From contig CALLUG010000002.1 of the NCBI GenBank assembly GCA_938011315.1, forward strand, positions 1 through 64,000: DNA of 64,000 nucleotides, read 5' to 3'. The DNA is from an uncultured Flavobacteriaceae bacterium. GTDB taxonomy: Bacteria; Bacteroidota; Bacteroidia; Flavobacteriales; Flavobacteriaceae. Under the pieces are notes generated by a model, which was given only the letters and a program-made list of their open reading frames with translations, was not told the origin of the DNA and searched no databases. Positions 1 through 64,000 of the stretch are shown piece by piece; the stretch's first letter is position 1, and each line of letters starts with the position of its first letter. A program made the position numbers and the translations under genes.

Positions 1-94
1 TACCCAGCAGAGCTTTGTCTACAATTTGGTCATATTCTTTACAAAATTCATCGATAACACAAAATAAGTTCGTAATTTTAGAGTAACAATACAT
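1..94 (-). CDS. IS982 family transposase, N-terminal part (runs off the window)
   Basis: Read on the minus strand from the ATG at 94, this is 31 codons of open frame to the window edge. The protein begins [18 protein letters not shown] and continues with KEYDQIVDK, which is how IS982-family transposases start (a short helical N-terminus with a Phe-Cys pair, before the DDE domain). The catalytic part lies outside the window, so I cannot say whether the gene is intact. It would mobilise the insertion sequence whose end lies at about 95-176. The call rests on recognition of the N-terminus only. Confidence 0.72.
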
Positions 95-176
95 AGGCAG
101 TTTTTTAGATTAATAAATTGAATTTCAATGCCTTAATTTACTAAAAATCTGCCTTTTTTCCAATAAAAATCTGCCT
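1..176 (-). mobile_element. Right end of an IS982-family insertion sequence
   Basis: The transposase start at 94 is followed by about 80 bases of AT-rich terminal DNA. This holds a 13-base direct repeat (taaaaatctgcct at 142-154 and 164-176) and an imperfect inverted copy (aggcagtttttta, 95-107). Such repeated terminal motifs and a 60-100 base gap between transposase start and IS end fit this IS family. The outer boundary near 176 is inferred: immediately beyond it begins a DUF6705 reading frame that lacks its N-terminus. Neither the other end nor a target duplication is visible in this window. Confidence 0.5.
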
Positions 177-185
177 AATTATTAA

Positions 186-674
186 TCGAACTCAGGTTAT
201 TACAAAGACATCAATAACTTTTTGGATCAATTTGAAGGAACTTGGGTGTACAATAATGCAGGTGTGTATTTTAAAATTGTATTAGAAAAGATAGTGAAAA
301 AAAATTCTGGTTATTTTTTTTACGATACTCTAGAGGGTGAGTATCAATATACTGTAAATGGCAATGATCTTGTTAACACCTTTAGCAATCCTGCACTAAT
401 TAGTGCGATCCGTACTCCTATATTATTAAAAAGTAATTGGAAGCCTCTTTGTCCAGATTGCTCTCCACAAAACAGACGTGTCGATTTAATTTTAGCAGAG
501 CGCTCTAGAAATCTTAGTGGAGGGATCATCTTAAGACGTATTACTGTTAACGGCAAACCTGCCTTACAAGGCAGCGTGTCCAAAGGTGGCGTAGCAACAT
601 ACGACCCCGAAAACCCACCTGCTTATTTTACAACAAGTATTCCGGAACAAGATTTTTTGTTTATAAAACAATGA
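186..674 (+). pseudogene. DUF6705 family protein, 5'-truncated
   Basis: The open frame starts right after a stop at 183-185 and reads SNSGYYKDINNFLDQFEGTW into the body of a DUF6705-like protein. These proteins normally begin with a signal peptide, and the YYKDINN..FxGTW block lies a few dozen residues in. Here no ATG, signal peptide or ribosome site precedes the block, and an IS982 end lies directly upstream. A TTG at 222 could start a 150-residue protein but would leave out conserved sequence that is still readable upstream. The rest of the frame is undisturbed to its TGA. Function of DUF6705 is unknown. I read this as a gene that lost its promoter and signal sequence to the insertion. Confidence 0.62.
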
Positions 675-682
675 CATAGCTA

Positions 683-719
683 AGCACAAAAAAGACAAGT
701 CTTTTTTGTGCTTTTTTTT
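683..719 (+). terminator. Rho-independent terminator after the DUF6705 remnant
   Basis: A near-perfect hairpin, agcacaaaaaagac paired with gtcttttttgtgct, spans 683-712 and is followed by a run of T. It lies nine bases after the stop codon at 674, so it belongs to the upstream gene. Confidence 0.85.
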
Positions 720-728
720 AAGAAAACT

Positions 729-791
729 ATGAAATACCTCATTATAATAACAATCACCTTACTAAGCTTTGCTTATTATGTTGATATATAA
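729..791 (+). pseudogene. Orphan signal-peptide start, cut short at a dispersed repeat
   Basis: An ATG after an A-rich stretch opens a 20-codon frame, MKYLIIITITLLSFAYYVDI, which is a typical flavobacterial signal-peptide start. It stops inside the first bases of dispersed repeat copy A (781-839). Nothing resembling a mature domain follows. It looks like the 5' end of an exported protein, possibly another DUF6705 paralogue, that lost its body when the repeat arrived or by deletion. It could also be a chance frame. Confidence 0.35.
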
Positions 792-839
792 ACGCGATAG
801 AAATGAATTACATAGCTTATTTTGAGTGATATTGGTATT
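781..839 (+). repeat. Dispersed intergenic repeat, copy A
   Basis: This copy shares a core (about cgcgatagaaatgaatt, then tagcttattttgag, then attggtatt) with copies at 17361-17446, 57369-57440 and 62152-62256. It ends in attggtatt like copies C and D but lacks the left inverted repeat seen in copy D. It sits against the truncated frame at 729. Confidence 0.7.
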
Positions 840-848
840 TATTAAAAA

Positions 849-891
849 GTATAATGGCTTTGAAATTAGAAACATTTCAAAGCCATTATAC
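849..891 (-). terminator. Terminator of the WG-repeat gene
   Basis: A perfect 18-base-pair stem (gtataatggctttgaaat with its complement) around a 7-base loop. On the minus strand it is followed by tttttaat. It lies downstream of the minus-strand gene ending at 919. Confidence 0.85.
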
Positions 892-918
892 GAACTAAAA
901 AAACCACTAAATATTAGC

Positions 919-1668
919 TTAATCAATATTAGCAATTACTGTTTTACTTTTTTTTCTAAATAACTCAACATTATCGTACTTAGGCGATACAACCTCTTTT
1001 CCTTCTGTATTTATAAAGCCATATTTATTATTTTCTAAGCTAACCTTAGCCCAGCCTTTTCTATATTCGTTAAAATTATTGATACTAGAGTATATTGGTT
1101 TTACAACAACCCTTCCTTCTCTTGATATAAATCCAAATTTGCCATTATGTTCTACTAAAGCCCAACCTTTTTTAATTTTATCAAATTTATCTATAGACTC
1201 GTACACAGGCTGCATTACTATTTTTCCAGAAGTATCTATAAATCCTAGGAGATTGTTAAGCTTAATTAATGCCCAATCTTTATGATAATTTCCGTACAAA
1301 TCAATATTATCATACACTGGTTGCACAATTACTCTTCCTGTTTTGTCTATAAAACCAACTTTATCTTTAAGCTCTATTTTTAGTAAATTATCTTGATATT
1401 CACCAAAATACCCCAATTTATCATATTTAATTTCTACAACTTGATCGCCTTGTTTGTTTATAAAACCAAATTTACCGTCTAGTTCAACTCTAGCCCAATC
1501 AGGTTTTACTTCTCCAAAATCGGATATTGAATGATATTTAGGCTGTACCACTTCAACACCATCACTGTTTAATATGCCATAAAGTTCTCCAGACTGAACA
1601 ATAAATAAATCCTGTGCGCTAACCAAAGATGCAACTAATAATGCACCACATAATACTAATTTTTTCAT
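919..1668 (-). CDS. WG repeat-containing exported protein
   Basis: The protein has 249 residues. A signal peptide (MKKLVLCGALLVASLVSAQ) is followed by about six repeats of roughly 35 residues of the WG/KWG type, with the pattern WAxVxLxxKFGFINxxGxxVVxPxYDxI. Examples are KFGFINKQGDQVV, KVGFIDKTGRVIV and KFGFISREGRVVV. WG repeats form beta-rich modules thought to mediate binding. No enzymatic domain is present, so it is probably a periplasmic or surface binding protein of unknown ligand. It is a single-gene unit with a clear promoter at 1702-1731 and a strong terminator at 849-891. Family call is firm; role unknown. Confidence 0.88.
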   Translation of the reverse strand: MKKLVLCGALLVASLVSAQDLFIVQSGELYGILNSDGVEVVQPKYHSISDFGEVKPDWARVELDGKFGFINKQGDQVVEIKYDKLGYFGEYQDNLLKIELKDKVGFIDKTGRVIVQPVYDNIDLYGNYHKDWALIKLNNLLGFIDTSGKIVMQPVYESIDKFDKIKKGWALVEHNGKFGFISREGRVVVKPIYSSINNFNEYRKGWAKVSLENNKYGFINTEGKEVVSPKYDNVELFRKKSKTVIANID

Positions 1669-1701
1669 GTTTCTTATTTTTTAAGATTATCAATAACAAG
1701 A

Positions 1702-1731
1702 CAAATATACAAAAAAATCTATAAAAAACAA
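1702..1731 (-). promoter_or_regulatory. Promoter for the WG-repeat gene
   Basis: On the minus strand TTG (1729-1731) and TATATTTG (1702-1709) are separated by 19 bases. This matches the Bacteroidota housekeeping consensus TTG-N19/20-TAnnTTTG. It lies 33 bases upstream of the start codon at 1668. Confidence 0.75.
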
Positions 1732-1880
1732 AAATAATCGATGAAATACATTTTTTTGCAAAAAATAAGGTTGAATTCAATTATAATCGTTTTACTATCA
1801 TATAATATTGATATTTTTATGAAATGTAATTACTTATTACTTAAATTTGCAGTAATATTACCACATTAAACAAAATGATT

Positions 1881-2477
1881 ATGAAATTTTCAAGACAAGT
1901 ACTGCTATATACTTCAATATTGTTTTTAGCTTCTTGCGCAACAACTCGTTTCCCCAAAGGGACAACAGCAATAAGCCAAGATACCTCTGTTGGTTACATT
2001 CCTAATAAGATTATAGCTGGCGGAAGTAAACAACTTTCATCATATGGAACTTTATTTTTTGATGCAACCAAAAGAAGTGCCGTAAATACTATTTACAAAG
2101 ACTCTTCGAGAGTAAAATTTTTGGCAGAAGAGCAGCCAGATCCTGCAATTACTTATGTAGAAAAAATTGTATCTAGTGTTTTATCTAACTTTAAAAGAGG
2201 AGAGATCGACTCTTCAACAATTAAGGCTACAGCAATTCTTACTAAAAACTTAACAACAAGTTTAAGTAATATTGCGAAAAAATCTAATTCGTTAAATTTC
2301 CTAAAAACGTCTTTGTATAGGTTAAACGAAACGCATTATAACGATAAGGTAGACTCTGCTTATTCTAGACAGTTTGATAAAATTATACTGTATGCTAAAG
2401 AAATTCAATTAGCAGAATTGAAATTGGATAGCTTAAGAATGAGATATCAAATATTGAACGAAAAAAAGAAAAAATAA
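1881..2477 (+). CDS. Hypothetical lipoprotein
   Basis: The protein has 198 residues from the ATG at 1881; an ATG two codons earlier at 1875 is possible. The N-terminus is a type II signal with lipobox LASC, so it is a lipid-anchored envelope protein. The mature part shows no family I recognise. The last 40 residues are charged and probably helical, ending in a lysine tail. A possible -7 element, TAAATTTG, lies at 1842-1849 without a clear TTG. The next gene is 144 bases downstream and also exported, but I see no evidence that they act together. Confidence 0.75.
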   Translation: MKFSRQVLLYTSILFLASCATTRFPKGTTAISQDTSVGYIPNKIIAGGSKQLSSYGTLFFDATKRSAVNTIYKDSSRVKFLAEEQPDPAITYVEKIVSSVLSNFKRGEIDSSTIKATAILTKNLTTSLSNIAKKSNSLNFLKTSLYRLNETHYNDKVDSAYSRQFDKIILYAKEIQLAELKLDSLRMRYQILNEKKKK

Positions 2478-2621
2478 ACTAATAGTAATATAGTACAGTT
2501 TTTTACAGACTTTACATTATTAAAGCAGGGAAGTAAAACAGATGTGTTTTGTTTCCTTGCTTTTTTTATTGCAGTGATTTTAATATCTTGCAACGATTTA
2601 ACCAACCAAAACTTTAATTTA

Positions 2622-3002
2622 ATGAAAACTTTAGTATCTGTAATTATACTATTAAATTTTGCAAACTTACTACAAGCTCAAAACCATAGAGGTCCATCAA
2701 ATCCAAAAGCCGGAAAGTGTTACCAAAGATGCTTTGATTTTTATGAAAAATATGATTGGAAAGAAGTTAGTTGCGACACAATAAACAAAAATAAAAATAG
2801 AAAAAAAACAGCCAAAGATTTACTGGAAATAGCACAAACCAAAATAAAAATGCTGAAATATCAAGAAAAACTAAAACAGCTTGGCTATAATGTCGATCTT
2901 ACTGGAATTGCCGATACTAAAACAACGACTGCACACAATAGATATTTAAGAAAAAAAGAAAGAGAAAAAAGACGAAAAGAAAGGATGCTAAGTAAAAATT
3001 AA
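2622..3002 (+). CDS. Small exported protein with GKCYxRC motif and possible peptidoglycan-binding-like tail
   Basis: The protein has 126 residues from the ATG at 2622. An in-frame ATG at 2544 exists, but the sequence between them is not conserved-looking, while MKTLVSVIILLNFANLLQAQ at 2622 is a clean signal peptide. The mature protein begins with NPKAGKCYQRC. This resembles the PxxGKCYAKC segment of large flavobacterial OmpA-associated proteins. Residues 75-110 (YQEKLKQLGYNVDLTGIADT) resemble the PG_binding_1 pattern LQxxLxxLGYxxGxxTGxxDxxT, but lack its aromatic end. The tail is very basic (KKEREKRRKER). The assignment is inference from short motifs. Confidence 0.55.
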   Translation: MKTLVSVIILLNFANLLQAQNHRGPSNPKAGKCYQRCFDFYEKYDWKEVSCDTINKNKNRKKTAKDLLEIAQTKIKMLKYQEKLKQLGYNVDLTGIADTKTTTAHNRYLRKKEREKRRKERMLSKN

Positions 3003-3089
3003 AAAAGACAATAAAATTTACTGCGACTAAATATCCCATAAATTTTCTTTAATTTTCTTTTTTTAAGTTCAACTTTTAGACTAAGGCAT

Positions 3090-3704
3090 TTAAATCAAAA
3101 TAAAAATAGCAATACCTACAAACACAATAATTTGTAGATACTTTAAAACTAAGCCAGCGGTAGTATTACCTTTTAAATGCTTAAAAATACGTCCAGACAC
3201 AATTGCTATAGTAGCAAAAACACTAAAAGACGTTAGCATAAATAAGCTCCCTAAAATATAAAATTGGCTTAATGTACTTAACGTATCACTAAAAAGAAAA
3301 CTTGGGAAAAAAGCTAAAAAAAACAAAGTTACTTTTGGGTTTAGTACATTCATAACAAACCCTTGCTTAATCAACTTAAACATTGTTTTTTTAGGTACCG
3401 TTTTCATAAAGTTGATTTCAGTTTTGTTTTTAGCAACTTTGTACGCCAAATACATAAGGTACAATGCACCAAAAAACTTAATGGTAAAAAAAAGAGTGTA
3501 ATTCTGTTTTATAACTGCAGAAATTCCAAAGGCAACTAAAGTCGTATGTACCAAGCACCCAAAAATGAGTCCTATTACTGCAGCAATTCCAAATTTTTTA
3601 CCGTTAGTAACACTTTGTACAAGAACATAAATATTGTCTGGCCCAGGCGAGATTGCTAACAATAATGTTGCGATAACAAAAGAAATTAAATTGTCGTAAT
3701 TCAA
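3090..3704 (-). CDS. LysE/RhtB family amino acid exporter
   Basis: The protein has 204 residues with about six hydrophobic segments. The N-terminal family motif is clear: ISPGPDNIYVLVQS, then GIAAVIGLIFGCLVHT. LysE/RhtB proteins export amino acids such as lysine, homoserine or threonine across the inner membrane; substrate cannot be told here. Its start codon lies six bases after the stop of pyrD (3711), in the same direction, so the two are probably co-transcribed. Length is normal for the family. Confidence 0.9.
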   Translation of the reverse strand: MNYDNLISFVIATLLLAISPGPDNIYVLVQSVTNGKKFGIAAVIGLIFGCLVHTTLVAFGISAVIKQNYTLFFTIKFFGALYLMYLAYKVAKNKTEINFMKTVPKKTMFKLIKQGFVMNVLNPKVTLFFLAFFPSFLFSDTLSTLSQFYILGSLFMLTSFSVFATIAIVSGRIFKHLKGNTTAGLVLKYLQIIVFVGIAIFILI

Positions 3705-3710
3705 TAAAAA

Positions 3711-4745
3711 TTAAGTTTTGAGAAGTGCTTTATTAATAGATTTAATAAGTTTTGGCCCTTCATAAATAAATCCCGTATAAAGCTGTATCAAGTCTGCTCC
3801 AGCATCTAACTTATCTAGGGCATCTTGAGCAGTATGGATACCTCCTACCCCTATAATAGGGAATGCTTTATTACTTTTATGAGATAAAAACCGAATGACT
3901 TCCGTAGAGCGTTGTGTTAAAGGTTTACCACTTAGTCCTCCTAATTCTTGTTTGTTTTTAGAAATTAAGTTTTGTCTAGAGACGGTTGTGTTTGTTGCTA
4001 TAACACCATCGATTTTTGTTGTGGTTACAATGTCTATAATATCTAGTAACTGATCGTCTGTTAAGTCTGGTGCTATTTTTAGTAAAATAGGTTTTTTGGG
4101 CATTTCGGTAGATAAATCATACTTTGCCTCGTTCATTTTTTTTAATGTTTGCAGCAATAAAGTTAAAGGTTTTTTGTCTTGCAATGCCCTTAAGTTGGGG
4201 GTGTTAGGAGAACTAACATTAACCACAAAGTAATCGACATAATGAAACAAAGCTTCAAAGCAAATTTTATAATCCTCTACAGCATCTTGGTTAGAGGTTA
4301 TTTTATTTTTACCAATATTACCACCTATTAAAACGCTTTTATTTTTCTTTAGCCTCTTAATAGCATCCATAACCCCCGCATTGTTAAATCCCATTCTATT
4401 AATAATACCTTGGTCTGCTGTTAACCTAAAAAGACGTTTTTTAGGGTTTCCTTCTTGGGGTTTAGGAGTTAAGGTTCCAATTTCTATAAAGCCAAAGCCA
4501 AAATGACTAAGTTCATTATACAATTTTGCGTCCTTATCAAAACCCGCAGCAAGACCTACTGGGTTTTTAAATTTTAGTCCAAAAACAGTACGTTCTAAGC
4601 GCTTATCGTTTACCTCATACAATACTTTATATAGCCTTGTTACAAAAGGAATTTTTGAAGTTAAGCGTATTAATGCAAATGTAAAGTAATGTACTTTTTC
4701 GGGGTCGAAACAAAAAAGTAACGGACGAATTAATAATTTGTACAT
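3711..4745 (-). CDS. pyrD: Quinone-dependent dihydroorotate dehydrogenase (class 2)
   Basis: This enzyme oxidises dihydroorotate to orotate in pyrimidine synthesis and passes electrons to the membrane quinone pool. The protein has 344 residues, typical of class 2, with the N-terminal amphipathic membrane-binding stretch. Family signatures are [27 protein letters not shown], the catalytic-serine loop [14 protein letters not shown] and the FMN-phosphate site GVGGI near the C-terminus. It is the first gene of a two-gene unit with the LysE exporter and is divergent from pepT. Confidence 0.96.
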
Positions 4746-4823
4746 AATAGCGCTTCTATTTTAAAAAATTGAATGACAAAAGTAGCGCAAATACACACAT
4801 AAAAAAAGAAAGTTAAACAGGAC

Positions 4824-4854
4824 TTGTACTATCTTATTATGTTCGTTATTTTTG
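4824..4854 (+). promoter_or_regulatory. Promoter for pepT
   Basis: TTG (4824-4826) and TATTTTTG (4847-4854) are 20 bases apart, matching the Bacteroidota consensus. The element ends 18 bases before the pepT start codon, so the leader is very short. Confidence 0.75.
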
Positions 4855-4872
4855 AGATAAATACAACTAAAA

Positions 4873-6126
4873 ATGATAGATAAAACTCATATTATAAACC
4901 GCTTTATTAGTTATGTTAAGATTAATACAGAAAGTGATCCAAATAGCAGCACTACGCCAAGTAGTAAACGCCAATGGGATTTAGCAAATAAGCTAGTTGT
5001 TGAGCTAAAAGCTATTGGAATGCACGAGGTTAAGGTAGACCAAAATGCTTATATTACAGCAACTTTACCTAGCAATGTTGCTCACAAGGTTCCCACTATT
5101 GGGTTTATAGCGCATATGGACACCTCACCAGACTTTACGGGAGCTAATGTTAATCCACAAATAATAGAACATTACAACGGAAAATCTATTGTTCTAAACA
5201 AAGCTAACAATATAGTATTATCGCCAGATTATTTTGAAGATTTACGCCTCTATAAAGGTCAAACCTTAATTACTACAGATGGAACAACCTTGTTAGGCGC
5301 AGACGATAAAGCAGGAATTTGCGAAATAGTAAGCGCTATGGAGTATTTAATAGCACACCCAAAAATTAAACATGGTACAATTAAAATTGCTTTTACCCCA
5401 GATGAAGAAATAGGACGTGGTGCACATAAATTTGACGTTAAGTCATTTGGAGCAGAATGGGCTTATACTATGGATGGAAGTCAAATAGGAGAACTAGAGT
5501 ACGAAAACTTTAATGCTGCTAAGGCAGAAGTAAACATAAAAGGAAAAATAGTACATCCTGGCTATGCCAAAGGAAAAATGATAAATGCTATGCATTATGC
5601 CGCTACATTTATTAAAAAACTTCCAAAACAAGAAGTTCCAGAGCGCACCGAAGGCTACGAAGGTTTTTTTCATTTGCACGATATCAAGGGGAATGTTGCG
5701 CTGACTACCTTACAGTATATTATACGCGATCACGATAAAGATAAATTTGAAGCCAGAAAAAAACAAATACAAAACATAGCCAACCAAATAAACACAAAAC
5801 ACAAGGCTCCCATTATTGAAATAAACATTACAGATCAATACTACAATATGAAAGAGAAAGTGCAAACACAAATGCACATTATAGAAATTGCTGAGCAGGC
5901 TATGCAAGCACTAAATATAAAACCCATAATAAAAGCAATTAGAGGTGGAACCGATGGGTCGCAATTAAGTTTTATGGGACTCCCCTGCCCCAATATATTT
6001 GCTGGAGGTCATAATTTTCATGGGCCATACGAATATGTTCCTGTGGAGAGTATGCAAAAAGCAACAGCAACTATTTGTAAAATTGCCGAACTTACTGCAG
6101 AACGCTATGAAAATAAGAATGTATAA
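4873..6126 (+). CDS. pepT: Peptidase T (tripeptide aminopeptidase)
   Basis: This cytosolic M20B metallopeptidase removes N-terminal residues from tripeptides using two zinc ions. The protein has 417 residues, full length. Zinc-site motifs are present in order: [37 protein letters not shown] (the catalytic Glu-Glu), and [18 protein letters not shown] with [13 protein letters not shown] near the end. It is transcribed alone, with a well-placed promoter at 4824-4854. Confidence 0.96.
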
Positions 6127-6217
6127 AGTTTATGCTTTTTAAGTTTATTTAGAGTATTTTAAAGATTCATTTTTTCTAAAAAATGCAAAGTACTAACTAA
6201 GTGCCAAGAGGTCAACT

Positions 6218-7102
6218 TTATTTTAGGCTAAACTCTGTCGAAGATACTAGCTTATCTTTATCAAATAAAGTGACTTTATAGCTTCCTTTTTTAAACTTTT
6301 CGTTGTTTTCCAAATCTAGAAACTCACAAATATTAAGATTGTTATTTTCATAATTAAATTTACTAACTAAGCTATAACTTATAGTCTGATCGGCAAACTT
6401 AACTTGTTTTTTTAATCCCAAAACAGTATTATCTGGAGCCAATACTTGCAGATAAAATTCTTTATCGCCTGCTTCGACTAAGCTATTTTTAATAACAGTG
6501 TAGCAAACTCTAATTTTATCTACACGCCTAGCCTTTTCTGTTGGGGTTAATTTGCCTGAACTTCGAACAATAACACCAAATCCTTTTAAAGCATTTGTGG
6601 ATAGCACTGAAGCGTTATTAACAAGCTCTGCCAATTCTACATTTTGCGTTAGTAACGAGTCGGTAAACACTAAGCGCTCATTAAGTTCTGTACGAGTAGT
6701 ATTGAGAGATGTTGATAGTGACGAATTTTCTGCCTTTAAAGTTTTATTTTCTGTAAGTAATACCTGCATTTCTTTTTCTAATACCGAAAACTTACTTCGA
6801 TAAACTCTTAGGTTTTTTATAGTTCCTTCCGATGTTTCTAAGGATTCTACTAAACTTTCTATACGCTGCTTGGCTTCTAGTAATTTTGAATTAGCAAGTT
6901 CGTTGTCTCCAATAGCAGTATCATATTGTACCGCCATTTCATTCAAGTCGTTAAGTACAAGTTGTTTTTCTTGTATCAGTTCTTTTTTAGTTTCTTTAGC
7001 ATTATTGTATAATCTGTAAGTATAAGCGCTTACACCTATAAGTAATATCGCAACAGCAATTAAACTTATTTTTAAAGCTTTATGTTTCGTTGTATTATTC
7101 AT
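6218..7102 (-). CDS. Membrane-anchored coiled-coil protein, function unknown
   Basis: The protein has 294 residues. A short cytoplasmic start is followed by one membrane segment (about residues 12-30, ISLIAVAILLIGVSAYTY). Residues 35-150 are strongly heptad-like (ETKKELIQEKQ and KLLEAKQRIESLVESLE), so a long coiled coil is likely. The last 110 residues are predicted beta-rich, with KGFGVIVRSSGKLTPTEKARRVD at the junction. Such proteins are sometimes labelled as chromosome-partitioning proteins because of the coiled coil; I see no ATPase or DNA-binding motif to support that. Monocistronic; convergent with pepT. Confidence 0.8.
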   Translation of the reverse strand: MNNTTKHKALKISLIAVAILLIGVSAYTYRLYNNAKETKKELIQEKQLVLNDLNEMAVQYDTAIGDNELANSKLLEAKQRIESLVESLETSEGTIKNLRVYRSKFSVLEKEMQVLLTENKTLKAENSSLSTSLNTTRTELNERLVFTDSLLTQNVELAELVNNASVLSTNALKGFGVIVRSSGKLTPTEKARRVDKIRVCYTVIKNSLVEAGDKEFYLQVLAPDNTVLGLKKQVKFADQTISYSLVSKFNYENNNLNICEFLDLENNEKFKKGSYKVTLFDKDKLVSSTEFSLK

Positions 7103-7229
7103 TATAATTGTTTTTGTGTCTCTGTATCACATTTTAAATTAGAGTTTATAAAAGTAAATAGAATTACTCTTATTTTTTAATTTAAACAAAAATAGTTTCC
7201 CCATGGAAAACAAACTAAATACTGAACTA

Positions 7230-7904
7230 TTACATAATATAAGCACAGATAATAGCTAAACAGATAATAAGGACTTTAGCTAAATTAAATTTATGACCTT
7301 CACTGCTTTCAAATAAAATTGTGGTAGAGATGTGCAAAAAGATGCCAATTACAATAGCGTTTGTATAATTCAAATAATGATTTAACAATGAGCTATTGTG
7401 CGACAATATAGCACCTAGAGGAGTCATGATAGCAAATAAGCTTAAAAAAACAATAACTTGCAGTTTTTTAAAACCAGACTGTAATAAATAAGTCGTTATC
7501 AAAATAGCAATAGGAATTTTATGAATAACAATACCAAAAACCATATCGTTGCTGTGATGTATAGGAAAGCCTTCTAGAAAGGAATGAATACACAAACTAA
7601 TAAATAGTAACCAAGGAAAATTACTATTCTGTTTTTGAATGTGTAAGTGACCGTGTTCTGCACCTTTAGACAAAAACTCTAGGCATATTTGTATTAAAAT
7701 TCCAAACATAATTAAGAGTCCTGTAGTTTTATGCTCTACATGATGGTACACTTCTGGCAATAACTCAAAAACCGTAATAGACAACAAAAAAGCTCCGCTA
7801 AAAGCCAGTAAAAACTTAATGTATTTAATGGTTTTCTTTTTGGCAATCCATACAATGATATAGCCTAATAAAACGGCATATATAGGAAGCAAATACCTGT
7901 TCAT
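7230..7904 (-). CDS. ZIP family divalent metal transporter
   Basis: The protein has 224 residues and about seven or eight membrane segments. The ZIP metal-binding helices are visible: HSFLEGFPIHH (family pattern HxxxEG) and IVIHKIPIAI (HKxP). ZIP proteins import zinc, iron or manganese across the inner membrane. A short histidine-containing stretch (HHVEHK, then EHGHLHIQK) lies in the variable loop. It starts one base after the stop of the methyltransferase gene at 7906, so the two form one transcript. Substrate cannot be decided from sequence. Confidence 0.88.
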   Translation of the reverse strand: MNRYLLPIYAVLLGYIIVWIAKKKTIKYIKFLLAFSGAFLLSITVFELLPEVYHHVEHKTTGLLIMFGILIQICLEFLSKGAEHGHLHIQKQNSNFPWLLFISLCIHSFLEGFPIHHSNDMVFGIVIHKIPIAILITTYLLQSGFKKLQVIVFLSLFAIMTPLGAILSHNSSLLNHYLNYTNAIVIGIFLHISTTILFESSEGHKFNLAKVLIICLAIICAYIM

Positions 7905-7905
7905 G

Positions 7906-8637
7906 CTACATAAAAATTAAAACCAATCGCTTTGAAGTTTGTTTATTAAATGTGCTGAGTTGGTAATCCCCAAAGACATCAATAAGTGTTACGCCTGCTT
8001 TTTTGAAAAGTGTTTTAAAGTCGTCGATAGTAATTGCCTTAACACGTTCTTGGTAATTGTGATTTTTACCTTCTGCAGTAAATGAAATATCTTTTACAAG
8101 ATATCCTTTATCGATATACCGTTTTAGGTTAAAAGTAATGCCATCTACCGTTTTAGAATTTTCTGGAACTAAGTTGGTAATAACATTATCGATATTCATA
8201 AAATCAATAACTCCTACACCATTTTGGCTTAAATTAGCTTTTATAGCTTTTATAGTATTTAGGTTGTCTATATCATTCTCGAAATACCCAAAACTAGTAA
8301 ACAAATTAAAAACCGCATTAAACGTCTTGTTAAAAGGCAAACTCATATCATGCACCTCAAAAGTTAAACGTTCGTTTTCAAACTGTTTTGCATAAGCGAT
8401 ACTTTGTGGCGATAAATCGACCCCAGTTACACGATACCCAATACTATTTAGGTAAATAGAGTGGCGCCCCTTACCACAAGCTAAATCCATAATTTCGCAG
8501 GTATCAGAAAGATTAAGATAATTCGTTAACGCATCCATAAAACCCTGCGCCTCAACATCATTACGATTTTTATATAATGTATGATAATAAGGGGTATCAA
8601 ACCACGAAGCAAACCAATTTTTACTGTTATCTGTCAT
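7906..8637 (-). CDS. Class I SAM-dependent methyltransferase
   Basis: The protein has 243 residues with a Rossmann-type SAM site. Motif I is IMDLACGKGRHSIYL, followed by YRVTGVDLSPQSIAYAKQ (acidic residue that binds the ribose) and VFNLFTSFGYF (motif IV region). This combination is common in small-molecule methyltransferases of the UbiE/methyltransf_25 type. Substrate unknown. It is the first gene of a pair with the ZIP transporter. Upstream, a shared AT-rich palindrome at 8770-8792 separates it from the divergent RNA methyltransferase. Confidence 0.88.
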   Translation of the reverse strand: MTDNSKNWFASWFDTPYYHTLYKNRNDVEAQGFMDALTNYLNLSDTCEIMDLACGKGRHSIYLNSIGYRVTGVDLSPQSIAYAKQFENERLTFEVHDMSLPFNKTFNAVFNLFTSFGYFENDIDNLNTIKAIKANLSQNGVGVIDFMNIDNVITNLVPENSKTVDGITFNLKRYIDKGYLVKDISFTAEGKNHNYQERVKAITIDDFKTLFKKAGVTLIDVFGDYQLSTFNKQTSKRLVLIFM

Positions 8638-8769
8638 TTTTTTTATGAATTACTGTATTCAAAACATATTAAGACGAAATATATAGGACTTTCAAAAAAA
8701 ACATTGTTTTTTTAATCCAAACTAAATTAGTTAGGAAAACTAAGTTTAATTATTAAAAACCGTGTTTGC

Positions 8770-8792
8770 CACAAAAATAAATTATTTTTGTG
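8770..8792. promoter_or_regulatory. Perfect 23-base palindrome carrying a -7 element on both strands
   Basis: The sequence cacaaaaataa-a-ttatttttgtg is a perfect palindrome with a one-base centre. Each strand contains TATTTTTG, a good -7 box. The plus-strand box (8783-8790) ends 20 bases before the ATG at 8811. It lies between two divergent methyltransferase genes. It may serve as a bidirectional promoter core or an operator; neither is proven. Confidence 0.45.
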
Positions 8793-8810
8793 TTTTATTG
8801 GACGTTGATA

Positions 8811-9968
8811 ATGGATAATAATTTCAGAATGTTGGCCAAAACCTTATTTGGCTTTGAGGATCTTTTAAAAGATGAACTATACAAGCTTGGAGCTAAAGAT
8901 ATTAAGCTAGGAGTTAGGAGTGTTAGTTTTGCGGGAGACAAAGGGTTTATGTATAAAGCCAATATGGCTTTGCGTACCGCAATAAAAATACTAAAACCCA
9001 TTGCATCGTTTAAAATTAATAATGAGCAAGATTTGTATCATAAAATCTATAATATTGCTTGGGAAGATTACTTAAACAAAAACGGAACTCTAGCCGTAGA
9101 TGCCACAGTGCATTCCGATAAATTTACCCACTCTAAGTATATAGCCTTAAAAACAAAAGATGCGATTGTAGATCGCTTTAGAGATACCCAAGGCGAACGC
9201 CCAAATGTAGATTTGCGTTTTCCTGACTTAAAAATTAATATCCATATTGACAGGCTGGTATGTACCGTTTCTTTAGACAGTTCTGGAGAATCTTTACATA
9301 AAAGAGGTTACAAAACAGCCACTAATATAGCACCTATTAATGAGGTACTTGCAGCAGGGTTATTACTGCTTTCTAATTGGGATGGACAAAGCGATTTTAT
9401 GGACCCTATGTGTGGTAGCGGCACACTACTTATTGAAGCTGCAATGATTGCTTGTAATATTCCTCCCAATTTAATGCGAAAGGAATTTGCTTTTGAGCGT
9501 TGGAAGGATTGGGATGTCGAACTCTTCGAAACTATAGAAGCCTCACTGCTCAAAAAAACACGAGATTTTCAGTATAAAATAATAGGGTACGACAAATCGC
9601 CATCGGCCGTAACTAAAGCTAAAGAGAATGTAAAAAATGCGCACCTAGAGGAATTCATAACAATAAAACACGAAGATTTTTTTAAAACTCAAAAAGCAGG
9701 TAACAATCAGTTACACATGGTTTTTAACCCTCCGTATGGTGAACGTCTAGAAAGCTTAGATGTAAAAGATTTTTACAGCAACATTGGCTCTACACTAAAA
9801 CATAATTATCCAGGAACCTACGCTTGGTTTGTAACTTCAAACTTAGAAGCACTAAAACACGTTGGATTGCGACCCTCTAGAAAAATAAAAGTATTTAATG
9901 CCAAACTCGAAGCACGCTTAGTTAAATATGAAATGTACGCAGGAAGTAAAAAAGCTAAAAAGCAATAA
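8811..9968 (+). CDS. THUMP domain class I RNA methyltransferase (RlmL N-terminal type)
   Basis: The protein has 385 residues from the ATG at 8811. An upstream TTG at 8790 lies inside the promoter palindrome, so I reject it. Residues 1-150 form the ferredoxin-like plus THUMP RNA-binding region, and 160-380 the methyltransferase. Motifs: DPMCGSGTLLIEAAMIACNI (SAM site), IIGYDKSPSAVTKAKENV, and the catalytic NPPYGER of N2-guanine methyltransferases. By family, the likely product is m2G in 23S rRNA (position 2445 in E. coli numbering). It lacks the second, RlmK-like, domain of the E. coli protein. Downstream is the trp promoter. Confidence 0.92.
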   Translation: MDNNFRMLAKTLFGFEDLLKDELYKLGAKDIKLGVRSVSFAGDKGFMYKANMALRTAIKILKPIASFKINNEQDLYHKIYNIAWEDYLNKNGTLAVDATVHSDKFTHSKYIALKTKDAIVDRFRDTQGERPNVDLRFPDLKINIHIDRLVCTVSLDSSGESLHKRGYKTATNIAPINEVLAAGLLLLSNWDGQSDFMDPMCGSGTLLIEAAMIACNIPPNLMRKEFAFERWKDWDVELFETIEASLLKKTRDFQYKIIGYDKSPSAVTKAKENVKNAHLEEFITIKHEDFFKTQKAGNNQLHMVFNPPYGERLESLDVKDFYSNIGSTLKHNYPGTYAWFVTSNLEALKHVGLRPSRKIKVFNAKLEARLVKYEMYAGSKKAKKQ

Positions 9969-9973
9969 ATGAT

Positions 9974-10003
9974 TTGAAAATTAAAAATTGATACGTACAT
10001 TTG
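9974..10003 (+). promoter_or_regulatory. trp operon promoter
   Basis: TTG (9974-9976) and TACATTTG (9996-10003) are 19 bases apart, an excellent match to the Bacteroidota consensus. Transcription would start a few bases later, just before the leader-peptide ATG at 10019. Confidence 0.78.
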
Positions 10004-10018
10004 TATTAATATAAAAAT

Positions 10019-10081
10019 ATGGTTACAATCTTAAATACAATATGGTGGTGCAGTACTCGTAAAGCAAAATTCGTGGACTAA
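10019..10081 (+). CDS. trpL: trp leader peptide with tandem tryptophan codons
   Basis: This is a 20-residue frame, MVTILNTIWWCSTRKAKFVD, with two adjacent TGG codons at 10043-10048. Tryptophan is rare, so two in a row in a tiny frame between a trp promoter and a terminator hairpin is the classic sign of ribosome-mediated attenuation. A ribosome stalled on these codons would leave tcgtggac (10071-10078) free to pair with the attenuator. The frame is too short for ordinary gene finding. No gene-level experimental evidence is available to me for this organism. Confidence 0.8.
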   Translation: MVTILNTIWWCSTRKAKFVD

Positions 10082-10110
10082 CTCTTATTGTATGTTAAAA
10101 CAAAATACTA

Positions 10111-10142
10111 AGGCTTGTCATTCACGACAAGCTTTTTTTTTA
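10111..10142 (+). terminator. trp attenuator (intrinsic terminator)
   Basis: The stem is aggcttgtc (10111-10119) paired with gacaagctt (10126-10134), with loop attcac, followed by a run of T ending at 10141. It lies 30 bases after the leader stop and 14 before trpE. The leader segment 10071-10078 (tcgtggac) can pair with cacga (10123-10127) and gtc (10117-10119) across a three-base bulge. That pairing would break the terminator and acts as a candidate antiterminator. Confidence 0.82.
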
Positions 10143-10155
10143 TCAAAAATCGAAA

Positions 10156-11556
10156 ATGAAAATATTTAACTTAAAGACAAATTACAAAAAGATACTGTCG
10201 GATACCATAACTCCTGTTAGTATTTACCTAAAAATAAGAGATAAATATCCTAATAGTATTCTGCTAGAAAGTAGCGACTATCATGCTAGCGATAATACGT
10301 TTTCTTATATTTGTTGTAACCCTATTGCTTCTATAACGGTAGAAAACGAAACCATTAAACAAACTTTCCCAGACAAAAGCAGCACACTTAGCACAATACA
10401 AAACCCCCAAGATGTAGTACAGCAATTGCACTTGTTCACAAAACGGTTTGAGGTAGACGCAAACCCATTTAAGTTTATTAACAACGGTATTTTTGGCTAC
10501 ACGGCTTATGATGCTGTACGTTATTTTGAAGACGTTACTGTTACTAAAAAACAAGACGATATTAAAATACCTGATGTGTATTATGCGGTTTACAAAAATA
10601 TTATAGCTATAAATCATTTTAAAAATGAAGCTTATATTTTTTCACACTCCTACGAGTGTCAATCTAATATAGATGCTATTTATGAACTTATAAAAGTAAA
10701 ACAGTTTGCATCTTACGAGTTTGTAACCAATGGAGAAATAACATCAAACCTAACAGATAATGAATATAAAAAGCAGGTAGAACTTGCAAAAAAACACTGT
10801 GCTAGAGGCGATGTGTTTCAATTGGTTTTATCCAAAAAGTTTATGCAAGCGTTTAAAGGTGACGAATTTAATGTGTACCGTGCCTTACGCAGTATCAATC
10901 CATCACCGTATTTATTTTATTTCGATTATGGCCATTTTAAGATATTTGGTAGCTCTCCAGAAGCACAGCTTATAGTAAATGATGGTCAAGCAGAAATTCA
11001 TCCTATAGCAGGAACATTTAAGCGCACAGGTAATGATCTGCAAGATGCCGAATTAGCAAAACAACTCGCCACAGACGAAAAAGAAAATGCAGAACACGTT
11101 ATGTTAGTAGACTTAGCTAGAAACGACTTAAGTCGCAATGCAAACGAGGTTACTGTAAATACTTATCGGGAAGTTCAGTTCTTTTCGCATGTCATCCATT
11201 TAGTAAGTAAAGTTACGGGCAGGAAACATAGTAAAGTCCCTACGCTACAAGTCGTTGCAGACACGTTTCCTGCAGGGACTCTAAGTGGAGCACCAAAGCA
11301 TAGAGCTATGCAACTCATAGAACAGTACGAAAAAACAAATCGTGGGTTTTATGGCGGAGCTATTGGTTTTATGGATTTTAAAGGCAACTTTAACCACGCC
11401 ATCATGATTAGAACATTTTTAAGCAAAAACCATAAACTACACTGGCAAGCAGGTGCAGGGATAGTTTCCAAATCTAATCCAAAAAGTGAATTGCAAGAAG
11501 TGTACAACAAATTAGGAGCACTAACAAAAGCTATAGACTTAGCTAAAGCTATTTAA
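10156..11556 (+). CDS. trpE: Anthranilate synthase component I
   Basis: TrpE converts chorismate to anthranilate using ammonia supplied by TrpG; it is the first committed step to tryptophan. The protein has 466 residues, full length. The N-terminal LLESSD motif is part of the tryptophan feedback site. The catalytic half contains HPIAGTFKRTG, DEKENAEHVMLVDLARNDL and FPAGTLSGAPKHRAM, all chorismate-binding signatures. It is the first structural gene of the trp operon, 14 bases after the attenuator, and is followed by trpG after five bases. Confidence 0.97.
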   Translation: MKIFNLKTNYKKILSDTITPVSIYLKIRDKYPNSILLESSDYHASDNTFSYICCNPIASITVENETIKQTFPDKSSTLSTIQNPQDVVQQLHLFTKRFEVDANPFKFINNGIFGYTAYDAVRYFEDVTVTKKQDDIKIPDVYYAVYKNIIAINHFKNEAYIFSHSYECQSNIDAIYELIKVKQFASYEFVTNGEITSNLTDNEYKKQVELAKKHCARGDVFQLVLSKKFMQAFKGDEFNVYRALRSINPSPYLFYFDYGHFKIFGSSPEAQLIVNDGQAEIHPIAGTFKRTGNDLQDAELAKQLATDEKENAEHVMLVDLARNDLSRNANEVTVNTYREVQFFSHVIHLVSKVTGRKHSKVPTLQVVADTFPAGTLSGAPKHRAMQLIEQYEKTNRGFYGGAIGFMDFKGNFNHAIMIRTFLSKNHKLHWQAGAGIVSKSNPKSELQEVYNKLGALTKAIDLAKAI

Positions 11557-11561
11557 AAATT

Positions 11562-12125
11562 ATGAAAATATTAGTTATCGATAATTATGACAGTTTTACC
11601 TATAACCTCGTACATTACCTAGAAGATTTGAATTGTGAAGTTACCGTAAAACGAAACGATAAGTTAACTCTAAACGAAGTTAATGCGTTTAACAAAATAT
11701 TACTATCGCCAGGACCAGGGATTCCTAACGAGGCAGGTTTATTAAAAGATATTATAAAGCATTATGCACCTAACAAAAGTATTTTAGGCGTGTGCCTAGG
11801 ACAACAAGCCATTGCCGAAGTTTTTGGAGCGACACTTATTAACCTAGATGAGGTTTATCACGGCGTAGCAACCCCTATAACTATTGCGGTCAATAACGAA
11901 TCGTTGTACAATGGCTTAGACAAAACATTGCAAGTAGGACGCTACCACTCTTGGGTTGTTAACAGCAATTTGCCTGATGTACTCGAGGCAACATCGTTTG
12001 ATGATCATGGGCAAGTTATGTCGCTAAGGCATAAAAAGTACGATGTAAGAGCAGTGCAATACCATCCAGAATCTGTGCTAACACCACAAGGAAAACAAAT
12101 ATTAAGTAATTGGATTAAAGATTAA
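11562..12125 (+). CDS. trpG: Anthranilate synthase component II (glutamine amidotransferase)
   Basis: This is a 187-residue class I glutamine amidotransferase that supplies ammonia to TrpE. The oxyanion strand LLSPGPGIP, the nucleophile-elbow cysteine in GVCLGQQAIAE, and the His-Glu pair in VQYHPESVLTPQG form the catalytic triad. It follows trpE by five bases, so the subunits are made together. The same family also serves as PabA; position inside trp makes TrpG the main role, though it could serve both. Confidence 0.96.
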   Translation: MKILVIDNYDSFTYNLVHYLEDLNCEVTVKRNDKLTLNEVNAFNKILLSPGPGIPNEAGLLKDIIKHYAPNKSILGVCLGQQAIAEVFGATLINLDEVYHGVATPITIAVNNESLYNGLDKTLQVGRYHSWVVNSNLPDVLEATSFDDHGQVMSLRHKKYDVRAVQYHPESVLTPQGKQILSNWIKD

Positions 12126-12162
12126 TACGCAAACCTCTTTTTGTTTTTAAAGACAATTAATT

Positions 12163-13155
12163 ATGAAACAGCTACTAAATAGACTTATAAACCACGAAAG
12201 CATTTCTAGTAACGAAGCCGAGCAAGTACTAATAAGCATCTCTAAAGGAGATTATAATGAGAGTCAAATTGCCTCGTTTTTAACCGTTTTTATGATGCGT
12301 AGTATCACCATAGAAGAGCTTAAAGGCTTTAGAGATGCACTGTTACAACTTTGTATTTCTGTAAACTTACAAGAATTTAACGCTATCGATTTGTGTGGTA
12401 CAGGAGGTGACGGTAAAGATACGTTTAATATATCTACACTAGCCTCGTTTGTAACTGCTGGCGCAGGCGTTAATGTTTGTAAGCATGGTAATTATGGAGT
12501 ATCCTCTGCTTGTGGATCTTCTAATGTTATGGAGTACTTAGGCATTGCATTTTCAAACAATGAGGATAAGCTAAAACAAGCCATTACAGAAGCAGGGATT
12601 TGTGTTTTGCACGCTCCGTTATTTCACCCTGCAATGAAACACGTGGCGCCAATACGACGAGCTTTAGGCATAAAAACATTTTTTAATATGCTAGGGCCTA
12701 TGGTAAATCCTTCATTTCCAAAACATCAAATTGTAGGTGTCTTTAATTTAGAGTTACTGCGCTTATACGGTTATTTATATCAAAACACAGATAAAAATTA
12801 TACTATTATACACGCTTTGGATGGCTATGACGAAATTTCACTTACAGGGCGTACCAAAATAATTACCAACCAATCAGAAACAGTTTTAGACCCTACAGAT
12901 CTAAAGGTAAATCAAGTTAGCCCAAAATCTATTTTTGGAGGACATACTGTCAAGGAGGCTGCAAGTATATTCCTAAATATCATTAGCGGTAAGGGGACAG
13001 AAGCACAAAACAATGTTGTTTGCGCAAATGCAGGACTTGCCATTGCAACTTCAAAACAAATTAGCCACCTAGAAGGGTTTGAACTAGCAAAACAATCGTT
13101 ACATTCTGGAATGGCAAAACGCAGTTTAAATCGCTTAATCGCATTGAGTAAATAA
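12163..13155 (+). CDS. trpD: Anthranilate phosphoribosyltransferase
   Basis: TrpD transfers phosphoribose from PRPP to anthranilate. The protein has 330 residues. The PRPP-binding glycine loop is DLCGTGGDGKDTFNIST, and the KHGNYGVSSACGSSNVMEYLG segment follows. The metal-binding DE pair appears in LDGYDEISLTG. It is unfused to TrpG and lies 37 bases downstream of it in the operon. Confidence 0.97.
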   Translation: MKQLLNRLINHESISSNEAEQVLISISKGDYNESQIASFLTVFMMRSITIEELKGFRDALLQLCISVNLQEFNAIDLCGTGGDGKDTFNISTLASFVTAGAGVNVCKHGNYGVSSACGSSNVMEYLGIAFSNNEDKLKQAITEAGICVLHAPLFHPAMKHVAPIRRALGIKTFFNMLGPMVNPSFPKHQIVGVFNLELLRLYGYLYQNTDKNYTIIHALDGYDEISLTGRTKIITNQSETVLDPTDLKVNQVSPKSIFGGHTVKEAASIFLNIISGKGTEAQNNVVCANAGLAIATSKQISHLEGFELAKQSLHSGMAKRSLNRLIALSK

Positions 13156-13189
13156 TGTATAACAGTTCCTATTATTGACACCTATACCT

Positions 13190-13993
13190 ATGACTATTTT
13201 AGATAAAATTGTAGCTGATAAATATCAAGAAATTGCACTAAAGAAAGCGTTAATTCCCACATCGCAACTAGAGCAATCTGTGCTGTTTGGTCGTTCTACA
13301 GTAGCATTGTCCAAAGCCTTAAAAAATAGTACCACTGGTATTATTGCCGAGCATAAACGCAGATCTCCATCAAAATCAATAATAAACCAAAATCTTAACG
13401 TTCAAGACGTTGCAAAAGCTTACTACAATGCAGGAGGATCTGGAATGTCTATACTAACCGATAGTAAATATTTTGGAGGGTCTCTAGACGATTTGTTAAT
13501 TGCTAGAGCTAGCAGCCCACTACCTTTATTACGCAAAGAGTTTATTATAGACGAATATCAAATTTTAGAAGCTAAAGCCTACGGGGCAGATGTTGTATTA
13601 CTTATTGCAGCCATTTTAAAACAAAGCGAAATCAAACAATTGTCGGAATTTGCTAAACGCTTAGGCTTAGAGGTGCTCCTAGAAGTTCATAACGAAGAAG
13701 AACTGCATAAATCCATAATGCCATCGTTGGATATGATAGGCGTTAATAATAGAAATTTAAAAACCTTTAATGTGGATATAAGTAATAGTAAAAATTTGAG
13801 TCAACTTATCCCTAACGATTTTGTAAAGGTTTCTGAAAGCGGAATTTCTGAAACCAAAACAATCAAGACATTACAAACTTATGGCTATCAAGGATTTTTA
13901 ATAGGAGAAACTTTTATGAAAACCGACACTATAGAAGAAACTACAACGCAATTCATAGCCGAGATCAATAAAACTCAACGTAATAAACTATAA
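13190..13993 (+). CDS. trpC: Indole-3-glycerol phosphate synthase
   Basis: TrpC closes the indole ring on carboxyphenylaminodeoxyribulose phosphate. The protein has 267 residues from the ATG at 13190; a TTG five codons earlier (13175) is less likely. The (beta/alpha)8 barrel motifs are present: the N-terminal LDKIVADKYQEIALKKA, the catalytic-lysine region IIAEHKRRSPSKSII, LLRKEFIIDEYQI and VSESGIS. It is followed by trpF two bases later, so the pair is separate rather than fused as in E. coli. Confidence 0.96.
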   Translation: MTILDKIVADKYQEIALKKALIPTSQLEQSVLFGRSTVALSKALKNSTTGIIAEHKRRSPSKSIINQNLNVQDVAKAYYNAGGSGMSILTDSKYFGGSLDDLLIARASSPLPLLRKEFIIDEYQILEAKAYGADVVLLIAAILKQSEIKQLSEFAKRLGLEVLLEVHNEEELHKSIMPSLDMIGVNNRNLKTFNVDISNSKNLSQLIPNDFVKVSESGISETKTIKTLQTYGYQGFLIGETFMKTDTIEETTTQFIAEINKTQRNKL

Positions 13994-13995
13994 CT

Positions 13996-14661
13996 ATGAA
14001 GTTGAAAATTTGCGGAATGAAATACCAAGATAATATTGATGAGATTGTAGCGCTACAACCCGATTATTTGGGATTAATTTTTTATGATAAATCCCCACGA
14101 TATTTAGATACAACTCTAACAGCGTTACCTACAAACATAAAAAAAACAGGTGTCTTTGTCAACGCTTCTATTAGCGAAATTATAGAGAAAATAATTCAAT
14201 ATCAATTACAAGCTGTACAGCTACATGGTAAAGAATCGGTAGAGTTTTGTTTAAAATTACGAGAAGCTTATGAGCAAGAAAAAATGATAATTTCAAAAGA
14301 AAAAACGAATGCTTTAGAACTTATTAAAGCCTTTTCAATACACAAGGATTTTAACTTTTCACTTTTAGAACCTTATCAAGAAAATTGTGATTATTTTTTG
14401 TTCGATACTAAAGGTAGCTATGCAGGCGGCAACGGATACACATTTAATTGGAATCTTCTCAAAAAATATTCATTTACAACACCTTACTTTTTGAGTGGAG
14501 GCATAGGTCTCGACGAAATTCAGCAACTACAACATTTTATGAATAGTCCAGAAGCAAAATACTGTTATGCTATAGATGTTAATAGTAAATTTGAAACCAA
14601 AGCAGGCTGGAAAAGTATAACAGCATTAACAACATTTAAAAAGCGTTTGGCTTTAAAGTAG
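13996..14661 (+). CDS. trpF: Phosphoribosylanthranilate isomerase
   Basis: TrpF performs the Amadori rearrangement between the TrpD and TrpC steps. The protein has 221 residues. It begins with the catalytic-cysteine motif MKLKICGMKYQDNI, and has VQLHGKE, the catalytic Asp in FLFDTKGSYAGGNG and the phosphate-binding FLSGGIG. It is translated almost directly after trpC. Confidence 0.95.
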   Translation: MKLKICGMKYQDNIDEIVALQPDYLGLIFYDKSPRYLDTTLTALPTNIKKTGVFVNASISEIIEKIIQYQLQAVQLHGKESVEFCLKLREAYEQEKMIISKEKTNALELIKAFSIHKDFNFSLLEPYQENCDYFLFDTKGSYAGGNGYTFNWNLLKKYSFTTPYFLSGGIGLDEIQQLQHFMNSPEAKYCYAIDVNSKFETKAGWKSITALTTFKKRLALK

Positions 14662-14708
14662 TAACTAAATCGTAGTAACACCAAATAAAATATAGAATAC
14701 AACACATT

Positions 14709-15890
14709 ATGAGTTATAATATTAATGATAAAGGATATTACGGAGAGTTTGGAGGTGCATATATTCCAGAAATGCTATATCCCAATGTTGAGGAGTTGAA
14801 AGATAACTACCTGAAAATTATGTCAGAACCTTCTTTTCAAAAAGAATTTAAATCACTCCTAAAAGATTATGTAGGTCGCCCCTCCCCATTATATTTTGCA
14901 AAGCGTTTATCTAAACAATACAACACAAAAATTTACCTAAAACGTGAAGACTTAAATCATACAGGCGCTCATAAAGTAAACAATACAATTGGTCAAATAC
15001 TTATGGCTAAACGCCTAAACAAAACGCGTATTATAGCAGAAACAGGCGCAGGACAACACGGTGTTGCAACAGCTACGGTTTGTGCATTAATGGGATTACA
15101 ATGTGTAATATATATGGGCGAGGTAGATATTGCTAGACAAGCTCCAAATGTAGCACGCATGGCACTATTAGGAGCGACTGTAATTCCGGCAACATCAGGG
15201 AGTAAAACTCTTAAAGATGCTACCAATGAGGCTATAAGAGATTGGATTAACAACCCTGAAGATACCCATTATATTATTGGTAGTGTGGTAGGGCCACATC
15301 CTTATCCAGATATGGTAGCACGTTTTCAAGCAATAGTTTCAGAAGAAATTGCGTGGCAACTTCAAGAAAAAGAACATAAAAACACTCCAGACTATGTTAT
15401 TGCTTGTGTTGGAGGAGGAAGCAATGCCGCAGGAGCCTTTTATCATTTTTTAGATCATACAGAAGTAAATTTAATTGCTGTTGAAGCTGCAGGTAAAGGT
15501 GTCCAATCTGGAAAAAGTGCTGCCACCTCTATTTTAGGAAAACAAGGTATTATTCATGGAAGTAAAACCTTGTTAATGCAAACTAACGACGGACAAATTA
15601 CCGAACCTTACTCCATTTCGGCAGGGTTAGATTATCCTGGAGTTGGACCAATGCACGCTAATTTATACGCCACAAAACGTGCCGAATTTATAGCTATAAC
15701 AGACCAAGAAGCTATGGATGCAGGTTTAGAATTATCAAAAACAGAAGGAATTATTCCTGCCATTGAAACCTCACACGCCTTAGCCGTTTTTAAACGCAAA
15801 TCGTTTAGCCCAAACGACATTGTAGTTATCAACTTATCTGGTCGTGGCGATAAAGATTTAGCAACTTATATCGACCATTTTAATCTATAA
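14709..15890 (+). CDS. trpB: Tryptophan synthase beta chain
   Basis: TrpB joins indole with serine using PLP. The protein has 393 residues, standard TrpB1 length. The N-terminal [15 protein letters not shown] motif, the PLP-lysine in [13 protein letters not shown], the phosphate-binding [13 protein letters not shown] and the C-terminal [11 protein letters not shown] are all present. It works as an alpha2beta2 complex with TrpA, encoded 42 bases downstream. The gene order trpE-G-D-C-F-B-A is the usual one in Bacteroidota. Confidence 0.97.
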
Positions 15891-15932
15891 GCTTTATCAA
15901 ATTAAATATACAATAGTGCTTTATATACCATT

Positions 15933-16697
15933 ATGAATAGAATTAATAGCAAGTTACAAGAGAACAAAAAACTCTTATCTATATATTTTACAGCAGGATA
16001 TCCTAAGCTTAACGATACAACGTCTGTACTAAAAGCACTAGAAAGTAGTGGTGTTGATATGGTTGAAATAGGTTTACCTTTTAGCGATCCTCTAGCAGAT
16101 GGTCCCACAATACAAGCGAGTTCTACACAAGCATTACGTAACGGAATGAACTCTACATTACTTTTTGAGCAACTTAAAGATATTCGATACACTGTAAATA
16201 TCCCCTTAGTTATTATGGGATATTTTAACCCAATATTACAGTTTGGCGTAGAAGCATTTTGTAAGCAATGTAAGGCTGTAGGTATCGACGGATTAATTAT
16301 CCCCGATCTTCCTGTTGATGTTTACAACGAAAAATACAAATCAACTTTTGAACAATATGACTTAATTAATATTTTTTTAATTACCCCTCAAACCCCTGTA
16401 AGTCGTATAAAATTTATCGACTCTATCTCTAAAGGGTTTATATATATGGTAAGTTCGGCAAGTGTTACTGGAGGTAAAAACGAATTTACTACTACACAAA
16501 CAGATTATTTTAAACGTGTTGCAAATATGAACCTTAATAGCCCTCTAATAGTAGGTTTTGGAATTTCGAATAATCATACTTTTTCACAAGCCACTCAGCA
16601 TACTAAAGGTGCTATTATAGGCAGTGCTTTTATAAAACAGATTACAAAAAAAGGAATTAATACCGTTAATGACTTTGTAAAACAAATACGATCTTAA
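15933..16697 (+). CDS. trpA: Tryptophan synthase alpha chain
   Basis: TrpA cleaves indole-3-glycerol phosphate and channels indole to TrpB. The protein has 254 residues. Catalytic Glu and Asp lie in MVEIGLPFSDPLADGP; further motifs are QASSTQALRNG, the flexible loop YMVSSASVTGG and the phosphate site VGFGIS...GAIIGSAF. The next gene starts two bases after its stop. Confidence 0.96.
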   Translation: MNRINSKLQENKKLLSIYFTAGYPKLNDTTSVLKALESSGVDMVEIGLPFSDPLADGPTIQASSTQALRNGMNSTLLFEQLKDIRYTVNIPLVIMGYFNPILQFGVEAFCKQCKAVGIDGLIIPDLPVDVYNEKYKSTFEQYDLINIFLITPQTPVSRIKFIDSISKGFIYMVSSASVTGGKNEFTTTQTDYFKRVANMNLNSPLIVGFGISNNHTFSQATQHTKGAIIGSAFIKQITKKGINTVNDFVKQIRS

Positions 16698-16699
16698 TT

Positions 16700-17317
16700 A
16701 TGAAATATATTTTAGTATTAATCACAATTATTAGCTATGCTTGTTCTGCTCAAGTTGAAATAGATAATATCACTAAAGCACCAAAGGTTAGCAATATAGA
16801 TCGACCTTTAGCTAATGTTTACAAACCACTTGACGGCACCTGGAAAGGAACATTTTTAGTAAAAGAAGACGCAAATCCTAAACCTATTAATACTGTTGGT
16901 AACTTAAAAAGTCCAAAAACGATGCGTTTGTTTATTGAAGCTTCTAAAACGGTCAATACTATTAATGTTACACAAGTTTACGAGTCTGAGAGCCCTTATT
17001 TTCAGCGTGTATCTATTACTGATAATTATCCCGATACAGGAAAAACAGAGCAAAGTGTAGGAGTAAACAAAGTACAGAATGGCAAAATGTGGTGTGTGGT
17101 ACACAAGCCTAATGATACGGTAATTCATGAAGGTAGTATTCCGAATAAAACGACTATTATTTGGCAAAGCAGCCAAAAATCGCCTCTTAAAGTAGAATAC
17201 TTTTATGAAATAGTTACTGATGCTTATTACGAAATTATAGGCTATGGGTATTACAATAACGACGACATTAATTTAAGCCCAAAATTATGGTTTTATGGTA
17301 AATACAAACGGCAGTGA
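16700..17317 (+). CDS. Exported protein of unknown function at the end of the trp operon
   Basis: The protein has 205 residues with signal peptide MKYILVLITIISYACSAQ. The mature part has one recognisable feature, LDGTWKGTF near residue 47, resembling the first strand of lipocalin-like or DUF1579-type barrels. The rest alternates short beta-like segments (VYESESPYFQRVSITDNYP, YEIIGYGYY). No catalytic motif is visible. It starts two bases after trpA, so it should be co-transcribed and come under trp attenuation. Whether it is functionally tied to tryptophan or merely a passenger cannot be decided from sequence. No clear terminator separates it from trpA. Confidence 0.78.
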   Translation: MKYILVLITIISYACSAQVEIDNITKAPKVSNIDRPLANVYKPLDGTWKGTFLVKEDANPKPINTVGNLKSPKTMRLFIEASKTVNTINVTQVYESESPYFQRVSITDNYPDTGKTEQSVGVNKVQNGKMWCVVHKPNDTVIHEGSIPNKTTIIWQSSQKSPLKVEYFYEIVTDAYYEIIGYGYYNNDDINLSPKLWFYGKYKRQ

Positions 17318-17360
17318 GGTTTAAAATATTTTTTGTTATTATTATTTAAAGTGAGTCATA

Positions 17361-17446
17361 ACTAATTTTGAATATATTGATTGTGTTTAGATGAAATATA
17401 AACACAATAGAAACAAAATTATATGCTTATTTTGAATTGATATTAT
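17361..17446 (+). repeat. Dispersed intergenic repeat, copy B (diverged)
   Basis: This copy shares the order aattttgaatat, tgtgtttag, acaatagaaac, tgcttattttga with copy D (62152-62256). It has about 10 extra bases between the second and third block, and its end (tgatattatg) has drifted from attggtatt. It lies between the trp operon and the T9SS protein gene. Confidence 0.6.
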
Positions 17447-17484
17447 GTAAACATAATTGTTATTTACAAGCATATGATTAAACA

Positions 17485-17512
17485 AAGAGGTTGCCTAAAA
17501 AGGCAACCTCTT
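17485..17512. terminator. Hairpin terminator between convergent units
   Basis: A perfect 12-base-pair stem (aagaggttgcct) with an AAAA loop. It lies between the end of the trp transcript (17317) and the end of the minus-strand gene (17542), and could act in either direction; the T-runs on both sides are weak. Confidence 0.65.
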
Positions 17513-17541
17513 ATATTTAAAAAAGATTTAAATAATTATGT

Positions 17542-20500
17542 TTACTTTTTAATTATTCTTTTTTGAATTTTATTTCCATTCTCATCAGTAAGATTAAGGA
17601 AGTAAATTCCAGCTGGAAGCCCAGTTAAATTAGCTAAAGGGTCTTTACTATTCGCAATGTGTTGTAAATTACTAAAAATTACACGTCCGTACACATCGGT
17701 CATATTTCCACTCATATTTAATGGTTCAGTACCATCTTCAAAATTTTCTATAAGCATTATAACATCGTTGGTTGGATTTGGATAAACAGATAATGCTTCA
17801 TCTAATGTACTTAAAACTCTGTTACTTTCAAAACCAAATGATATGCTACGAGTAGCCAATACGTTACCTCTAGACCTAACGGAAGCTGTTAGCGTATTAG
17901 TTCCTTGTATAAAATTGCTCACAGGACTAAAATTATTATTATCGTTATCTCCGCCTAAAGTGTAAGGAGCGCCTCTATCTACTCTAAAGTTGTTATTTCC
18001 ATTGAAATTAAAAGCTACAGCTCCAATTCTAGGAATACCATCTATTTCGGCAATTATTGTAGGTCTTACGCCAGCCCTAGTTCTTATAACATCACCATCT
18101 ACAAGCTCTCTAATAATAGTATTATTACGTGCATTCGCTAAGAAATAAGTAATTGGACTTCTTGGAACAAAATTAAATGTAACATTACGTTCCCCTAATT
18201 GTCTTCCTGCTGAATCGTCTCTAGCAAAAGCAGTAGCTGTAACAGTGTTTGATCCTTCCTGTAAGGGAGCAGCAAAAAAATCAGATTCAAAATCTCCAGC
18301 CACAGTAAATGGTGCTGCATTTTCTGTTCTAAAGTCTTCGTTTCCATTTAGCCCAAATCTTACACTTCCAATTCTACCTTGAAACTCTACAGAAACATTA
18401 AATTCTGTGCCTCTAGGAAAGTCTGACGCATCGACAGTCGTTCCATTTTCTAAAGCTCCTATTACTTCATTTGTTGTTGCGTTTATTAAAAAGAAATTAA
18501 CAGGTCGCGGAATAAAATTAAATGCAATATCTCTTCTTCCTAGTTGTCTCCCTCTTGCGTCGTCTCTAGCAAAAGCTGTAGCAACGATATTGTTTAGTCC
18601 TTCTTGTAAGGGAGCAGCAAAAAAATCAGATTCAAAATCTCCAGCTACAGTAAATGGTGCTGCATTTTCTGTTCTAAAGTCTTCATTTCCATTTAATTCA
18701 AAATTTACACTTCCAATTCTACCTTGAAATTCTACAGAGACACTAAATTCTGTCCCTCTAGGAAAATCTGATGCATCAACAGTTTCACCATTTTCTAGAG
18801 CTCCTATTACCTCATTTGTTGTTGCATTTATTAAAAAGAAATTAACAGGGCGTGGAATAAAATTAAAATTCACACTAGTTTGGTCTAATTGTCTTCCTCT
18901 GGCATCATCTCTACGAAAAGCTGTTGCAACAACAGTATTTAAACCTTCTTGTAAAGGGGCTTCAAAAAAATTAGATTCAAAATCTCCAGCCAAAGTATAA
19001 GGTGTTGAGTTTTCTATTCTAAAATCCTCATTATCATTTAACTGAAATCTAACACTCTCTACACTTCCACCAAACTCTGCTATGATATTAAACTCGGTGC
19101 CTCTAGGAAATTCACGGGCATCAATAGTTGCTCCTTCTTCTAAGGTACCAATTACTTCATTGGTTGTAGCATTTACAAGTAGAAAATTAGAGTTTGGTTG
19201 CTCTTCTAAAACGGTTATAGTAGACACTAACTCTATTTGATTACCAGTAAGCGTATTAAAAAGAATAGGTACTTCGTAAACTCCTGGTATTGCAATATCA
19301 AAATCAAAAACAAAAGGAATGTCCATAGATCCATCTGCTGGGGCTTCATAAAAATCAGAAATAACATCGGTTCTTACTCTTGGTACTCCACTAAATTCGA
19401 TATCGCTTATAGCTCTAATTACGTAAGCATCGTTTACAAACTCAAATGGAAGTCGATTAAAAAGGTTTCCCGGCAAACTTGCTGCAGCGGCATAAGTATT
19501 AGGCCGTATATTAGTTTCATCAATAGATGAGTCTCCACCTTGTGGGAAATCCAAAGCTTCAGGAAACCTATAGGTTACCCAAAAATGTTCTCCTTTTGTA
19601 AATTTAATAAATTCAGGCAATCTTGTTGTTACGGTATCTCCAAAAAAGTCTTCAACTATTTGTGAATCGCGAATAGTCATCAATAGCTCAGCGTCGTCTG
19701 GGGTGTTTCCACCTCTAAGAATTTGTATTGTAGTTACTGGCAGTACTACACCAGCGGTAAAGTAGAAATTACTTACTGCAGTAAGTAAAAATTCATCATC
19801 TTCTACGTCAAATCGTACAGCGCTAGTTATAACAGCAGCTGCACCTATGTTTAAGAGTCGAATATCATCTCTGTTTCCACTATCATAGGCTATAGAATCT
19901 CTAGGTGGTACTGGCACAGCAGGATCTCCTACACGCTCTACTAGGCCGATTTCTACACGCCCGACTACATTCAAATCACTGATATTTTCTACAGTCACAG
20001 TTCTCGTTACACTAGTTTCGTTAGGGTCTTGTATGTACGTAAGCTCTTCTATAAGTTCTGAATTCCGCACTGCTACAAATGGTATTGAATTTACTGTAAA
20101 CGATATAGGTAACTCAAGTGATGGGTTTCTTTCATCATTAGAGTTTATTACAACAGCGCCTTCATAAGTTCCAGGAAGTACTCCCATAGTACTAAAACTT
20201 ATCTCAAAATTTTCTGAAGAAACTGGGGCAATTTGGCCCGAATTGATAGAAAAACTTAAACCTTCTGAAAGCACATCAACATCTCTTCCTATTACATCAA
20301 TTTGGTAGTTTAGAGTCTCTAGACCAGTATTTTCTAAGTCAAAACGCCCTGATACAATTTGTTCTTGATTAAAAGTACCAGAAAAAGAAGATTGGCTAGA
20401 AACAACTCTAGGACCGGAAACATTACTTACTCTAATGTTTAAAGTTAGTTCTACAACATCATCAGGAAATTCTTCTGATGATACGAATACTCTTTCTGTA

Positions 20501-21780
20501 AAATTACCTACGGAAACTCCTACACTAGACAATTCAACTTCTATTTCTTGTCTCTCTCCCACTCCTAACATAAAGTTATTAGTGCTAAAACCAGTGACTA
20601 AGGTATTGCTGTCTGCACTTGTTAAGGTTACATTAATTGGATCTCCTGAAAAATCTGTTCTAATTATAGTTGCAGAAACTGTATTTTCTGTGTTTCTTGG
20701 TAGAGGATTTATATTTATTTCTGTTTCTAGCAAATCAACAAAAGCTCTATTTTGAGAAAGCTGCCAGCCCATATCTGCAAAAATTGCTCTAGCAAGAGGG
20801 CCAATATCCAAAAGAGATTCTCCTGGAGCACCATTAGGAGTCATTAAAGCATTTGGGTCACCTTCAGGGTATTCTTGCTCATCAAGGTGACTAAGACTAG
20901 ATCCAGGAGAGAAAGTAGTAGGGGCAAATATTCTAGGTAATCCATCATCACTTATTTGAGAAGCAATTTCAGCAAATGGTCCTGTAGCAAAAAGATTATT
21001 ACTTATAAAAGTTCTGCCCAGCTCAGCAGATTCGTTTGGAAGTTCAACTATTCTATCCCCATCACCTGTAATCAGGGCAACATCAAATATACTAGGGTTA
21101 CCATCTAGGTTAAGGTCTCCGATACCAGACGTTCCTACAAATCCAGTACTAAAAAAACCAAGACCATGTGCTATCTCATGAATAACTGTACCGACAAAGT
21201 CAAATGAATTTGGATCAATATTACCACTTGTACTAAAATCCCAATTAACATTTGAACCCATCAAAACAAAAACATCTAGTCTATCTGGCACAGGGTCTAA
21301 ATTTACTCTTGCAAGCTGATTTGCCAAAGCTATAGGATAACCCACATCTTGTAGTGGTGCGTTTGGAAAATTTTCAATAAGAAAACCTGGTCCTGCTGCT
21401 GCTAATGCACCAGGGCCCAAGTCTGTAAAATCTGCATTTATTATAATTGGTACTGTAGTAATAAACTCTCTAGACCAAACATCGACGGCGAATTGAAAGG
21501 CTTCACGTGCTGCATCGTTTGACAGAAAATCACCAGTAAAATTTACGCTAATATCTGCTGTAGGCGGGGTTGTTCTAAACTTACTTCTCATCTGTTCCAT
21601 TTTTAAACTACGGGTAGTCGATGCCACAGATTTGGTGCCTGCATAACAAACAGTTGGTTTTACAGGTGTTTTTTTCATCTGTTTTTGTGCGCTAACTGTA
21701 AATAGTCCAAATAGCAAAAAAAATAGATAAAGCTTAATACTTAATAATTTGTTTTTTGTGTTAAAATAATTTTTTATCAT
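17542..21780 (-). CDS. Large secreted protein with metalloprotease-like domain, tandem repeats and T9SS sorting domain
   Basis: The protein has 1,412 residues. Signal peptide (residues 1-31), then a zinc-protease-like region: HEIAHGLGFF at about 201-210, later SLSHLDE and NALMTP, then GPLARAIFADMGW. The far third histidine and the LMTP turn resemble M8-type metzincins. Residues about 440-560 resemble HYDIN-like Ig modules. Next come four repeats of about 115 residues, three of them very similar (FFLINATTNEVIGALENG, then DFPRGTEF). The last 90 residues (LSVYPNPTNDV to KRIIKK) are a type A T9SS sorting domain, so the protein is exported through the outer membrane and probably cell-attached. Substrate unknown; adhesion or proteolysis are both possible. 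Confidence 0.85.
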   Translation of the reverse strand: MIKNYFNTKNKLLSIKLYLFFLLFGLFTVSAQKQMKKTPVKPTVCYAGTKSVASTTRSLKMEQMRSKFRTTPPTADISVNFTGDFLSNDAAREAFQFAVDVWSREFITTVPIIINADFTDLGPGALAAAGPGFLIENFPNAPLQDVGYPIALANQLARVNLDPVPDRLDVFVLMGSNVNWDFSTSGNIDPNSFDFVGTVIHEIAHGLGFFSTGFVGTSGIGDLNLDGNPSIFDVALITGDGDRIVELPNESAELGRTFISNNLFATGPFAEIASQISDDGLPRIFAPTTFSPGSSLSHLDEQEYPEGDPNALMTPNGAPGESLLDIGPLARAIFADMGWQLSQNRAFVDLLETEININPLPRNTENTVSATIIRTDFSGDPINVTLTSADSNTLVTGFSTNNFMLGVGERQEIEVELSSVGVSVGNFTERVFVSSEEFPDDVVELTLNIRVSNVSGPRVVSSQSSFSGTFNQEQIVSGRFDLENTGLETLNYQIDVIGRDVDVLSEGLSFSINSGQIAPVSSENFEISFSTMGVLPGTYEGAVVINSNDERNPSLELPISFTVNSIPFVAVRNSELIEELTYIQDPNETSVTRTVTVENISDLNVVGRVEIGLVERVGDPAVPVPPRDSIAYDSGNRDDIRLLNIGAAAVITSAVRFDVEDDEFLLTAVSNFYFTAGVVLPVTTIQILRGGNTPDDAELLMTIRDSQIVEDFFGDTVTTRLPEFIKFTKGEHFWVTYRFPEALDFPQGGDSSIDETNIRPNTYAAAASLPGNLFNRLPFEFVNDAYVIRAISDIEFSGVPRVRTDVISDFYEAPADGSMDIPFVFDFDIAIPGVYEVPILFNTLTGNQIELVSTITVLEEQPNSNFLLVNATTNEVIGTLEEGATIDAREFPRGTEFNIIAEFGGSVESVRFQLNDNEDFRIENSTPYTLAGDFESNFFEAPLQEGLNTVVATAFRRDDARGRQLDQTSVNFNFIPRPVNFFLINATTNEVIGALENGETVDASDFPRGTEFSVSVEFQGRIGSVNFELNGNEDFRTENAAPFTVAGDFESDFFAAPLQEGLNNIVATAFARDDARGRQLGRRDIAFNFIPRPVNFFLINATTNEVIGALENGTTVDASDFPRGTEFNVSVEFQGRIGSVRFGLNGNEDFRTENAAPFTVAGDFESDFFAAPLQEGSNTVTATAFARDDSAGRQLGERNVTFNFVPRSPITYFLANARNNTIIRELVDGDVIRTRAGVRPTIIAEIDGIPRIGAVAFNFNGNNNFRVDRGAPYTLGGDNDNNNFSPVSNFIQGTNTLTASVRSRGNVLATRSISFGFESNRVLSTLDEALSVYPNPTNDVIMLIENFEDGTEPLNMSGNMTDVYGRVIFSNLQHIANSKDPLANLTGLPAGIYFLNLTDENGNKIQKRIIKK
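17827..19192 (-). repeat. Four tandem coding repeats of about 345 bases
   Basis: Within the 1,412-residue gene, repeat units lie at about 18848-19192 (first in protein order), 18503-18847, 18158-18502 and about 17827-18157. The middle two are nearly identical in DNA over long stretches: for example ggagcagcaaaaaaatcaga occurs in both with the same flanks. The fourth is strongly diverged. Unit length is 115 codons. Confidence 0.85.
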
Positions 21781-22085
21781 AATTATATTTTTAAATTCGG
21801 CACAATTACGTTTTTTTTTCTTTGTTTCACAAAGTTTTGTTATAAAATGTTAATTCCTATAACACAAACACATTAAAAGGTTAAATTTATTGAAATAAAA
21901 TTAAAGAAATTAACGATTTAAAATAATTAATGTTAATATAAATTAAATACTAATTAAAAAATTATGTTTATTTCTAAAGATTATGTTTATAATTTATGCC
22001 TAGGTGAAATAAAAAAGGTAGTGATGAGTAATCACTACCTTTTTTTATTTCACAGTATTATTTTAATATAATTTGATACTCTGCT
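21781..22085. other. Intergenic stretch before the T9SS gene
   Basis: A 305-base AT-rich gap. It holds the strong hairpin at 22004-22053 and a small inverted repeat, ctttgtttcacaaag, close to the start of the T9SS gene. No reading frame or clear TTG/TAnnTTTG pair is seen. Confidence 0.6.
22004..22053 (-). terminator. Terminator of the metal-uptake locus
   Basis: A long hairpin: gtgaaat-A6-ggtagtgat pairs with atcactacc-T7-atttcac around a 5-base loop, 22 base pairs with one bulge. It lies 32 bases past the stop of the lipoprotein gene at 22086. Confidence 0.85.
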
Positions 22086-22652
22086 TTACTGAACACTAAT
22101 TGAATAATCTACTTCTATATCGGTATCTCCACCTGCATTGGTAATATCGCCATCAGAAACCCCTGCTGCAAATTTGTCTAATAAATGACGTAAGGTTACT
22201 CTTAAAGTACCATCACCTGCATCACCAGTTGTTAGGGAAAAATTAATTCCTAATGGATTTCCATCATCATCAAAATCTGAATAAGTAGTGCTTATATTTA
22301 AATTTGGCCCTACGGCTTGAAAGAAAAATTGATGTTCATCATCTTCTTCAGCTACTTCTTCGGTAATATCTTCTGCAGGATTTTCAAGCTCATTTAAGGC
22401 TTGTATCACACCAGTATAGTTTGTGTTTGCCGCTAATGTTCCACCTACAATTGTAGGAGGGTTAGGACCATCTCCATCTAGATCGGTACTAGTAAGTACT
22501 ATCGCTGTACCTCCACCATCGGGGGTTAGTGTTACACTTAGTGTTGTAATAACCTCTTCTTCGTTAATAATTCCTGGAAGGTCATCGTCGTCGGAGCATG
22601 CTGCTACTGTTACTAATAAAAATGTAAAGATTAAAGGTTTTAAAAATTTCAT
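22086..22652 (-). CDS. Acidic lipoprotein paired with a TonB-dependent receptor
   Basis: The protein has 188 residues from the ATG at 22652; an ATG at 22694 would add 14 residues before a clean signal sequence, so I prefer the inner one. The signal MKFLKPLIFTFLLVTVAAC has a lipobox, followed by an acidic run (SDDDD). A central EEVAEEDDEHQFFFQ stretch and DxDxDG-like loops suggest metal or calcium contact. Proteins of this type in flavobacteria often carry the label 'type 1 periplasmic binding fold'; I see no such fold motif here. It follows the receptor gene after 75 bases, suggesting a substrate-capture partner at the outer membrane. Confidence 0.72.
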   Translation of the reverse strand: MKFLKPLIFTFLLVTVAACSDDDDLPGIINEEEVITTLSVTLTPDGGGTAIVLTSTDLDGDGPNPPTIVGGTLAANTNYTGVIQALNELENPAEDITEEVAEEDDEHQFFFQAVGPNLNISTTYSDFDDDGNPLGINFSLTTGDAGDGTLRVTLRHLLDKFAAGVSDGDITNAGGDTDIEVDYSISVQ

Positions 22653-22727
22653 AGTTTTAAGATTTTGTGTTAAAATAATTGCTTCTTTTTTCATAATGTT
22701 AAAAATAATTAAAGGTTGTTAAAATAG

Positions 22728-25160
22728 TTAATAATTTAATTTTGCTCTTAGTGTAATATTTCGTCCTAACTCATCGGCAAACAAACGAAATCTATTAAGG
22801 TACTGTCTGTAAGTAGTGTTTAAGATATTATTTACAGAAACTCCTAATTGTAATGTTGTTATTGTGTTTAAGTTAAATTGAATGGATGAGTCGAAATGTA
22901 ATAAATGATATCCTGGAGGAGGAGTGCTTACATCGACAAGCACATCTACAAATTGGTTGTCTTCTACAGTTCTGCCAATAAAATTATTGTTAGGGAATCT
23001 AGTTTGCCTAAAAACAGTTTCACTTTTCAGTTGTAAATTAAGGTTTTTAAATGCGCTATTATTATAACTAATACTGTTATGCCAGTTTGCAGGAGGAATA
23101 TTGATAAGAGGGCGATTTCTTTCTGTGTCGTCACCTCTTAGGTAAGATAAGCTAGTTTTATAGTGCAGTTGTTTATTAATGTCATAAGTTGCATCAAAAT
23201 CAACACCAAAAAAACGCGCATCATTTTGAAGGTATTCAAACTCTTGGAAAGCCCCTCTGCCTGTTTGCGTTACGCCATCTTCTGTGGGTTCTAATACAAT
23301 ATAGTCTGTAATAAAATTGGCATAAGGTGTAAGGTTAAAATTAAGACGTTGATTAAATAAACTCCCTTTAAGGGTTAGCGCTATTTTGTTTGCTATTTCC
23401 TCTTTGATGCGTAAATCTCCTAGCTCGAAAGCCACTGACGCTTGGTTTAAGCCTTCACTAAATAATTCTGAAGGGTTAGGAGGTCTACTAGCAAGACCAT
23501 AGTTAATTTGTAAATCAATATCTTTATTAATAGTATAACCAAGACCAATGGTAGAAGAAAAATTGGTAAAATTAAACACAGGGTTGGTTAATATTTGAGT
23601 TCCAAAGTCTTCAACAATAATATCTGCAAAATCGATAGCATATCCTCGCTCTTCAAAAAAAGATGAAATATAAAACTTTTGAGCATCAATATGTGTAAAA
23701 TCAAAACGAGCGCCTAAATCCAAAGTGAGGTCTTCTGTAATAGTATAAGCAATTCCTGCGAATGTTCCTATACCAAATTTTTCGTAATCAGGAATAACAC
23801 GTCTAACTTCGGTAACTGGATCTGCAAAGTTATCTTGAAATAAAATACTAATACCAGCAGTGATTTTTGAGTTTTCAACAGTATCAATGTCTAATAAAGC
23901 ATCGAAGTTATGAGTGGTTAACTCAAGATCTACTACAGGAATGTCGTCGTCTAAAAAACTTCTGTTATCAAACTCTTGTCGATCATTAAATTGAAATGAA
24001 TACTGAAAGGATAATTTCCCTAAACGCTTTAGTCTAAAATATGAATTTAATTTCACTAAATGATGTGCTACTTCTTGTCTTGGCAAGCCAATATTATGGG
24101 AAAAGTCTTCTATAATTTCTGGCACGGGTAAGTTAATAGCTCTAATTAAATCGGTGAGATTTCCAAAATCAGCAGCTTGAAGGATGCCCAATTCAGTATC
24201 AAAATAACTGTAATAAGCTTCTAATCCGTATAAAAACGTATTAACACCAAAATTAATAGAAATTGCTTTTTGTTGTGTTCCTGTATTAGTCAAAAAATAA
24301 TCTGGAGCTCTAAAATCACCAAATCTTTTAAAAGATCCTTGTAGTCTCAATCCAAATCCGCTATTAAAACCTTTATTTATGGTCGAAGATACGCTACCGC
24401 CCCGTCCGTTTGAACTTCCTGATAATAAGGTTTTTCCAAATAAAGTATCTTTTGTTGCTAAAGCTGCAGGTTTTGCTAAAACAACTCCCCCAATGGCATC
24501 GCCTCCATATTGCAGTGCTCCAGAACCTCTAATAACAGTTATTCGATCTGCTGTGTTTAAGTCTACATTGGGTGCATGTTCAATACCCCATTCTTGATCT
24601 TGTAGTCTAACATTATTGGTTATAATAAGTATCCGACTACTATTTAGTCCTTGAATAACGGGTTTTACAATAGTACTACCTGTATTTAGCGACGATACAC
24701 CACTTAGCTCGCGCAAAGCATCGCCTAATGAAGCATCAGAAAATTGTTCAATAACATCTGTCTTTAAGGTTTGTACACTTGTTGCTTTTGTGATTCCTTT
24801 TTCTTGTCTTTCTCCAATAATTAAGACTTCATCTAGGTTTTCTAAATGATGTTCTAGATTGACGTTTTTTATGGTGTGCCCTTCAATGTTTATAAGAATA
24901 CGTTTTGGCTTACAGTTAGGATGTGAGACTGTTAGTTCAAAACGACCTAAACATACATTTGATATAATGTATTTTCCATCAAGGTCAGATATAATTGATT
25001 GTACTACAGTGTCATCTTTAATAAGACTTAGTGTTGTGCCTACCAAGGGCTTGCCATCGTGAAAGTCTTTAATTTCACCTTTTAGAGTATAATTGCATTG
25101 CTGTGGAAAAGCATAAAGAAGCCTAAAGCTTATAAAGACATAAGTAAATAATAGTTTCAT
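22728..25160 (-). CDS. TonB-dependent receptor, probably for a metal
   Basis: The protein has 810 residues. Signal peptide, a CarboxypepD_reg-like module (about residues 22-110), the plug (about 120-240) and the 22-strand barrel ending in an aromatic residue (LRAKLNY). Plug motifs are SLGDALRELSGVSSL and RILIITNNVRLQDQEWGIEHAP. This last pattern is typical of receptors that flavobacteria use for zinc or copper rather than for sugars. There is no SusD partner, which also argues against a polysaccharide role. Neighbours are a small CxxC protein upstream and an acidic lipoprotein downstream in the same direction. Metal identity is inference. Confidence 0.85.
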   Translation of the reverse strand: MKLLFTYVFISFRLLYAFPQQCNYTLKGEIKDFHDGKPLVGTTLSLIKDDTVVQSIISDLDGKYIISNVCLGRFELTVSHPNCKPKRILINIEGHTIKNVNLEHHLENLDEVLIIGERQEKGITKATSVQTLKTDVIEQFSDASLGDALRELSGVSSLNTGSTIVKPVIQGLNSSRILIITNNVRLQDQEWGIEHAPNVDLNTADRITVIRGSGALQYGGDAIGGVVLAKPAALATKDTLFGKTLLSGSSNGRGGSVSSTINKGFNSGFGLRLQGSFKRFGDFRAPDYFLTNTGTQQKAISINFGVNTFLYGLEAYYSYFDTELGILQAADFGNLTDLIRAINLPVPEIIEDFSHNIGLPRQEVAHHLVKLNSYFRLKRLGKLSFQYSFQFNDRQEFDNRSFLDDDIPVVDLELTTHNFDALLDIDTVENSKITAGISILFQDNFADPVTEVRRVIPDYEKFGIGTFAGIAYTITEDLTLDLGARFDFTHIDAQKFYISSFFEERGYAIDFADIIVEDFGTQILTNPVFNFTNFSSTIGLGYTINKDIDLQINYGLASRPPNPSELFSEGLNQASVAFELGDLRIKEEIANKIALTLKGSLFNQRLNFNLTPYANFITDYIVLEPTEDGVTQTGRGAFQEFEYLQNDARFFGVDFDATYDINKQLHYKTSLSYLRGDDTERNRPLINIPPANWHNSISYNNSAFKNLNLQLKSETVFRQTRFPNNNFIGRTVEDNQFVDVLVDVSTPPPGYHLLHFDSSIQFNLNTITTLQLGVSVNNILNTTYRQYLNRFRLFADELGRNITLRAKLNY

Positions 25161-25230
25161 TTTTAAGTAAATAATCTAAAATAATCATAAACTAAAGTAT
25201 AGTATATGTGCTAAAAATTTTAAAATCGGT

Positions 25231-25542
25231 TTACGAAAAAATGGGAGGAGGTAAACTATAAAAATGACCAGGGTCTAAACTATTACAGTGTAATACTGGG
25301 CTATAAAATATTTGGTATACAAAGTCTTGTTGATGCGTTACAACTTCTAAAGATAGTGTATTGACAGGGGTAAATTTTATGTCCTGTTGTTCTAAAGTAT
25401 TATAAAGTTCACAATATTCACATGTTTCACTAGAAGCAGTTTCTTCTGCTAAATGGAAAATACTATGCACATCAACTACTTTTATAAAAATAAAAGCAAT
25501 TAAAAGAGTTGAAGATAATAGTCTAAAAATTGTATTTTTCAT
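25231..25542 (-). CDS. Small membrane or exported protein with H..CxxC motif
   Basis: The protein has 103 residues from the ATG at 25542; a start three codons upstream (25551) is also possible. One hydrophobic N-terminal segment (LLSSTLLIAFIFIKVV) is followed by DVHSIFHLAEE and CEYCELY, histidines and a CxxC pair that could bind a metal. It precedes the TonB-dependent receptor by 70 bases in the same direction. Small hydrophobic proteins of this kind (DUF2946-like) often accompany metal receptors. No firm family match can be claimed by eye. Confidence 0.6.
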   Translation of the reverse strand: MKNTIFRLLSSTLLIAFIFIKVVDVHSIFHLAEETASSETCEYCELYNTLEQQDIKFTPVNTLSLEVVTHQQDFVYQIFYSPVLHCNSLDPGHFYSLPPPIFS

Positions 25543-25598
25543 TCTAAACAAAGAAATAAAAAAAAATAATGAGTTGTGTTAATAAAAACAAAAAATAT

Positions 25599-26084
25599 TT
25601 ATTTTATTAACCTAAAGCGTTTGAGCATCTTTTTTTCAAACTCCCAAAAAAATTGATGCTGCCCCAGTAACCATCCAATGCTTACTAAAAGGACTTGATA
25701 AAAAACAAGACCGATAAGAATAAATAAGATCCAGTAAACAAAAATATTCAAATTTTCTTTAGTAATACCTATAAGCTTCATAATAGGTCTTCCCACAAAG
25801 ACCGACGAAGATCCTGTAATGGCGAACACAATAAATATTCTAATCATTTCCCATCTATAAGTAACTTTCCATTTGTTTTCTAATTTTTTGAATAGAAAAA
25901 GAATGAACTTTAATAATAGTAAAAAAAACAAAGCAGCGACACCGATTATAGCTATTATAGAGAAGTTTCCAAGAAATAGATTTGCCAGTTTATAGGCAGT
26001 GTAACCTAATGCTATAATTCCAAATAAAGGAAATATGAGTTGCCAGTTGGTTTGTATTTGCCAGCGTGTTTTAAACTTTTGCAT
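25599..26084 (-). CDS. DUF6787 family membrane protein
   Basis: The protein has 161 residues from the ATG at 26084 (an ATG two codons upstream is possible). It has about four hydrophobic segments. The opening QKFKTRWQIQTNWQL and the later FAITGSSSVFVGRPI repeat a pattern seen in this flavobacterial family. Function unknown; inner-membrane location is expected. It follows the DUF6146 gene in the same direction after 38 bases. Confidence 0.7.
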   Translation of the reverse strand: MQKFKTRWQIQTNWQLIFPLFGIIALGYTAYKLANLFLGNFSIIAIIGVAALFFLLLLKFILFLFKKLENKWKVTYRWEMIRIFIVFAITGSSSVFVGRPIMKLIGITKENLNIFVYWILFILIGLVFYQVLLVSIGWLLGQHQFFWEFEKKMLKRFRLIK

Positions 26085-26122
26085 GAACAATTATTTTGTT
26101 GGGTGCAAATATAATATTAAGT

Positions 26123-26578
26123 TTATGTGCGTGGCGTAAAAGGCCCTAATTTTTGATTAAATTCTAACTGAAAAAACACAAAATAGTTGTACAATAAATA
26201 ATTAACCTCGTAGCCATAGTTAGTAAAATTATTATAATCTATAGTGTTTATATATAAATCGGGGTCATACTTTAGAGGGTGGTTAACTCTTATATTATAG
26301 TTTGTTACTAATAGTTTGTTTCTAGTTTCTAAAAATTTTTGTGAGTAATAACCGCGTTGTCTTGCAATACTGTTTAACCAAGCGTTAAAACCTGGTTGGA
26401 TAATTATTATTTCGTACTCTAAGGCCTCATTAGCAATCCTAACGGTGTCATTTACTGTTGCTATTGGTTGATTTGTACTACTGTTAGTAACTGGCAAATT
26501 ACTAATGGGTTTGCTTGAAGTTTTACAGCTGTAGCAAAAAGCTGCTATAACACTTACTAAAATTATAATATGCTTCAT
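26123..26578 (-). CDS. DUF6146 family lipoprotein
   Basis: The protein has 151 residues. N-terminal signal with a lipobox-like cysteine (AFCYSC) and a Ser/Thr-rich linker, then the conserved part: YEIIIIQPGFNAWLNS, RGYYSQ, NHPLKYDPDLY and a C-terminal YNYFVFFQLE segment. I recognise this as DUF6146, of unknown function and restricted to Bacteroidota. Its start lies just after the hairpin at 26601-26670. Confidence 0.75.
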   Translation of the reverse strand: MKHIIILVSVIAAFCYSCKTSSKPISNLPVTNSSTNQPIATVNDTVRIANEALEYEIIIIQPGFNAWLNSIARQRGYYSQKFLETRNKLLVTNYNIRVNHPLKYDPDLYINTIDYNNFTNYGYEVNYLLYNYFVFFQLEFNQKLGPFTPRT

Positions 26579-26600
26579 AGATTATTTTTTTCTTAAAGAT

Positions 26601-26670
26601 ATAAAAAAAGGCTTTACAATTTTATAATTTGTGTTGCAACACAAATTTAAAACGACTAGCCTTTTTTTAT
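26601..26670 (-). terminator. Terminator with a nested palindrome after the DUF937 gene
   Basis: An outer 13-base stem (ataaaaaaaggct with agcctttttttat) encloses a second perfect palindrome, aatttgtgttgcaacacaaatt. It lies 28 bases past the DUF937 stop, reading on the minus strand, and ends in a T-run. A two-part or cruciform-forming terminator is likely. Confidence 0.75.
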
Positions 26671-26697
26671 ATTATTAAAAAACCTTAAAAGGGTCTG

Positions 26698-27330
26698 CTA
26701 TTTTTTTCCAAATAAGCCACCTATAATGCCGCCAAGACCTCCTTTTTTCTTTCCCATTACCATTCCGGCAACATCATCTATAACACTTCCATCACCATCG
26801 GCATCGAGTATTGACGATAAAAATCCTTGACTTTGTGATGCTGAACTACCACTACCAATAAGACCGCCCAATAATCCAGATAAACCATTGGTGTCACTTA
26901 CATTTTGCTCGGTAGATTGTTTTCCTAAAACGCCCATTAAGAGTGGAGCTGCCATTTTTAGGATACTTCCTACAGAGCTGGCATCGATACCAGATTTTTG
27001 ACTTAGTGCATTTTGTACACTTTCTTGCTTGTCTCCTAAAATATTGCTTAGGATTCCTGCACCTTCATTGGTTACACTTTCGTCCACACCACCATCAAAA
27101 AAACCACTTAAATTGTCTAGAATACCACCATCATTTCCTCCTAAGGAACTTAGTAATCCTGCAGCACCTTGTGGAGTTTCTGCCTTACGTTGTATCGCTT
27201 GAGTTAACACAGGTAAAGCCATACTCAACAAGTTTTGTGTTTTTTCTGTAGTTTGTCCTGTTTGGGAAGAGACACCGCTAATAATGGTTTTTCCCATATC
27301 ACTATTTAATAAATCTAATAATCCTGCCAT
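26698..27330 (-). CDS. DUF937 domain-containing protein
   Basis: The protein has 210 residues. It opens with LLDLLNSDMGKTIISGVSSQTGQ and repeats short Gly/Leu/Ser segments (AAPLLMGVLGKQ and GLSGLLGGLI), as in DUF937 (YidB-like) proteins. It ends in a glycine-rich GGLGGIIGGLFGKK tail. A DxDGDGS loop near residue 180 resembles a calcium-binding turn. No signal peptide. Function is unknown. It is downstream of serA in the same direction with a 95-base gap. Confidence 0.85.
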   Translation of the reverse strand: MAGLLDLLNSDMGKTIISGVSSQTGQTTEKTQNLLSMALPVLTQAIQRKAETPQGAAGLLSSLGGNDGGILDNLSGFFDGGVDESVTNEGAGILSNILGDKQESVQNALSQKSGIDASSVGSILKMAAPLLMGVLGKQSTEQNVSDTNGLSGLLGGLIGSGSSASQSQGFLSSILDADGDGSVIDDVAGMVMGKKKGGLGGIIGGLFGKK

Positions 27331-27425
27331 AAAATATTGTATTTGTTTTTAAAAATTCTGTATTCGAAGTTACAAAAAAAGGTTTAAATCTAATTTTAAA
27401 GTCTTCCTTTTGTGCATTCACACTT

Positions 27426-28379
27426 TTAACGGTTAAAAATATCGATAATTTGTGTTGCTAGTTCTAGTCCTATACGGTTTTGTGCTTCGTTTGTTGCAGC
27501 TCCTATATGTGGTGATAGGGATAGACTAGGGTTCATTAACAATTGCATTTCTGGTTTTGGTTCGTTTTCAAAAACATCTAAGGCAGCTCTTGCAACTTTT
27601 CCGTTGTTTATTGCATTATGTAAAGCAAGTTCATCCAATACACCACCTCGTGCAGCGTTGATAATAATAACTCCATCTTTCATTAGTTCTATTTCTGGCG
27701 CTCCAATACTATAGTCTTTTTGAGCAGGAACGTGTAAGCTTATAAAATCGGCTTTCTTTAAAACACTTTCTTTAGACTGGGTTTCAATGTTGAATTCTAC
27801 AGATTGCCCATCAAAAAAATTGAGCACTAAATTTACACTACGTTTAGAGCGATTGTAAGCAATAACGTTCATTCCTGCACCTAATGCAATTTTTGCAGTA
27901 GCTTGGCCAATGCGCCCAAAGCCTATGATTCCTAGAGTTTTTCCTTTAAGCTCTATGCCTTTTGCATAGGCTTTTTTTAAGCCTTTAAAGTTTGTATCTC
28001 CTTCGAGAGGCATGTCTCTATTGGCGTTATGCAAAAATCGTGATAATCCATATAGATGAGCAAAAACCAGTTCGGCAACAGAGTGCGAAGACGCTGCAGG
28101 GGTATTAATAACTTCAATACCCTTTTCTTTAGCATAATCTACATCAATATTATCCATACCAACACCACCTCTACCTATAATTTTTAGAGATGGGCAAGCG
28201 TCTATAACATCTTTATATACCTTAGTAGCACTACGCACTAACACTACTGTAATTGCGTTTGTATTGATATAATGAGCTAACTGCGCCTGTGCTACAGTTG
28301 TTGTTTCTACCTTAAACCCAGCGTTTGTTAGTGCATTAATTCCGCTTTGTGATATGCCATCGTTTGCTAATATATTCAT
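27426..28379 (-). CDS. serA: D-2-hydroxyacid dehydrogenase, probably 3-phosphoglycerate dehydrogenase
   Basis: This NAD-dependent enzyme probably oxidises 3-phosphoglycerate in the first step of serine synthesis. The protein has 317 residues, so it is the short form without the C-terminal ACT domain. Features: GRGGVGMDNIDVDYAKE, NTPAASSHSVAELV, the nucleotide loop GFGRIGQATAKIAL, the catalytic Arg in INAARGGVLDE, and the His in SPHIGAATNEAQ. It lies 28 bases after serC, which makes the next pathway enzyme. The lack of an ACT domain suggests no serine feedback by the classical route. Confidence 0.9.
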   Translation of the reverse strand: MNILANDGISQSGINALTNAGFKVETTTVAQAQLAHYINTNAITVVLVRSATKVYKDVIDACPSLKIIGRGGVGMDNIDVDYAKEKGIEVINTPAASSHSVAELVFAHLYGLSRFLHNANRDMPLEGDTNFKGLKKAYAKGIELKGKTLGIIGFGRIGQATAKIALGAGMNVIAYNRSKRSVNLVLNFFDGQSVEFNIETQSKESVLKKADFISLHVPAQKDYSIGAPEIELMKDGVIIINAARGGVLDELALHNAINNGKVARAALDVFENEPKPEMQLLMNPSLSLSPHIGAATNEAQNRIGLELATQIIDIFNR

Positions 28380-28407
28380 TACACCTTTCTTTATACAATA
28401 GTATTAA

Positions 28408-29472
28408 TTAATTTTTACTTTCCAACTCACTCATTACCTCTACGAGGGCTTTTACGCTGTCTATAGATAGGGCATTATACATAGAAGCTCTATATCCTCC
28501 TACGCTTCTATGTCCATTAAGCCCGTAAATTCCAGCGTCTTTTAGCATTGTATCAAAGGTTTCTTTTAAGTGGTCATCTACAAGAGAAAAGGTTACGTTC
28601 ATTGCTGATCGATCTGCCTTAGCAGAAAATCCTTTGAATAGTGGATTTAGATCAATTTCGGAATACATTAAAATCTCTTTTTTCTTATTTAACTCTTCCA
28701 TGGCTTTAATTCCTCCAAGGTTTTTTATCCACTCTAGGGTTAACATTGCTGTATATACGGCAAAAACAGGTGGTGTATTAAACATACTACTTTTGCTACT
28801 ATGAAGTTTGTAATCCATCATAGATGGTATTTTTCTAGAAACCTTACCTAAAATAGATTCTTTCACAACAACAAGAGTAGTGCCTGCTGGCCCCATGTTT
28901 TTTTGGGCACCAGCATATATCAAATCGAATTTTGAAAAGTCTAATTGTCTCGAAAAAATATCGCTACTCATATCGCAAATCATTGGCACTGGACTATTGG
29001 GGAATTTTTTTATTTGTGTTCCATAGATGGTATTGTTTGATGTACAATGAAAATAATCATAATCTGATGCAATTTTATAGCCTTTAGGAATGTGATTGTA
29101 GTTGCTGGTTTTCGATGAGGCTACTTCGTGTATATCACCAAAAAGTTGGGCTTCTTTTATAGCCTTATCACTCCAAGTTCCTGTATTTAAATATCCTGCT
29201 TTTTTTTCTAATAAGTTTAGGGCAACCATTAAAAATTGTGAACTTGCACCGCCTTGTAAAAATAAAACTTTATAGCCCTTACCGTCCAAGTTTAGTAATT
29301 CTAAAACTAAAGAGCGTGCTTTTTCCATAACATCGACAAAATCTTTGCTACGATGAGAAATTTCAATTAGTGATAGTCCACTATTATTAAAATCTAATAT
29401 GGCTTCTGAAGATTTGAGTAATACTTCTCTTGGAAGAATTGACGGTCCAGCACTAAAGTTATGCTTTTTCAT
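28408..29472 (-). CDS. serC: Phosphoserine aminotransferase
   Basis: SerC makes phosphoserine from 3-phosphohydroxypyruvate with PLP; it can also serve pyridoxine synthesis. The protein has 354 residues. Key sites: the N-terminal NFSAGPSILP, EISHRSKDF, QGGASSQF, CDMSSDIFSR, the PLP-lysine in YAGAQKNMGPAGT and the C-terminal GHRSVGGYRASMYNA. It is the upstream gene of a serC-serA unit. The acyl-CoA reductase gene lies 117 bases further upstream in the same direction. Confidence 0.95.
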   Translation of the reverse strand: MKKHNFSAGPSILPREVLLKSSEAILDFNNSGLSLIEISHRSKDFVDVMEKARSLVLELLNLDGKGYKVLFLQGGASSQFLMVALNLLEKKAGYLNTGTWSDKAIKEAQLFGDIHEVASSKTSNYNHIPKGYKIASDYDYFHCTSNNTIYGTQIKKFPNSPVPMICDMSSDIFSRQLDFSKFDLIYAGAQKNMGPAGTTLVVVKESILGKVSRKIPSMMDYKLHSSKSSMFNTPPVFAVYTAMLTLEWIKNLGGIKAMEELNKKKEILMYSEIDLNPLFKGFSAKADRSAMNVTFSLVDDHLKETFDTMLKDAGIYGLNGHRSVGGYRASMYNALSIDSVKALVEVMSELESKN

Positions 29473-29589
29473 TAAATTTTTGTTTTAAATTATTTAAAAA
29501 TATTTTTATTAAAATAAAATTTGTTTGAGTTATTACAAAGGTGGTTAAATATACGTTTAGTTTAATGGCGCAGATGCAATAATTATGAA

Positions 29590-30651
29590 CTATATTTTTA
29601 ACAAAAACGACAATGTGTCAACACCGTCTGCATAATCGTGCAATTGTGGGTTCTGACTTGTACCAAATGCAATGTTATGTCCTAAAACACCGTTTGCTAT
29701 GACGCACTGTATTTGCTCTGTGTCAGCTTCTAGCCTTGCTTTAAGCACATCTATATTGTCGTAATATTCATAAAATAATGTTGCAATTGGTGAGGCGTAA
29801 CTTTTATCTTCTTTTATCATTAAAAAACCATTTTCTAAAATATCAAATTCGCTCATTAAGTATATGGCTTTATTGTAATCATAATTGTTAGCGTATTTAA
29901 TACGATTAATGATTGGATGCCATTTGTAAACGGCTTCAAAAAAAGCATCAAAATTATAGCCTTTAGGAACAAATAGCTTAGAAACATTCCTACAGCCTAA
30001 ACCGTAATATCTAAATATGTCTTCCGACAAATGCTCTAAGTCTGTCTTGGCTTCGTTTCCTGTTAGTACAGCAACAGCGTTTCTATTTTTTCTAACAATG
30101 GCAGGCTTGTCTTTAAAATAGTATTCAAAATAACGTGCTGTATTATCGCTTCCAGTCGCTATTACAGCATCAAAATGCTGAAGCTTACCCTCAGTAAATG
30201 TAATAGCGCTCCCTAATTTTGGTTCTATATAGGCTAAGTAGCTTACTAAGTAAGGTAATATGTGCGTATCGTTAGACGACTGTTTTATTAGTACTGAGTG
30301 TCCTGAAATTAATACCGACAAAAAATCATGAAACCCAACTAAAGGAATATTACCCGCCATAATAATTGCTACCGTTTTAGGCTTAGAAGTAGTATTAAAA
30401 GTATATTGACTAGCCCAATTAGTAATATTATCGTGAGTTAATAACTTAGACCAACTACTTATTGCAAAACAAAGATTGTCTTTTGTAAACCAGCCATTAT
30501 GCTGTTCTGCTAATTGTAATTGCTGTTTAAAACCATCAAAGAATAAGTCATTAGCTGTAATATCATCTCTTTTTACAGCTTGTGTATTTGTAAACTGACT
30601 TAAAAAATTACCTAATGCTACAAAAGCAGTAATTGTTTGTTGTAATTTCAT
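29590..30651 (-). CDS. Acyl-CoA reductase (LuxC-like family)
   Basis: The protein has 353 residues of the LuxC aldehyde-dehydrogenase-like family, which reduces acyl-CoA or acyl-ACP to aldehydes with NADPH. Visible features are AGNIPLVGFHDFLSVLISG (cofactor and acyl region), FTEGKLQHFDAVIATGSDN, RKNRNAVAVLTG and the active-site cysteine in YYGLGCRNVSKLFVP. No luciferase or LuxD/E genes are present, so bioluminescence is excluded. It is divergent from a ferredoxin gene and upstream of serC. Substrate unknown. Confidence 0.85.
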   Translation of the reverse strand: MKLQQTITAFVALGNFLSQFTNTQAVKRDDITANDLFFDGFKQQLQLAEQHNGWFTKDNLCFAISSWSKLLTHDNITNWASQYTFNTTSKPKTVAIIMAGNIPLVGFHDFLSVLISGHSVLIKQSSNDTHILPYLVSYLAYIEPKLGSAITFTEGKLQHFDAVIATGSDNTARYFEYYFKDKPAIVRKNRNAVAVLTGNEAKTDLEHLSEDIFRYYGLGCRNVSKLFVPKGYNFDAFFEAVYKWHPIINRIKYANNYDYNKAIYLMSEFDILENGFLMIKEDKSYASPIATLFYEYYDNIDVLKARLEADTEQIQCVIANGVLGHNIAFGTSQNPQLHDYADGVDTLSFLLKI

Positions 30652-30728
30652 AGTTGCTCTTGCTTATGAATTGTTTTGGCTTTATTTTTGCAGCTCCAAA
30701 TTTACACAAACTAAAGATAAAAATTGTT

Positions 30729-31082
30729 ATGGCTATTATAATAACTGATGAGTGTATAAATTGTGGTGCTTGTGAGCCAGAATGTCCCAATACTGCAATT
30801 TATGAAGGTGCTGACGATTGGAGGTATAAAGACGGTACAAGCTTAACTGGTGGCATTGTTTTGCCTAATGGTAAAAGTGTAGATGCAAACGAAGCTCAAG
30901 AGCCTATAAGTGATGAACTTTATTATATTGTACCAGATAAATGCACGGAATGTAAGGGATTTCACGATGAACCACAATGTGCTGCAGTATGCCCTGTAGA
31001 TTGTTGTGTACCAGACGATAAATATGTTGAAAGTGAAGACACTTTATTGGCAAAGCAACGTTTTATGCATCCTGACGATTAG
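30729..31082 (+). CDS. Two-cluster 4Fe-4S ferredoxin (Alvin/YfhL type)
   Basis: The protein has 117 residues from the ATG at 30729; the longer frame from 30654 has no sensible start context. The first cluster motif is [12 protein letters not shown], and the second is [18 protein letters not shown], with the eight-residue spacing between the second and third cysteine typical of Alvin-type 2[4Fe-4S] ferredoxins. An insertion of about 40 residues separates the clusters, and an extra CC follows the second. It is a soluble electron carrier. It is divergent from the acyl-CoA reductase with a 77-base gap, which suggests shared control. Confidence 0.92.
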
Positions 31083-31162
31083 TCTATTATTTAAAAACAT
31101 ACAGATAGTCAAATAGCTTAATTTAACATATATACTATAAGTTTATTACAATAGGGTCTTTA

Positions 31163-32653
31163 TTAATTATTGTTTGCAGCCCTAAAACGTTTCATTTCTT
31201 CTAAGGGTTCTAAAGTTATTTCATTTTTCCATATACTTCCATCGTAACGGTCTAGTACTTGATAAGGTGTTTTTTTTGCTTGTAAAAATCCTGAATAAGT
31301 AACATTATTAATTTCTTTTGTACTTAAACACAAAAGCTCTTCTTTGTTTCTAGTATTCATTTCTATTTTAAAGCTAAATTTCACCTTGCTTTTATTTCCG
31401 CCTTGCTCAATGAGTTTTAAAGGTCTGCTTACATAGGCGTAAACGCCAACATCTTCTTTTATATATTGCGGTAGGTATTTTTGTGTATCTTCATCTTTTT
31501 GATAAATAACAGTACCTGTTCGTATATTTTCAGAAAACTTTAATCCTAATAAAAATTTCAAATTCATACTACTCCCCTTTTTCCCTTTAGAGTATTGATA
31601 ATCGGTTTTGATTACGGCATGGGTTTCTTCAGAAATGTACAGTTTGCCAGTAAATTTGGATTTTGCTTTTTTAGGGAAATAATTAATAACATAAACAAAA
31701 TCTCCATTATGGTAAGTCACATCCTCAAGTGTATGCTTATATAGTTTAGGGTTTAGAATGTTAGTTAAAAAAGAATTATCATAAATTTTGGCATATTTTA
31801 ATAAGCCGTTTGCTCTTCGGGTATAGTAGTTAGTTATAAATTCATTTTTTCTATTTTCTTCTTCTTCAATAATTTTTTTAAAATTTAGAGAGTCTTCTAA
31901 TTTTAAAAGTCCAGATTTAATTTTATAATATTTGTTTTGGTCTAGGTACTTGAGCATGATTTTTTGTGCTTTACTTTGCAGGGTTTCAGCAGAAAAACCA
32001 TTTCCTTTATCAAACAATTCTGTTGCTTTTATGACTTTTATTTTAGCTTTATTGGAGTCGTTTAACACAATATTTCCTAAGAAATCGGTAAACTGAGCGG
32101 CATTACTATTTTTTACAGAATAACTCAGCGAATCTAATGTTTTGTTAACGCTAGCAAGGTCTCGTTTTTTAAAAGAAGACGCTTTATCTATATCTACATC
32201 TAGTTTTTTAAAGGCTGAGTAGTTACTAGATCGATAAAATACTTTATGACTTGAAAACCCTGAAATATAATTGTGCTTCAGCCGTGAGTGTACCCGAGCA
32301 ATTATGGAGTCTACGCTAGGCTTTGTGTCACTTATATAAACTTCATCTAAAGCGTTTACTGACTCGGATAGAGCAATAATATAATTGTTTTTTTTAATGT
32401 CATCAATACTAATATCAATAGATTGGTAACCTAGACAAGAAATTGATAAGCTTGTTACAGTTTTGTTTTTGAAGTCTAAAGTAAAAAAGCCTTCTTCGTT
32501 CGAGATAGTCCCAGAAATAGTATCTATTTGTATTGCAGCATAGGGAATAGGATCTTGAGTTAAAGAGTCAATAATTTGTGCCTTAAATTCTTGCGAAAAT
32601 AGAACAGAAGTGTTAAGCAGAAGTGCAAAAGTTACTAATAGATATTTGTTCAT
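31163..32653 (-). CDS. Exported protein with CarboxypepD_reg-like domain
   Basis: The protein has 496 residues with a signal peptide (MNKYLLVTFALLLNTSVLFSQ). Residues about 24-110 form a CarboxypepD_reg-like beta-sandwich (AQIIDSLTQDPIPYAAIQID, EGFFTLDF). The long remainder contains beta-rich stretches and a late segment, GKLYISEETHAVIKTDYQY, seen in DUF5686-like and related flavobacterial outer-envelope proteins. There is no TonB plug. Role unknown. A -7 box TAAGTTTG lies at 32715-32722 on the minus strand, without a well-spaced TTG. Confidence 0.75.
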   Translation of the reverse strand: MNKYLLVTFALLLNTSVLFSQEFKAQIIDSLTQDPIPYAAIQIDTISGTISNEEGFFTLDFKNKTVTSLSISCLGYQSIDISIDDIKKNNYIIALSESVNALDEVYISDTKPSVDSIIARVHSRLKHNYISGFSSHKVFYRSSNYSAFKKLDVDIDKASSFKKRDLASVNKTLDSLSYSVKNSNAAQFTDFLGNIVLNDSNKAKIKVIKATELFDKGNGFSAETLQSKAQKIMLKYLDQNKYYKIKSGLLKLEDSLNFKKIIEEEENRKNEFITNYYTRRANGLLKYAKIYDNSFLTNILNPKLYKHTLEDVTYHNGDFVYVINYFPKKAKSKFTGKLYISEETHAVIKTDYQYSKGKKGSSMNLKFLLGLKFSENIRTGTVIYQKDEDTQKYLPQYIKEDVGVYAYVSRPLKLIEQGGNKSKVKFSFKIEMNTRNKEELLCLSTKEINNVTYSGFLQAKKTPYQVLDRYDGSIWKNEITLEPLEEMKRFRAANNN

Positions 32654-32974
32654 TATTTTGATTGTTCATTGATTTAATTGACGAATGTGCTGGCTATTTA
32701 TTACACAATATTTACAAACTTAATGCCTCTGCGCTACAAAAAAGAGATTTTAACTAATATTTTAGAAGTTTTAATTGGCAGACTGATTTAAGTTTTTTTT
32801 AATTTCCTAAAAAAGGTATCTTAAATATTATTGCAAGTTTATATAAGCCGTATTGTAGTCAATCGTTTAGGCAACTCCCTATTTTTATAACTGTTATGTT
32901 ATTGCCTCTTTTGGGATGTTTTTATCTATTATGGTAAAAAAAAACAGAAACAGAGTCTTAATAAATTCAAACTA
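32654..32974. other. Intergenic stretch, no gene seen
   Basis: A 321-base AT-rich gap between the start of the carboxypeptidase-domain gene and the end of the ferritin gene. It probably carries the promoter of the former (TAAGTTTG at 32715-32722, minus strand). I see no RNA gene, repeat or reading frame of note. Confidence 0.6.
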
Positions 32975-33481
32975 TTATTCTGGATTATGACCTGTAGTTG
33001 CTATGGTATTAATATCTCTATCAAACAAGTAGTGTCCAGACTTGTCGTTTCCTATAATGGTTAGCTTATCCAGTAATGTTCTAGCAACAGCTTCTTCCTC
33101 TAATTGCTCTGTGACGTACCATTGCATAAAATTGTGTACATTATAAGCTTTAAGTTCTAGGCATTTATGGATAATATGATTAATTTGTTTGGTTACAAAC
33201 ATTTCGCTTTTTAAAAACAAATCAAACAACTCATTTAAAGACCTGTACTCTGAGCTTGGTTGTTTTATTTTAGGAATAACAACTTTGCCACTGCGCTGAT
33301 TTATAAATTTTATAAGCTTGGTCATGTGCAAACGTTCTTCTTCCGATTGTAAATAAAAAAATTCTGCAACGCCATTATATCCATTAGCATCTGCCCAAGA
33401 TGCCATAGCCAAATATTGGATGGACGCATCTGCTTCATATTTTACTTGGTCGTTTAGTAAGGCTTGGATGTCTTGTTGCAT
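32975..33481 (-). CDS. ftnA: Ferritin
   Basis: This is a 168-residue non-haem ferritin forming a 24-subunit iron store. The ferroxidase ligands line up with the bacterial FtnA pattern: Glu16, Glu49, His52 (EEERLHMTK), Glu93, and Gln126/Glu129 in YVTEQLEEE. No haem-binding methionine typical of bacterioferritin is evident. A -7 element TATATTTG lies at 33498-33505 on the minus strand. The gene follows the TonB-dependent receptor by 44 bases in the same direction, so it could be read with the iron-uptake block or from its own promoter. Confidence 0.94.
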   Translation of the reverse strand: MQQDIQALLNDQVKYEADASIQYLAMASWADANGYNGVAEFFYLQSEEERLHMTKLIKFINQRSGKVVIPKIKQPSSEYRSLNELFDLFLKSEMFVTKQINHIIHKCLELKAYNVHNFMQWYVTEQLEEEAVARTLLDKLTIIGNDKSGHYLFDRDINTIATTGHNPE

Positions 33482-33525
33482 AATAATAGCTTTAAAACAA
33501 ATATATTAAACTTTTGTGAATTTTG

Positions 33526-35997
33526 CTATAATTTAAATTGTAAAGTGGTGTAAAACGTTCTCGTTTCTGAAGGGATAATTCCGGGGCCTGGATAACCTGT
33601 AGCACGTCTTACAAAATAAGTTTCATCTAGTAGATTATTAATTCCTGCTTCTAGTTTCCATTTTTTGTAAGTATAAGAAAACGATAAGTCCAAAATGTTA
33701 TAGGCAGGAATTGCGCCTTCTATTCCTCTATCGTCGTTTAGTAAATCTGCCTCTGCATTTGTAGCATCCGTAAATTGCTCTGACAAAAAAGTATATTGTA
33801 GGCTCCCTGTAATGTTTTTGTATCCAAAATTAAGTCCTGTTTTTAGGTTAACTTCTGGTATAAACTCTACGTCATTACCTTCAACATTATTTTCTTGAGA
33901 ACTTATATATTCTGATTGGGTAAGGGCTAAATTAAAAAAGGCATTTAGTCGTATGTCTGTTGCACTAGAAAAAAATGTGTTGCTTATACTCCAATCTGTG
34001 AAACTTTCTAAGCCATAAATAAAAGCGGTTCCAATATTACCTCTAAAACGAACTGTATTGCCAGTAGGAACTAACTCTCCGTCTGTATTAGGGCGTTCTT
34101 CTTCTCTTAAAATTTCACCTAACCTATCGTCGTATAAAAGTCCGAAGACACTAGCATCGTAAGATAAAATGTTTTTAAACCTACCTCTTGCACCTATATC
34201 TGCAGAAAAACCACTTTCATCACTAATATTGGGATCAACTTGAAATGATGGGTTAACAGCCTGAATATCATTAAAGGTTACTGAACGAAAATTTTCTGAA
34301 AAATTAGCATAGAATTCCACACTATTATTTAGTTTATAGGTTGAGCCTAGACCAAAGAGTACAAAGTTTCTGTTGAATACGCGGTCGTCTCTAAACGACT
34401 CATTTCTTATGGTATTTCCTGCAAGATCTTCATCAATTACTCTAAAGCTTCCTTCACTTTCGGTACGAATATGCTCAAACCGAAATCCTGGAACTAAAGT
34501 TAATTTGTCTGTTAGTTTTAATATATTTTCTCCAAAAACGGCAATATTTAAATTAGGAAAATCGAAATCTACTTGACGACGAAAATTAGGAAATTCATCG
34601 TTAACAAACCTAAAGTCGGGCGCATTCCCTGCTGGTCCTGCACCTTGGCGTTGCTCATTTGCCGATTGATAAAATTTAGTCCCAATTAAAAAAGTAGCTT
34701 CTTTGTCTTTAATTTTATATCGTGTAAGTAATCTAGCCTCGGCACCCCAATTTAAAAAATTATCGACCAGTAATTCTCTTGGCAAGTCGGGGTCATCCTC
34801 TATAGTAACTCTGTTTTCTCTAAATCCCAAAGCACTACGTGCTGCGTCTAGTGTGAATAAGCTTAAACTAAAATCTGTTTTTGTTGAAATTTTATGATCT
34901 AATCGCAACGAGAATAATTGCCAATCTACATCAAAAAAATTACGCTCTCGGTTACTAAATGTTGGATTTTCTAAAAATTGTGCGTCTGTAAGTCCACCCG
35001 CTTGTTGTGCCAAGTAATTTTGAAGAGTCGCTTCAAAAGTTAACTTTGTTTTTTCGTTAAACTGGTATGCAAAACTCCCAAAATAATTACGAGAACTAAA
35101 ATCGGAATTAGGTCTAAAACTACTCCCTTCTTTATAATTAAAATAAGTGTAGTAGCTAAACTTACCTATGGTACCACTTAAGCTATTAAAAGTCGTTACT
35201 AACCCAAAAGAACCAACCGTTTGTCGAGACACCCATTCTATAGGTTTGTTTGGGTTTGGAGCCTTAAACACAAAGTTAAGTAGCCCCCCAAATTGCGTTC
35301 CGTATTGTAATGATGCTGCGCCTCTTACAACTTGTATTTCGGCTAGTGCTTCTGCTGGTGGGGTATAGTAACTCTCTGGGTATCCTAATACATCGGCACT
35401 AATATCGTATCCATTTTGTCTAGTGTTAAAATTTGTTGTTCTATTGGGATCTAACCCTCTACCTCCAATATTGAGTTGCAATCCTGCATCTGCATTGTCG
35501 TAAATATTAAGCCCTACGACTTGGCTATAAATTTGCCGTGCATTGTTTGCTCCTAAATTACCTGTAATTTGATCTAAAAGTACTACTTCACTTTTTTTTC
35601 CTGCATAAATTGCCGTTCCTTCGACTTCTCGCAATTGCTTTAAGGCAAATAGTCGCTCTCGCTGTTGTATTAATACAACCTCTGTCAGTTCTTCTCCTAA
35701 AGGCTCTAGAGTAATATTCAATATTTTGTTGGCGTCAATTTGCACACTCAATTCTTTAATTTTATACTCATAAGAAAAAATAATAATTTTGTATGTTCCT
35801 GCCTTTAGGTTATCAAAACTATAAACACCGTTTTGCCCTGTAGTATTACTTATTTTGTTGTTTTCTAAATATACTTCTGCATTAAATAAAGGCAGACCTT
35901 CTGGGTTCAATATTTTTCCTGATAAATTATATTGTGCCCACGCAGTAGTGGTGATAAAAAATAATATACTAAATAAGTTAAATGCCTTTAATTTCAT
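33526..35997 (-). CDS. TonB-dependent receptor, FecA-like (iron chelate uptake)
   Basis: The protein has 823 residues: signal peptide, CarboxypepD_reg-like module (about 24-100), plug (about 115-250) and barrel ending TFYTTLQFKL. Plug motifs: ARQIYSQVVGLNIYDN, QLNIGGRGLDPNRT, ISADVLGYPESYYTPP and VVRGAASLQYGTQFGG. These match receptors of the Fe(3+)-dicitrate group. The gene overlaps the upstream HTTM gene by 20 bases, so the two are translationally linked. Imelysin and DUF4856 genes upstream and ferritin downstream support an iron role. The chelate itself cannot be told. Confidence 0.88.
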   Translation of the reverse strand: MKLKAFNLFSILFFITTTAWAQYNLSGKILNPEGLPLFNAEVYLENNKISNTTGQNGVYSFDNLKAGTYKIIIFSYEYKIKELSVQIDANKILNITLEPLGEELTEVVLIQQRERLFALKQLREVEGTAIYAGKKSEVVLLDQITGNLGANNARQIYSQVVGLNIYDNADAGLQLNIGGRGLDPNRTTNFNTRQNGYDISADVLGYPESYYTPPAEALAEIQVVRGAASLQYGTQFGGLLNFVFKAPNPNKPIEWVSRQTVGSFGLVTTFNSLSGTIGKFSYYTYFNYKEGSSFRPNSDFSSRNYFGSFAYQFNEKTKLTFEATLQNYLAQQAGGLTDAQFLENPTFSNRERNFFDVDWQLFSLRLDHKISTKTDFSLSLFTLDAARSALGFRENRVTIEDDPDLPRELLVDNFLNWGAEARLLTRYKIKDKEATFLIGTKFYQSANEQRQGAGPAGNAPDFRFVNDEFPNFRRQVDFDFPNLNIAVFGENILKLTDKLTLVPGFRFEHIRTESEGSFRVIDEDLAGNTIRNESFRDDRVFNRNFVLFGLGSTYKLNNSVEFYANFSENFRSVTFNDIQAVNPSFQVDPNISDESGFSADIGARGRFKNILSYDASVFGLLYDDRLGEILREEERPNTDGELVPTGNTVRFRGNIGTAFIYGLESFTDWSISNTFFSSATDIRLNAFFNLALTQSEYISSQENNVEGNDVEFIPEVNLKTGLNFGYKNITGSLQYTFLSEQFTDATNAEADLLNDDRGIEGAIPAYNILDLSFSYTYKKWKLEAGINNLLDETYFVRRATGYPGPGIIPSETRTFYTTLQFKL

Positions 35998-37336
35998 CTG
36001 TAAATGGAGTGATCCAATTTTTATGTTTAAATGATTCGTGTTGTTTTGTAAGGTCTGTATTGGGATTTACAAATGTACTACTTAAGCGCCCATTAAGAGT
36101 TACATAATTGTCCACATATATTGCAATATTTTTATGCCCATTTTGATAAAAATGTTGTTCTAAAAATTTTGCGTATTGCAAAATAAAATCTGCTTGTGTT
36201 GCCATTTGCTTTTCTTGAAATGTTGTTAAAAAATCACTATTGTTAACATAGAACCATTTCCCTGTTTTAGTATCTACAATTTTAAACTGGGCATAACCTG
36301 CTTTTTCGGTAAGCATTACTCTCCATGAAAATCGGTACCCTTCTTCTGTCCAAAATAACTCGCCCGGATATAATAAGTAACGAAATGGTATTATTATCTG
36401 AAACACAAAAAACAAAATGATAATGCTGTATCGTACAGTTATAAAACTGGGGTTTACATACTGTTTTCTAGTTGTAAATCTGTTACTATTAATATTGAAA
36501 ATTTTTGAAACATAAGTCAGTATTTTTTCATGAAATGAACTTTCAAAAAATATTAAAGTACATACAATCATAATATAAGGAAACATTCCTATAGGGAATA
36601 ATACTTTTGTAAACACATGAAAGCCCACAACGGCAACAAACGCAAGCCCTCTTGTTTTTTTGTATAAAAGTAAAAAAGGAATACTCAAGTCATATAAAGC
36701 ACCTCCCCAACTAAAGGCATAATGCACCCAAGCTTCGTTAAAATAGTGACCTAAAAAAGGAATATCAAACTTAGAGGGCAACCATATCTTTAAAGGCATC
36801 GCTTTAATTAACCAATCGGAATTTAGCTTTGCCAATCCTGCATAGAAATATACAATACCTAATATTAATTTTAGACTATCGATAGTCCATTTGGGGATGT
36901 ATTGATATCTTACACGAGCATTTTTATAGGCATCTATAGAGAAGTAAGCATTTGCAGGCAAAAAAATCATTAAAAAACTTAAAATACTTATAAAATAATA
37001 ATGGTTAAGATAGGTCGTTTTATCCATTAATTCTATGTAAGTAAAACTAATAAAAAACACAATAATAGCTAACCGATACTTATAACCAAGCATAATACCT
37101 ATTGTTGCTAAGGCACAGATTATAAAAACGATATAAGTGTAATTCCCTAGAGGTTTTACCCACTCAAAGCCGTAATAAGAAAAAAATAGTTTAGGCTGTA
37201 CATACAATTTGTTAATCCAACCATAACCCCAAAACCTAATAAGACTAGCAAGCATTAGGAGTCCAAATAATATCCGAAAGACCGCTAGTGGAGCGGCCTT
37301 ATCTTTTTTATTTATGTACGATTGGAGTGTGTGCAT
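35978..37336 (-). CDS. HTTM domain integral membrane protein
   Basis: The protein has 452 residues with about eight to ten membrane segments in the first 300, then a soluble C-terminal region of about 120. Motifs include AAPLAVFRILFGLLMLASLIR at the start and LGIVYFYAGLAKLNSDWL, typical of the HTTM family (homologous to vitamin K-dependent gamma-carboxylase). The family is not proof of carboxylase activity. It lies four bases after the imelysin stop and overlaps the receptor gene by 20 bases. In flavobacteria HTTM proteins recur in imelysin loci, and a role in iron uptake is inferred from context. Confidence 0.82.
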   Translation of the reverse strand: MHTLQSYINKKDKAAPLAVFRILFGLLMLASLIRFWGYGWINKLYVQPKLFFSYYGFEWVKPLGNYTYIVFIICALATIGIMLGYKYRLAIIVFFISFTYIELMDKTTYLNHYYFISILSFLMIFLPANAYFSIDAYKNARVRYQYIPKWTIDSLKLILGIVYFYAGLAKLNSDWLIKAMPLKIWLPSKFDIPFLGHYFNEAWVHYAFSWGGALYDLSIPFLLLYKKTRGLAFVAVVGFHVFTKVLFPIGMFPYIMIVCTLIFFESSFHEKILTYVSKIFNINSNRFTTRKQYVNPSFITVRYSIIILFFVFQIIIPFRYLLYPGELFWTEEGYRFSWRVMLTEKAGYAQFKIVDTKTGKWFYVNNSDFLTTFQEKQMATQADFILQYAKFLEQHFYQNGHKNIAIYVDNYVTLNGRLSSTFVNPNTDLTKQHESFKHKNWITPFTDEIKGI

Positions 37337-37340
37337 TTAG

Positions 37341-38477
37341 CTAATCGCCATCGGCATCCTGAAAATCGACATTAATATTTAGTGCCGATAGCATATCTAC
37401 TTTTATCAAGGGGATTACGCGTTGAATTTCGTCATACGCTTCTAACAGGCTTGTAGGGACTGTATTTTCTAATTCTACTTGAAAGGAATTTAAGCCCAAA
37501 AACGCATTTCTAGCTGTATTGTACTGACTGTTTATAAGTGTTGTTAACTCATTGTTATTTGTGCTATTAAGATAGTCGTCTAGACCAATGCCATTGCTAG
37601 AAGTATTAAAGGCTACACCATTAAAAAAATCTTGAATGGCATCTAAAGCTTCAAAAAACAAATCGTTAGATAGAGTTCCAATATGTAAGGCTTCTAAATT
37701 TTGTGGACGTGTCGAACCAGAAAAAACCCCTGCAGGGATACCTACTTTTCCTGCTCTAAAAAAACGTTCGTAATAAAATATATAGTCATTGATATAACGA
37801 TCTACAGAGGCAGTAGATGAAGAACCATCGTTAGCCACAAACTGATCTCTAAATACTCCTGTCCATTGTGTTAACACTTGGTTTGTTAAGCTTTGCATAT
37901 CTAAAATTAAACGCTCTGTGTAATTAAGCAAATTCCCACCATCTGTTGCCGATGTAAACCTTGCTACAATACTAGCATCTGTATCTGCCAAACCATTAAG
38001 TAGGTAGTCTAATGCAGGAAATCCCTTAGCATCTCTATTAGAGGGTAATGATAAATCTGCGTTACCTATATTTACGTTGGCATTGATTTGTGCAGTATCG
38101 GCAGGAAAAATATTCATATTTAGTCTGTAATCTATGTTTTCTGCTGGACCTATTTCAAACATCGACACACGTTGCCAAACAAAGTAGGCTTCTATCCAAG
38201 CAGTGCGCAGGGCAACTAAATTGCTTTCTGACGTGTCGTTACTAAACAGTACAAATGAGGTATTCAAATTGTCTAAAGCTTCGGTTAAGCTTTGATAGGC
38301 TGGGATAATAATATTGTCGGACCAGTTAGCCAGTAATTCTGATCTTTGAAACGTAGTTCCCGATGATATATTATCGGAGCCATTGTTGGTAGAAACATCA
38401 TCGTCGCTGTTTGAACCACTAGACGAGCATCCTAATATTATAAAACTACAGATTAAAATGTTAAAAAATGTTTTCAT
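37341..38477 (-). CDS. Imelysin family lipoprotein
   Basis: The protein has 378 residues with a lipoprotein signal (FIILGC), an acidic Ser/Asp linker and an imelysin domain of about 330 residues. Sequence in the domain: WIEAYFVWQRVSMFEIGPAE, the NRDAKGFPALDYLLNGL segment and the C-terminal second helical repeat. The classical GxHxxE motif is replaced by KGFPALD, as in other flavobacterial members. Imelysins are iron-regulated envelope proteins, probably involved in iron binding or handover, not proven proteases. It sits between DUF4856 and HTTM genes in one operon. Confidence 0.88.
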   Translation of the reverse strand: MKTFFNILICSFIILGCSSSGSNSDDDVSTNNGSDNISSGTTFQRSELLANWSDNIIIPAYQSLTEALDNLNTSFVLFSNDTSESNLVALRTAWIEAYFVWQRVSMFEIGPAENIDYRLNMNIFPADTAQINANVNIGNADLSLPSNRDAKGFPALDYLLNGLADTDASIVARFTSATDGGNLLNYTERLILDMQSLTNQVLTQWTGVFRDQFVANDGSSSTASVDRYINDYIFYYERFFRAGKVGIPAGVFSGSTRPQNLEALHIGTLSNDLFFEALDAIQDFFNGVAFNTSSNGIGLDDYLNSTNNNELTTLINSQYNTARNAFLGLNSFQVELENTVPTSLLEAYDEIQRVIPLIKVDMLSALNINVDFQDADGD

Positions 38478-38543
38478 ATTTTATTTTTTTAGTGTAAAAC
38501 AATTAATAAATTAAGATCACAGAAAATTAATAAGTAAATACTA

Positions 38544-39788
38544 TTAGTTTGAATCTCCTGCTTGGCTTACTGTAAAGTTAAACGGTGAAGCAATAGCCTC
38601 AGAAACAGTATTTAATGTTTGCGGAGTTACATCCCATAAGCCATTATTACCATCGCCTAACACCATATCTATAAAGGTATCAACCTCTGACCTTGTAAAG
38701 TAAGGTTGCGTTGAGTTGGGTTGCCTTGTAAATTGTAAACTTACTATAAAGCCTAATCCTTCGGATATATCATGAAATGCTGCACCGAAGTCTGGTGTAG
38801 GTAACTCTAAGGCACTTCTACCTTGTTGTAAATAAAACACAGCTCTAATGGCAATTACTGTAGAGAGGCGTTCTCTAATAATCTCAGCTTGCGCATCTCG
38901 TATTTCATATTGGCTTTGTGATATAGCAGCTCTACCTGTTAAAAATGCTTGGAAAATATCGTTAGCAATACCATTGAAATCTGGATCTCTATCTACCAGC
39001 CCTGTATATCTGTTCAAAAAATTATCATCATCCCCAATTGTAGTATTAGGTGTTGCCTGATTTGGTGATACACCGTAAAGATATCCATAAGCTTCATCCC
39101 AATTATGTTCCATTTGGGTGTCAGTGCCGTTAGCATTTCTAGGTACCTGATTATCGTTAGTCTCACGATTATCTCCAGCATCTAGCAGTGAAGCACTTAC
39201 ATAGTTGTTTACAATTTGATCTAACATTAAACCTCCCACTAAACCCTTGGTAAATAACTGGTTAAACTCTAAGCCCTGACCACTAACATAACGTGTGTTT
39301 GTTCCGTCTGCAATTTGACCTGCTTGTCCTGGTGAGGCAGCAGTATTAATGTTAGGCTGTACAATAGTTGCTTGATTACTAATATAAGAATCAAACTGAG
39401 CTCTTAAAATAGCAGCTTCCGCATTATTATTTAAAAAAAAGTCTTCAGAGTCTGCCAATGTATTTCGTATTTGTCTGCTAGAAGCGTTTAATTCTTGGTT
39501 TTGAAAAGGAGCATTTTCGTTAGCAAACATATTGGCTAAAGTTTCTTCTAATGCAGTATCATTAAAATCTAAAAACGCATTTATAAGTTCCTCACCCATT
39601 AATATACGTTGTGTCTGACCAGGAAAATTAACTGTGCTCTGACCCGATCTTTCAAACGTGTAACTTGTAGGCACTTCAAAATTTGGTGCATCGGGTAAAC
39701 TTATGGAGCTATCGTCATCATCGGTAGAGCATGAGTTTAGCATTAATATGGTAAAAGTTAAAGCAAAAAATTGTGTTATCGGCTTCAT
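38544..39788 (-). CDS. DUF4856 domain lipoprotein
   Basis: The protein has 414 residues from the ATG at 39788; an ATG at 39809 would add seven residues before the signal. The signal ends in MLNSC, followed by an acidic STDDDD run. The body has the DUF4856 opening YTFERSGQSTVNFPGQTQR, then QMEHNWDEAYGYLYGV and LQQGRSALELPTPDFGAAFHDISEG. The domain is helical, related in style to imelysin, and is usually encoded next to it. It is the first gene of the iron block, with a promoter at 39853-39883. Function unknown; iron-related by context. Confidence 0.86.
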   Translation of the reverse strand: MKPITQFFALTFTILMLNSCSTDDDDSSISLPDAPNFEVPTSYTFERSGQSTVNFPGQTQRILMGEELINAFLDFNDTALEETLANMFANENAPFQNQELNASSRQIRNTLADSEDFFLNNNAEAAILRAQFDSYISNQATIVQPNINTAASPGQAGQIADGTNTRYVSGQGLEFNQLFTKGLVGGLMLDQIVNNYVSASLLDAGDNRETNDNQVPRNANGTDTQMEHNWDEAYGYLYGVSPNQATPNTTIGDDDNFLNRYTGLVDRDPDFNGIANDIFQAFLTGRAAISQSQYEIRDAQAEIIRERLSTVIAIRAVFYLQQGRSALELPTPDFGAAFHDISEGLGFIVSLQFTRQPNSTQPYFTRSEVDTFIDMVLGDGNNGLWDVTPQTLNTVSEAIASPFNFTVSQAGDSN

Positions 39789-39852
39789 TGTATTTTTAAT
39801 TAATTTCATTATTTTTATTTAGACTTAATATAAATAATATTTATTTTGAGTG

Positions 39853-39883
39853 CAAATATATAACTGAAATTAACTTTAGTCAA
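39853..39883 (-). promoter_or_regulatory. Promoter of the DUF4856-imelysin-HTTM-receptor block
   Basis: On the minus strand TTG (39881-39883) and TATATTTG (39853-39860) are 20 bases apart, a full match to the Bacteroidota consensus. It lies about 65 bases upstream of the DUF4856 start. Confidence 0.78.
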
Positions 39884-39887
39884 GTTT

Positions 39888-39906
39888 ATTTAGAATTATT
39901 TTAAAT
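39888..39906. promoter_or_regulatory. Imperfect 19-base palindrome, candidate operator
   Basis: atttagaattattttaaat matches its own reverse complement at 16 of 19 positions, counting the centre as a mismatch. It lies just upstream of the TTG element of the iron-block promoter. A metal-dependent repressor such as Fur or DtxR is a natural candidate, but AT-rich palindromes arise easily and I have no second instance in the window. Confidence 0.3.
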
Positions 39907-39970
39907 AGTATATCAAAAATTTTTCAATCTAAGTAAAATTATCGTTAATTTGGTTTAAAAAACTAAACCA

Positions 39971-40837
39971 TTAATGATATGCTGTAAATATTTTAGAAGC
40001 CTCGTTATAAGCGCTTTCAAAACTCAAAGCATTCAAGTTTGTGATTATTTTTTTTGACGTAAAGTAGGATAGCATTTTTTCTGTTGGCATATTGCCTGTA
40101 AGTGCATCTGCTGCCATAGGGCAACCTCCAAAACCTTGAATTGCACCATCAAAGCGTCTGCATCCTGCTTTGTACGCGGCATCTATTTTTTCTAACCATA
40201 ATTGTGGTGTAGTATGTAAATGTGCTCCAAACTCTATAGTTGGGTATTGAGAAATTAAGTTTGAAAATAAATAACTAATAGATTTTGGATTAGAGCTGCC
40301 AATAGTATCGCTTAAAGAAATGATTTTAACTCCCATTTTACTTAAGCGCTCTGTCCACTGACCAACAATATCAACATTCCAAGGGTCGCCATAAGGATTT
40401 CCAAAGCCCATAGATAAATAAGCTACAACCGTTTTATTATGTTTGCTCGCAAGGTCTAAAATTTCTTGAAGCGTAATTACCGATTGTGCTATAGTTTTAT
40501 GTGTATTACGCATCTGAAAATTTTCGGAAATAGAAAATGGATAGCCTAAATATGTAATCTCTGGGTGTATTACCGCACTAGAGGCACCTCGTGTATTGGC
40601 AACAATTGCTAGCAAGTCACTCTCTGTTTTAGACAAATCTAAACGTGATAAAACCTCCGCAGTATCTGTCATTTGTGGAATAGCTTTAGGAGATACAAAG
40701 CTACCAACGTCTATAGTATTAAAGCCTACACGTAATAAGGCTTGGATGTACTGTATTTTTTTGTGTGTGGGAATAAAATGCTTAATACCTTGCATAGCAT
40801 CTCTTGGACATTCTATAATTTTTACAGTAGCTTCCAT
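39971..40837 (-). CDS. Hydroxymethylglutaryl-CoA lyase
   Basis: This enzyme cleaves HMG-CoA to acetyl-CoA and acetoacetate, in leucine and ketone-body breakdown. The protein has 288 residues. The catalytic Arg-Asp lie in ECPRDAMQGI, where most homologues have GPRDGLQ. DVGSFVSPKAIPQMTD and the signature GFGGCPMAADALTGNMPTE with the active cysteine are present. The family shares folds with isopropylmalate and homocitrate synthases, but this signature is specific. It is monocistronic in the minus direction. Confidence 0.92.
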   Translation of the reverse strand: MEATVKIIECPRDAMQGIKHFIPTHKKIQYIQALLRVGFNTIDVGSFVSPKAIPQMTDTAEVLSRLDLSKTESDLLAIVANTRGASSAVIHPEITYLGYPFSISENFQMRNTHKTIAQSVITLQEILDLASKHNKTVVAYLSMGFGNPYGDPWNVDIVGQWTERLSKMGVKIISLSDTIGSSNPKSISYLFSNLISQYPTIEFGAHLHTTPQLWLEKIDAAYKAGCRRFDGAIQGFGGCPMAADALTGNMPTEKMLSYFTSKKIITNLNALSFESAYNEASKIFTAYH

Positions 40838-40933
40838 ATATTTAAGTCAGATATAAAACACATTAGTTGATAGAACCTGTTATTTATTACAAATTAAAAC
40901 TGTATTACATAAAGTCCTATGGTGTAAAGAAAC

Positions 40934-40972
40934 AAAAAAGTCGTCTAAAGTATTGCTTTAGACGACTTTTTT
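40934..40972 (-). terminator. Terminator of the tRNA-Gly transcript
   Basis: A 17-base-pair stem (A6-gtcgtctaaag with its complement) around tattg lies two bases past the 3' end of the tRNA on the minus strand, ending in a T-run. Confidence 0.88.
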
Positions 40973-40974
40973 TG

Positions 40975-41047
40975 AGCGAGAGACCAGGTTCGAACTGGCG
41001 ACATTCAGCTTGGAAGGCTGACGCTCTACCAACTGAGCTACTCTCGC
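40975..41047 (-). tRNA. tRNA-Gly (anticodon UCC)
   Basis: A 73-base cloverleaf on the minus strand. The acceptor stem GCGAGAG pairs with CTCTCGC, with discriminator U. The D arm contains AGCTCAGTTGGTAGAGC. The anticodon stem encloses CTTCCAA, giving UCC. The T arm is GTTCGAACC within CCAG/CTGG pairing. CCA is not encoded. It is flanked by its own promoter and terminator. Confidence 0.97.
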
Positions 41048-41059
41048 ATTTCCTGTGGA

Positions 41060-41093
41060 CAAATATATGATAAAACCTGTCTTAAAAAAACAA
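41060..41093 (-). promoter_or_regulatory. tRNA-Gly promoter
   Basis: On the minus strand TATATTTG (41060-41067) lies 12 bases before the tRNA 5' end. A TTG at 41091-41093 is 23 bases upstream of it, at the long end of allowed spacing. Confidence 0.55.
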
Positions 41094-43610
<2,517 letters not shown>

Positions 43611-43659
43611 CTCTATTTGTAATGAAATAGTTATAATTAGTTTCTAATTTCATGAAATA

Positions 43660-45432
43660 ATGACAGAAATTACTAGGCTTTTTGATTTTCCTTACTATCA
43701 GCGAGATGCGTTTAATTTGCAAAAAGCATTTACGACAAAATACGACGGGCAATGGCAGTCTATATCCTCTCAAGACTATATTGATCAAGCAAATACAATT
43801 AGTCGAGCTTTACTAAGGCTTGGAGTCAAACAAGGCGATAAAATTGCTGTAATTTCTACAACAAATAGAACCGAATGGAATATTATAGATATTGGCATTT
43901 TACAATTAGGAGCACAAAACGTTCCAATCTACCCAACCATTAGTGCTGAAGATTACGAGTACGTTATAAATCATAGTGAGGCTATATATTGTTTTATATC
44001 TGATGTAGAGGTTTTAGCAAAGATAAAAACCATAAAAGCCAATACAAAACTAAAAGAAATATACACTTTTGATTCCATTGAAGGCTGTAAGCATTATTCC
44101 GAACTATTACAACTTGGCAAAGACAAAAACAATCAAAAAGAGGTAGAACAATGTAAGAAAGCCGTACAACCAAACGATTTAGCCACATTAATATATACTT
44201 CTGGAACTACAGGAACCCCTAAAGGTGTTATGCTCTCTCATAACAATCTAGTGTCAAACGTACTGGCTAGCCAACAGTGCGTTCCATTAGTTTATGGAAA
44301 ATCAAAGGCATTAAGTTTTTTACCTGTATGCCATGTTTTTGAACGCATGATTCTGTATCTATATCAATACTGTGGTGTAGAAATTTATTTTGCAGAATCT
44401 ATCGAAAAAATGCCAGACAATCTTAAAGAAATTAAACCCGACATAATAACTGCCGTACCTAGATTATACGAAAAGGTATATGACAAAATTATAGCTAAAG
44501 GACAAGAGCTATCTGGGATAAAAAAAAGACTCTTTTTTTGGGCTGTTGCCGTAGGATTAAAATTTGAACCTTATAAAAAAAATGGTTGGGTTTATGAGCA
44601 ACAATTAAAAATAGCACGAAAATTAATTTTTAATAAGTGGAAAGAAGCTCTAGGAGGAAATTTAAAAATTATGGTATCTGGTAGTGCGGCATTACAAACA
44701 CGTTTAACAAGAATTTTTGCCGCAGCAGAAATGCCTATTATGGAAGGGTATGGACTAACAGAAACATCTCCAGTTATTGCGGTAAATACCATTAAAAACA
44801 AAGGATTTAAAATAGGAACCGTTGGGAGGTTAATTGACAACGTAACTGTTAAAATAGCCCATGATGGCGAAATTCTTATAAAAGGTCCCAATTTAATGCT
44901 TGGATATTATAAAGATGCTAGTAAAACTGCAGAAGTAATGTCTGGCAATTACTTTCATACAGGTGATAAGGGCGAGATTGATGCCGATGGCTTTTTAAAA
45001 ATAACAGGGCGAAAAAAAGAAATGTTTAAAACCTCTGGAGGGAAATACATCATTCCGACATTGCTAGAGAATAAACTAAAACAATCTCGATTTATAGAGC
45101 AAGCCATGGTTATTGGGGAAGGAGAAAAAATGCCTGCAGCACTAATACAACCCAATTTTGAATTTATAAAAAAATGGATAGATTATAAAAAAGAAAATAT
45201 TGGCAAAACACAGGTAGAAATCGTGCAGTCTAAAACTATAAATACCATTATCAAAAAAGAAATTAAAGATTGTAATTGCAATTTTGGAAACTGGGAGCAA
45301 ATAAAACGCTTTGAACTAACGCCAGAAGTTTGGTCTATTAATAATGGACACCTCACGCCTACTATGAAAATGAAGCGTGATGTTATAAAACATAAATATA
45401 ATACACTTATCGATAAAATTTATAAATGCTAA
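43660..45432 (+). CDS. Long-chain fatty acid--CoA ligase
   Basis: This AMP-forming ligase activates fatty acids to acyl-CoA. The protein has 590 residues. The P-loop-like YTSGTTGTPKGVMLSHNN, the later YGLTETSPVI, the hinge TGDKGEIDADGFLKITGR and the catalytic-lysine region with KMKRD near the C-terminus are all present. It belongs to the long-chain FadD15-like branch common in Bacteroidota. Exact chain-length preference cannot be told. Confidence 0.93.
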   Translation: MTEITRLFDFPYYQRDAFNLQKAFTTKYDGQWQSISSQDYIDQANTISRALLRLGVKQGDKIAVISTTNRTEWNIIDIGILQLGAQNVPIYPTISAEDYEYVINHSEAIYCFISDVEVLAKIKTIKANTKLKEIYTFDSIEGCKHYSELLQLGKDKNNQKEVEQCKKAVQPNDLATLIYTSGTTGTPKGVMLSHNNLVSNVLASQQCVPLVYGKSKALSFLPVCHVFERMILYLYQYCGVEIYFAESIEKMPDNLKEIKPDIITAVPRLYEKVYDKIIAKGQELSGIKKRLFFWAVAVGLKFEPYKKNGWVYEQQLKIARKLIFNKWKEALGGNLKIMVSGSAALQTRLTRIFAAAEMPIMEGYGLTETSPVIAVNTIKNKGFKIGTVGRLIDNVTVKIAHDGEILIKGPNLMLGYYKDASKTAEVMSGNYFHTGDKGEIDADGFLKITGRKKEMFKTSGGKYIIPTLLENKLKQSRFIEQAMVIGEGEKMPAALIQPNFEFIKKWIDYKKENIGKTQVEIVQSKTINTIIKKEIKDCNCNFGNWEQIKRFELTPEVWSINNGHLTPTMKMKRDVIKHKYNTLIDKIYKC

Positions 45433-45472
45433 ACTCAAGATATTAATATTGAACTTGTCAATAATTAAAACA

Positions 45473-45877
45473 TTAGGACGATTCTGGATTTTCAAAGTCA
45501 ATACTAACAGAGTTTACACAATAACGCTCCCCTGTGTGCGTAGGTCCATCGTTAAATACGTGACCTAAATGACTGTCGCACCTAGAGCAAACAATTTCTG
45601 TACGAATCATGCCTAAAGACTTATCTAAAATACGATTTACCGCCCCAGGTATAGATTCATCAAAGCTAGGCCAACCGCAATGTGCATCAAACTTACTAGC
45701 ACTTTCAAATAATTTTTGGTTACACGCGTTGCAATGGTAAGATCCATCTTCAAAATGTAGATTATATTTCCCTGTATGTGGGCGCTCAGTTCCTTTTTCT
45801 CGTAAAACTCTAAATTCTTCTTCGCTTAATTGAGCTTTCCACTCTGCTTCTGTTTTATTAACTTTTTTTGCTTTCAT
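45473..45877 (-). CDS. msrB: Peptide-methionine (R)-S-oxide reductase, cytosolic
   Basis: MsrB repairs methionine-R-sulfoxide in proteins. The protein has 134 residues with no signal peptide. The zinc-binding pairs CNAC and CSRC are present, with GWPSFDESI and the catalytic cysteine in RYCVNSVS. It overlaps the end of the upstream lipoprotein MsrB gene by 20 bases in another frame, so the two are translated from one mRNA. Together they appear to serve cytosol and envelope. Confidence 0.95.
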   Translation of the reverse strand: MKAKKVNKTEAEWKAQLSEEEFRVLREKGTERPHTGKYNLHFEDGSYHCNACNQKLFESASKFDAHCGWPSFDESIPGAVNRILDKSLGMIRTEIVCSRCDSHLGHVFNDGPTHTGERYCVNSVSIDFENPESS

Positions 45878-46355
45878 TGGTTTTTTTTGGTATAAATTTT
45901 AATGCTACTCCATTGATACAATGTCGCTTGCCTGTTGTTGCTCTTGGGCCATCATCAAACACATGACCTAAATGCCCTCCACAGGTATTGCAATGTTCTT
46001 CAATACGTGCGTGTCCTATTTTATAATCAACATCGTAGCCAACATTTCCTTTTATTGCTGTGTCAAAACTAGGCCAACCTGTTCTAGAATCAAATTTATT
46101 TTCACTCCTAAATACTGGTGTGTCACAAGCCACACAAACATATAATCCCTCGGCATAATTTTTATTCAAAGGGCTTGTAAATGCACGTTCAGTACCTGCT
46201 TGTCGTAGTACAAAAAACTCCATTTCGGAGAGCTGTACTTTCCATTCAGCCTCTGTTTTTGTGACTGGATAAACCTTAGCCTCTTTATTTTTTTGTGCAT
46301 TAGTGCAGCCAAAAAGGAGCAATGCAAATATAAGTATTCCTATTCTTTTTATCAT
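45858..46355 (-). CDS. msrB: Peptide-methionine (R)-S-oxide reductase, lipoprotein form
   Basis: The protein has 165 residues. The first 17 are a type II signal (LLLFGC lipobox), then an MsrB domain with CVAC and CNTC zinc pairs, GWPSFDTAIKG and the catalytic cysteine in RHCINGVAL. It would be anchored in the envelope and repair oxidised surface or periplasmic proteins. It is the upstream gene of the msrB pair. The two share roughly half their residues by eye, consistent with an old duplication. Confidence 0.93.
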   Translation of the reverse strand: MIKRIGILIFALLLFGCTNAQKNKEAKVYPVTKTEAEWKVQLSEMEFFVLRQAGTERAFTSPLNKNYAEGLYVCVACDTPVFRSENKFDSRTGWPSFDTAIKGNVGYDVDYKIGHARIEEHCNTCGGHLGHVFDDGPRATTGKRHCINGVALKFIPKKTNESKKS

Positions 46356-46492
46356 TTTATATTGTATAATATACCATTGGTCGTATTAATGATACATTTC
46401 TTATAATGTATTTCAAAAAAAATGTTAGTATAAAAAAATAACATAGATTTTTGTATTTTTAAAGTCTAAAAATTATTTTTATACATCATAAA

Positions 46493-47320
46493 ATGAATAC
46501 AAAACAAATTGCATTTCTGCTTTTAGGATTTAGTCTATTTATATCTTGCAGAACAAATCCATTTACAGGAAAAAAAACCCTTGCGTTTGTAAGTGATAAT
46601 TCACTTTTTCCTTCTGCCTTTCAGCAATATGACAAAACATTAACAAGTAGTAAGGTTGTAACAGGAACAGCACAAGCCGAAATGATTACACGAGTTGGTA
46701 AACGTATTACAGCGGCGGCAGAGCGTTGGTTGGATGCAAACGGGCATCAAGGCTATTTAAAAGGTTATAAATGGGAATATACATTAATAGATGAGGATAT
46801 TGTAAACGCTTGGGCAATGCCTGGTGGTAAAGTCGCTTTCTATACTGGCATTTTACCAATAGCTAATACAGAAGCAAGAGTAGCTGCAATTATGGGACAT
46901 GAGGTTGCTCATGCACTAGCTAATCATGGTCAACAACGCCTAAGTGCAGGATACATTCAACAAGGACTTTCTTTGGCTGGAAATATTGCACTTACCAACC
47001 CTACACAAAACGCCCTTTTTAATCAGTCGTTTGGTGTTGGTTCTCAGCTTTTAGGAATTTTGCCTTTTAGTCGATCTCACGAAACTCAGTCCGACGAAAT
47101 AGGTATTATGCTAATGGCTATAGCAGGGTACAACCCTAATCAAGCTGCAGAGCTGTGGAAACGAATGAAAGCTAATTCTGAGAGAAGTGGTGCTCAAGCC
47201 CCACAAGAGTTTCTTAGTACACACCCTTCCAACAATTCGAGAATAGCCAATCTTACAGCTCTAGCGCCTAAAGCTAGAGAAGAGGCCAAAAAATTTGGAG
47301 TTACACGTTTTAAAGATTAG
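46493..47320 (+). CDS. M48 family metallopeptidase, lipoprotein
   Basis: The protein has 275 residues with a lipoprotein signal ending LFISC. The zinc motif is GHEVAHALANHGQQR, and the third ligand lies in SHETQSDEIGIMLM. This arrangement fits periplasmic M48 peptidases such as LoiP/BepA-like proteins, which digest misfolded outer-membrane proteins. It has no TPR domain, so it is closer to LoiP/YcaL in size. A strong terminator at 47363-47392 ends the transcript. Confidence 0.93.
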   Translation: MNTKQIAFLLLGFSLFISCRTNPFTGKKTLAFVSDNSLFPSAFQQYDKTLTSSKVVTGTAQAEMITRVGKRITAAAERWLDANGHQGYLKGYKWEYTLIDEDIVNAWAMPGGKVAFYTGILPIANTEARVAAIMGHEVAHALANHGQQRLSAGYIQQGLSLAGNIALTNPTQNALFNQSFGVGSQLLGILPFSRSHETQSDEIGIMLMAIAGYNPNQAAELWKRMKANSERSGAQAPQEFLSTHPSNNSRIANLTALAPKAREEAKKFGVTRFKD

Positions 47321-47362
47321 CTTAAAAATATATCTCATCTAAAAATATTTAATTACTTTAGA

Positions 47363-47392
47363 AGCTGCTCATAAATTGAGCAGCTTTTTTTT
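47363..47392 (+). terminator. Terminator that abuts the MFS start codon
   Basis: A perfect nine-base-pair stem (agctgctca with tgagcagct) around taaat is followed by T-rich sequence that touches the ATG at 47393. It ends the M48 transcript, or acts as an attenuator of read-through into the MFS gene. Confidence 0.82.
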
Positions 47393-48718
47393 ATGGAATC
47401 ATTACAAAAAGGAAACAAAAAGTTACTGAACGCTTGGGCGTTTTATGATTGGGCAAATTCGGTATATAGTTTAGTTATTTCTTCTGCAATTTTTCCCATT
47501 TACTATGGAGCATTAACTTTAGTCAAAGATCAAGACACAGGCGAAATACTTAACGATACAATTATATTTTGGGGTTATCATTTTAATAATGACACCTTAA
47601 TTTCTTATGTTACTGCTGCAGCATTTTTAGTTGTTGCTATACTTAGTCCTCTACTCAGTAGTATCGCAGACTTTGTAGGAAACAAAAAAGTATTTATGAA
47701 ATTTTTTTGCTATTTAGGAGCTTTCTCTTGTATCGCTCTATTTTGGTTTTCAATAAATCATTTATGGTTTGGGTTACTCTGTTACTTTTTAGCATTAATA
47801 GGTTTTTGGGCGAGTTTAGTTTTTTACAATTCATATTTGCCAGACATCGCTTTTCCAGAGCAACAAGATCGTATTAGTGCAAAGGGATACGCCCTAGGCT
47901 ATATTGGGAGTGTTATTTTATTGTTGATTTGCCTTACAATAATCTTAATGCATCGTAGTTTTGGATTTAAAGATGAAACGCTACCAACAAAATTATCTTT
48001 TGTGCTTACCGGTATTTGGTGGATTGTATTTAGTCAATACACATATCGTTACCTTCCTAAAGCGAATCATAGTAGAAAAAAAATAAGCAAAAAAGTTATT
48101 TTTAGTGGTTTTAAAGAGTTGATTAATGTTTGGAAAAACATTAGAGCCAATCGCCATTTAAAAAGATATTTGTTAGCTTTTTTTGTTTATAGTATGGCTG
48201 TACAAACTATAATGCTTGTGGCTACTTATTTTGGTATTGAAGAGCTAGACTGGGGGACAACAAACGCCACCACAGGATTAATCGTTAGTATTCTTTTAAT
48301 TCAATTAATTGCAATTTTTGGAGCTTTACTAACGTCTAGACTATCTGCTAAAATCGGAAATATTAATACACTTATTATATTAAATTTAATATGGACAGGC
48401 ATTTGTATTTTTGCATATACAATTACAACTCCCAATGAGTTTTATGTTACAGCAGCAGTGGTAGGATTAGTTATGGGAGGCATACAATCATTATCTAGGT
48501 CTACGTATTCTAAATTTATTCCTAAAAACGAAACTGATACAGCATCATACTTTAGTTTTTATGATGTTTCAGAAAAAATAGGCATTGTATTAGGAATGCT
48601 AAGCTATGGTTACGTTACTCAAAAAACAGGAAGTATCCGGTATACCATTCTATTTTTTATTGTGTTTTTTATTTGGGGCATTATACTGCTATTTAGAGTT
48701 CCTAAAACAATGCAGTAA
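47393..48718 (+). CDS. MFS transporter, UMF1 (Atg22-like) family
   Basis: The protein has 441 residues and about 12 membrane segments. The opening LLNAWAFYDWANSVYSLVIS is the family signature, and GFWASLVFYNSYLPDIA and MGGIQSLSRSTYSKFIP follow in the usual places. Members are broad-specificity or amino-acid effluxers; the substrate here is unknown. Its start codon lies directly after a terminator, which leaves no room for a normal leader unless transcription reads through. Confidence 0.9.
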   Translation: MESLQKGNKKLLNAWAFYDWANSVYSLVISSAIFPIYYGALTLVKDQDTGEILNDTIIFWGYHFNNDTLISYVTAAAFLVVAILSPLLSSIADFVGNKKVFMKFFCYLGAFSCIALFWFSINHLWFGLLCYFLALIGFWASLVFYNSYLPDIAFPEQQDRISAKGYALGYIGSVILLLICLTIILMHRSFGFKDETLPTKLSFVLTGIWWIVFSQYTYRYLPKANHSRKKISKKVIFSGFKELINVWKNIRANRHLKRYLLAFFVYSMAVQTIMLVATYFGIEELDWGTTNATTGLIVSILLIQLIAIFGALLTSRLSAKIGNINTLIILNLIWTGICIFAYTITTPNEFYVTAAVVGLVMGGIQSLSRSTYSKFIPKNETDTASYFSFYDVSEKIGIVLGMLSYGYVTQKTGSIRYTILFFIVFFIWGIILLFRVPKTMQ

Positions 48719-48893
48719 GATATTTATGGGATTCATTTAAAATTAGCATAGCTTTTAAGTTAATTATGCTTTTTAGGTTCATATAATTTTCTATTCTCAA
48801 AAAGTGTTTATTGCATAAAAACAATAATAGGAGAAATAATGATGAAAAATACATTAAAATATATTAAAATAATCATAATATATTAATAGATGT

Positions 48894-48923
48894 TTGGTCA
48901 TTAACTTTGTTTAACTATTTTTG
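48894..48923 (+). promoter_or_regulatory. Promoter of the 75-residue protein gene
   Basis: TTG (48894-48896) and TATTTTTG (48916-48923) are 19 bases apart, a full consensus match, 27 bases before the start codon. Confidence 0.75.
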
Positions 48924-48950
48924 TTTGATAAGAAACAGATATAATTAGCT

Positions 48951-49178
48951 ATGGACTTAATAGAAGAAGCACTGGAATTTGAGAAAGCAAAAATGAGTCA
49001 TATGTCTACAAGTGATAGAGTAAAAGCATCGCGAGAAGCCAAACGAATTATTTTAGCATTAAATGAGGTTTACAAAGAATCTAAGGATGCAAATATTATG
49101 GATATTATGAAAAGATTGACTGCAAAGAAAAAGAGAATAGAAATCCGATTAAAAGGAAGACCAGACCCTGGGTTTTAA
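48951..49178 (+). CDS. Small charged protein, function unknown
   Basis: The protein has 75 residues, highly charged and probably helical (LIEEALEFEKAKMSH, VKASREAKRIILALNEVYKE), ending in a basic RLTAKKKRIEIRLKGRPD tail. No signal peptide or membrane segment. It has its own perfect promoter and is conserved-looking in composition. I recognise no family. RNA or DNA binding by the basic tail is a guess. Confidence 0.7.
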   Translation: MDLIEEALEFEKAKMSHMSTSDRVKASREAKRIILALNEVYKESKDANIMDIMKRLTAKKKRIEIRLKGRPDPGF

Positions 49179-49289
49179 AATTGGTCAACTTATCGTCTTA
49201 GTCTTCTTCAACATATCTAAAGTGTAAAACTACCTAAATCTAAAAATTAACTCGATCTCTTAAAAAAACAAAAACACTGGCTAAAAACG

Positions 49290-49748
49290 ATGATTGTTAG
49301 AAGTATTATTTTTTTAATTATTAACTTTCTGGGTTTAGGGGTTGGTTCGTTTTTTACAAAAAAAGGAGTATCATCTACTTGGTACCAAAGCTTAAGTAAG
49401 GCACCTTGGACACCCCCAGGTTGGGTGTTTGGCGTGGCATGGACATGTATTATGATTTGTTTTGCTACATATATGGCTTTTGTTTGGAAATATACTGTAA
49501 ATACTAAAACACTTATATTACTATTTGCAACACAATGGTTACTCAACGCTCTATGGAATCCTGTTTTTTTCTATTATCATAATACTACTTTAGCATTAAT
49601 CATTATAATTGCGTTGCTTATCTTAATTACAATTTTTATAGGTTATTATTGGAAAAGCTTAACTATAAAATCTCTGTTTATAGCACCTTATTTTGTTTGG
49701 TTACTAATAGCTACCTCCTTAAATTTCTACATTGTACTAAAAAACTAA
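49290..49748 (+). CDS. tspO: Tryptophan-rich sensory protein, TspO/MBR family
   Basis: The protein has 152 residues with five membrane segments. Family hallmarks are the first-loop motif WYQSLSKAPWTPPGWVFGVAWT and the later QWLLNALWNPVFFYY. TspO proteins bind porphyrins and related hydrophobic ligands in the membrane. The stop codon overlaps the end of the convergent methyltransferase gene by four bases. Confidence 0.93.
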   Translation: MIVRSIIFLIINFLGLGVGSFFTKKGVSSTWYQSLSKAPWTPPGWVFGVAWTCIMICFATYMAFVWKYTVNTKTLILLFATQWLLNALWNPVFFYYHNTTLALIIIIALLILITIFIGYYWKSLTIKSLFIAPYFVWLLIATSLNFYIVLKN

Positions 49749-50290
49749 ACAAAATTTACGCAGTTATAAATAATTGCAGGTGGCATATTAAAAAAGCAAA
49801 ATTGTGTACTCAACTCTTTAAAATTCGTTTCAAGAATTTTCTTGTCATTTTTTGAATATTGGTATTGAATAAACTGCCCTTTATCCTTTAAAACAAATTT
49901 AACATTGCGTATTAGTTGTTCTTTAAACGTTTTATTAATATTTGCTAACGGTAATGATGAAATAATAATATCAACATCATTATAACCAAAATCTGACCTA
50001 AGTTTTTCTACCGACTGATTAAAAATCGTTAACCTGTCGTCTTTAAATGCGCTTAGATGTGGTATAAAATTGTTGTTAATTTCGTAAGTATATAATCTAG
50101 ACTTTGGGCTAATTTTATCTAAAATCTCTTTAGTAATTACACCATCTCCGGCACCTAACTCTACAACGGTTAGAGGTTGGTCTGAGGATAAAGATTCAGT
50201 AAGTTTTTTAGCTAAAAATTTAGAACTTCTAAATAAACTACCTGTCTGTTTTATATTTTTAAAAGCGCTAAGCGTAAAAGATTTTGGCAT
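49745..50290 (-). CDS. Class I SAM-dependent methyltransferase, phospholipid N-methyltransferase-like
   Basis: The protein has 181 residues from the ATG at 50290 (MPKSFTLSAFKN). The SAM site is VVELGAGDGVITKEIL, with LYTYEINNNFIPHL and IIISSLPLANI following. The opening resembles PmtA-type enzymes (a short amphipathic helix, then SSKFLAKKL). A longer frame begins at 50404, overlapping the ABC gene stop as ATGA. It would add 38 hydrophobic residues and a possible membrane anchor, so the start is open. It follows the LolD-like ATPase gene; lipid methylation is inferred. Confidence 0.78.
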   Translation of the reverse strand: MPKSFTLSAFKNIKQTGSLFRSSKFLAKKLTESLSSDQPLTVVELGAGDGVITKEILDKISPKSRLYTYEINNNFIPHLSAFKDDRLTIFNQSVEKLRSDFGYNDVDIIISSLPLANINKTFKEQLIRNVKFVLKDKGQFIQYQYSKNDKKILETNFKELSTQFCFFNMPPAIIYNCVNFV

Positions 50291-50400
50291 ACGAATTAAT
50301 AAGTAATCGTCATAAATTATTGCTAAAGATAAGAATAAAAACGTTTTTTGTAGTATTACAGTAGTAATAAAAAAAGAAAAGTATAAAGGGTTTAAAAAAA

Positions 50401-51063
50401 TCACTCCATAATTTTTCCATCAACCATAGTAAGCTTACGATCTGCCATATTTGCTAATTCCTCGTTATGAGTCACAATAACAAATGTTTGCTTAAAGGTG
50501 TCTCTTAATTTAAAAAACAAATTATGCAAATTAGTTGCGGACTCGCTATCTAAATTGCCAGAAGGCTCATCGGCAAAAATAAGCTTTGGATTGTTAATAA
50601 GTGCTCTAGCAACAGCAACGCGTTGTTGTTCTCCTCCAGATAGATTTTTGGGTTTATGATGTATCCTATGCGACACTCCTAAAAAAGATAATAACTCTTT
50701 TGCATAAGCCTCTACCTCTACTTTAGAGGTTCCTTTTATGTAGGCAGGGAGACAGACATTTTCTAAAGCAGAAAACTCAGGAAACAGCTGATGAAACTGA
50801 AATATAAAGCCAATATTTTCGTTTCTAAATTTAGCCATTTCTTTTCCTGATAATCCATTAATAACAGTATCGTTAATAATTAATTCAGAATTTTCAGTTT
50901 TAGTCGCCGTATCTAAAGTTCCTAAAATTTGAAGTAATGTTGTTTTTCCTGCTCCAGAGGGACCAACTATTGATATTATCTCACCACTCTTAATATGCAA
51001 ATCAACCCCTTTTAGTACTTGAAGTTGATCGTAATTTTTGGATATGTTTTTAGCTAATATCAT
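50401..51063 (-). CDS. ABC transporter ATP-binding protein, LolD-like
   Basis: The protein has 220 residues. Walker A VGPSGAGKTTLLQILGTLD, signature LSGGEQQRVAVARAL and Walker B LIFADEPSGNLD identify an ATPase of the LolD/MacB group, which powers lipoprotein release or export with FtsX-like permeases. No permease gene is adjacent; it must be encoded elsewhere. Its stop overlaps a possible methyltransferase start in ATGA form. Confidence 0.92.
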   Translation of the reverse strand: MILAKNISKNYDQLQVLKGVDLHIKSGEIISIVGPSGAGKTTLLQILGTLDTATKTENSELIINDTVINGLSGKEMAKFRNENIGFIFQFHQLFPEFSALENVCLPAYIKGTSKVEVEAYAKELLSFLGVSHRIHHKPKNLSGGEQQRVAVARALINNPKLIFADEPSGNLDSESATNLHNLFFKLRDTFKQTFVIVTHNEELANMADRKLTMVDGKIME

Positions 51064-51116
51064 TGCACAAAAAAATGAGAAGTGAAAGTACTGCTTTTAT
51101 AAACCTCAGACAATGT

Positions 51117-53573
51117 TTAAGTAGATTTCTTCTTAAATATATTTTTTACATTATTATAATCTATAAAATAAACAATACGTAACGATAGCGTGTGGCGTAT
51201 AGGTTGATTGAAAAGTGTATCTAAACTATCGGTATAACTAATGTCTCCTTGTTGGTCTCTATTAAAAATTTGATTTCTATATAGTAATATTGCTTGACTT
51301 CCGGGAGCAAAACGCCAATTAAAACTCAAATCCAGATTCCAAATATTAAAATTAGTATTGGGATCGTTAGCTTCTGTAATTTCAAAATCGGTTAGGCTTC
51401 TAGAACCATTATCATTTAACACAAAAAACGTATTATCACTATAATCTGCAGTACTCCAAAAATTCCTAAAACTTAAATTGAGAGCTTTATATGAGTCAAA
51501 ATTATAGCTCGCTGTTAGTGAATTCTCCAAGCTGGTAATATCTCGTTGACCTAAAAACACTTCGTCATTTTGTGCAGATACAAAACCAAAATTTTTATCT
51601 CTTAAGGTGTACTCAGTGCGCCAAACAACCAAAAAATTGTCTGAAAAACGATACCTTGGCGCAAATTGAATTTGATAATCTGTTTGTGGGTCAGCAAAAA
51701 AGTTACGGTAACGTACATTGAAATCTAATGCGAATTTTTTTCTAAAATCTGTAGAGATAAAAACTCTAGTGCCCACATTAGAGCTAAAGGTTACAAAACG
51801 CCCCGGTACTCTAGGTTCAAAAAAATTATCGTCATCACTATTATAATCAATATTAGCTCCAAATGAAAAGCGCTTTGGCGTAAAGAAAAAAGAATTTAAA
51901 GATAATGAATTTCTAGTTTGCACTGAAGGTTCAAACAAGCGTCTGTGATTAAATCTTAAATTAACGCGATAAAAATTAAACTGTTTTGTGGGCTTAAAAA
52001 TTTCATAAGACACTTCGGCTGCAGAATTATTAAAGTTGTTACGTAGTAATAACCCTAAATCGTTACTATCGTAGGTGTCATCTGCAATTTCATTTTGTAA
52101 ACGCCACCTAAAATTACCTTTTGTTTTTCGAAGTTGAAAATCTGTTCTATAACCCGTAGTGGTTACCCCCTCCTCTCTTACTCGACTGTGCCTTATACCT
52201 GTACTTAAATTATACGAATTTTTTTTGTTTGATAAATTTGCTAAAGCCCCTGTTACATTTGCGTCTCTAAAATTACCTGATCGTGTAACGTTAGTATTAA
52301 TTAGACTTACAGATGAGTTTTTGTTAAATTGTTGGTCTAAAACAACAATATTGTAGTTAGCAAGTCCCTCTGTGGTAACTTCTCGGGTTTCGCCAGTAAT
52401 TGTATCTCTAATAACACCGTTAGTTTCTGCCGTAATAGCGTTCAAGAAACCTATACCGAGTTTATGTTTAGTTCGTCCAGAAATTTTAATTGCATTCAAG
52501 ACATCAACCTCACTTGGGTTGTCAATTACAACTTCATTCGCTTCAAGACTACTTGTAGTATTACCACTTTGAGTTGGACCATTACCAATACGCCTACTAA
52601 AAAACAATCCTCCTCTATTAAACAACTCTGTACCTTCTGTAAAGAAAGCTCTATTTTCTCCAAAAGCTTGTTCAAAAGGCCCTAAATTTAATCTAACATT
52701 ATCAAAAGCGGCTTGACCAAAATCGGGTATTAAGGTTGCATCTAGAGTAAAATTGTCACTAAGTCCATATTTAATATCTAGCCCTGCACTAAAATTATTT
52801 TCGGAATCACCATCAAAAGTTGTAATATCGCTTTGTACAAACGGAAATAAAATAAGGCGTAATGGTGGGTTAATATTTTTAACGCCACTAACAATTCCGT
52901 TGTATAAAGACCTAGAACCTACCTGTCTATTAACATGATTCCAAGAGTACTGTTCATTAAGATGTACAATGCGTCTAAAAAAATTAATACTCCAATCCTG
53001 AATTTCAGTTTCGGGAAACCTTAGGGCATTATAAGGAATTCTATATTCTGCATACCATCCTTTATCATCGTAAGAAATATTACACTTAAATACGACATTA
53101 AAATTAAAATCTTCTCTTCCGTTCTCACTTCTAGCATCTGCTATTGTCCCTGCACTAGTAACGTAGAAGTTAGTGTCGTTTATGCCATCATTGAGAGTAT
53201 TGATACTAATAAAAAAATTATCAGCCTGTACACGAATGTTATCTCGTTGGCTAAACTGTTTTAGGATTCTTTCAGGCTCATTATCAAAGAGAGACACCGC
53301 AAAATAAACAGCCTTATCATCGTAAGCCATTTTAACTTCTGTTTTATGGGTATCACGTTCGTTTCCAGTATTATTAGGTTCTAGCATAAAAAAATCACCA
53401 TATACAGGTAAATCTTTCCATACAGAATCGTCTAGCTTTCCATCAATTTTAGGAGGGACATCTATTCGGGTAGCTACAATTGTTTTTTTAGTGTCTAAAA
53501 CTTGTTGCTGCTGTGCTGTGTTAATATTACAAAAAGTAGCACTTATTATAATGACTAAATAAATAGATCTCAA
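51117..53573 (-). CDS. DUF5916 outer-envelope protein with N-terminal CBM9-like domain
   Basis: The protein has 818 residues with a signal peptide (MRSIYLVIIISATFCNINTAQ). Residues about 30-230 form a CBM9/DOMON-like beta-sandwich (PPKIDGKLDDSVWKDLP, VKMAYDDKAVYFAVSL, WYAEYRIPYNALRFPE). The remaining 580 are DUF5916, predicted beta-barrel-like, rich in alternating strands and Asn/Asp turns, ending YFIDYNNVKNIF. The combination is common in Bacteroidota and is often called a carbohydrate-binding protein, though the ligand is unknown. A -7 box TAGATTTG on the minus strand lies upstream. Confidence 0.88.
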   Translation of the reverse strand: MRSIYLVIIISATFCNINTAQQQQVLDTKKTIVATRIDVPPKIDGKLDDSVWKDLPVYGDFFMLEPNNTGNERDTHKTEVKMAYDDKAVYFAVSLFDNEPERILKQFSQRDNIRVQADNFFISINTLNDGINDTNFYVTSAGTIADARSENGREDFNFNVVFKCNISYDDKGWYAEYRIPYNALRFPETEIQDWSINFFRRIVHLNEQYSWNHVNRQVGSRSLYNGIVSGVKNINPPLRLILFPFVQSDITTFDGDSENNFSAGLDIKYGLSDNFTLDATLIPDFGQAAFDNVRLNLGPFEQAFGENRAFFTEGTELFNRGGLFFSRRIGNGPTQSGNTTSSLEANEVVIDNPSEVDVLNAIKISGRTKHKLGIGFLNAITAETNGVIRDTITGETREVTTEGLANYNIVVLDQQFNKNSSVSLINTNVTRSGNFRDANVTGALANLSNKKNSYNLSTGIRHSRVREEGVTTTGYRTDFQLRKTKGNFRWRLQNEIADDTYDSNDLGLLLRNNFNNSAAEVSYEIFKPTKQFNFYRVNLRFNHRRLFEPSVQTRNSLSLNSFFFTPKRFSFGANIDYNSDDDNFFEPRVPGRFVTFSSNVGTRVFISTDFRKKFALDFNVRYRNFFADPQTDYQIQFAPRYRFSDNFLVVWRTEYTLRDKNFGFVSAQNDEVFLGQRDITSLENSLTASYNFDSYKALNLSFRNFWSTADYSDNTFFVLNDNGSRSLTDFEITEANDPNTNFNIWNLDLSFNWRFAPGSQAILLYRNQIFNRDQQGDISYTDSLDTLFNQPIRHTLSLRIVYFIDYNNVKNIFKKKST

Positions 53574-53736
53574 TTTATATTTTTTTGAATGTAAATTAAC
53601 TTAATTAATTTTTGTGCAAATCTACATTTAGTCCTTTTTGCTAAGTCATAACTAAACGTTAAAAATGTATCATAATCTTTTATAAAGGTTATTAATATTA
53701 CTAATTTTGACACTATTAAATTAATGATATTATATT

Positions 53737-54282
53737 ATGGATGAAACTTTAAGTACAGCAATTTTAGCTGGAGGGTGTTTTTGGTGTACAGAGGCTGTAT
53801 ATACTAGAGTAAACGGTGTACAAGACGTAAGCTCTGGCTATACTGACGGCTTTGTAAAAAACCCAGCTTACAGAGAAGTTTGTACAGGTAAAACAGGACA
53901 CACTGAAGCTATTAAAATTATATTTGACACTAGCAAAGTTTCATTTGCAGAACTTTTAGAAATTTTTTTCGCAACTCATGACCCTACAACATTAAACAAA
54001 CAAGGTAATGATGTTGGAACACAATATCGATCTGGTATATATTATACAAATCAAGAGCAAAAAGAGATAGCAGAAACCGTTGTAAAAGAATTACAAGCAT
54101 CAGCCATTTTTGAAAACCCTATTGTTACTGAAATAAAAGCTTTTAAAGAATTTTATGACGCAGGAGACGATCACAAAGCCTATTATGATAATAATAAGCA
54201 ACAAGGCTATTGCCAATTTATAATACGCCCAAAAATTGAAAAATTGAAAACATTATTTGCCGATAAATTAAAATTAAGATAA
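53737..54282 (+). CDS. msrA: Peptide-methionine (S)-S-oxide reductase
   Basis: MsrA repairs methionine-S-sulfoxide. The protein has 181 residues. The catalytic motif is GGCFWCTEAVYTRVNGV, with Cys14 as nucleophile and an unusual extra Cys17 where most MsrA have Gly. TDGFVKNPAYREVCTGKTGH and HDPTTLNKQGNDVGTQYRS follow. It lies nine bases before folE in the same direction, and so is likely co-transcribed. A -7 box TAATTTTG lies at 53702-53709. Confidence 0.95.
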   Translation: MDETLSTAILAGGCFWCTEAVYTRVNGVQDVSSGYTDGFVKNPAYREVCTGKTGHTEAIKIIFDTSKVSFAELLEIFFATHDPTTLNKQGNDVGTQYRSGIYYTNQEQKEIAETVVKELQASAIFENPIVTEIKAFKEFYDAGDDHKAYYDNNKQQGYCQFIIRPKIEKLKTLFADKLKLR

Positions 54283-54291
54283 TTTAAACTT

Positions 54292-54888
54292 ATGTCATAC
54301 AAAAAATTTGAAGAATACAATATAAAAACCATCGAGGGTATAAAGAATAATTATGATGCAATTATAAAAAAATTAGGAGAGGATCCTACCCGAGAAGGGC
54401 TATCAAAAACACCAGAGCGCGCTGCAAAAGCAATGCAATTTTTAACACAGGGCTACGAGCAAGATCCTGCTAATATCTTAAAAGGCGCTATGTTTAAAGA
54501 AGATTACGGTGATATGGTTATTGTAAAAGATATCGAACTCTATTCGTTGTGCGAGCACCACATTCTCCCTTTTTTTGGGAAAGCGCATATTGCTTACATC
54601 CCAAACGGTCATATCGTTGGCTTGAGTAAAATACCTAGAATTGTAGATGTTTTTGCTCGTAGGCTACAAGTGCAAGAACGCTTAACGCACGATATTTTAG
54701 AGTGTATCAATGATACTTTAAAGCCTAAAGGCGTTGCAGTTGTTATTGAAGCTTCGCACATGTGTATGATGATGCGAGGAGTACAAAAACAAAACTCTAC
54801 AACAACAACATCTGGTTTTAGAGGACAATTTCAGAAAATTGAAACTCGTAATGAATTTTTAAAACTTATAAGCTCTAATCTATCTTAA
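54292..54888 (+). CDS. folE: GTP cyclohydrolase I
   Basis: FolE opens GTP to dihydroneopterin triphosphate, the first step to folate and other pterins. The protein has 198 residues. The zinc ligands lie in [13 protein letters not shown] (Cys, His) and [11 protein letters not shown] (second Cys). The [20 protein letters not shown] and [17 protein letters not shown] signatures are intact. Downstream is a 480-base non-coding stretch. Confidence 0.97.
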
Positions 54889-55370
54889 GTTCTAAGTGAT
54901 TTTTTTATTCAAATTATAGCATAACAAATTCTTAAAGTAACACATCAAAGTATCACATATAACTAAATAATACTTTATTTAAATAGATTAATATCAACAT
55001 AAAGGCTTAAAAATTAAATTTACTCAATTATATAAGTAAGCTTATAGTAAAAAGCTAGACTTAATTAATTATTTGATATGATTGTGTGTAAGCCTATTAC
55101 AGTTTAATTATATACCTACACTTTGTAATTAAAACTTAAACATTGAAGTAATAAAATTAAAAATTACTTTCACATATTTAACATAATAATATCACTTTAA
55201 TATTATGTTGTGCTATATTTTTTTGTTTTTTTTTAATAAAGTTTATATTAATTTTATTATATTTGCTTTATAATCTAAATTTAACGTCTATAGCATAACA
55301 TTACTTTTAACATTTAATAACCCCAAAGCACGATCTTTAATGCAATATTTAAGATCTATGTTAAAAATTA
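54889..55370. other. Long AT-rich intergenic stretch upstream of the sigma factor
   Basis: About 480 bases with very low GC. A -7 box TATATTTG lies at 55258-55265, without a well-spaced TTG, followed by a leader of about 100 bases before the sigma gene. No reading frame, tRNA or clear hairpin is seen. Its length suggests regulatory DNA or a small RNA I cannot identify. Confidence 0.5.
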
Positions 55371-55376
55371 ATGATT

Positions 55377-55961
55377 ATGAAAAACGTAGTTATCACAGAT
55401 GCCCTATTAGTTAGTGACTATATAGGCGGCAAAGAGAAATCACTTTCCACACTAATTGAAAGACACAAACACAAAATTTATAATTTTATTTACTCGAAAG
55501 TATATGACAGAGATGTTACAGAAGACATCTTTCAAGATACATTTATTAAAGTAATTCGTACATTAAAAAGAGGTAAGTACAACGAAGAGGGTAAATTTTT
55601 ACCTTGGGTAATGCGAATCGCAAATAACCTAGTAATAGATTATTTTAGAAAAAATAAGCGTATGCCAAAATTTGATAACTCAACAGATTTTGATATCTTT
55701 TCTGTAATAAGTGACACTGGTTTAAACGCAGAAAAAACAATGATTACAGATCAAATAAAAGAAGCTTTAAAGCAACTTGTTGAAAAATTACCTAACGACC
55801 AAAAAGAAGTACTCATATTACGAATGTATAACGATATGAGTTTTAAAGACATTTCAGAAAAAACCGGCGTTAGTATTAATACGGCTTTAGGCAGGATGCG
55901 CTACGCTATTATAAATTTGCGTAAGGTTATAGACAAGTATAACATTGTTTTAACAAATTGA
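55377..55961 (+). CDS. RNA polymerase sigma factor, ECF-like sigma-70 family
   Basis: The protein has 194 residues from the ATG at 55377 (an ATG two codons upstream is possible). Region 2 is visible as YDRDVTEDIFQDTFIKVIRTL and LPWVMRIANNLVIDYFRKNKR. Region 4 is LPNDQKEVLILRMYNDMSF with the helix-turn-helix DISEKTGVSINTALGRMRYA. No anti-sigma factor with a membrane domain follows, as would be usual for ECF groups. A 47-codon gene follows instead. Confidence 0.93.
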   Translation: MKNVVITDALLVSDYIGGKEKSLSTLIERHKHKIYNFIYSKVYDRDVTEDIFQDTFIKVIRTLKRGKYNEEGKFLPWVMRIANNLVIDYFRKNKRMPKFDNSTDFDIFSVISDTGLNAEKTMITDQIKEALKQLVEKLPNDQKEVLILRMYNDMSFKDISEKTGVSINTALGRMRYAIINLRKVIDKYNIVLTN

Positions 55962-56019
55962 TATAATAAATTAATTTTTAAGCCGTTATAATTACAACAA
56001 CAAACTAAAAACAGTAATT

Positions 56020-56163
56020 ATGGCAGAACTTTACATTGAAAATTTTGATGACACAGAATTATTCGAACCTAAAGAAGAAACAGTAAATTTTATTTTAAAT
56101 TACTCTAAAGCTTTGAAAATAATTAAACGTAATAGTTTAGAGTTTGAAATGCTCCAGAATTAG
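56020..56163 (+). CDS. Small 47-residue protein downstream of the sigma factor
   Basis: The frame MAELYIENFDDTELFEPKEE... ends at a TAG at 56161-56163 and reads 47 residues. The first half is acidic, and the second half helical and basic (NYSKALKIIKRNSLEFEML). It follows the sigma gene by 58 bases in the same direction and precedes a terminator at 56174-56210. The arrangement suggests co-transcription with the sigma gene. Whether it controls sigma activity is not known. Confidence 0.72.
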   Translation: MAELYIENFDDTELFEPKEETVNFILNYSKALKIIKRNSLEFEMLQN

Positions 56164-56173
56164 TTAGTTTGAA

Positions 56174-56210
56174 CAAAAAAAGTCTTAATTTTTATTAGGA
56201 CTTTTTTTTT
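56174..56210. terminator. Bidirectional terminator overlapping the nth stop codon
   Basis: A8-gtcttaat pairs with tattaggac-T9 around a short loop, with one G-U pair. It follows the 47-codon gene by ten bases and includes the stop of the convergent nth gene, so it can end both transcripts. Confidence 0.8.
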
Positions 56211-56853
56211 GATGATATGCATTTATAACAGATTGTCTTCCAATAGTTTTTGTAATAACATCTTTATCTAAATCCCATCCTCTTGCAGGCGAATACTCCC
56301 GACCGTACCAAATAATTTGCAAATGCAAGTCGTTCCATAAATCTTTAGGGAATAGACGTTTTGCATCTTTTTCGGTCTGTACTACATTTTTGCCATTACT
56401 TAAATTCCATCGATACATTAGTCGATGTATGTGAGTATCTACAGGAAATGCAGGAATACCAAAAGCTTGAGAAACAACTACACTTGCCGTTTTATGACCT
56501 ACAGCAGGAAACGTTTCTAAAGTTTTTAAATCATTAGGAACAATACCTTTGTATTTATCTACTAATATTTGTGACAACCCATAAATACCTTTTGCTTTCA
56601 TAGGCGATAAACCAACAGGTTTTATAATTTCTCTAATCGTTTCCACGGATAGTTTTACCATATCATAAGGATTATCTGCTCTTTCAAATAATAAAGGTGT
56701 AATTTTATTTACCCTTACATCGGTGCTTTGCGCAGATAACAATACGGCAATTAATAGCGTATAAGGATCTTTATGGTCCAAAGGAATTGGTATCTCAGGG
56801 TATAACTTATATAGTGTATTTATTACAAAATTTACTTTTTCTTGTTTGTTCAT
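56185..56853 (-). CDS. nth: Endonuclease III homologue without cysteines
   Basis: The protein has 222 residues of the HhH-GPD superfamily, which removes oxidised pyrimidines and nicks the DNA backbone. Features: LLSAQSTDVRVNKITP, the helix-hairpin-helix LETFPAVGHKTASVVVSQAF with the catalytic lysine, and PVDTHIHRLMYRW with the catalytic aspartate. The usual C-terminal Cys-x6-Cys-x2-Cys-x5-Cys iron-sulfur loop is replaced by GREYSPARGWDLDKDVITK; the whole protein contains no cysteine. It is divergent from bcp, with candidate -7 boxes on both strands between them. Confidence 0.93.
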   Translation of the reverse strand: MNKQEKVNFVINTLYKLYPEIPIPLDHKDPYTLLIAVLLSAQSTDVRVNKITPLLFERADNPYDMVKLSVETIREIIKPVGLSPMKAKGIYGLSQILVDKYKGIVPNDLKTLETFPAVGHKTASVVVSQAFGIPAFPVDTHIHRLMYRWNLSNGKNVVQTEKDAKRLFPKDLWNDLHLQIIWYGREYSPARGWDLDKDVITKTIGRQSVINAYHQKKSPNKN

Positions 56854-56888
56854 TACTTATATTTGTTTAATATCAAAGATAGCACAAT

Positions 56889-57344
56889 ATGAATACATTA
56901 AAAGTAGGAGATAAAGCTCCAGAATTCACCTCGAAAGACCAAGATGGCAATACTATTTCGCTTAGCGATTATAAAGGGAAAAAATTAATTATCTTCTTTT
57001 ACCCCAAAGCAAATACTCCAGGTTGTACTGCACAGGCTTGTAACTTAAATGATAATTACACGGCTTTAAAGGAAGAAGGTTACAGCATTTTGGGTGTTAG
57101 TGCCGACAATGAAAAGGCGCAATCCAAGTTTAGAAACAAATTTGATTTTACCTACCCATTATTAGCAGACGATGATAAGTCTGTCATTAATAGTTTTGGC
57201 GTTTGGGGACCTAAAAAATTTATGGGTAAAGTATATGATGGCATACATCGTACAACCTTTATTATTGATGAATCAGGAACTATAATTAAAATAATTGATA
57301 AGGTAAAAACTAAAGCACATACAGCTCAAATATTGCAGCAATAG
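56889..57344 (+). CDS. bcp: Thioredoxin-dependent peroxiredoxin (Bcp/PrxQ type)
   Basis: The protein has 151 residues, cytosolic, reducing hydrogen peroxide and organic peroxides. The active site is NTPGCTAQACNLND, with peroxidatic Cys46 and resolving Cys51 five residues later, the PrxQ pattern. GKVYDGIHRTTFIIDESG is the conserved C-terminal part. A -7 box TATATTTG lies at 56858-56865. The gene is followed by dispersed repeat copy C. Confidence 0.95.
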   Translation: MNTLKVGDKAPEFTSKDQDGNTISLSDYKGKKLIIFFYPKANTPGCTAQACNLNDNYTALKEEGYSILGVSADNEKAQSKFRNKFDFTYPLLADDDKSVINSFGVWGPKKFMGKVYDGIHRTTFIIDESGTIIKIIDKVKTKAHTAQILQQ

Positions 57345-57368
57345 ACCTAGCTGTATTATTATTTAAGT

Positions 57369-57440
57369 TAATACCAATTATTATTCAAAATAAGCTATAT
57401 CATATGATTTGTTTCTATTACGCCTATATCTCAATATAAA
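57369..57440 (-). repeat. Dispersed intergenic repeat, copy C (inverted)
   Basis: Read on the minus strand, the core cgtaatagaaacaaatcat then atagcttattttgaataa ends in ataattggtatta. It matches copies A and D at the cgcaatagaaac and tagcttattttga blocks and has the same attggtatta end. It lies in the gap between bcp and the zinc protease gene. Confidence 0.72.
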
Positions 57441-57514
57441 AAATTAAATAAATTAAAACATATCCGTTTTTAGCGCATAGTCTATGTTCTTTACAAAATT
57501 AACCAAACGTTTAA

Positions 57515-60001
57515 TCAGTTTTTAAGATCTAAAATTTTATTAATGCGGCTTAGGCAATCTCGATAATGATATTTAGTAATTGTATCTATAGGACGGTTAA
57601 GGGCAGAGAAGATACTCTGTTTCAAGGCGGTTAATTCGCCACGTACCAAAGCGCGTATATCAGACTGAGCGACGTTAAAAAATTGACTATTAGAGCCTCC
57701 TGTAGGCATTTCTTGAGTCATTAAAAACGACATACGCTCTATATAAGCTCGCTGTAAGTTACGACGATAAACACTTGTGTTTATAGCACTGTTAAGCTCA
57801 ATCCAAAGTCCTTTTCTAAGGGATTCTAGCATATCTATAGCGCTGTAATTATTTGGGTCTATGGCTTCATGATCCATTAACCGCCCTAAACGACTAAAGC
57901 TTAGCAGTCCATTTAAGTACCTATTTTGATAGCGGTTTAACCGGTTTATATACCCTGCGTAATCAATATTTAACAGCAATTGTTTATCTACTAACCAAGC
58001 CGGTGTTGTAAACGCATTGTCATGTAACCATTGTATTGAAGCTTTTTGTAATGCTTTTGGCACTGCTTGATAAGAAATGCCTCCTTGGCTTGGGGTAATT
58101 ATATTTTCATAAACGCCTCCTACATTAGTTAATACATGCCCTATATACCTATTCCAACAGGCTAACAATTCGCCATAAAGTTCTTCCAAGTCATCATAAT
58201 TATTAGTAGTATCACTTGTCCATTCTTGTAAGTGCTCTGTGACGTATTTTAGGTTTTTAAGAGCATAATCACCAGCTTTTATGGCATTATTACCAATATC
58301 TTCTGTTTGAGACTTTGGATCAAAACGACTTGCTTGACGGCCATATACATACTTTGGGTTGCCTGCTTTTTCAACAATCCAAGCGTTTAATGTTTTTAAC
58401 TCTTTTTCTGGTGAGTTTGCTCCTTGTATTTTGCGGTATCCCCAGTTAATTGCATAATCGTCATAAGGTCCCATTTGGCGTACAAAACGAATATTAGTAT
58501 CTCCAGGTTGAGCAATATAATTATAACGTGCATAATCCATAATAGTAGTAGCAATACCATTTTGTTGAGTAAATGCGCCATTGCGATAATTTTCTACATC
58601 ATAGGCTTTACTGGCACTCATATTATGTGGCAAGCCTAAAGCATGGCCAACCTCATGAGCAATAACCATTTTCATCATCTCTCCAATATCTTCTGCTGGG
58701 GTATTTAATGTTCTTGCAGAAGGATTGGCTGCACCAGTTTCTAACAGGTAACGATTCCTGTATGATCGTAAATGATTATGATACCAGATAATATCACTTT
58801 CTATAATCTCCCCGCTTCTAGGGTCAGAAACACTAGGCCCTATAGCGTTTCTAGTTGTACTTGCTACGTATCGAATAACGGAATATCGTATGTCCTCTGG
58901 GCTAAAGTCTGGATCTTCTGCCTTAGTAGGTGGATATTTTGCTATAATTGCATTTTTAAATCCAGCAGCTTCAAATGGTTTTTGCCATAATTCAACGCCT
59001 TCTTTAATATATTTTCTTAAATTCTTGGGTGTTGCAGGATCTAAATAATAAATAATTGGTTTTACAGGTTCTACTAATTCTCCTCTAGCATAAGCTTCAG
59101 GGTCTTTTGGTTCCATACGCCACCTACGAATGTAGGTTTTAGTATCGGCTTTTAACTCATTACTTCCGTAATCGACTTGGTTAAAAGTAAACCACCCTAC
59201 CCTATCGTCGGCAAAACGCTTTTGCATAGGTGTCTCTGGAAGTAATATCATAGACTGATTCATTTGAATGCTAATTGCACCTATACTTCCAAACGATGGT
59301 GGTGCAGATGCGGTATAAGTCATATCCTGAATAACCTCTATGTTTTTAGGGAAACTTTTTACTTCATTAATAAAACTTCTTGAGGCATCTAAGTTTCTAA
59401 CTTTATAAGTGCTTCGTAAACGTCCTGGTATGCCACTTATTGCTTTTACATCCGTGTTGTAAAGGTTAGTAACATCTACAACAACTGCTGAGGAGTCTTT
59501 GCTAATTGTTGCAATATTAAACGCATAAATTGTAGGTTCGTAATTATTTTGTTTCACAGAAATACTAATAGGTAAATTGTCGTCTGCTACGGCATTATAC
59601 GATTTTTCTTTAAGCAAAACCTTATCATAAACACGTTCCCAAGCAATAAGTCGTTCGCTGGTTTTTGTTCCTGCATTAAAAAAACCTCCACCTAGGTTAG
59701 AAGGTAATTTTGCTATACGGCTTACCAGTAACATATCTTTCCCTAAATATTTTATTGGAATTTCATAAAAATAGCGTTGCCCTATTTTATGCACTGTAAA
59801 CAATCCATCATCTGAAATAGCATCTTTTGTAATAACACTATCATAGGGCCGTATGTTTCCTTTGTTTTTCGGTTTAGTGGGTTTTGTAGTTACGATAGTG
59901 GTTTTAGCTTGTTTTTTCTTTTTGCGTTTAGACTGTGCTTCAGCTACAATAGGACTAAAACAAAATAAAAATATTACAGTAACAAGCAAGGCATTTTTCA
60001 T
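57515..60001 (-). CDS. Zinc-dependent metalloprotease with DUF5117, DUF5118 and DUF4953
   Basis: The protein has 828 residues from the ATG at 60001; an in-frame ATG seven codons upstream precedes a poorer signal. Signal MKNALLVTVIFLFCFSPIVA is followed by a basic linker (KRKKKKQ). N-terminal beta-rich DUF5118/DUF5117 modules run to about residue 350. Then a zinc motif, HEVGHALGLPHN, at about 448, typical of metzincins with a third histidine in LPHN. Members are large exported proteases of Bacteroidota. The substrate is unknown. It stands alone in the minus direction. Confidence 0.9.
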   Translation of the reverse strand: MKNALLVTVIFLFCFSPIVAEAQSKRKKKKQAKTTIVTTKPTKPKNKGNIRPYDSVITKDAISDDGLFTVHKIGQRYFYEIPIKYLGKDMLLVSRIAKLPSNLGGGFFNAGTKTSERLIAWERVYDKVLLKEKSYNAVADDNLPISISVKQNNYEPTIYAFNIATISKDSSAVVVDVTNLYNTDVKAISGIPGRLRSTYKVRNLDASRSFINEVKSFPKNIEVIQDMTYTASAPPSFGSIGAISIQMNQSMILLPETPMQKRFADDRVGWFTFNQVDYGSNELKADTKTYIRRWRMEPKDPEAYARGELVEPVKPIIYYLDPATPKNLRKYIKEGVELWQKPFEAAGFKNAIIAKYPPTKAEDPDFSPEDIRYSVIRYVASTTRNAIGPSVSDPRSGEIIESDIIWYHNHLRSYRNRYLLETGAANPSARTLNTPAEDIGEMMKMVIAHEVGHALGLPHNMSASKAYDVENYRNGAFTQQNGIATTIMDYARYNYIAQPGDTNIRFVRQMGPYDDYAINWGYRKIQGANSPEKELKTLNAWIVEKAGNPKYVYGRQASRFDPKSQTEDIGNNAIKAGDYALKNLKYVTEHLQEWTSDTTNNYDDLEELYGELLACWNRYIGHVLTNVGGVYENIITPSQGGISYQAVPKALQKASIQWLHDNAFTTPAWLVDKQLLLNIDYAGYINRLNRYQNRYLNGLLSFSRLGRLMDHEAIDPNNYSAIDMLESLRKGLWIELNSAINTSVYRRNLQRAYIERMSFLMTQEMPTGGSNSQFFNVAQSDIRALVRGELTALKQSIFSALNRPIDTITKYHYRDCLSRINKILDLKN

Positions 60002-60162
60002 AAGGCATCGTTTTAATATCATACGGTATAAATGTAATTAAAAGCAAATGAATTTCTATCTTATTTTGTAAAAATATTAATCAAGTATGTGTTTTAAAAA
60101 ACACAAGCATAGCTATTTAATATTAGTTCATCTGTATTACTTTTGTACTTTAATTTAAAACC

Positions 60163-60447
60163 ATGATTTCATTATTTAAAATCTTTAAAATTGTCGCTTT
60201 TTTAGAAGGTTTATCCTATATTTTATTACTTGGCATTGCAACACCGGTTAAGTATCTCTTAAACGACCCATCGTATGTAAAATTATTAGGGATGCCGCAT
60301 GGGTTATTATTTGTAAGTTACATTGTTTTAGCATTTTTACTCAAACCAAGACAACAATGGTCTTTTAAAGTTTTTGTAATTATTGTTATTGCTTCTGTTA
60401 TTCCTTTTGGTACATTTTATATTGATAGGAGGTACTTAAAATATTAA
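60163..60447 (+). CDS. DUF3817 domain membrane protein
   Basis: The protein has 94 residues with three membrane segments. FKIVAFLEGLSYILLLGIATPVKY is the DUF3817 opening, followed by the conserved MPHGLLFV. Members are small inner-membrane proteins of unknown function. It precedes the MscS gene by three bases, so both are on one transcript. A -7 box TACTTTTG lies at 60138-60145. Confidence 0.88.
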   Translation: MISLFKIFKIVAFLEGLSYILLLGIATPVKYLLNDPSYVKLLGMPHGLLFVSYIVLAFLLKPRQQWSFKVFVIIVIASVIPFGTFYIDRRYLKY

Positions 60448-60450
60448 ACT

Positions 60451-61701
60451 ATGGATAGATTAAGCCATTTAGTTTACGATTATTTAGTTGCACATAATGT
60501 GACGCATAGTATTGCAATATACCTCAATTTAATTGCATTAATTATTGTGGTAAGTATTGTTGTTTTTTGTATCGATTATGTGATAAGAAAACTATTACTC
60601 ACAACATTTACGAAGTTTGCAAAACGCTCAAAATCTAAATTTGATGACATTTTAATTGCAAATAAGGTGTCTAGAAATATTGCACATATCATTCCTTTAT
60701 ATCTTAGCATAAAAGCTCTACCATACGTTCTAACCGATTTTCATAATACTATTGAAATTTTTATTGCCAAAAGTTTACAAGTTATCGGCGTCATATTGGT
60801 GTTGTGGGTGGTAAGAAGTGTTCTTAATGCACTGAAAGATTTTTTTAAAACACTTCCTAGATTTAAAGATAAGCCTATAGATAGTTACATACAGGTCTTT
60901 ATGATTTTTGCTTGGATTGTTGGATTTATATTTACAATAGTTGTTGTAAACAATGTAGAGTGGAAAGTGTTTTTTGCTACTATTGGTGGGGCTACTGCCA
61001 TTATTATTTTAATTTTCAGAGATACTATATTGGGTTTTGTGGCTAGCATACAGGTATCTATTAACGATATGGTACGCATTGGCGATTGGATAACCATGGA
61101 AAAATATGGTGCTGATGGCGACGTTACTGAAATTAATTTATCGACTGTTAAGGTTCAAAACTTTGACAAAACCATCACAACAATTCCAACATATGCTTTA
61201 ATTTCTGATTCGTTTAGAAACTGGAGAGGTATGGTAAACTCCAACGGTAGAAGAATTAAAAGAGCGTTGCACATAAAGTTAGAAAGCATAAAATATCTTA
61301 CTAAAGATGATTTAAGTAACCTAAAAGATATCGAAATTATCTCTAATTATCTAAGCCAACGAGAAACCGATATTAATAACTATAATACCGCAAATAATAT
61401 TAATAAAAAAGTTTTGCTTAACGGACGAAACCTAACTAATATTGGTGTTTTTAGAAAGTATATTGAAACCTACTTAAAATCGCATTCTGCTATTAATAAA
61501 GAAATGATGATTATGGCGCGACAGTTAGCTCCAACTACCCAAGGTGTTCCTTTAGAAATATATGCCTTTAGTAAAGACAAGCGCTGGGAAAATTATGAAT
61601 ATATAATGTCCGATATTTTTGATCACTTAATTTCTGCTGTACCATATTTTAATTTAGAATTGTTTGAGCAACCTAATAGTAGTAGCTTTTTGAGCACATA
61701 A
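60451..61701 (+). CDS. Mechanosensitive channel, MscS family (YbdG-like)
   Basis: The protein has 416 residues. About five membrane segments precede the MscS pore helix (GGATAIIILIFRDTILGFVASI), then the beta domain DMVRIGDWITMEKYGADGDV and the TIPTYALISDSFRNWRGM stretch. This order and the YGADGDV insertion resemble the YbdG miniconductance branch. It releases solutes in osmotic downshock. It is translated three bases after DUF3817, which may be a partner or passenger. Confidence 0.9.
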   Translation: MDRLSHLVYDYLVAHNVTHSIAIYLNLIALIIVVSIVVFCIDYVIRKLLLTTFTKFAKRSKSKFDDILIANKVSRNIAHIIPLYLSIKALPYVLTDFHNTIEIFIAKSLQVIGVILVLWVVRSVLNALKDFFKTLPRFKDKPIDSYIQVFMIFAWIVGFIFTIVVVNNVEWKVFFATIGGATAIIILIFRDTILGFVASIQVSINDMVRIGDWITMEKYGADGDVTEINLSTVKVQNFDKTITTIPTYALISDSFRNWRGMVNSNGRRIKRALHIKLESIKYLTKDDLSNLKDIEIISNYLSQRETDINNYNTANNINKKVLLNGRNLTNIGVFRKYIETYLKSHSAINKEMMIMARQLAPTTQGVPLEIYAFSKDKRWENYEYIMSDIFDHLISAVPYFNLELFEQPNSSSFLST

Positions 61702-61885
61702 CAAATTTTGTTTATAAACACCTAATTAGAGAAGTAAATATAATAACGACTTTACCGCCTTATTGTTTACTAAAATGTGTGCTTTTATTCATACCTTAAT
61801 CCTCAATTAACCTAGGATATAAGTAGCCTGAATTATCTAAAAAATTTCCTTTTTTTAAGTTATTACACTGAACAGAAATAGCCTT

Positions 61886-61928
61886 AAATAAAAAAAATCC
61901 ATAAGTGTTTTTATGGATTTTTTTATTT
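61886..61928 (-). terminator. Terminator of the tRNA-Pro transcript
   Basis: aaat-A8-tccataa pairs with ttatgga-T7-attt around a short loop. It lies four bases past the tRNA 3' end on the minus strand. It may also end the MscS transcript on the plus strand. Confidence 0.82.
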
Positions 61929-61932
61929 AAAG

Positions 61933-62007
61933 TCGGGGTGGCAGGATTCGAACCTGCGGCCTCCACGTCCCAAACGTGGCGCGATAACCGGGCTACGCTA
62001 CACCCCG
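61933..62007 (-). tRNA. tRNA-Pro (anticodon UGG)
   Basis: A 75-base cloverleaf on the minus strand. The acceptor stem CGGGGTG pairs with CACCCCG, with discriminator A. The anticodon stem CCACG/CGTGG encloses TTTGGGA, giving UGG. The T arm GCAGGTTCGAATCCTGC is canonical. CCA is not encoded. A -7 box TATATTTG on the minus strand lies at 62038-62045. Confidence 0.97.
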
Positions 62008-62151
62008 AATTAAATTTTGAAATTTAAATTAGGACTGCAAATATACTCTTATTTTACAATAAAAAAATGAAACTTATTAAAAGTTTTGTTTGCTATTACA
62101 AATCAACAATTTAAGGCTTAATCTGCTGTGCATTTACGCTAAGTTAATTTT

Positions 62152-62256
62152 ATACCAATTTGTTATTTAAAAATGAACTATAAATAATTTGGAATATAGT
62201 GTATTTAGACGCAATAGAAACGAATGATGTAGCTTGTTTTGAGTCATAATTGGTAT
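62152..62256 (+). repeat. Dispersed intergenic repeat, copy D (most complete, with terminal inverted repeats)
   Basis: About 105 bases bounded by ataccaat (62152-62159) and attggtat (62249-62256), perfect inverted ends. The core, acgcaatagaaacgaatgatgtagcttgttttgagtca in two pieces, matches copies A, B and C. It has no coding capacity. A MITE-like origin is a fair reading, but no transposase or target duplication is evident. Confidence 0.72.
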
Positions 62257-62365
62257 TAATTCTATTTTATACATTTTTTGTAGATTTTGAAATCTATATG
62301 AGCATAACACCACATACATAAAGCTCTAATCATTTATCTTTGTAGCTTAGTAATTAGTTATCGTA

Positions 62366-63883
62366 ATGAACAAAAATGTAATTTTAATGATTCTTGATGG
62401 CTGGGGAACCTCATCAAACCCTAAAGTTTCTGCAATTGATAAGGCAAATACTCCTTTTATAGACTCGCTTTATAAAACATATCCAAATGCAAGTTTACGA
62501 ACAGACGGATTACATGTAGGTTTACCAGAAGGACAAATGGGCAATAGCGAAGTAGGGCACTTAAACTTAGGTGCTGGGCGTATTGTATATCAAGATTTAA
62601 CAAAGATTAACCTCGCTGTTAAGCATAAAACACTTCAAAACCAATCGGTACTAAAACAAGCATTAACAGAAGCAAAAGCAAGGAATAGAAATGTACATTT
62701 TTTAGGCTTAGTAAGTGATGGCGGTGTGCATTCGCACATTAATCATCTTTACGAATTACTCAATATTACAACACTTTATGATTTAGACCATGTATTTGTT
62801 CATGCATTTACAGATGGTCGTGATGTCGATCCAAAATCTGGACATCATTTTATTTCCAATTTAGAAAACCATATCAAAAACACTAGAGTAAAATTAGCTA
62901 GTATTACAGGCAGATACTATGCTATGGATAGAGATAACAGATGGGAACGTATTAAATTAGCCTACGATGCCCTAGTGAATGGCATTGGAGAGAAATCAAA
63001 AAACGCAGTACAATCTGTTAAAAACAACTATAATAACGGAATTACAGACGAGTTTATAAAGCCCATTATTATGCTTGATGATAACAACAAACCAATAACT
63101 ACAATTAGGGAAGACGACCTTGTTATCTTTTTTAATTTCAGGACAGACCGAGGTCGAGAGTTAACTCAGGCACTTTCTCAAAAAGATTTTCATGACTATA
63201 AAATGCAAAAATTAAACTTGCATTATATTACAATGACTAACTATGACGACACGTTTATAAATGTAACACCAATATTTAACAAAGATAACCTAACACATAC
63301 ATTGGGAGAAGTGTTAGAGCAGCACCATAAAACACAAATACGCATTGCTGAAACCGAAAAGTATCCTCACGTTACCTTTTTCTTTTCAGGGGGGCGAGAA
63401 ACTCCTTTTAATGGTGAAAAACGTATTTTAAAAAACTCTCCTAAAGTGGCTACCTACGATTTAAAACCAGAAATGAGCGCCTACGATTTAACTGAAGCAC
63501 TCATTCCAGAACTACAAAATACAACAACCAATTTTGTGTGTCTTAATTTTGCTAATGGCGATATGGTTGGACATACAGGAGTTATGAATGCTGCCATTAA
63601 AGCCTGTGAAGCAGTGGATGAATGTGTAAAAAGAATAATAACAACAGCATTGCAAAATAATTATACGACACTCTTAATTGCAGATCATGGTAATTGCGAG
63701 ATTATGGTTAACCCAGACGGCAGTCCTAACACGGCACACACAACCAATCCTGTGCCCATAGTGTTAGTTGACAAAGAATTAAAATCAATAAAACAAGGGA
63801 TTTTAGGCGATGTTGCACCTACAATCCTCAAGCTTATGGGCATTCCAAAACCCATAGAAATGAGTCAAAAATCACTTATCTAG
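62366..63883 (+). CDS. gpmI: 2,3-bisphosphoglycerate-independent phosphoglycerate mutase
   Basis: GpmI interconverts 3- and 2-phosphoglycerate in glycolysis, using two manganese ions. The protein has 505 residues. MILDGWGTS gives the first metal Asp, and the phospho-acceptor Ser61 lies in MGNSEVGHLNLGAGRIVYQD. Further sites: DGRDVDPKSG, GRYYAMDRDNRWER, FNFRTDRGRELTQA, FANGDMVGHTG and ADHGNCE. A -7 box TATCTTTG lies at 62335-62342. The gene is complete within the window. Confidence 0.97.
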   Translation: MNKNVILMILDGWGTSSNPKVSAIDKANTPFIDSLYKTYPNASLRTDGLHVGLPEGQMGNSEVGHLNLGAGRIVYQDLTKINLAVKHKTLQNQSVLKQALTEAKARNRNVHFLGLVSDGGVHSHINHLYELLNITTLYDLDHVFVHAFTDGRDVDPKSGHHFISNLENHIKNTRVKLASITGRYYAMDRDNRWERIKLAYDALVNGIGEKSKNAVQSVKNNYNNGITDEFIKPIIMLDDNNKPITTIREDDLVIFFNFRTDRGRELTQALSQKDFHDYKMQKLNLHYITMTNYDDTFINVTPIFNKDNLTHTLGEVLEQHHKTQIRIAETEKYPHVTFFFSGGRETPFNGEKRILKNSPKVATYDLKPEMSAYDLTEALIPELQNTTTNFVCLNFANGDMVGHTGVMNAAIKACEAVDECVKRIITTALQNNYTTLLIADHGNCEIMVNPDGSPNTAHTTNPVPIVLVDKELKSIKQGILGDVAPTILKLMGIPKPIEMSQKSLI

Positions 63884-64000
63884 TGAATTTCAACAAACAA
63901 ATTAAACTAAATAATTATCGTATTTTTGTATTCATTTTCACTAAAATCACAGTAAAGTCTATTCAGAAGTTAATACTTACAAACAAAAGAATAAGTAAAA
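63884..64000. other. Window end, non-coding
   Basis: About 117 bases after gpmI. It contains TATTTTTG at 63921-63928, a possible -7 box for a gene beyond the window, but with no TTG at the right distance. No other feature is seen. Confidence 0.4.

Follow-up and report, generated by a model that had tools for sequence, protein, structure and literature searches.

A probable ribosome-mediated attenuator of the Bacteroid-trp family before the trp operon of an uncultured Flavobacteriaceae bacterium

The trp operon in the window (the whole stretch of DNA that was analysed, 64,000 nt from an uncultured Flavobacteriaceae bacterium) is very probably controlled by a ribosome-mediated transcription attenuator of the Bacteroid-trp family. 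The locus is an ordinary member of this known family. Added here, from sequence comparison, are support for an antiterminator that is absent from the Rfam model and indications of a range beyond that model's detection. We lean towards a joint reading, in which the trp attenuator would be an old feature of the Bacteroidia, much wider than the Rfam model detects, and its antiterminator would have been re-aimed in evolution (Flavobacteriaceae and probable Bacteroidales using the terminator loop with the top of the 3' arm, other lineages the 5' arm with the loop), with the flavobacterial his and phe operons following the same plan. The gain concerns the model of the Bacteroid-trp family: because the antiterminator missing from it is now supported by matched lineage differences, the mechanism can be tested by point changes on two named strands. 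Many leaders built on this plan escape RF01692, so that annotation undercounts such control in Bacteroidia.

Results and Discussion

Organisation of the trp leader in the window

The first of the seven trp genes in the window is trpE (ATG 10156). The operon and the elements upstream of it are as follows, with gene names inferred from Pfam families.

9974..10003 (+), probable promoter: TTG at 9974-9976, a 19-nt spacer and TACATTTG at 9996-10003
9999..10119 (+), match to Rfam RF01692, Bacteroid-trp (cmscan 52.6 bits, gathering cut-off 49, model positions 1-131 of 131)
10019..10081 (+), leader peptide ORF MVTILNTIWWCSTRKAKFVD, 20 codons (ATG 10019-10021, stop TAA 10079-10081), read from the sequence and from relatives
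10031..10052 (+), region 1 of the 1:2 leader hairpin (minimum-energy fold and own-versus-swapped tests)
10043..10048 (+), two adjacent Trp codons (TGG TGG), the putative sensing site, conserved in relatives
10071..10077 (+), antiterminator strand UCGUGGA (UCGUGA in most relatives), placed by its pairing and by its spacing in relatives
10074..10098 (+), region 2 of the 1:2 leader hairpin (same evidence as region 1)
10083..10087 (+), 5' strand of a second antiterminator helix, whose 3' strand, 10109-10113, lies at the foot of the terminator 5' arm (predicted fold only)
10110..10141 (+), intrinsic terminator, 10110-10119 with 10126-10135, and a T run to 10141 (terminator scan, folding and relatives)
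10121..10127 (+), antiterminator partner UUCACGA, made of the terminator loop and the first two bases of the 3' arm (folding and relatives)
10156..16697 (+), trpE, trpG, trpD, trpC, trpF, trpB and trpA, taken to be the regulated operon (ORFs and Pfam)

A preliminary description of this DNA had reported a 20-residue leader with two adjacent Trp codons and a T-tailed hairpin 14 bases before trpE, and both were found as described. The terminator stem extends to 10 bp, including one G.U, and it is the end of the T run that lies 14 bases before the trpE ATG. The hairpin has a folding energy of -12.8 kcal/mol, versus a mean of -1.96 in shuffled sequences, and none of 200 shuffles folded equally well or better. 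The terminator scan returned two sites (both strands of this one hairpin), against 0.1 expected, and no second exact copy of the terminator word was found in the genome itself.

The same description had proposed a consensus promoter. As a sigma-70 promoter this did not hold, the scan being at chance level (2 sites found versus 2.5 expected). The segment 9974-10003 fits instead a Bacteroidetes-type promoter, with the consensus TTG-N19-TAnnTTTG; by raw count, 69 of 71 flavobacterial loci had the element TAnnTTTG within the 60 nt before the leader.

At 10049-10051, where most relatives have a third Trp codon, the window has a Cys codon. Replacement of TGG by a Cys codon (TGC or TGT) inside the Trp run was also seen in L008, L135 and L149, that is, in several lineages.

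A 205-aa ORF without Pfam match (16700-17317, + strand) starts directly after trpA; it is likely part of the trp transcript and so under the attenuator. Convergent to the operon is a gene for a 1412-aa protein (17542-21780, - strand) with a C-terminal sorting domain, Ig-like repeats and a putative HExxH motif, spotted by eye. For F. psychrophilum, a protease gene is described as likely co-transcribed with trp (PMC6414381).

Membership in the Bacteroid-trp family

The RF01692 match stands before the trp operon, and the nearest relatives of its trpE, among the matches listed, are flavobacterial. The family is characterised by a short ORF containing at least two Trp codons, and the window has two adjacent TGG. 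In the alignment to the model, 10 positions of the window are flagged as non-standard pairs. Phe_leader, STnc50 and BYDV_5_UTR, which also matched this region at E values up to 1, were far below their Rfam cut-offs and were discarded.

Only RF01692 and two tRNAs reached Rfam cut-offs in the window; the enterobacterial trp leader family and T-box were absent from the cut-off matches. This bears on direct sensing of the signal by the leader RNA, without ribosome, through a T-box, a riboswitch or a TRAP-like protein. Such leaders also use alternative terminator and antiterminator folds. Against this, RF01692 was the only regulatory-RNA family at cut-off, and a translated ORF with Trp codons and a fixed stop placement would be left without a role, so that direct sensing is scarcely conceivable here.

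The antiterminator and the 1:2 hairpin

The leader segment tcgtggac had been proposed to pair with gtc and cacga of the terminator region across a three-base bulge. The complementarity is indeed present, and the bulge is not needed, because the helix can be continuous: 10071-10077 pairs with 10121-10127, with a single G10076.U10122. This register, returned by the folding program, fits better and replaces the bulged pairing. The predicted antiterminator also occupies the 5' arm of the terminator through the second helix. Antiterminator and terminator share bases 10110-10113 and 10126-10127, so only one of them can form. The earlier claim that pairing of the leader segment would break the terminator stem is thus upheld by the shared bases, as it is by the swap tests across lineages (below), and is weak in the window alone.

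When the window is judged by itself, the leader ORF and the terminator are the only features to stand out. Shuffled sequences gave an antiterminator duplex as good in 13 of 100 cases and a 1:2 duplex as good in 23 of 100, neither being significant. The whole leader fold had z = -1.76, with 10 of 200 shuffles as good. The 1:2 hairpin is part of the minimum-energy fold of the window, yet it has to be read with those shuffles and with the 10 non-standard positions. All three structures had weaker energies in the window than the mean of the relatives: -9.0 versus -13.3 kcal/mol for the antiterminator duplex, -8.5 versus -10.2 for the 1:2 duplex and -12.3 versus -15.5 for the terminator. The attenuator of the window may be a modest working copy, or a copy under relaxed selection.

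Conservation among named flavobacterial relatives

Named trpE loci were taken as the best 80 of at least 581 confirmed matches, of which 77 had a complete upstream region (L063 and L066 had none, and L005 begins inside the leader). A leader with tandem Trp codons was present in all 77, as the proposed check on these codons anticipated. It lay at most 520 nt from trpE in 74 of them and further upstream in L047, L050 and L056. The terminator was visible in 76 of the 77; the remaining locus, L043, has N at that place.

In L047, L050 and L056, a frame with a GIY-YIG nuclease domain (PF01541; E values 1.3e-17, 1.9e-17 and 2.3e-14, respectively) is placed between the trp terminator and trpE, and may therefore share the attenuator.

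The window and 73 loci sharing the flavobacterial terminator word formed a set of 74 sequences. In 70 of these 74 leaders the Trp run is three codons long. The antiterminator strand (TCGTGA or a near variant) lies 18 or 19 nt past the last Trp codon in 69 cases, and the range for all 74 is 17-22 nt. The stop codon of the leader starts between -7 and +8 nt from this strand, again in 74 of 74, so that a terminating ribosome should cover it. For a typical ribosome footprint, this spacing agrees with the geometry first proposed, in which a ribosome stalled at the Trp codons leaves the strand free and one at the stop codon covers it.

The stop codon is not in a constant register relative to the antiterminator word: it falls inside TCG-TGA in 38 leaders, 8 nt after the word start in 24 and before the word in 12. 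The reading frame across this RNA word differs between leaders, and it is therefore the RNA, not the peptide, that is conserved. These data also address a TnaC-like arrest peptide, which would sense free tryptophan as a nascent chain and stall its own ribosome. In its favour are the Trp residues of the leader and the fact that close relatives are somewhat alike at the N-terminus. A peptide conserved beyond the Trp residues up to the stop was looked for and not found: the C-terminal residues and the stop register vary while the RNA complementarity is the fixed part, and runs of three Trp codons fit the sensing of codons. Arrest of this kind is extremely improbable, and codon sensing by a translating ribosome is the reading retained.

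On the other side of the helix, the terminator loop together with the upper end of the 3' arm mostly has the sequence TCACGA, complementary to TCGTGA. In the window, where the word is TCGTGG, the pair is kept through the G.U, and in L059 both sides are changed (TCGTGT with ACACGG). The fifth base pair of the helix was G-C in 105 of 105 flavobacterial rows (with one identical core, L088 = L021). A covariation check had been suggested for both hairpins, and its outcome was mixed. For the terminator, pairs were formed in 99.5% of 740 cells, and three pairs were changed on both sides. For the antiterminator within Flavobacteriaceae, 93.0% of 512 cells were paired versus 92.3% in shuffles (11/500), and the number of cells changed on both sides, which 103 of 500 shuffles reached, was near shuffle level. 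The antiterminator is too invariant within this family for covariation to show; its matched differences are seen between lineages.

Leaders missed by the Rfam model

RF01692 matched 141 of 199 genomes of the family of the window, 123 of them above cut-off. Of the 58 family genomes with no match, 20 were examined; 14 had a TrpE of at least 51% identity, 13 of these with a readable upstream region. A tandem-Trp leader followed by a terminator was present in 12 of the 13 trpE loci, none of which has an Rfam match at cut-off. The exception is L187, where trpE is present and the tandem-Trp leader absent. Several of these relatives have strands that differ and still match one another: UCGCGA with UCGCGA in L182, GCGAG with CUCGC in L186, and GGAUUCAG with CUGAAUCC in L184.

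Across the class, RF01692 matched only 7 of 149 genomes (strict filters). A search of 40 of these by TrpE gave 16 loci of at least 49% identity, each from another family, and 15 with readable upstream. Reading by eye found, in 13 of the 15, a short ORF with at least two Trp codons, either next to each other or in the form W-x-W; L138 and L149 have one Trp codon each. No Rfam match reached the cut-off in these 15 loci, nor in L079-L081.

A further group, set B, comprises families f33 and f57, which are probably Bacteroidales. Its leader word is mostly GUCGUAAG or GUCGUGAG, and the fifth base of the helix, over 18 rows, is A-U in 10, G.U in 4, G-C in 3 and unpaired in 1. Rows L125 and L126, which had been set on the opposite strand, do not enter the counts. 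Relatives that keep the trp genes with neither the Trp codons nor pairing changes, which the preliminary description had named as evidence against attenuation, were thus largely not encountered, the exceptions being L187 (no leader), L138 and L149 (one Trp codon).

Matched differences between lineages

If the two strands co-evolve, pairing should be better between a leader and its own terminator than between that leader and the terminator of another genome. Four sets of loci were used for this swap test:

Set F, 71 of the 74 flavobacterial loci (L016, L058 and L062 left out)
Set B, 16 of 20 (L120, L125, L126 and L128 left out)
Set C, 16 of 18 (left out were L138, with no Trp pair, and L146, where a WWW leader is visible and no terminator was placed)
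Set D, 12 of 14 Rfam-negative relatives (L175, without upstream region, and L187, without leader, left out)

For the antiterminator, the mean energy of own pairs in set C was -14.8 versus -11.2 for permuted pairs, and none of 2000 permutations reached the own value; the permutations treat genomes as independent, and set C has nearly one genome per family, unlike the other sets. The corresponding values were -12.1 versus -10.2 for set D (7 of 2000 permutations) and -16.2 versus -14.2 for set B (1 of 2000). When sets C, D and B were pooled with the window (45 loci), own pairs averaged -14.5 versus -11.2, with 0 of 2000 permutations reaching this, and the own pair beat the median swap in 41 of 45 loci. 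In other families both strands differ, and own strands still pair better than swapped ones. For set F, the result was not significant (55 of 500 permutations). With a 24-nt leader segment, sets B (821 of 2000) and F (99 of 500) were not significant, and set C kept its signal (0 of 2000).

Swapping the strands of the 1:2 hairpin gave 0 of 2000 permutations reaching own in C, 6 of 2000 in D, 0 of 2000 in B and 0 of 500 in F. Locus by locus, a 1:2 duplex that no more than 5 of 100 shuffled sequences equalled was seen in only 5 of 16 loci of set C, 15 of 71 of F and 7 of 16 of B; for the antiterminator duplex the counts were 12 of 16, 61 of 71 and 8 of 16, respectively.

Proposed mechanism and folding order

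The observed parts, their conservation, the matched differences between lineages and the predicted folds point to the following scheme, in which ribosome stalling and footprints, the response to tryptophan and the order of events in time are inferred. With charged tRNA-Trp in good supply, the ribosome on the leader would reach the stop codon at 10079 and cover 10071-10077; the antiterminator strand would then be hidden, hairpin 10110-10135 would form, and transcription would end ahead of trpE. Under a shortage of charged tRNA-Trp, the ribosome would stall at 10043-10048, break the 1:2 leader hairpin and leave the RNA free from about 10060. The free RNA would pair 10071-10077 with 10121-10127 and 10083-10087 with 10109-10113, occupying both sides of the terminator, and the polymerase would enter trpEGDCFBA. 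Without any ribosome, the 1:2 hairpin and the terminator would form together.

Stepwise folding was simulated for these situations. With RNA free from 10062, as in a stall, the antiterminator was the best fold at 10126-10130, and the terminator won once 10132 was reached. A ribosome at the stop codon, represented by RNA free from 10095, allowed the terminator alone. In the ribosome-free case, the full-length RNA had both the 1:2 hairpin and the terminator, and the antiterminator was briefly best at 10127. Because the terminator wins at equilibrium even in the simulated stall, the switch in the window must depend on folding order rather than on final stability.

That the terminator is the most stable end state, and that the antiterminator of the window is weak and not significant alone, is also what one would see if an unregulated or partial terminator merely followed an incidental short ORF. 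Such a terminator would leave unexplained the tandem Trp codons found in every one of the 77 named loci (from the best 80 of at least 581), the fixed spacing and the matched strand differences across lineages, and we regard it as very unlikely. Ribosome-mediated trp attenuation, as first proposed, is the best reading, with Trp run and complementarity kept in relatives and compensating differences between lineages.

In predicted stalled-state folds of set C, the terminator bases taken up by the antiterminator average 8.6 in the 5' arm, 3.1 in the loop and 0.6 among the first four positions of the 3' arm. The means for the same three parts are 6.4, 4.4 and 2.4 in set F, and 7.9, 2.8 and 3.2 in set B. 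In these predictions the lineages differ in where the antiterminator is aimed, though not absolutely.

Relation to known leaders

The window resembles Bacteroid-trp RF01692 in its position, its leader ORF with tandem Trp codons and, as far as the predicted fold goes, its 1:2 hairpin. It differs in having two Trp codons rather than three, and the Rfam model has neither the terminator 3' arm nor the antiterminator, because it ends at GGCUUGUC.

With the E. coli trp leader it shares its logic: a tandem-Trp leader peptide, a predicted 1:2 hairpin, an antiterminator and a terminator that exclude each other, and a stop codon placed near the antiterminator strand. In E. coli, the partner of region 2 is the 5' arm of the terminator. 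Here, in contrast, the conserved antiterminator helix lies on the terminator loop and the start of the 3' arm, and it is the second, predicted helix that lies on the 5' arm.

The claim that this mechanism stands out in the phylum was too strong. Bacteroid-trp is listed in Table 1 of Weinberg et al. 2010 as present in Bacteroidetes, with 'y' for RNA and for cis-regulatory (PMC2864571), and has been a named Rfam family since that year. Rochat et al. 2019 reported a Bacteroid-trp RNA before the F. psychrophilum trp operon (PMC6414381). The antiterminator may also have been described earlier, for example by Lopatovskaya 2010. In the portions of the literature searched, we recognised no experimental test of the tryptophan response of this attenuator.

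Leaders before hisG and pheA

Strong clues for leader-peptide attenuation before amino-acid operons of Flavobacterium psychrophilum were given in 2021 (PMC9723704), with structured elements upstream of pheA and hisG that had no Rfam matches. They resemble the present element in their position before amino-acid operons, and no antiterminator model was found in the passages of that paper that were consulted.

At nine hisG loci of relatives (L165-L173), a short upstream ORF has three or more adjacent His codons in eight (not L168), with a T-tailed hairpin seen by eye. In some of them the leader end complements the hairpin, as in L167 (CTCAAGCG with CGTTTGAG, by eye). At nine pheA loci (L204-L212), a Phe-rich leader ORF precedes a T run in seven (not L204 and L211), and complementary strands were seen by eye, for example in L209 (CGAGACTTTC with GAAAGTCTCG). 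No Rfam leader family matched the hisG and pheA loci of these relatives.

The genome of the window itself (98.7% complete) had no match to HisG (PF01634) or to prephenate dehydratase (PF00800), and a genome of the same genus, G059, has matches to both. The bacterium, which retains trp, may be auxotrophic for His and Phe.
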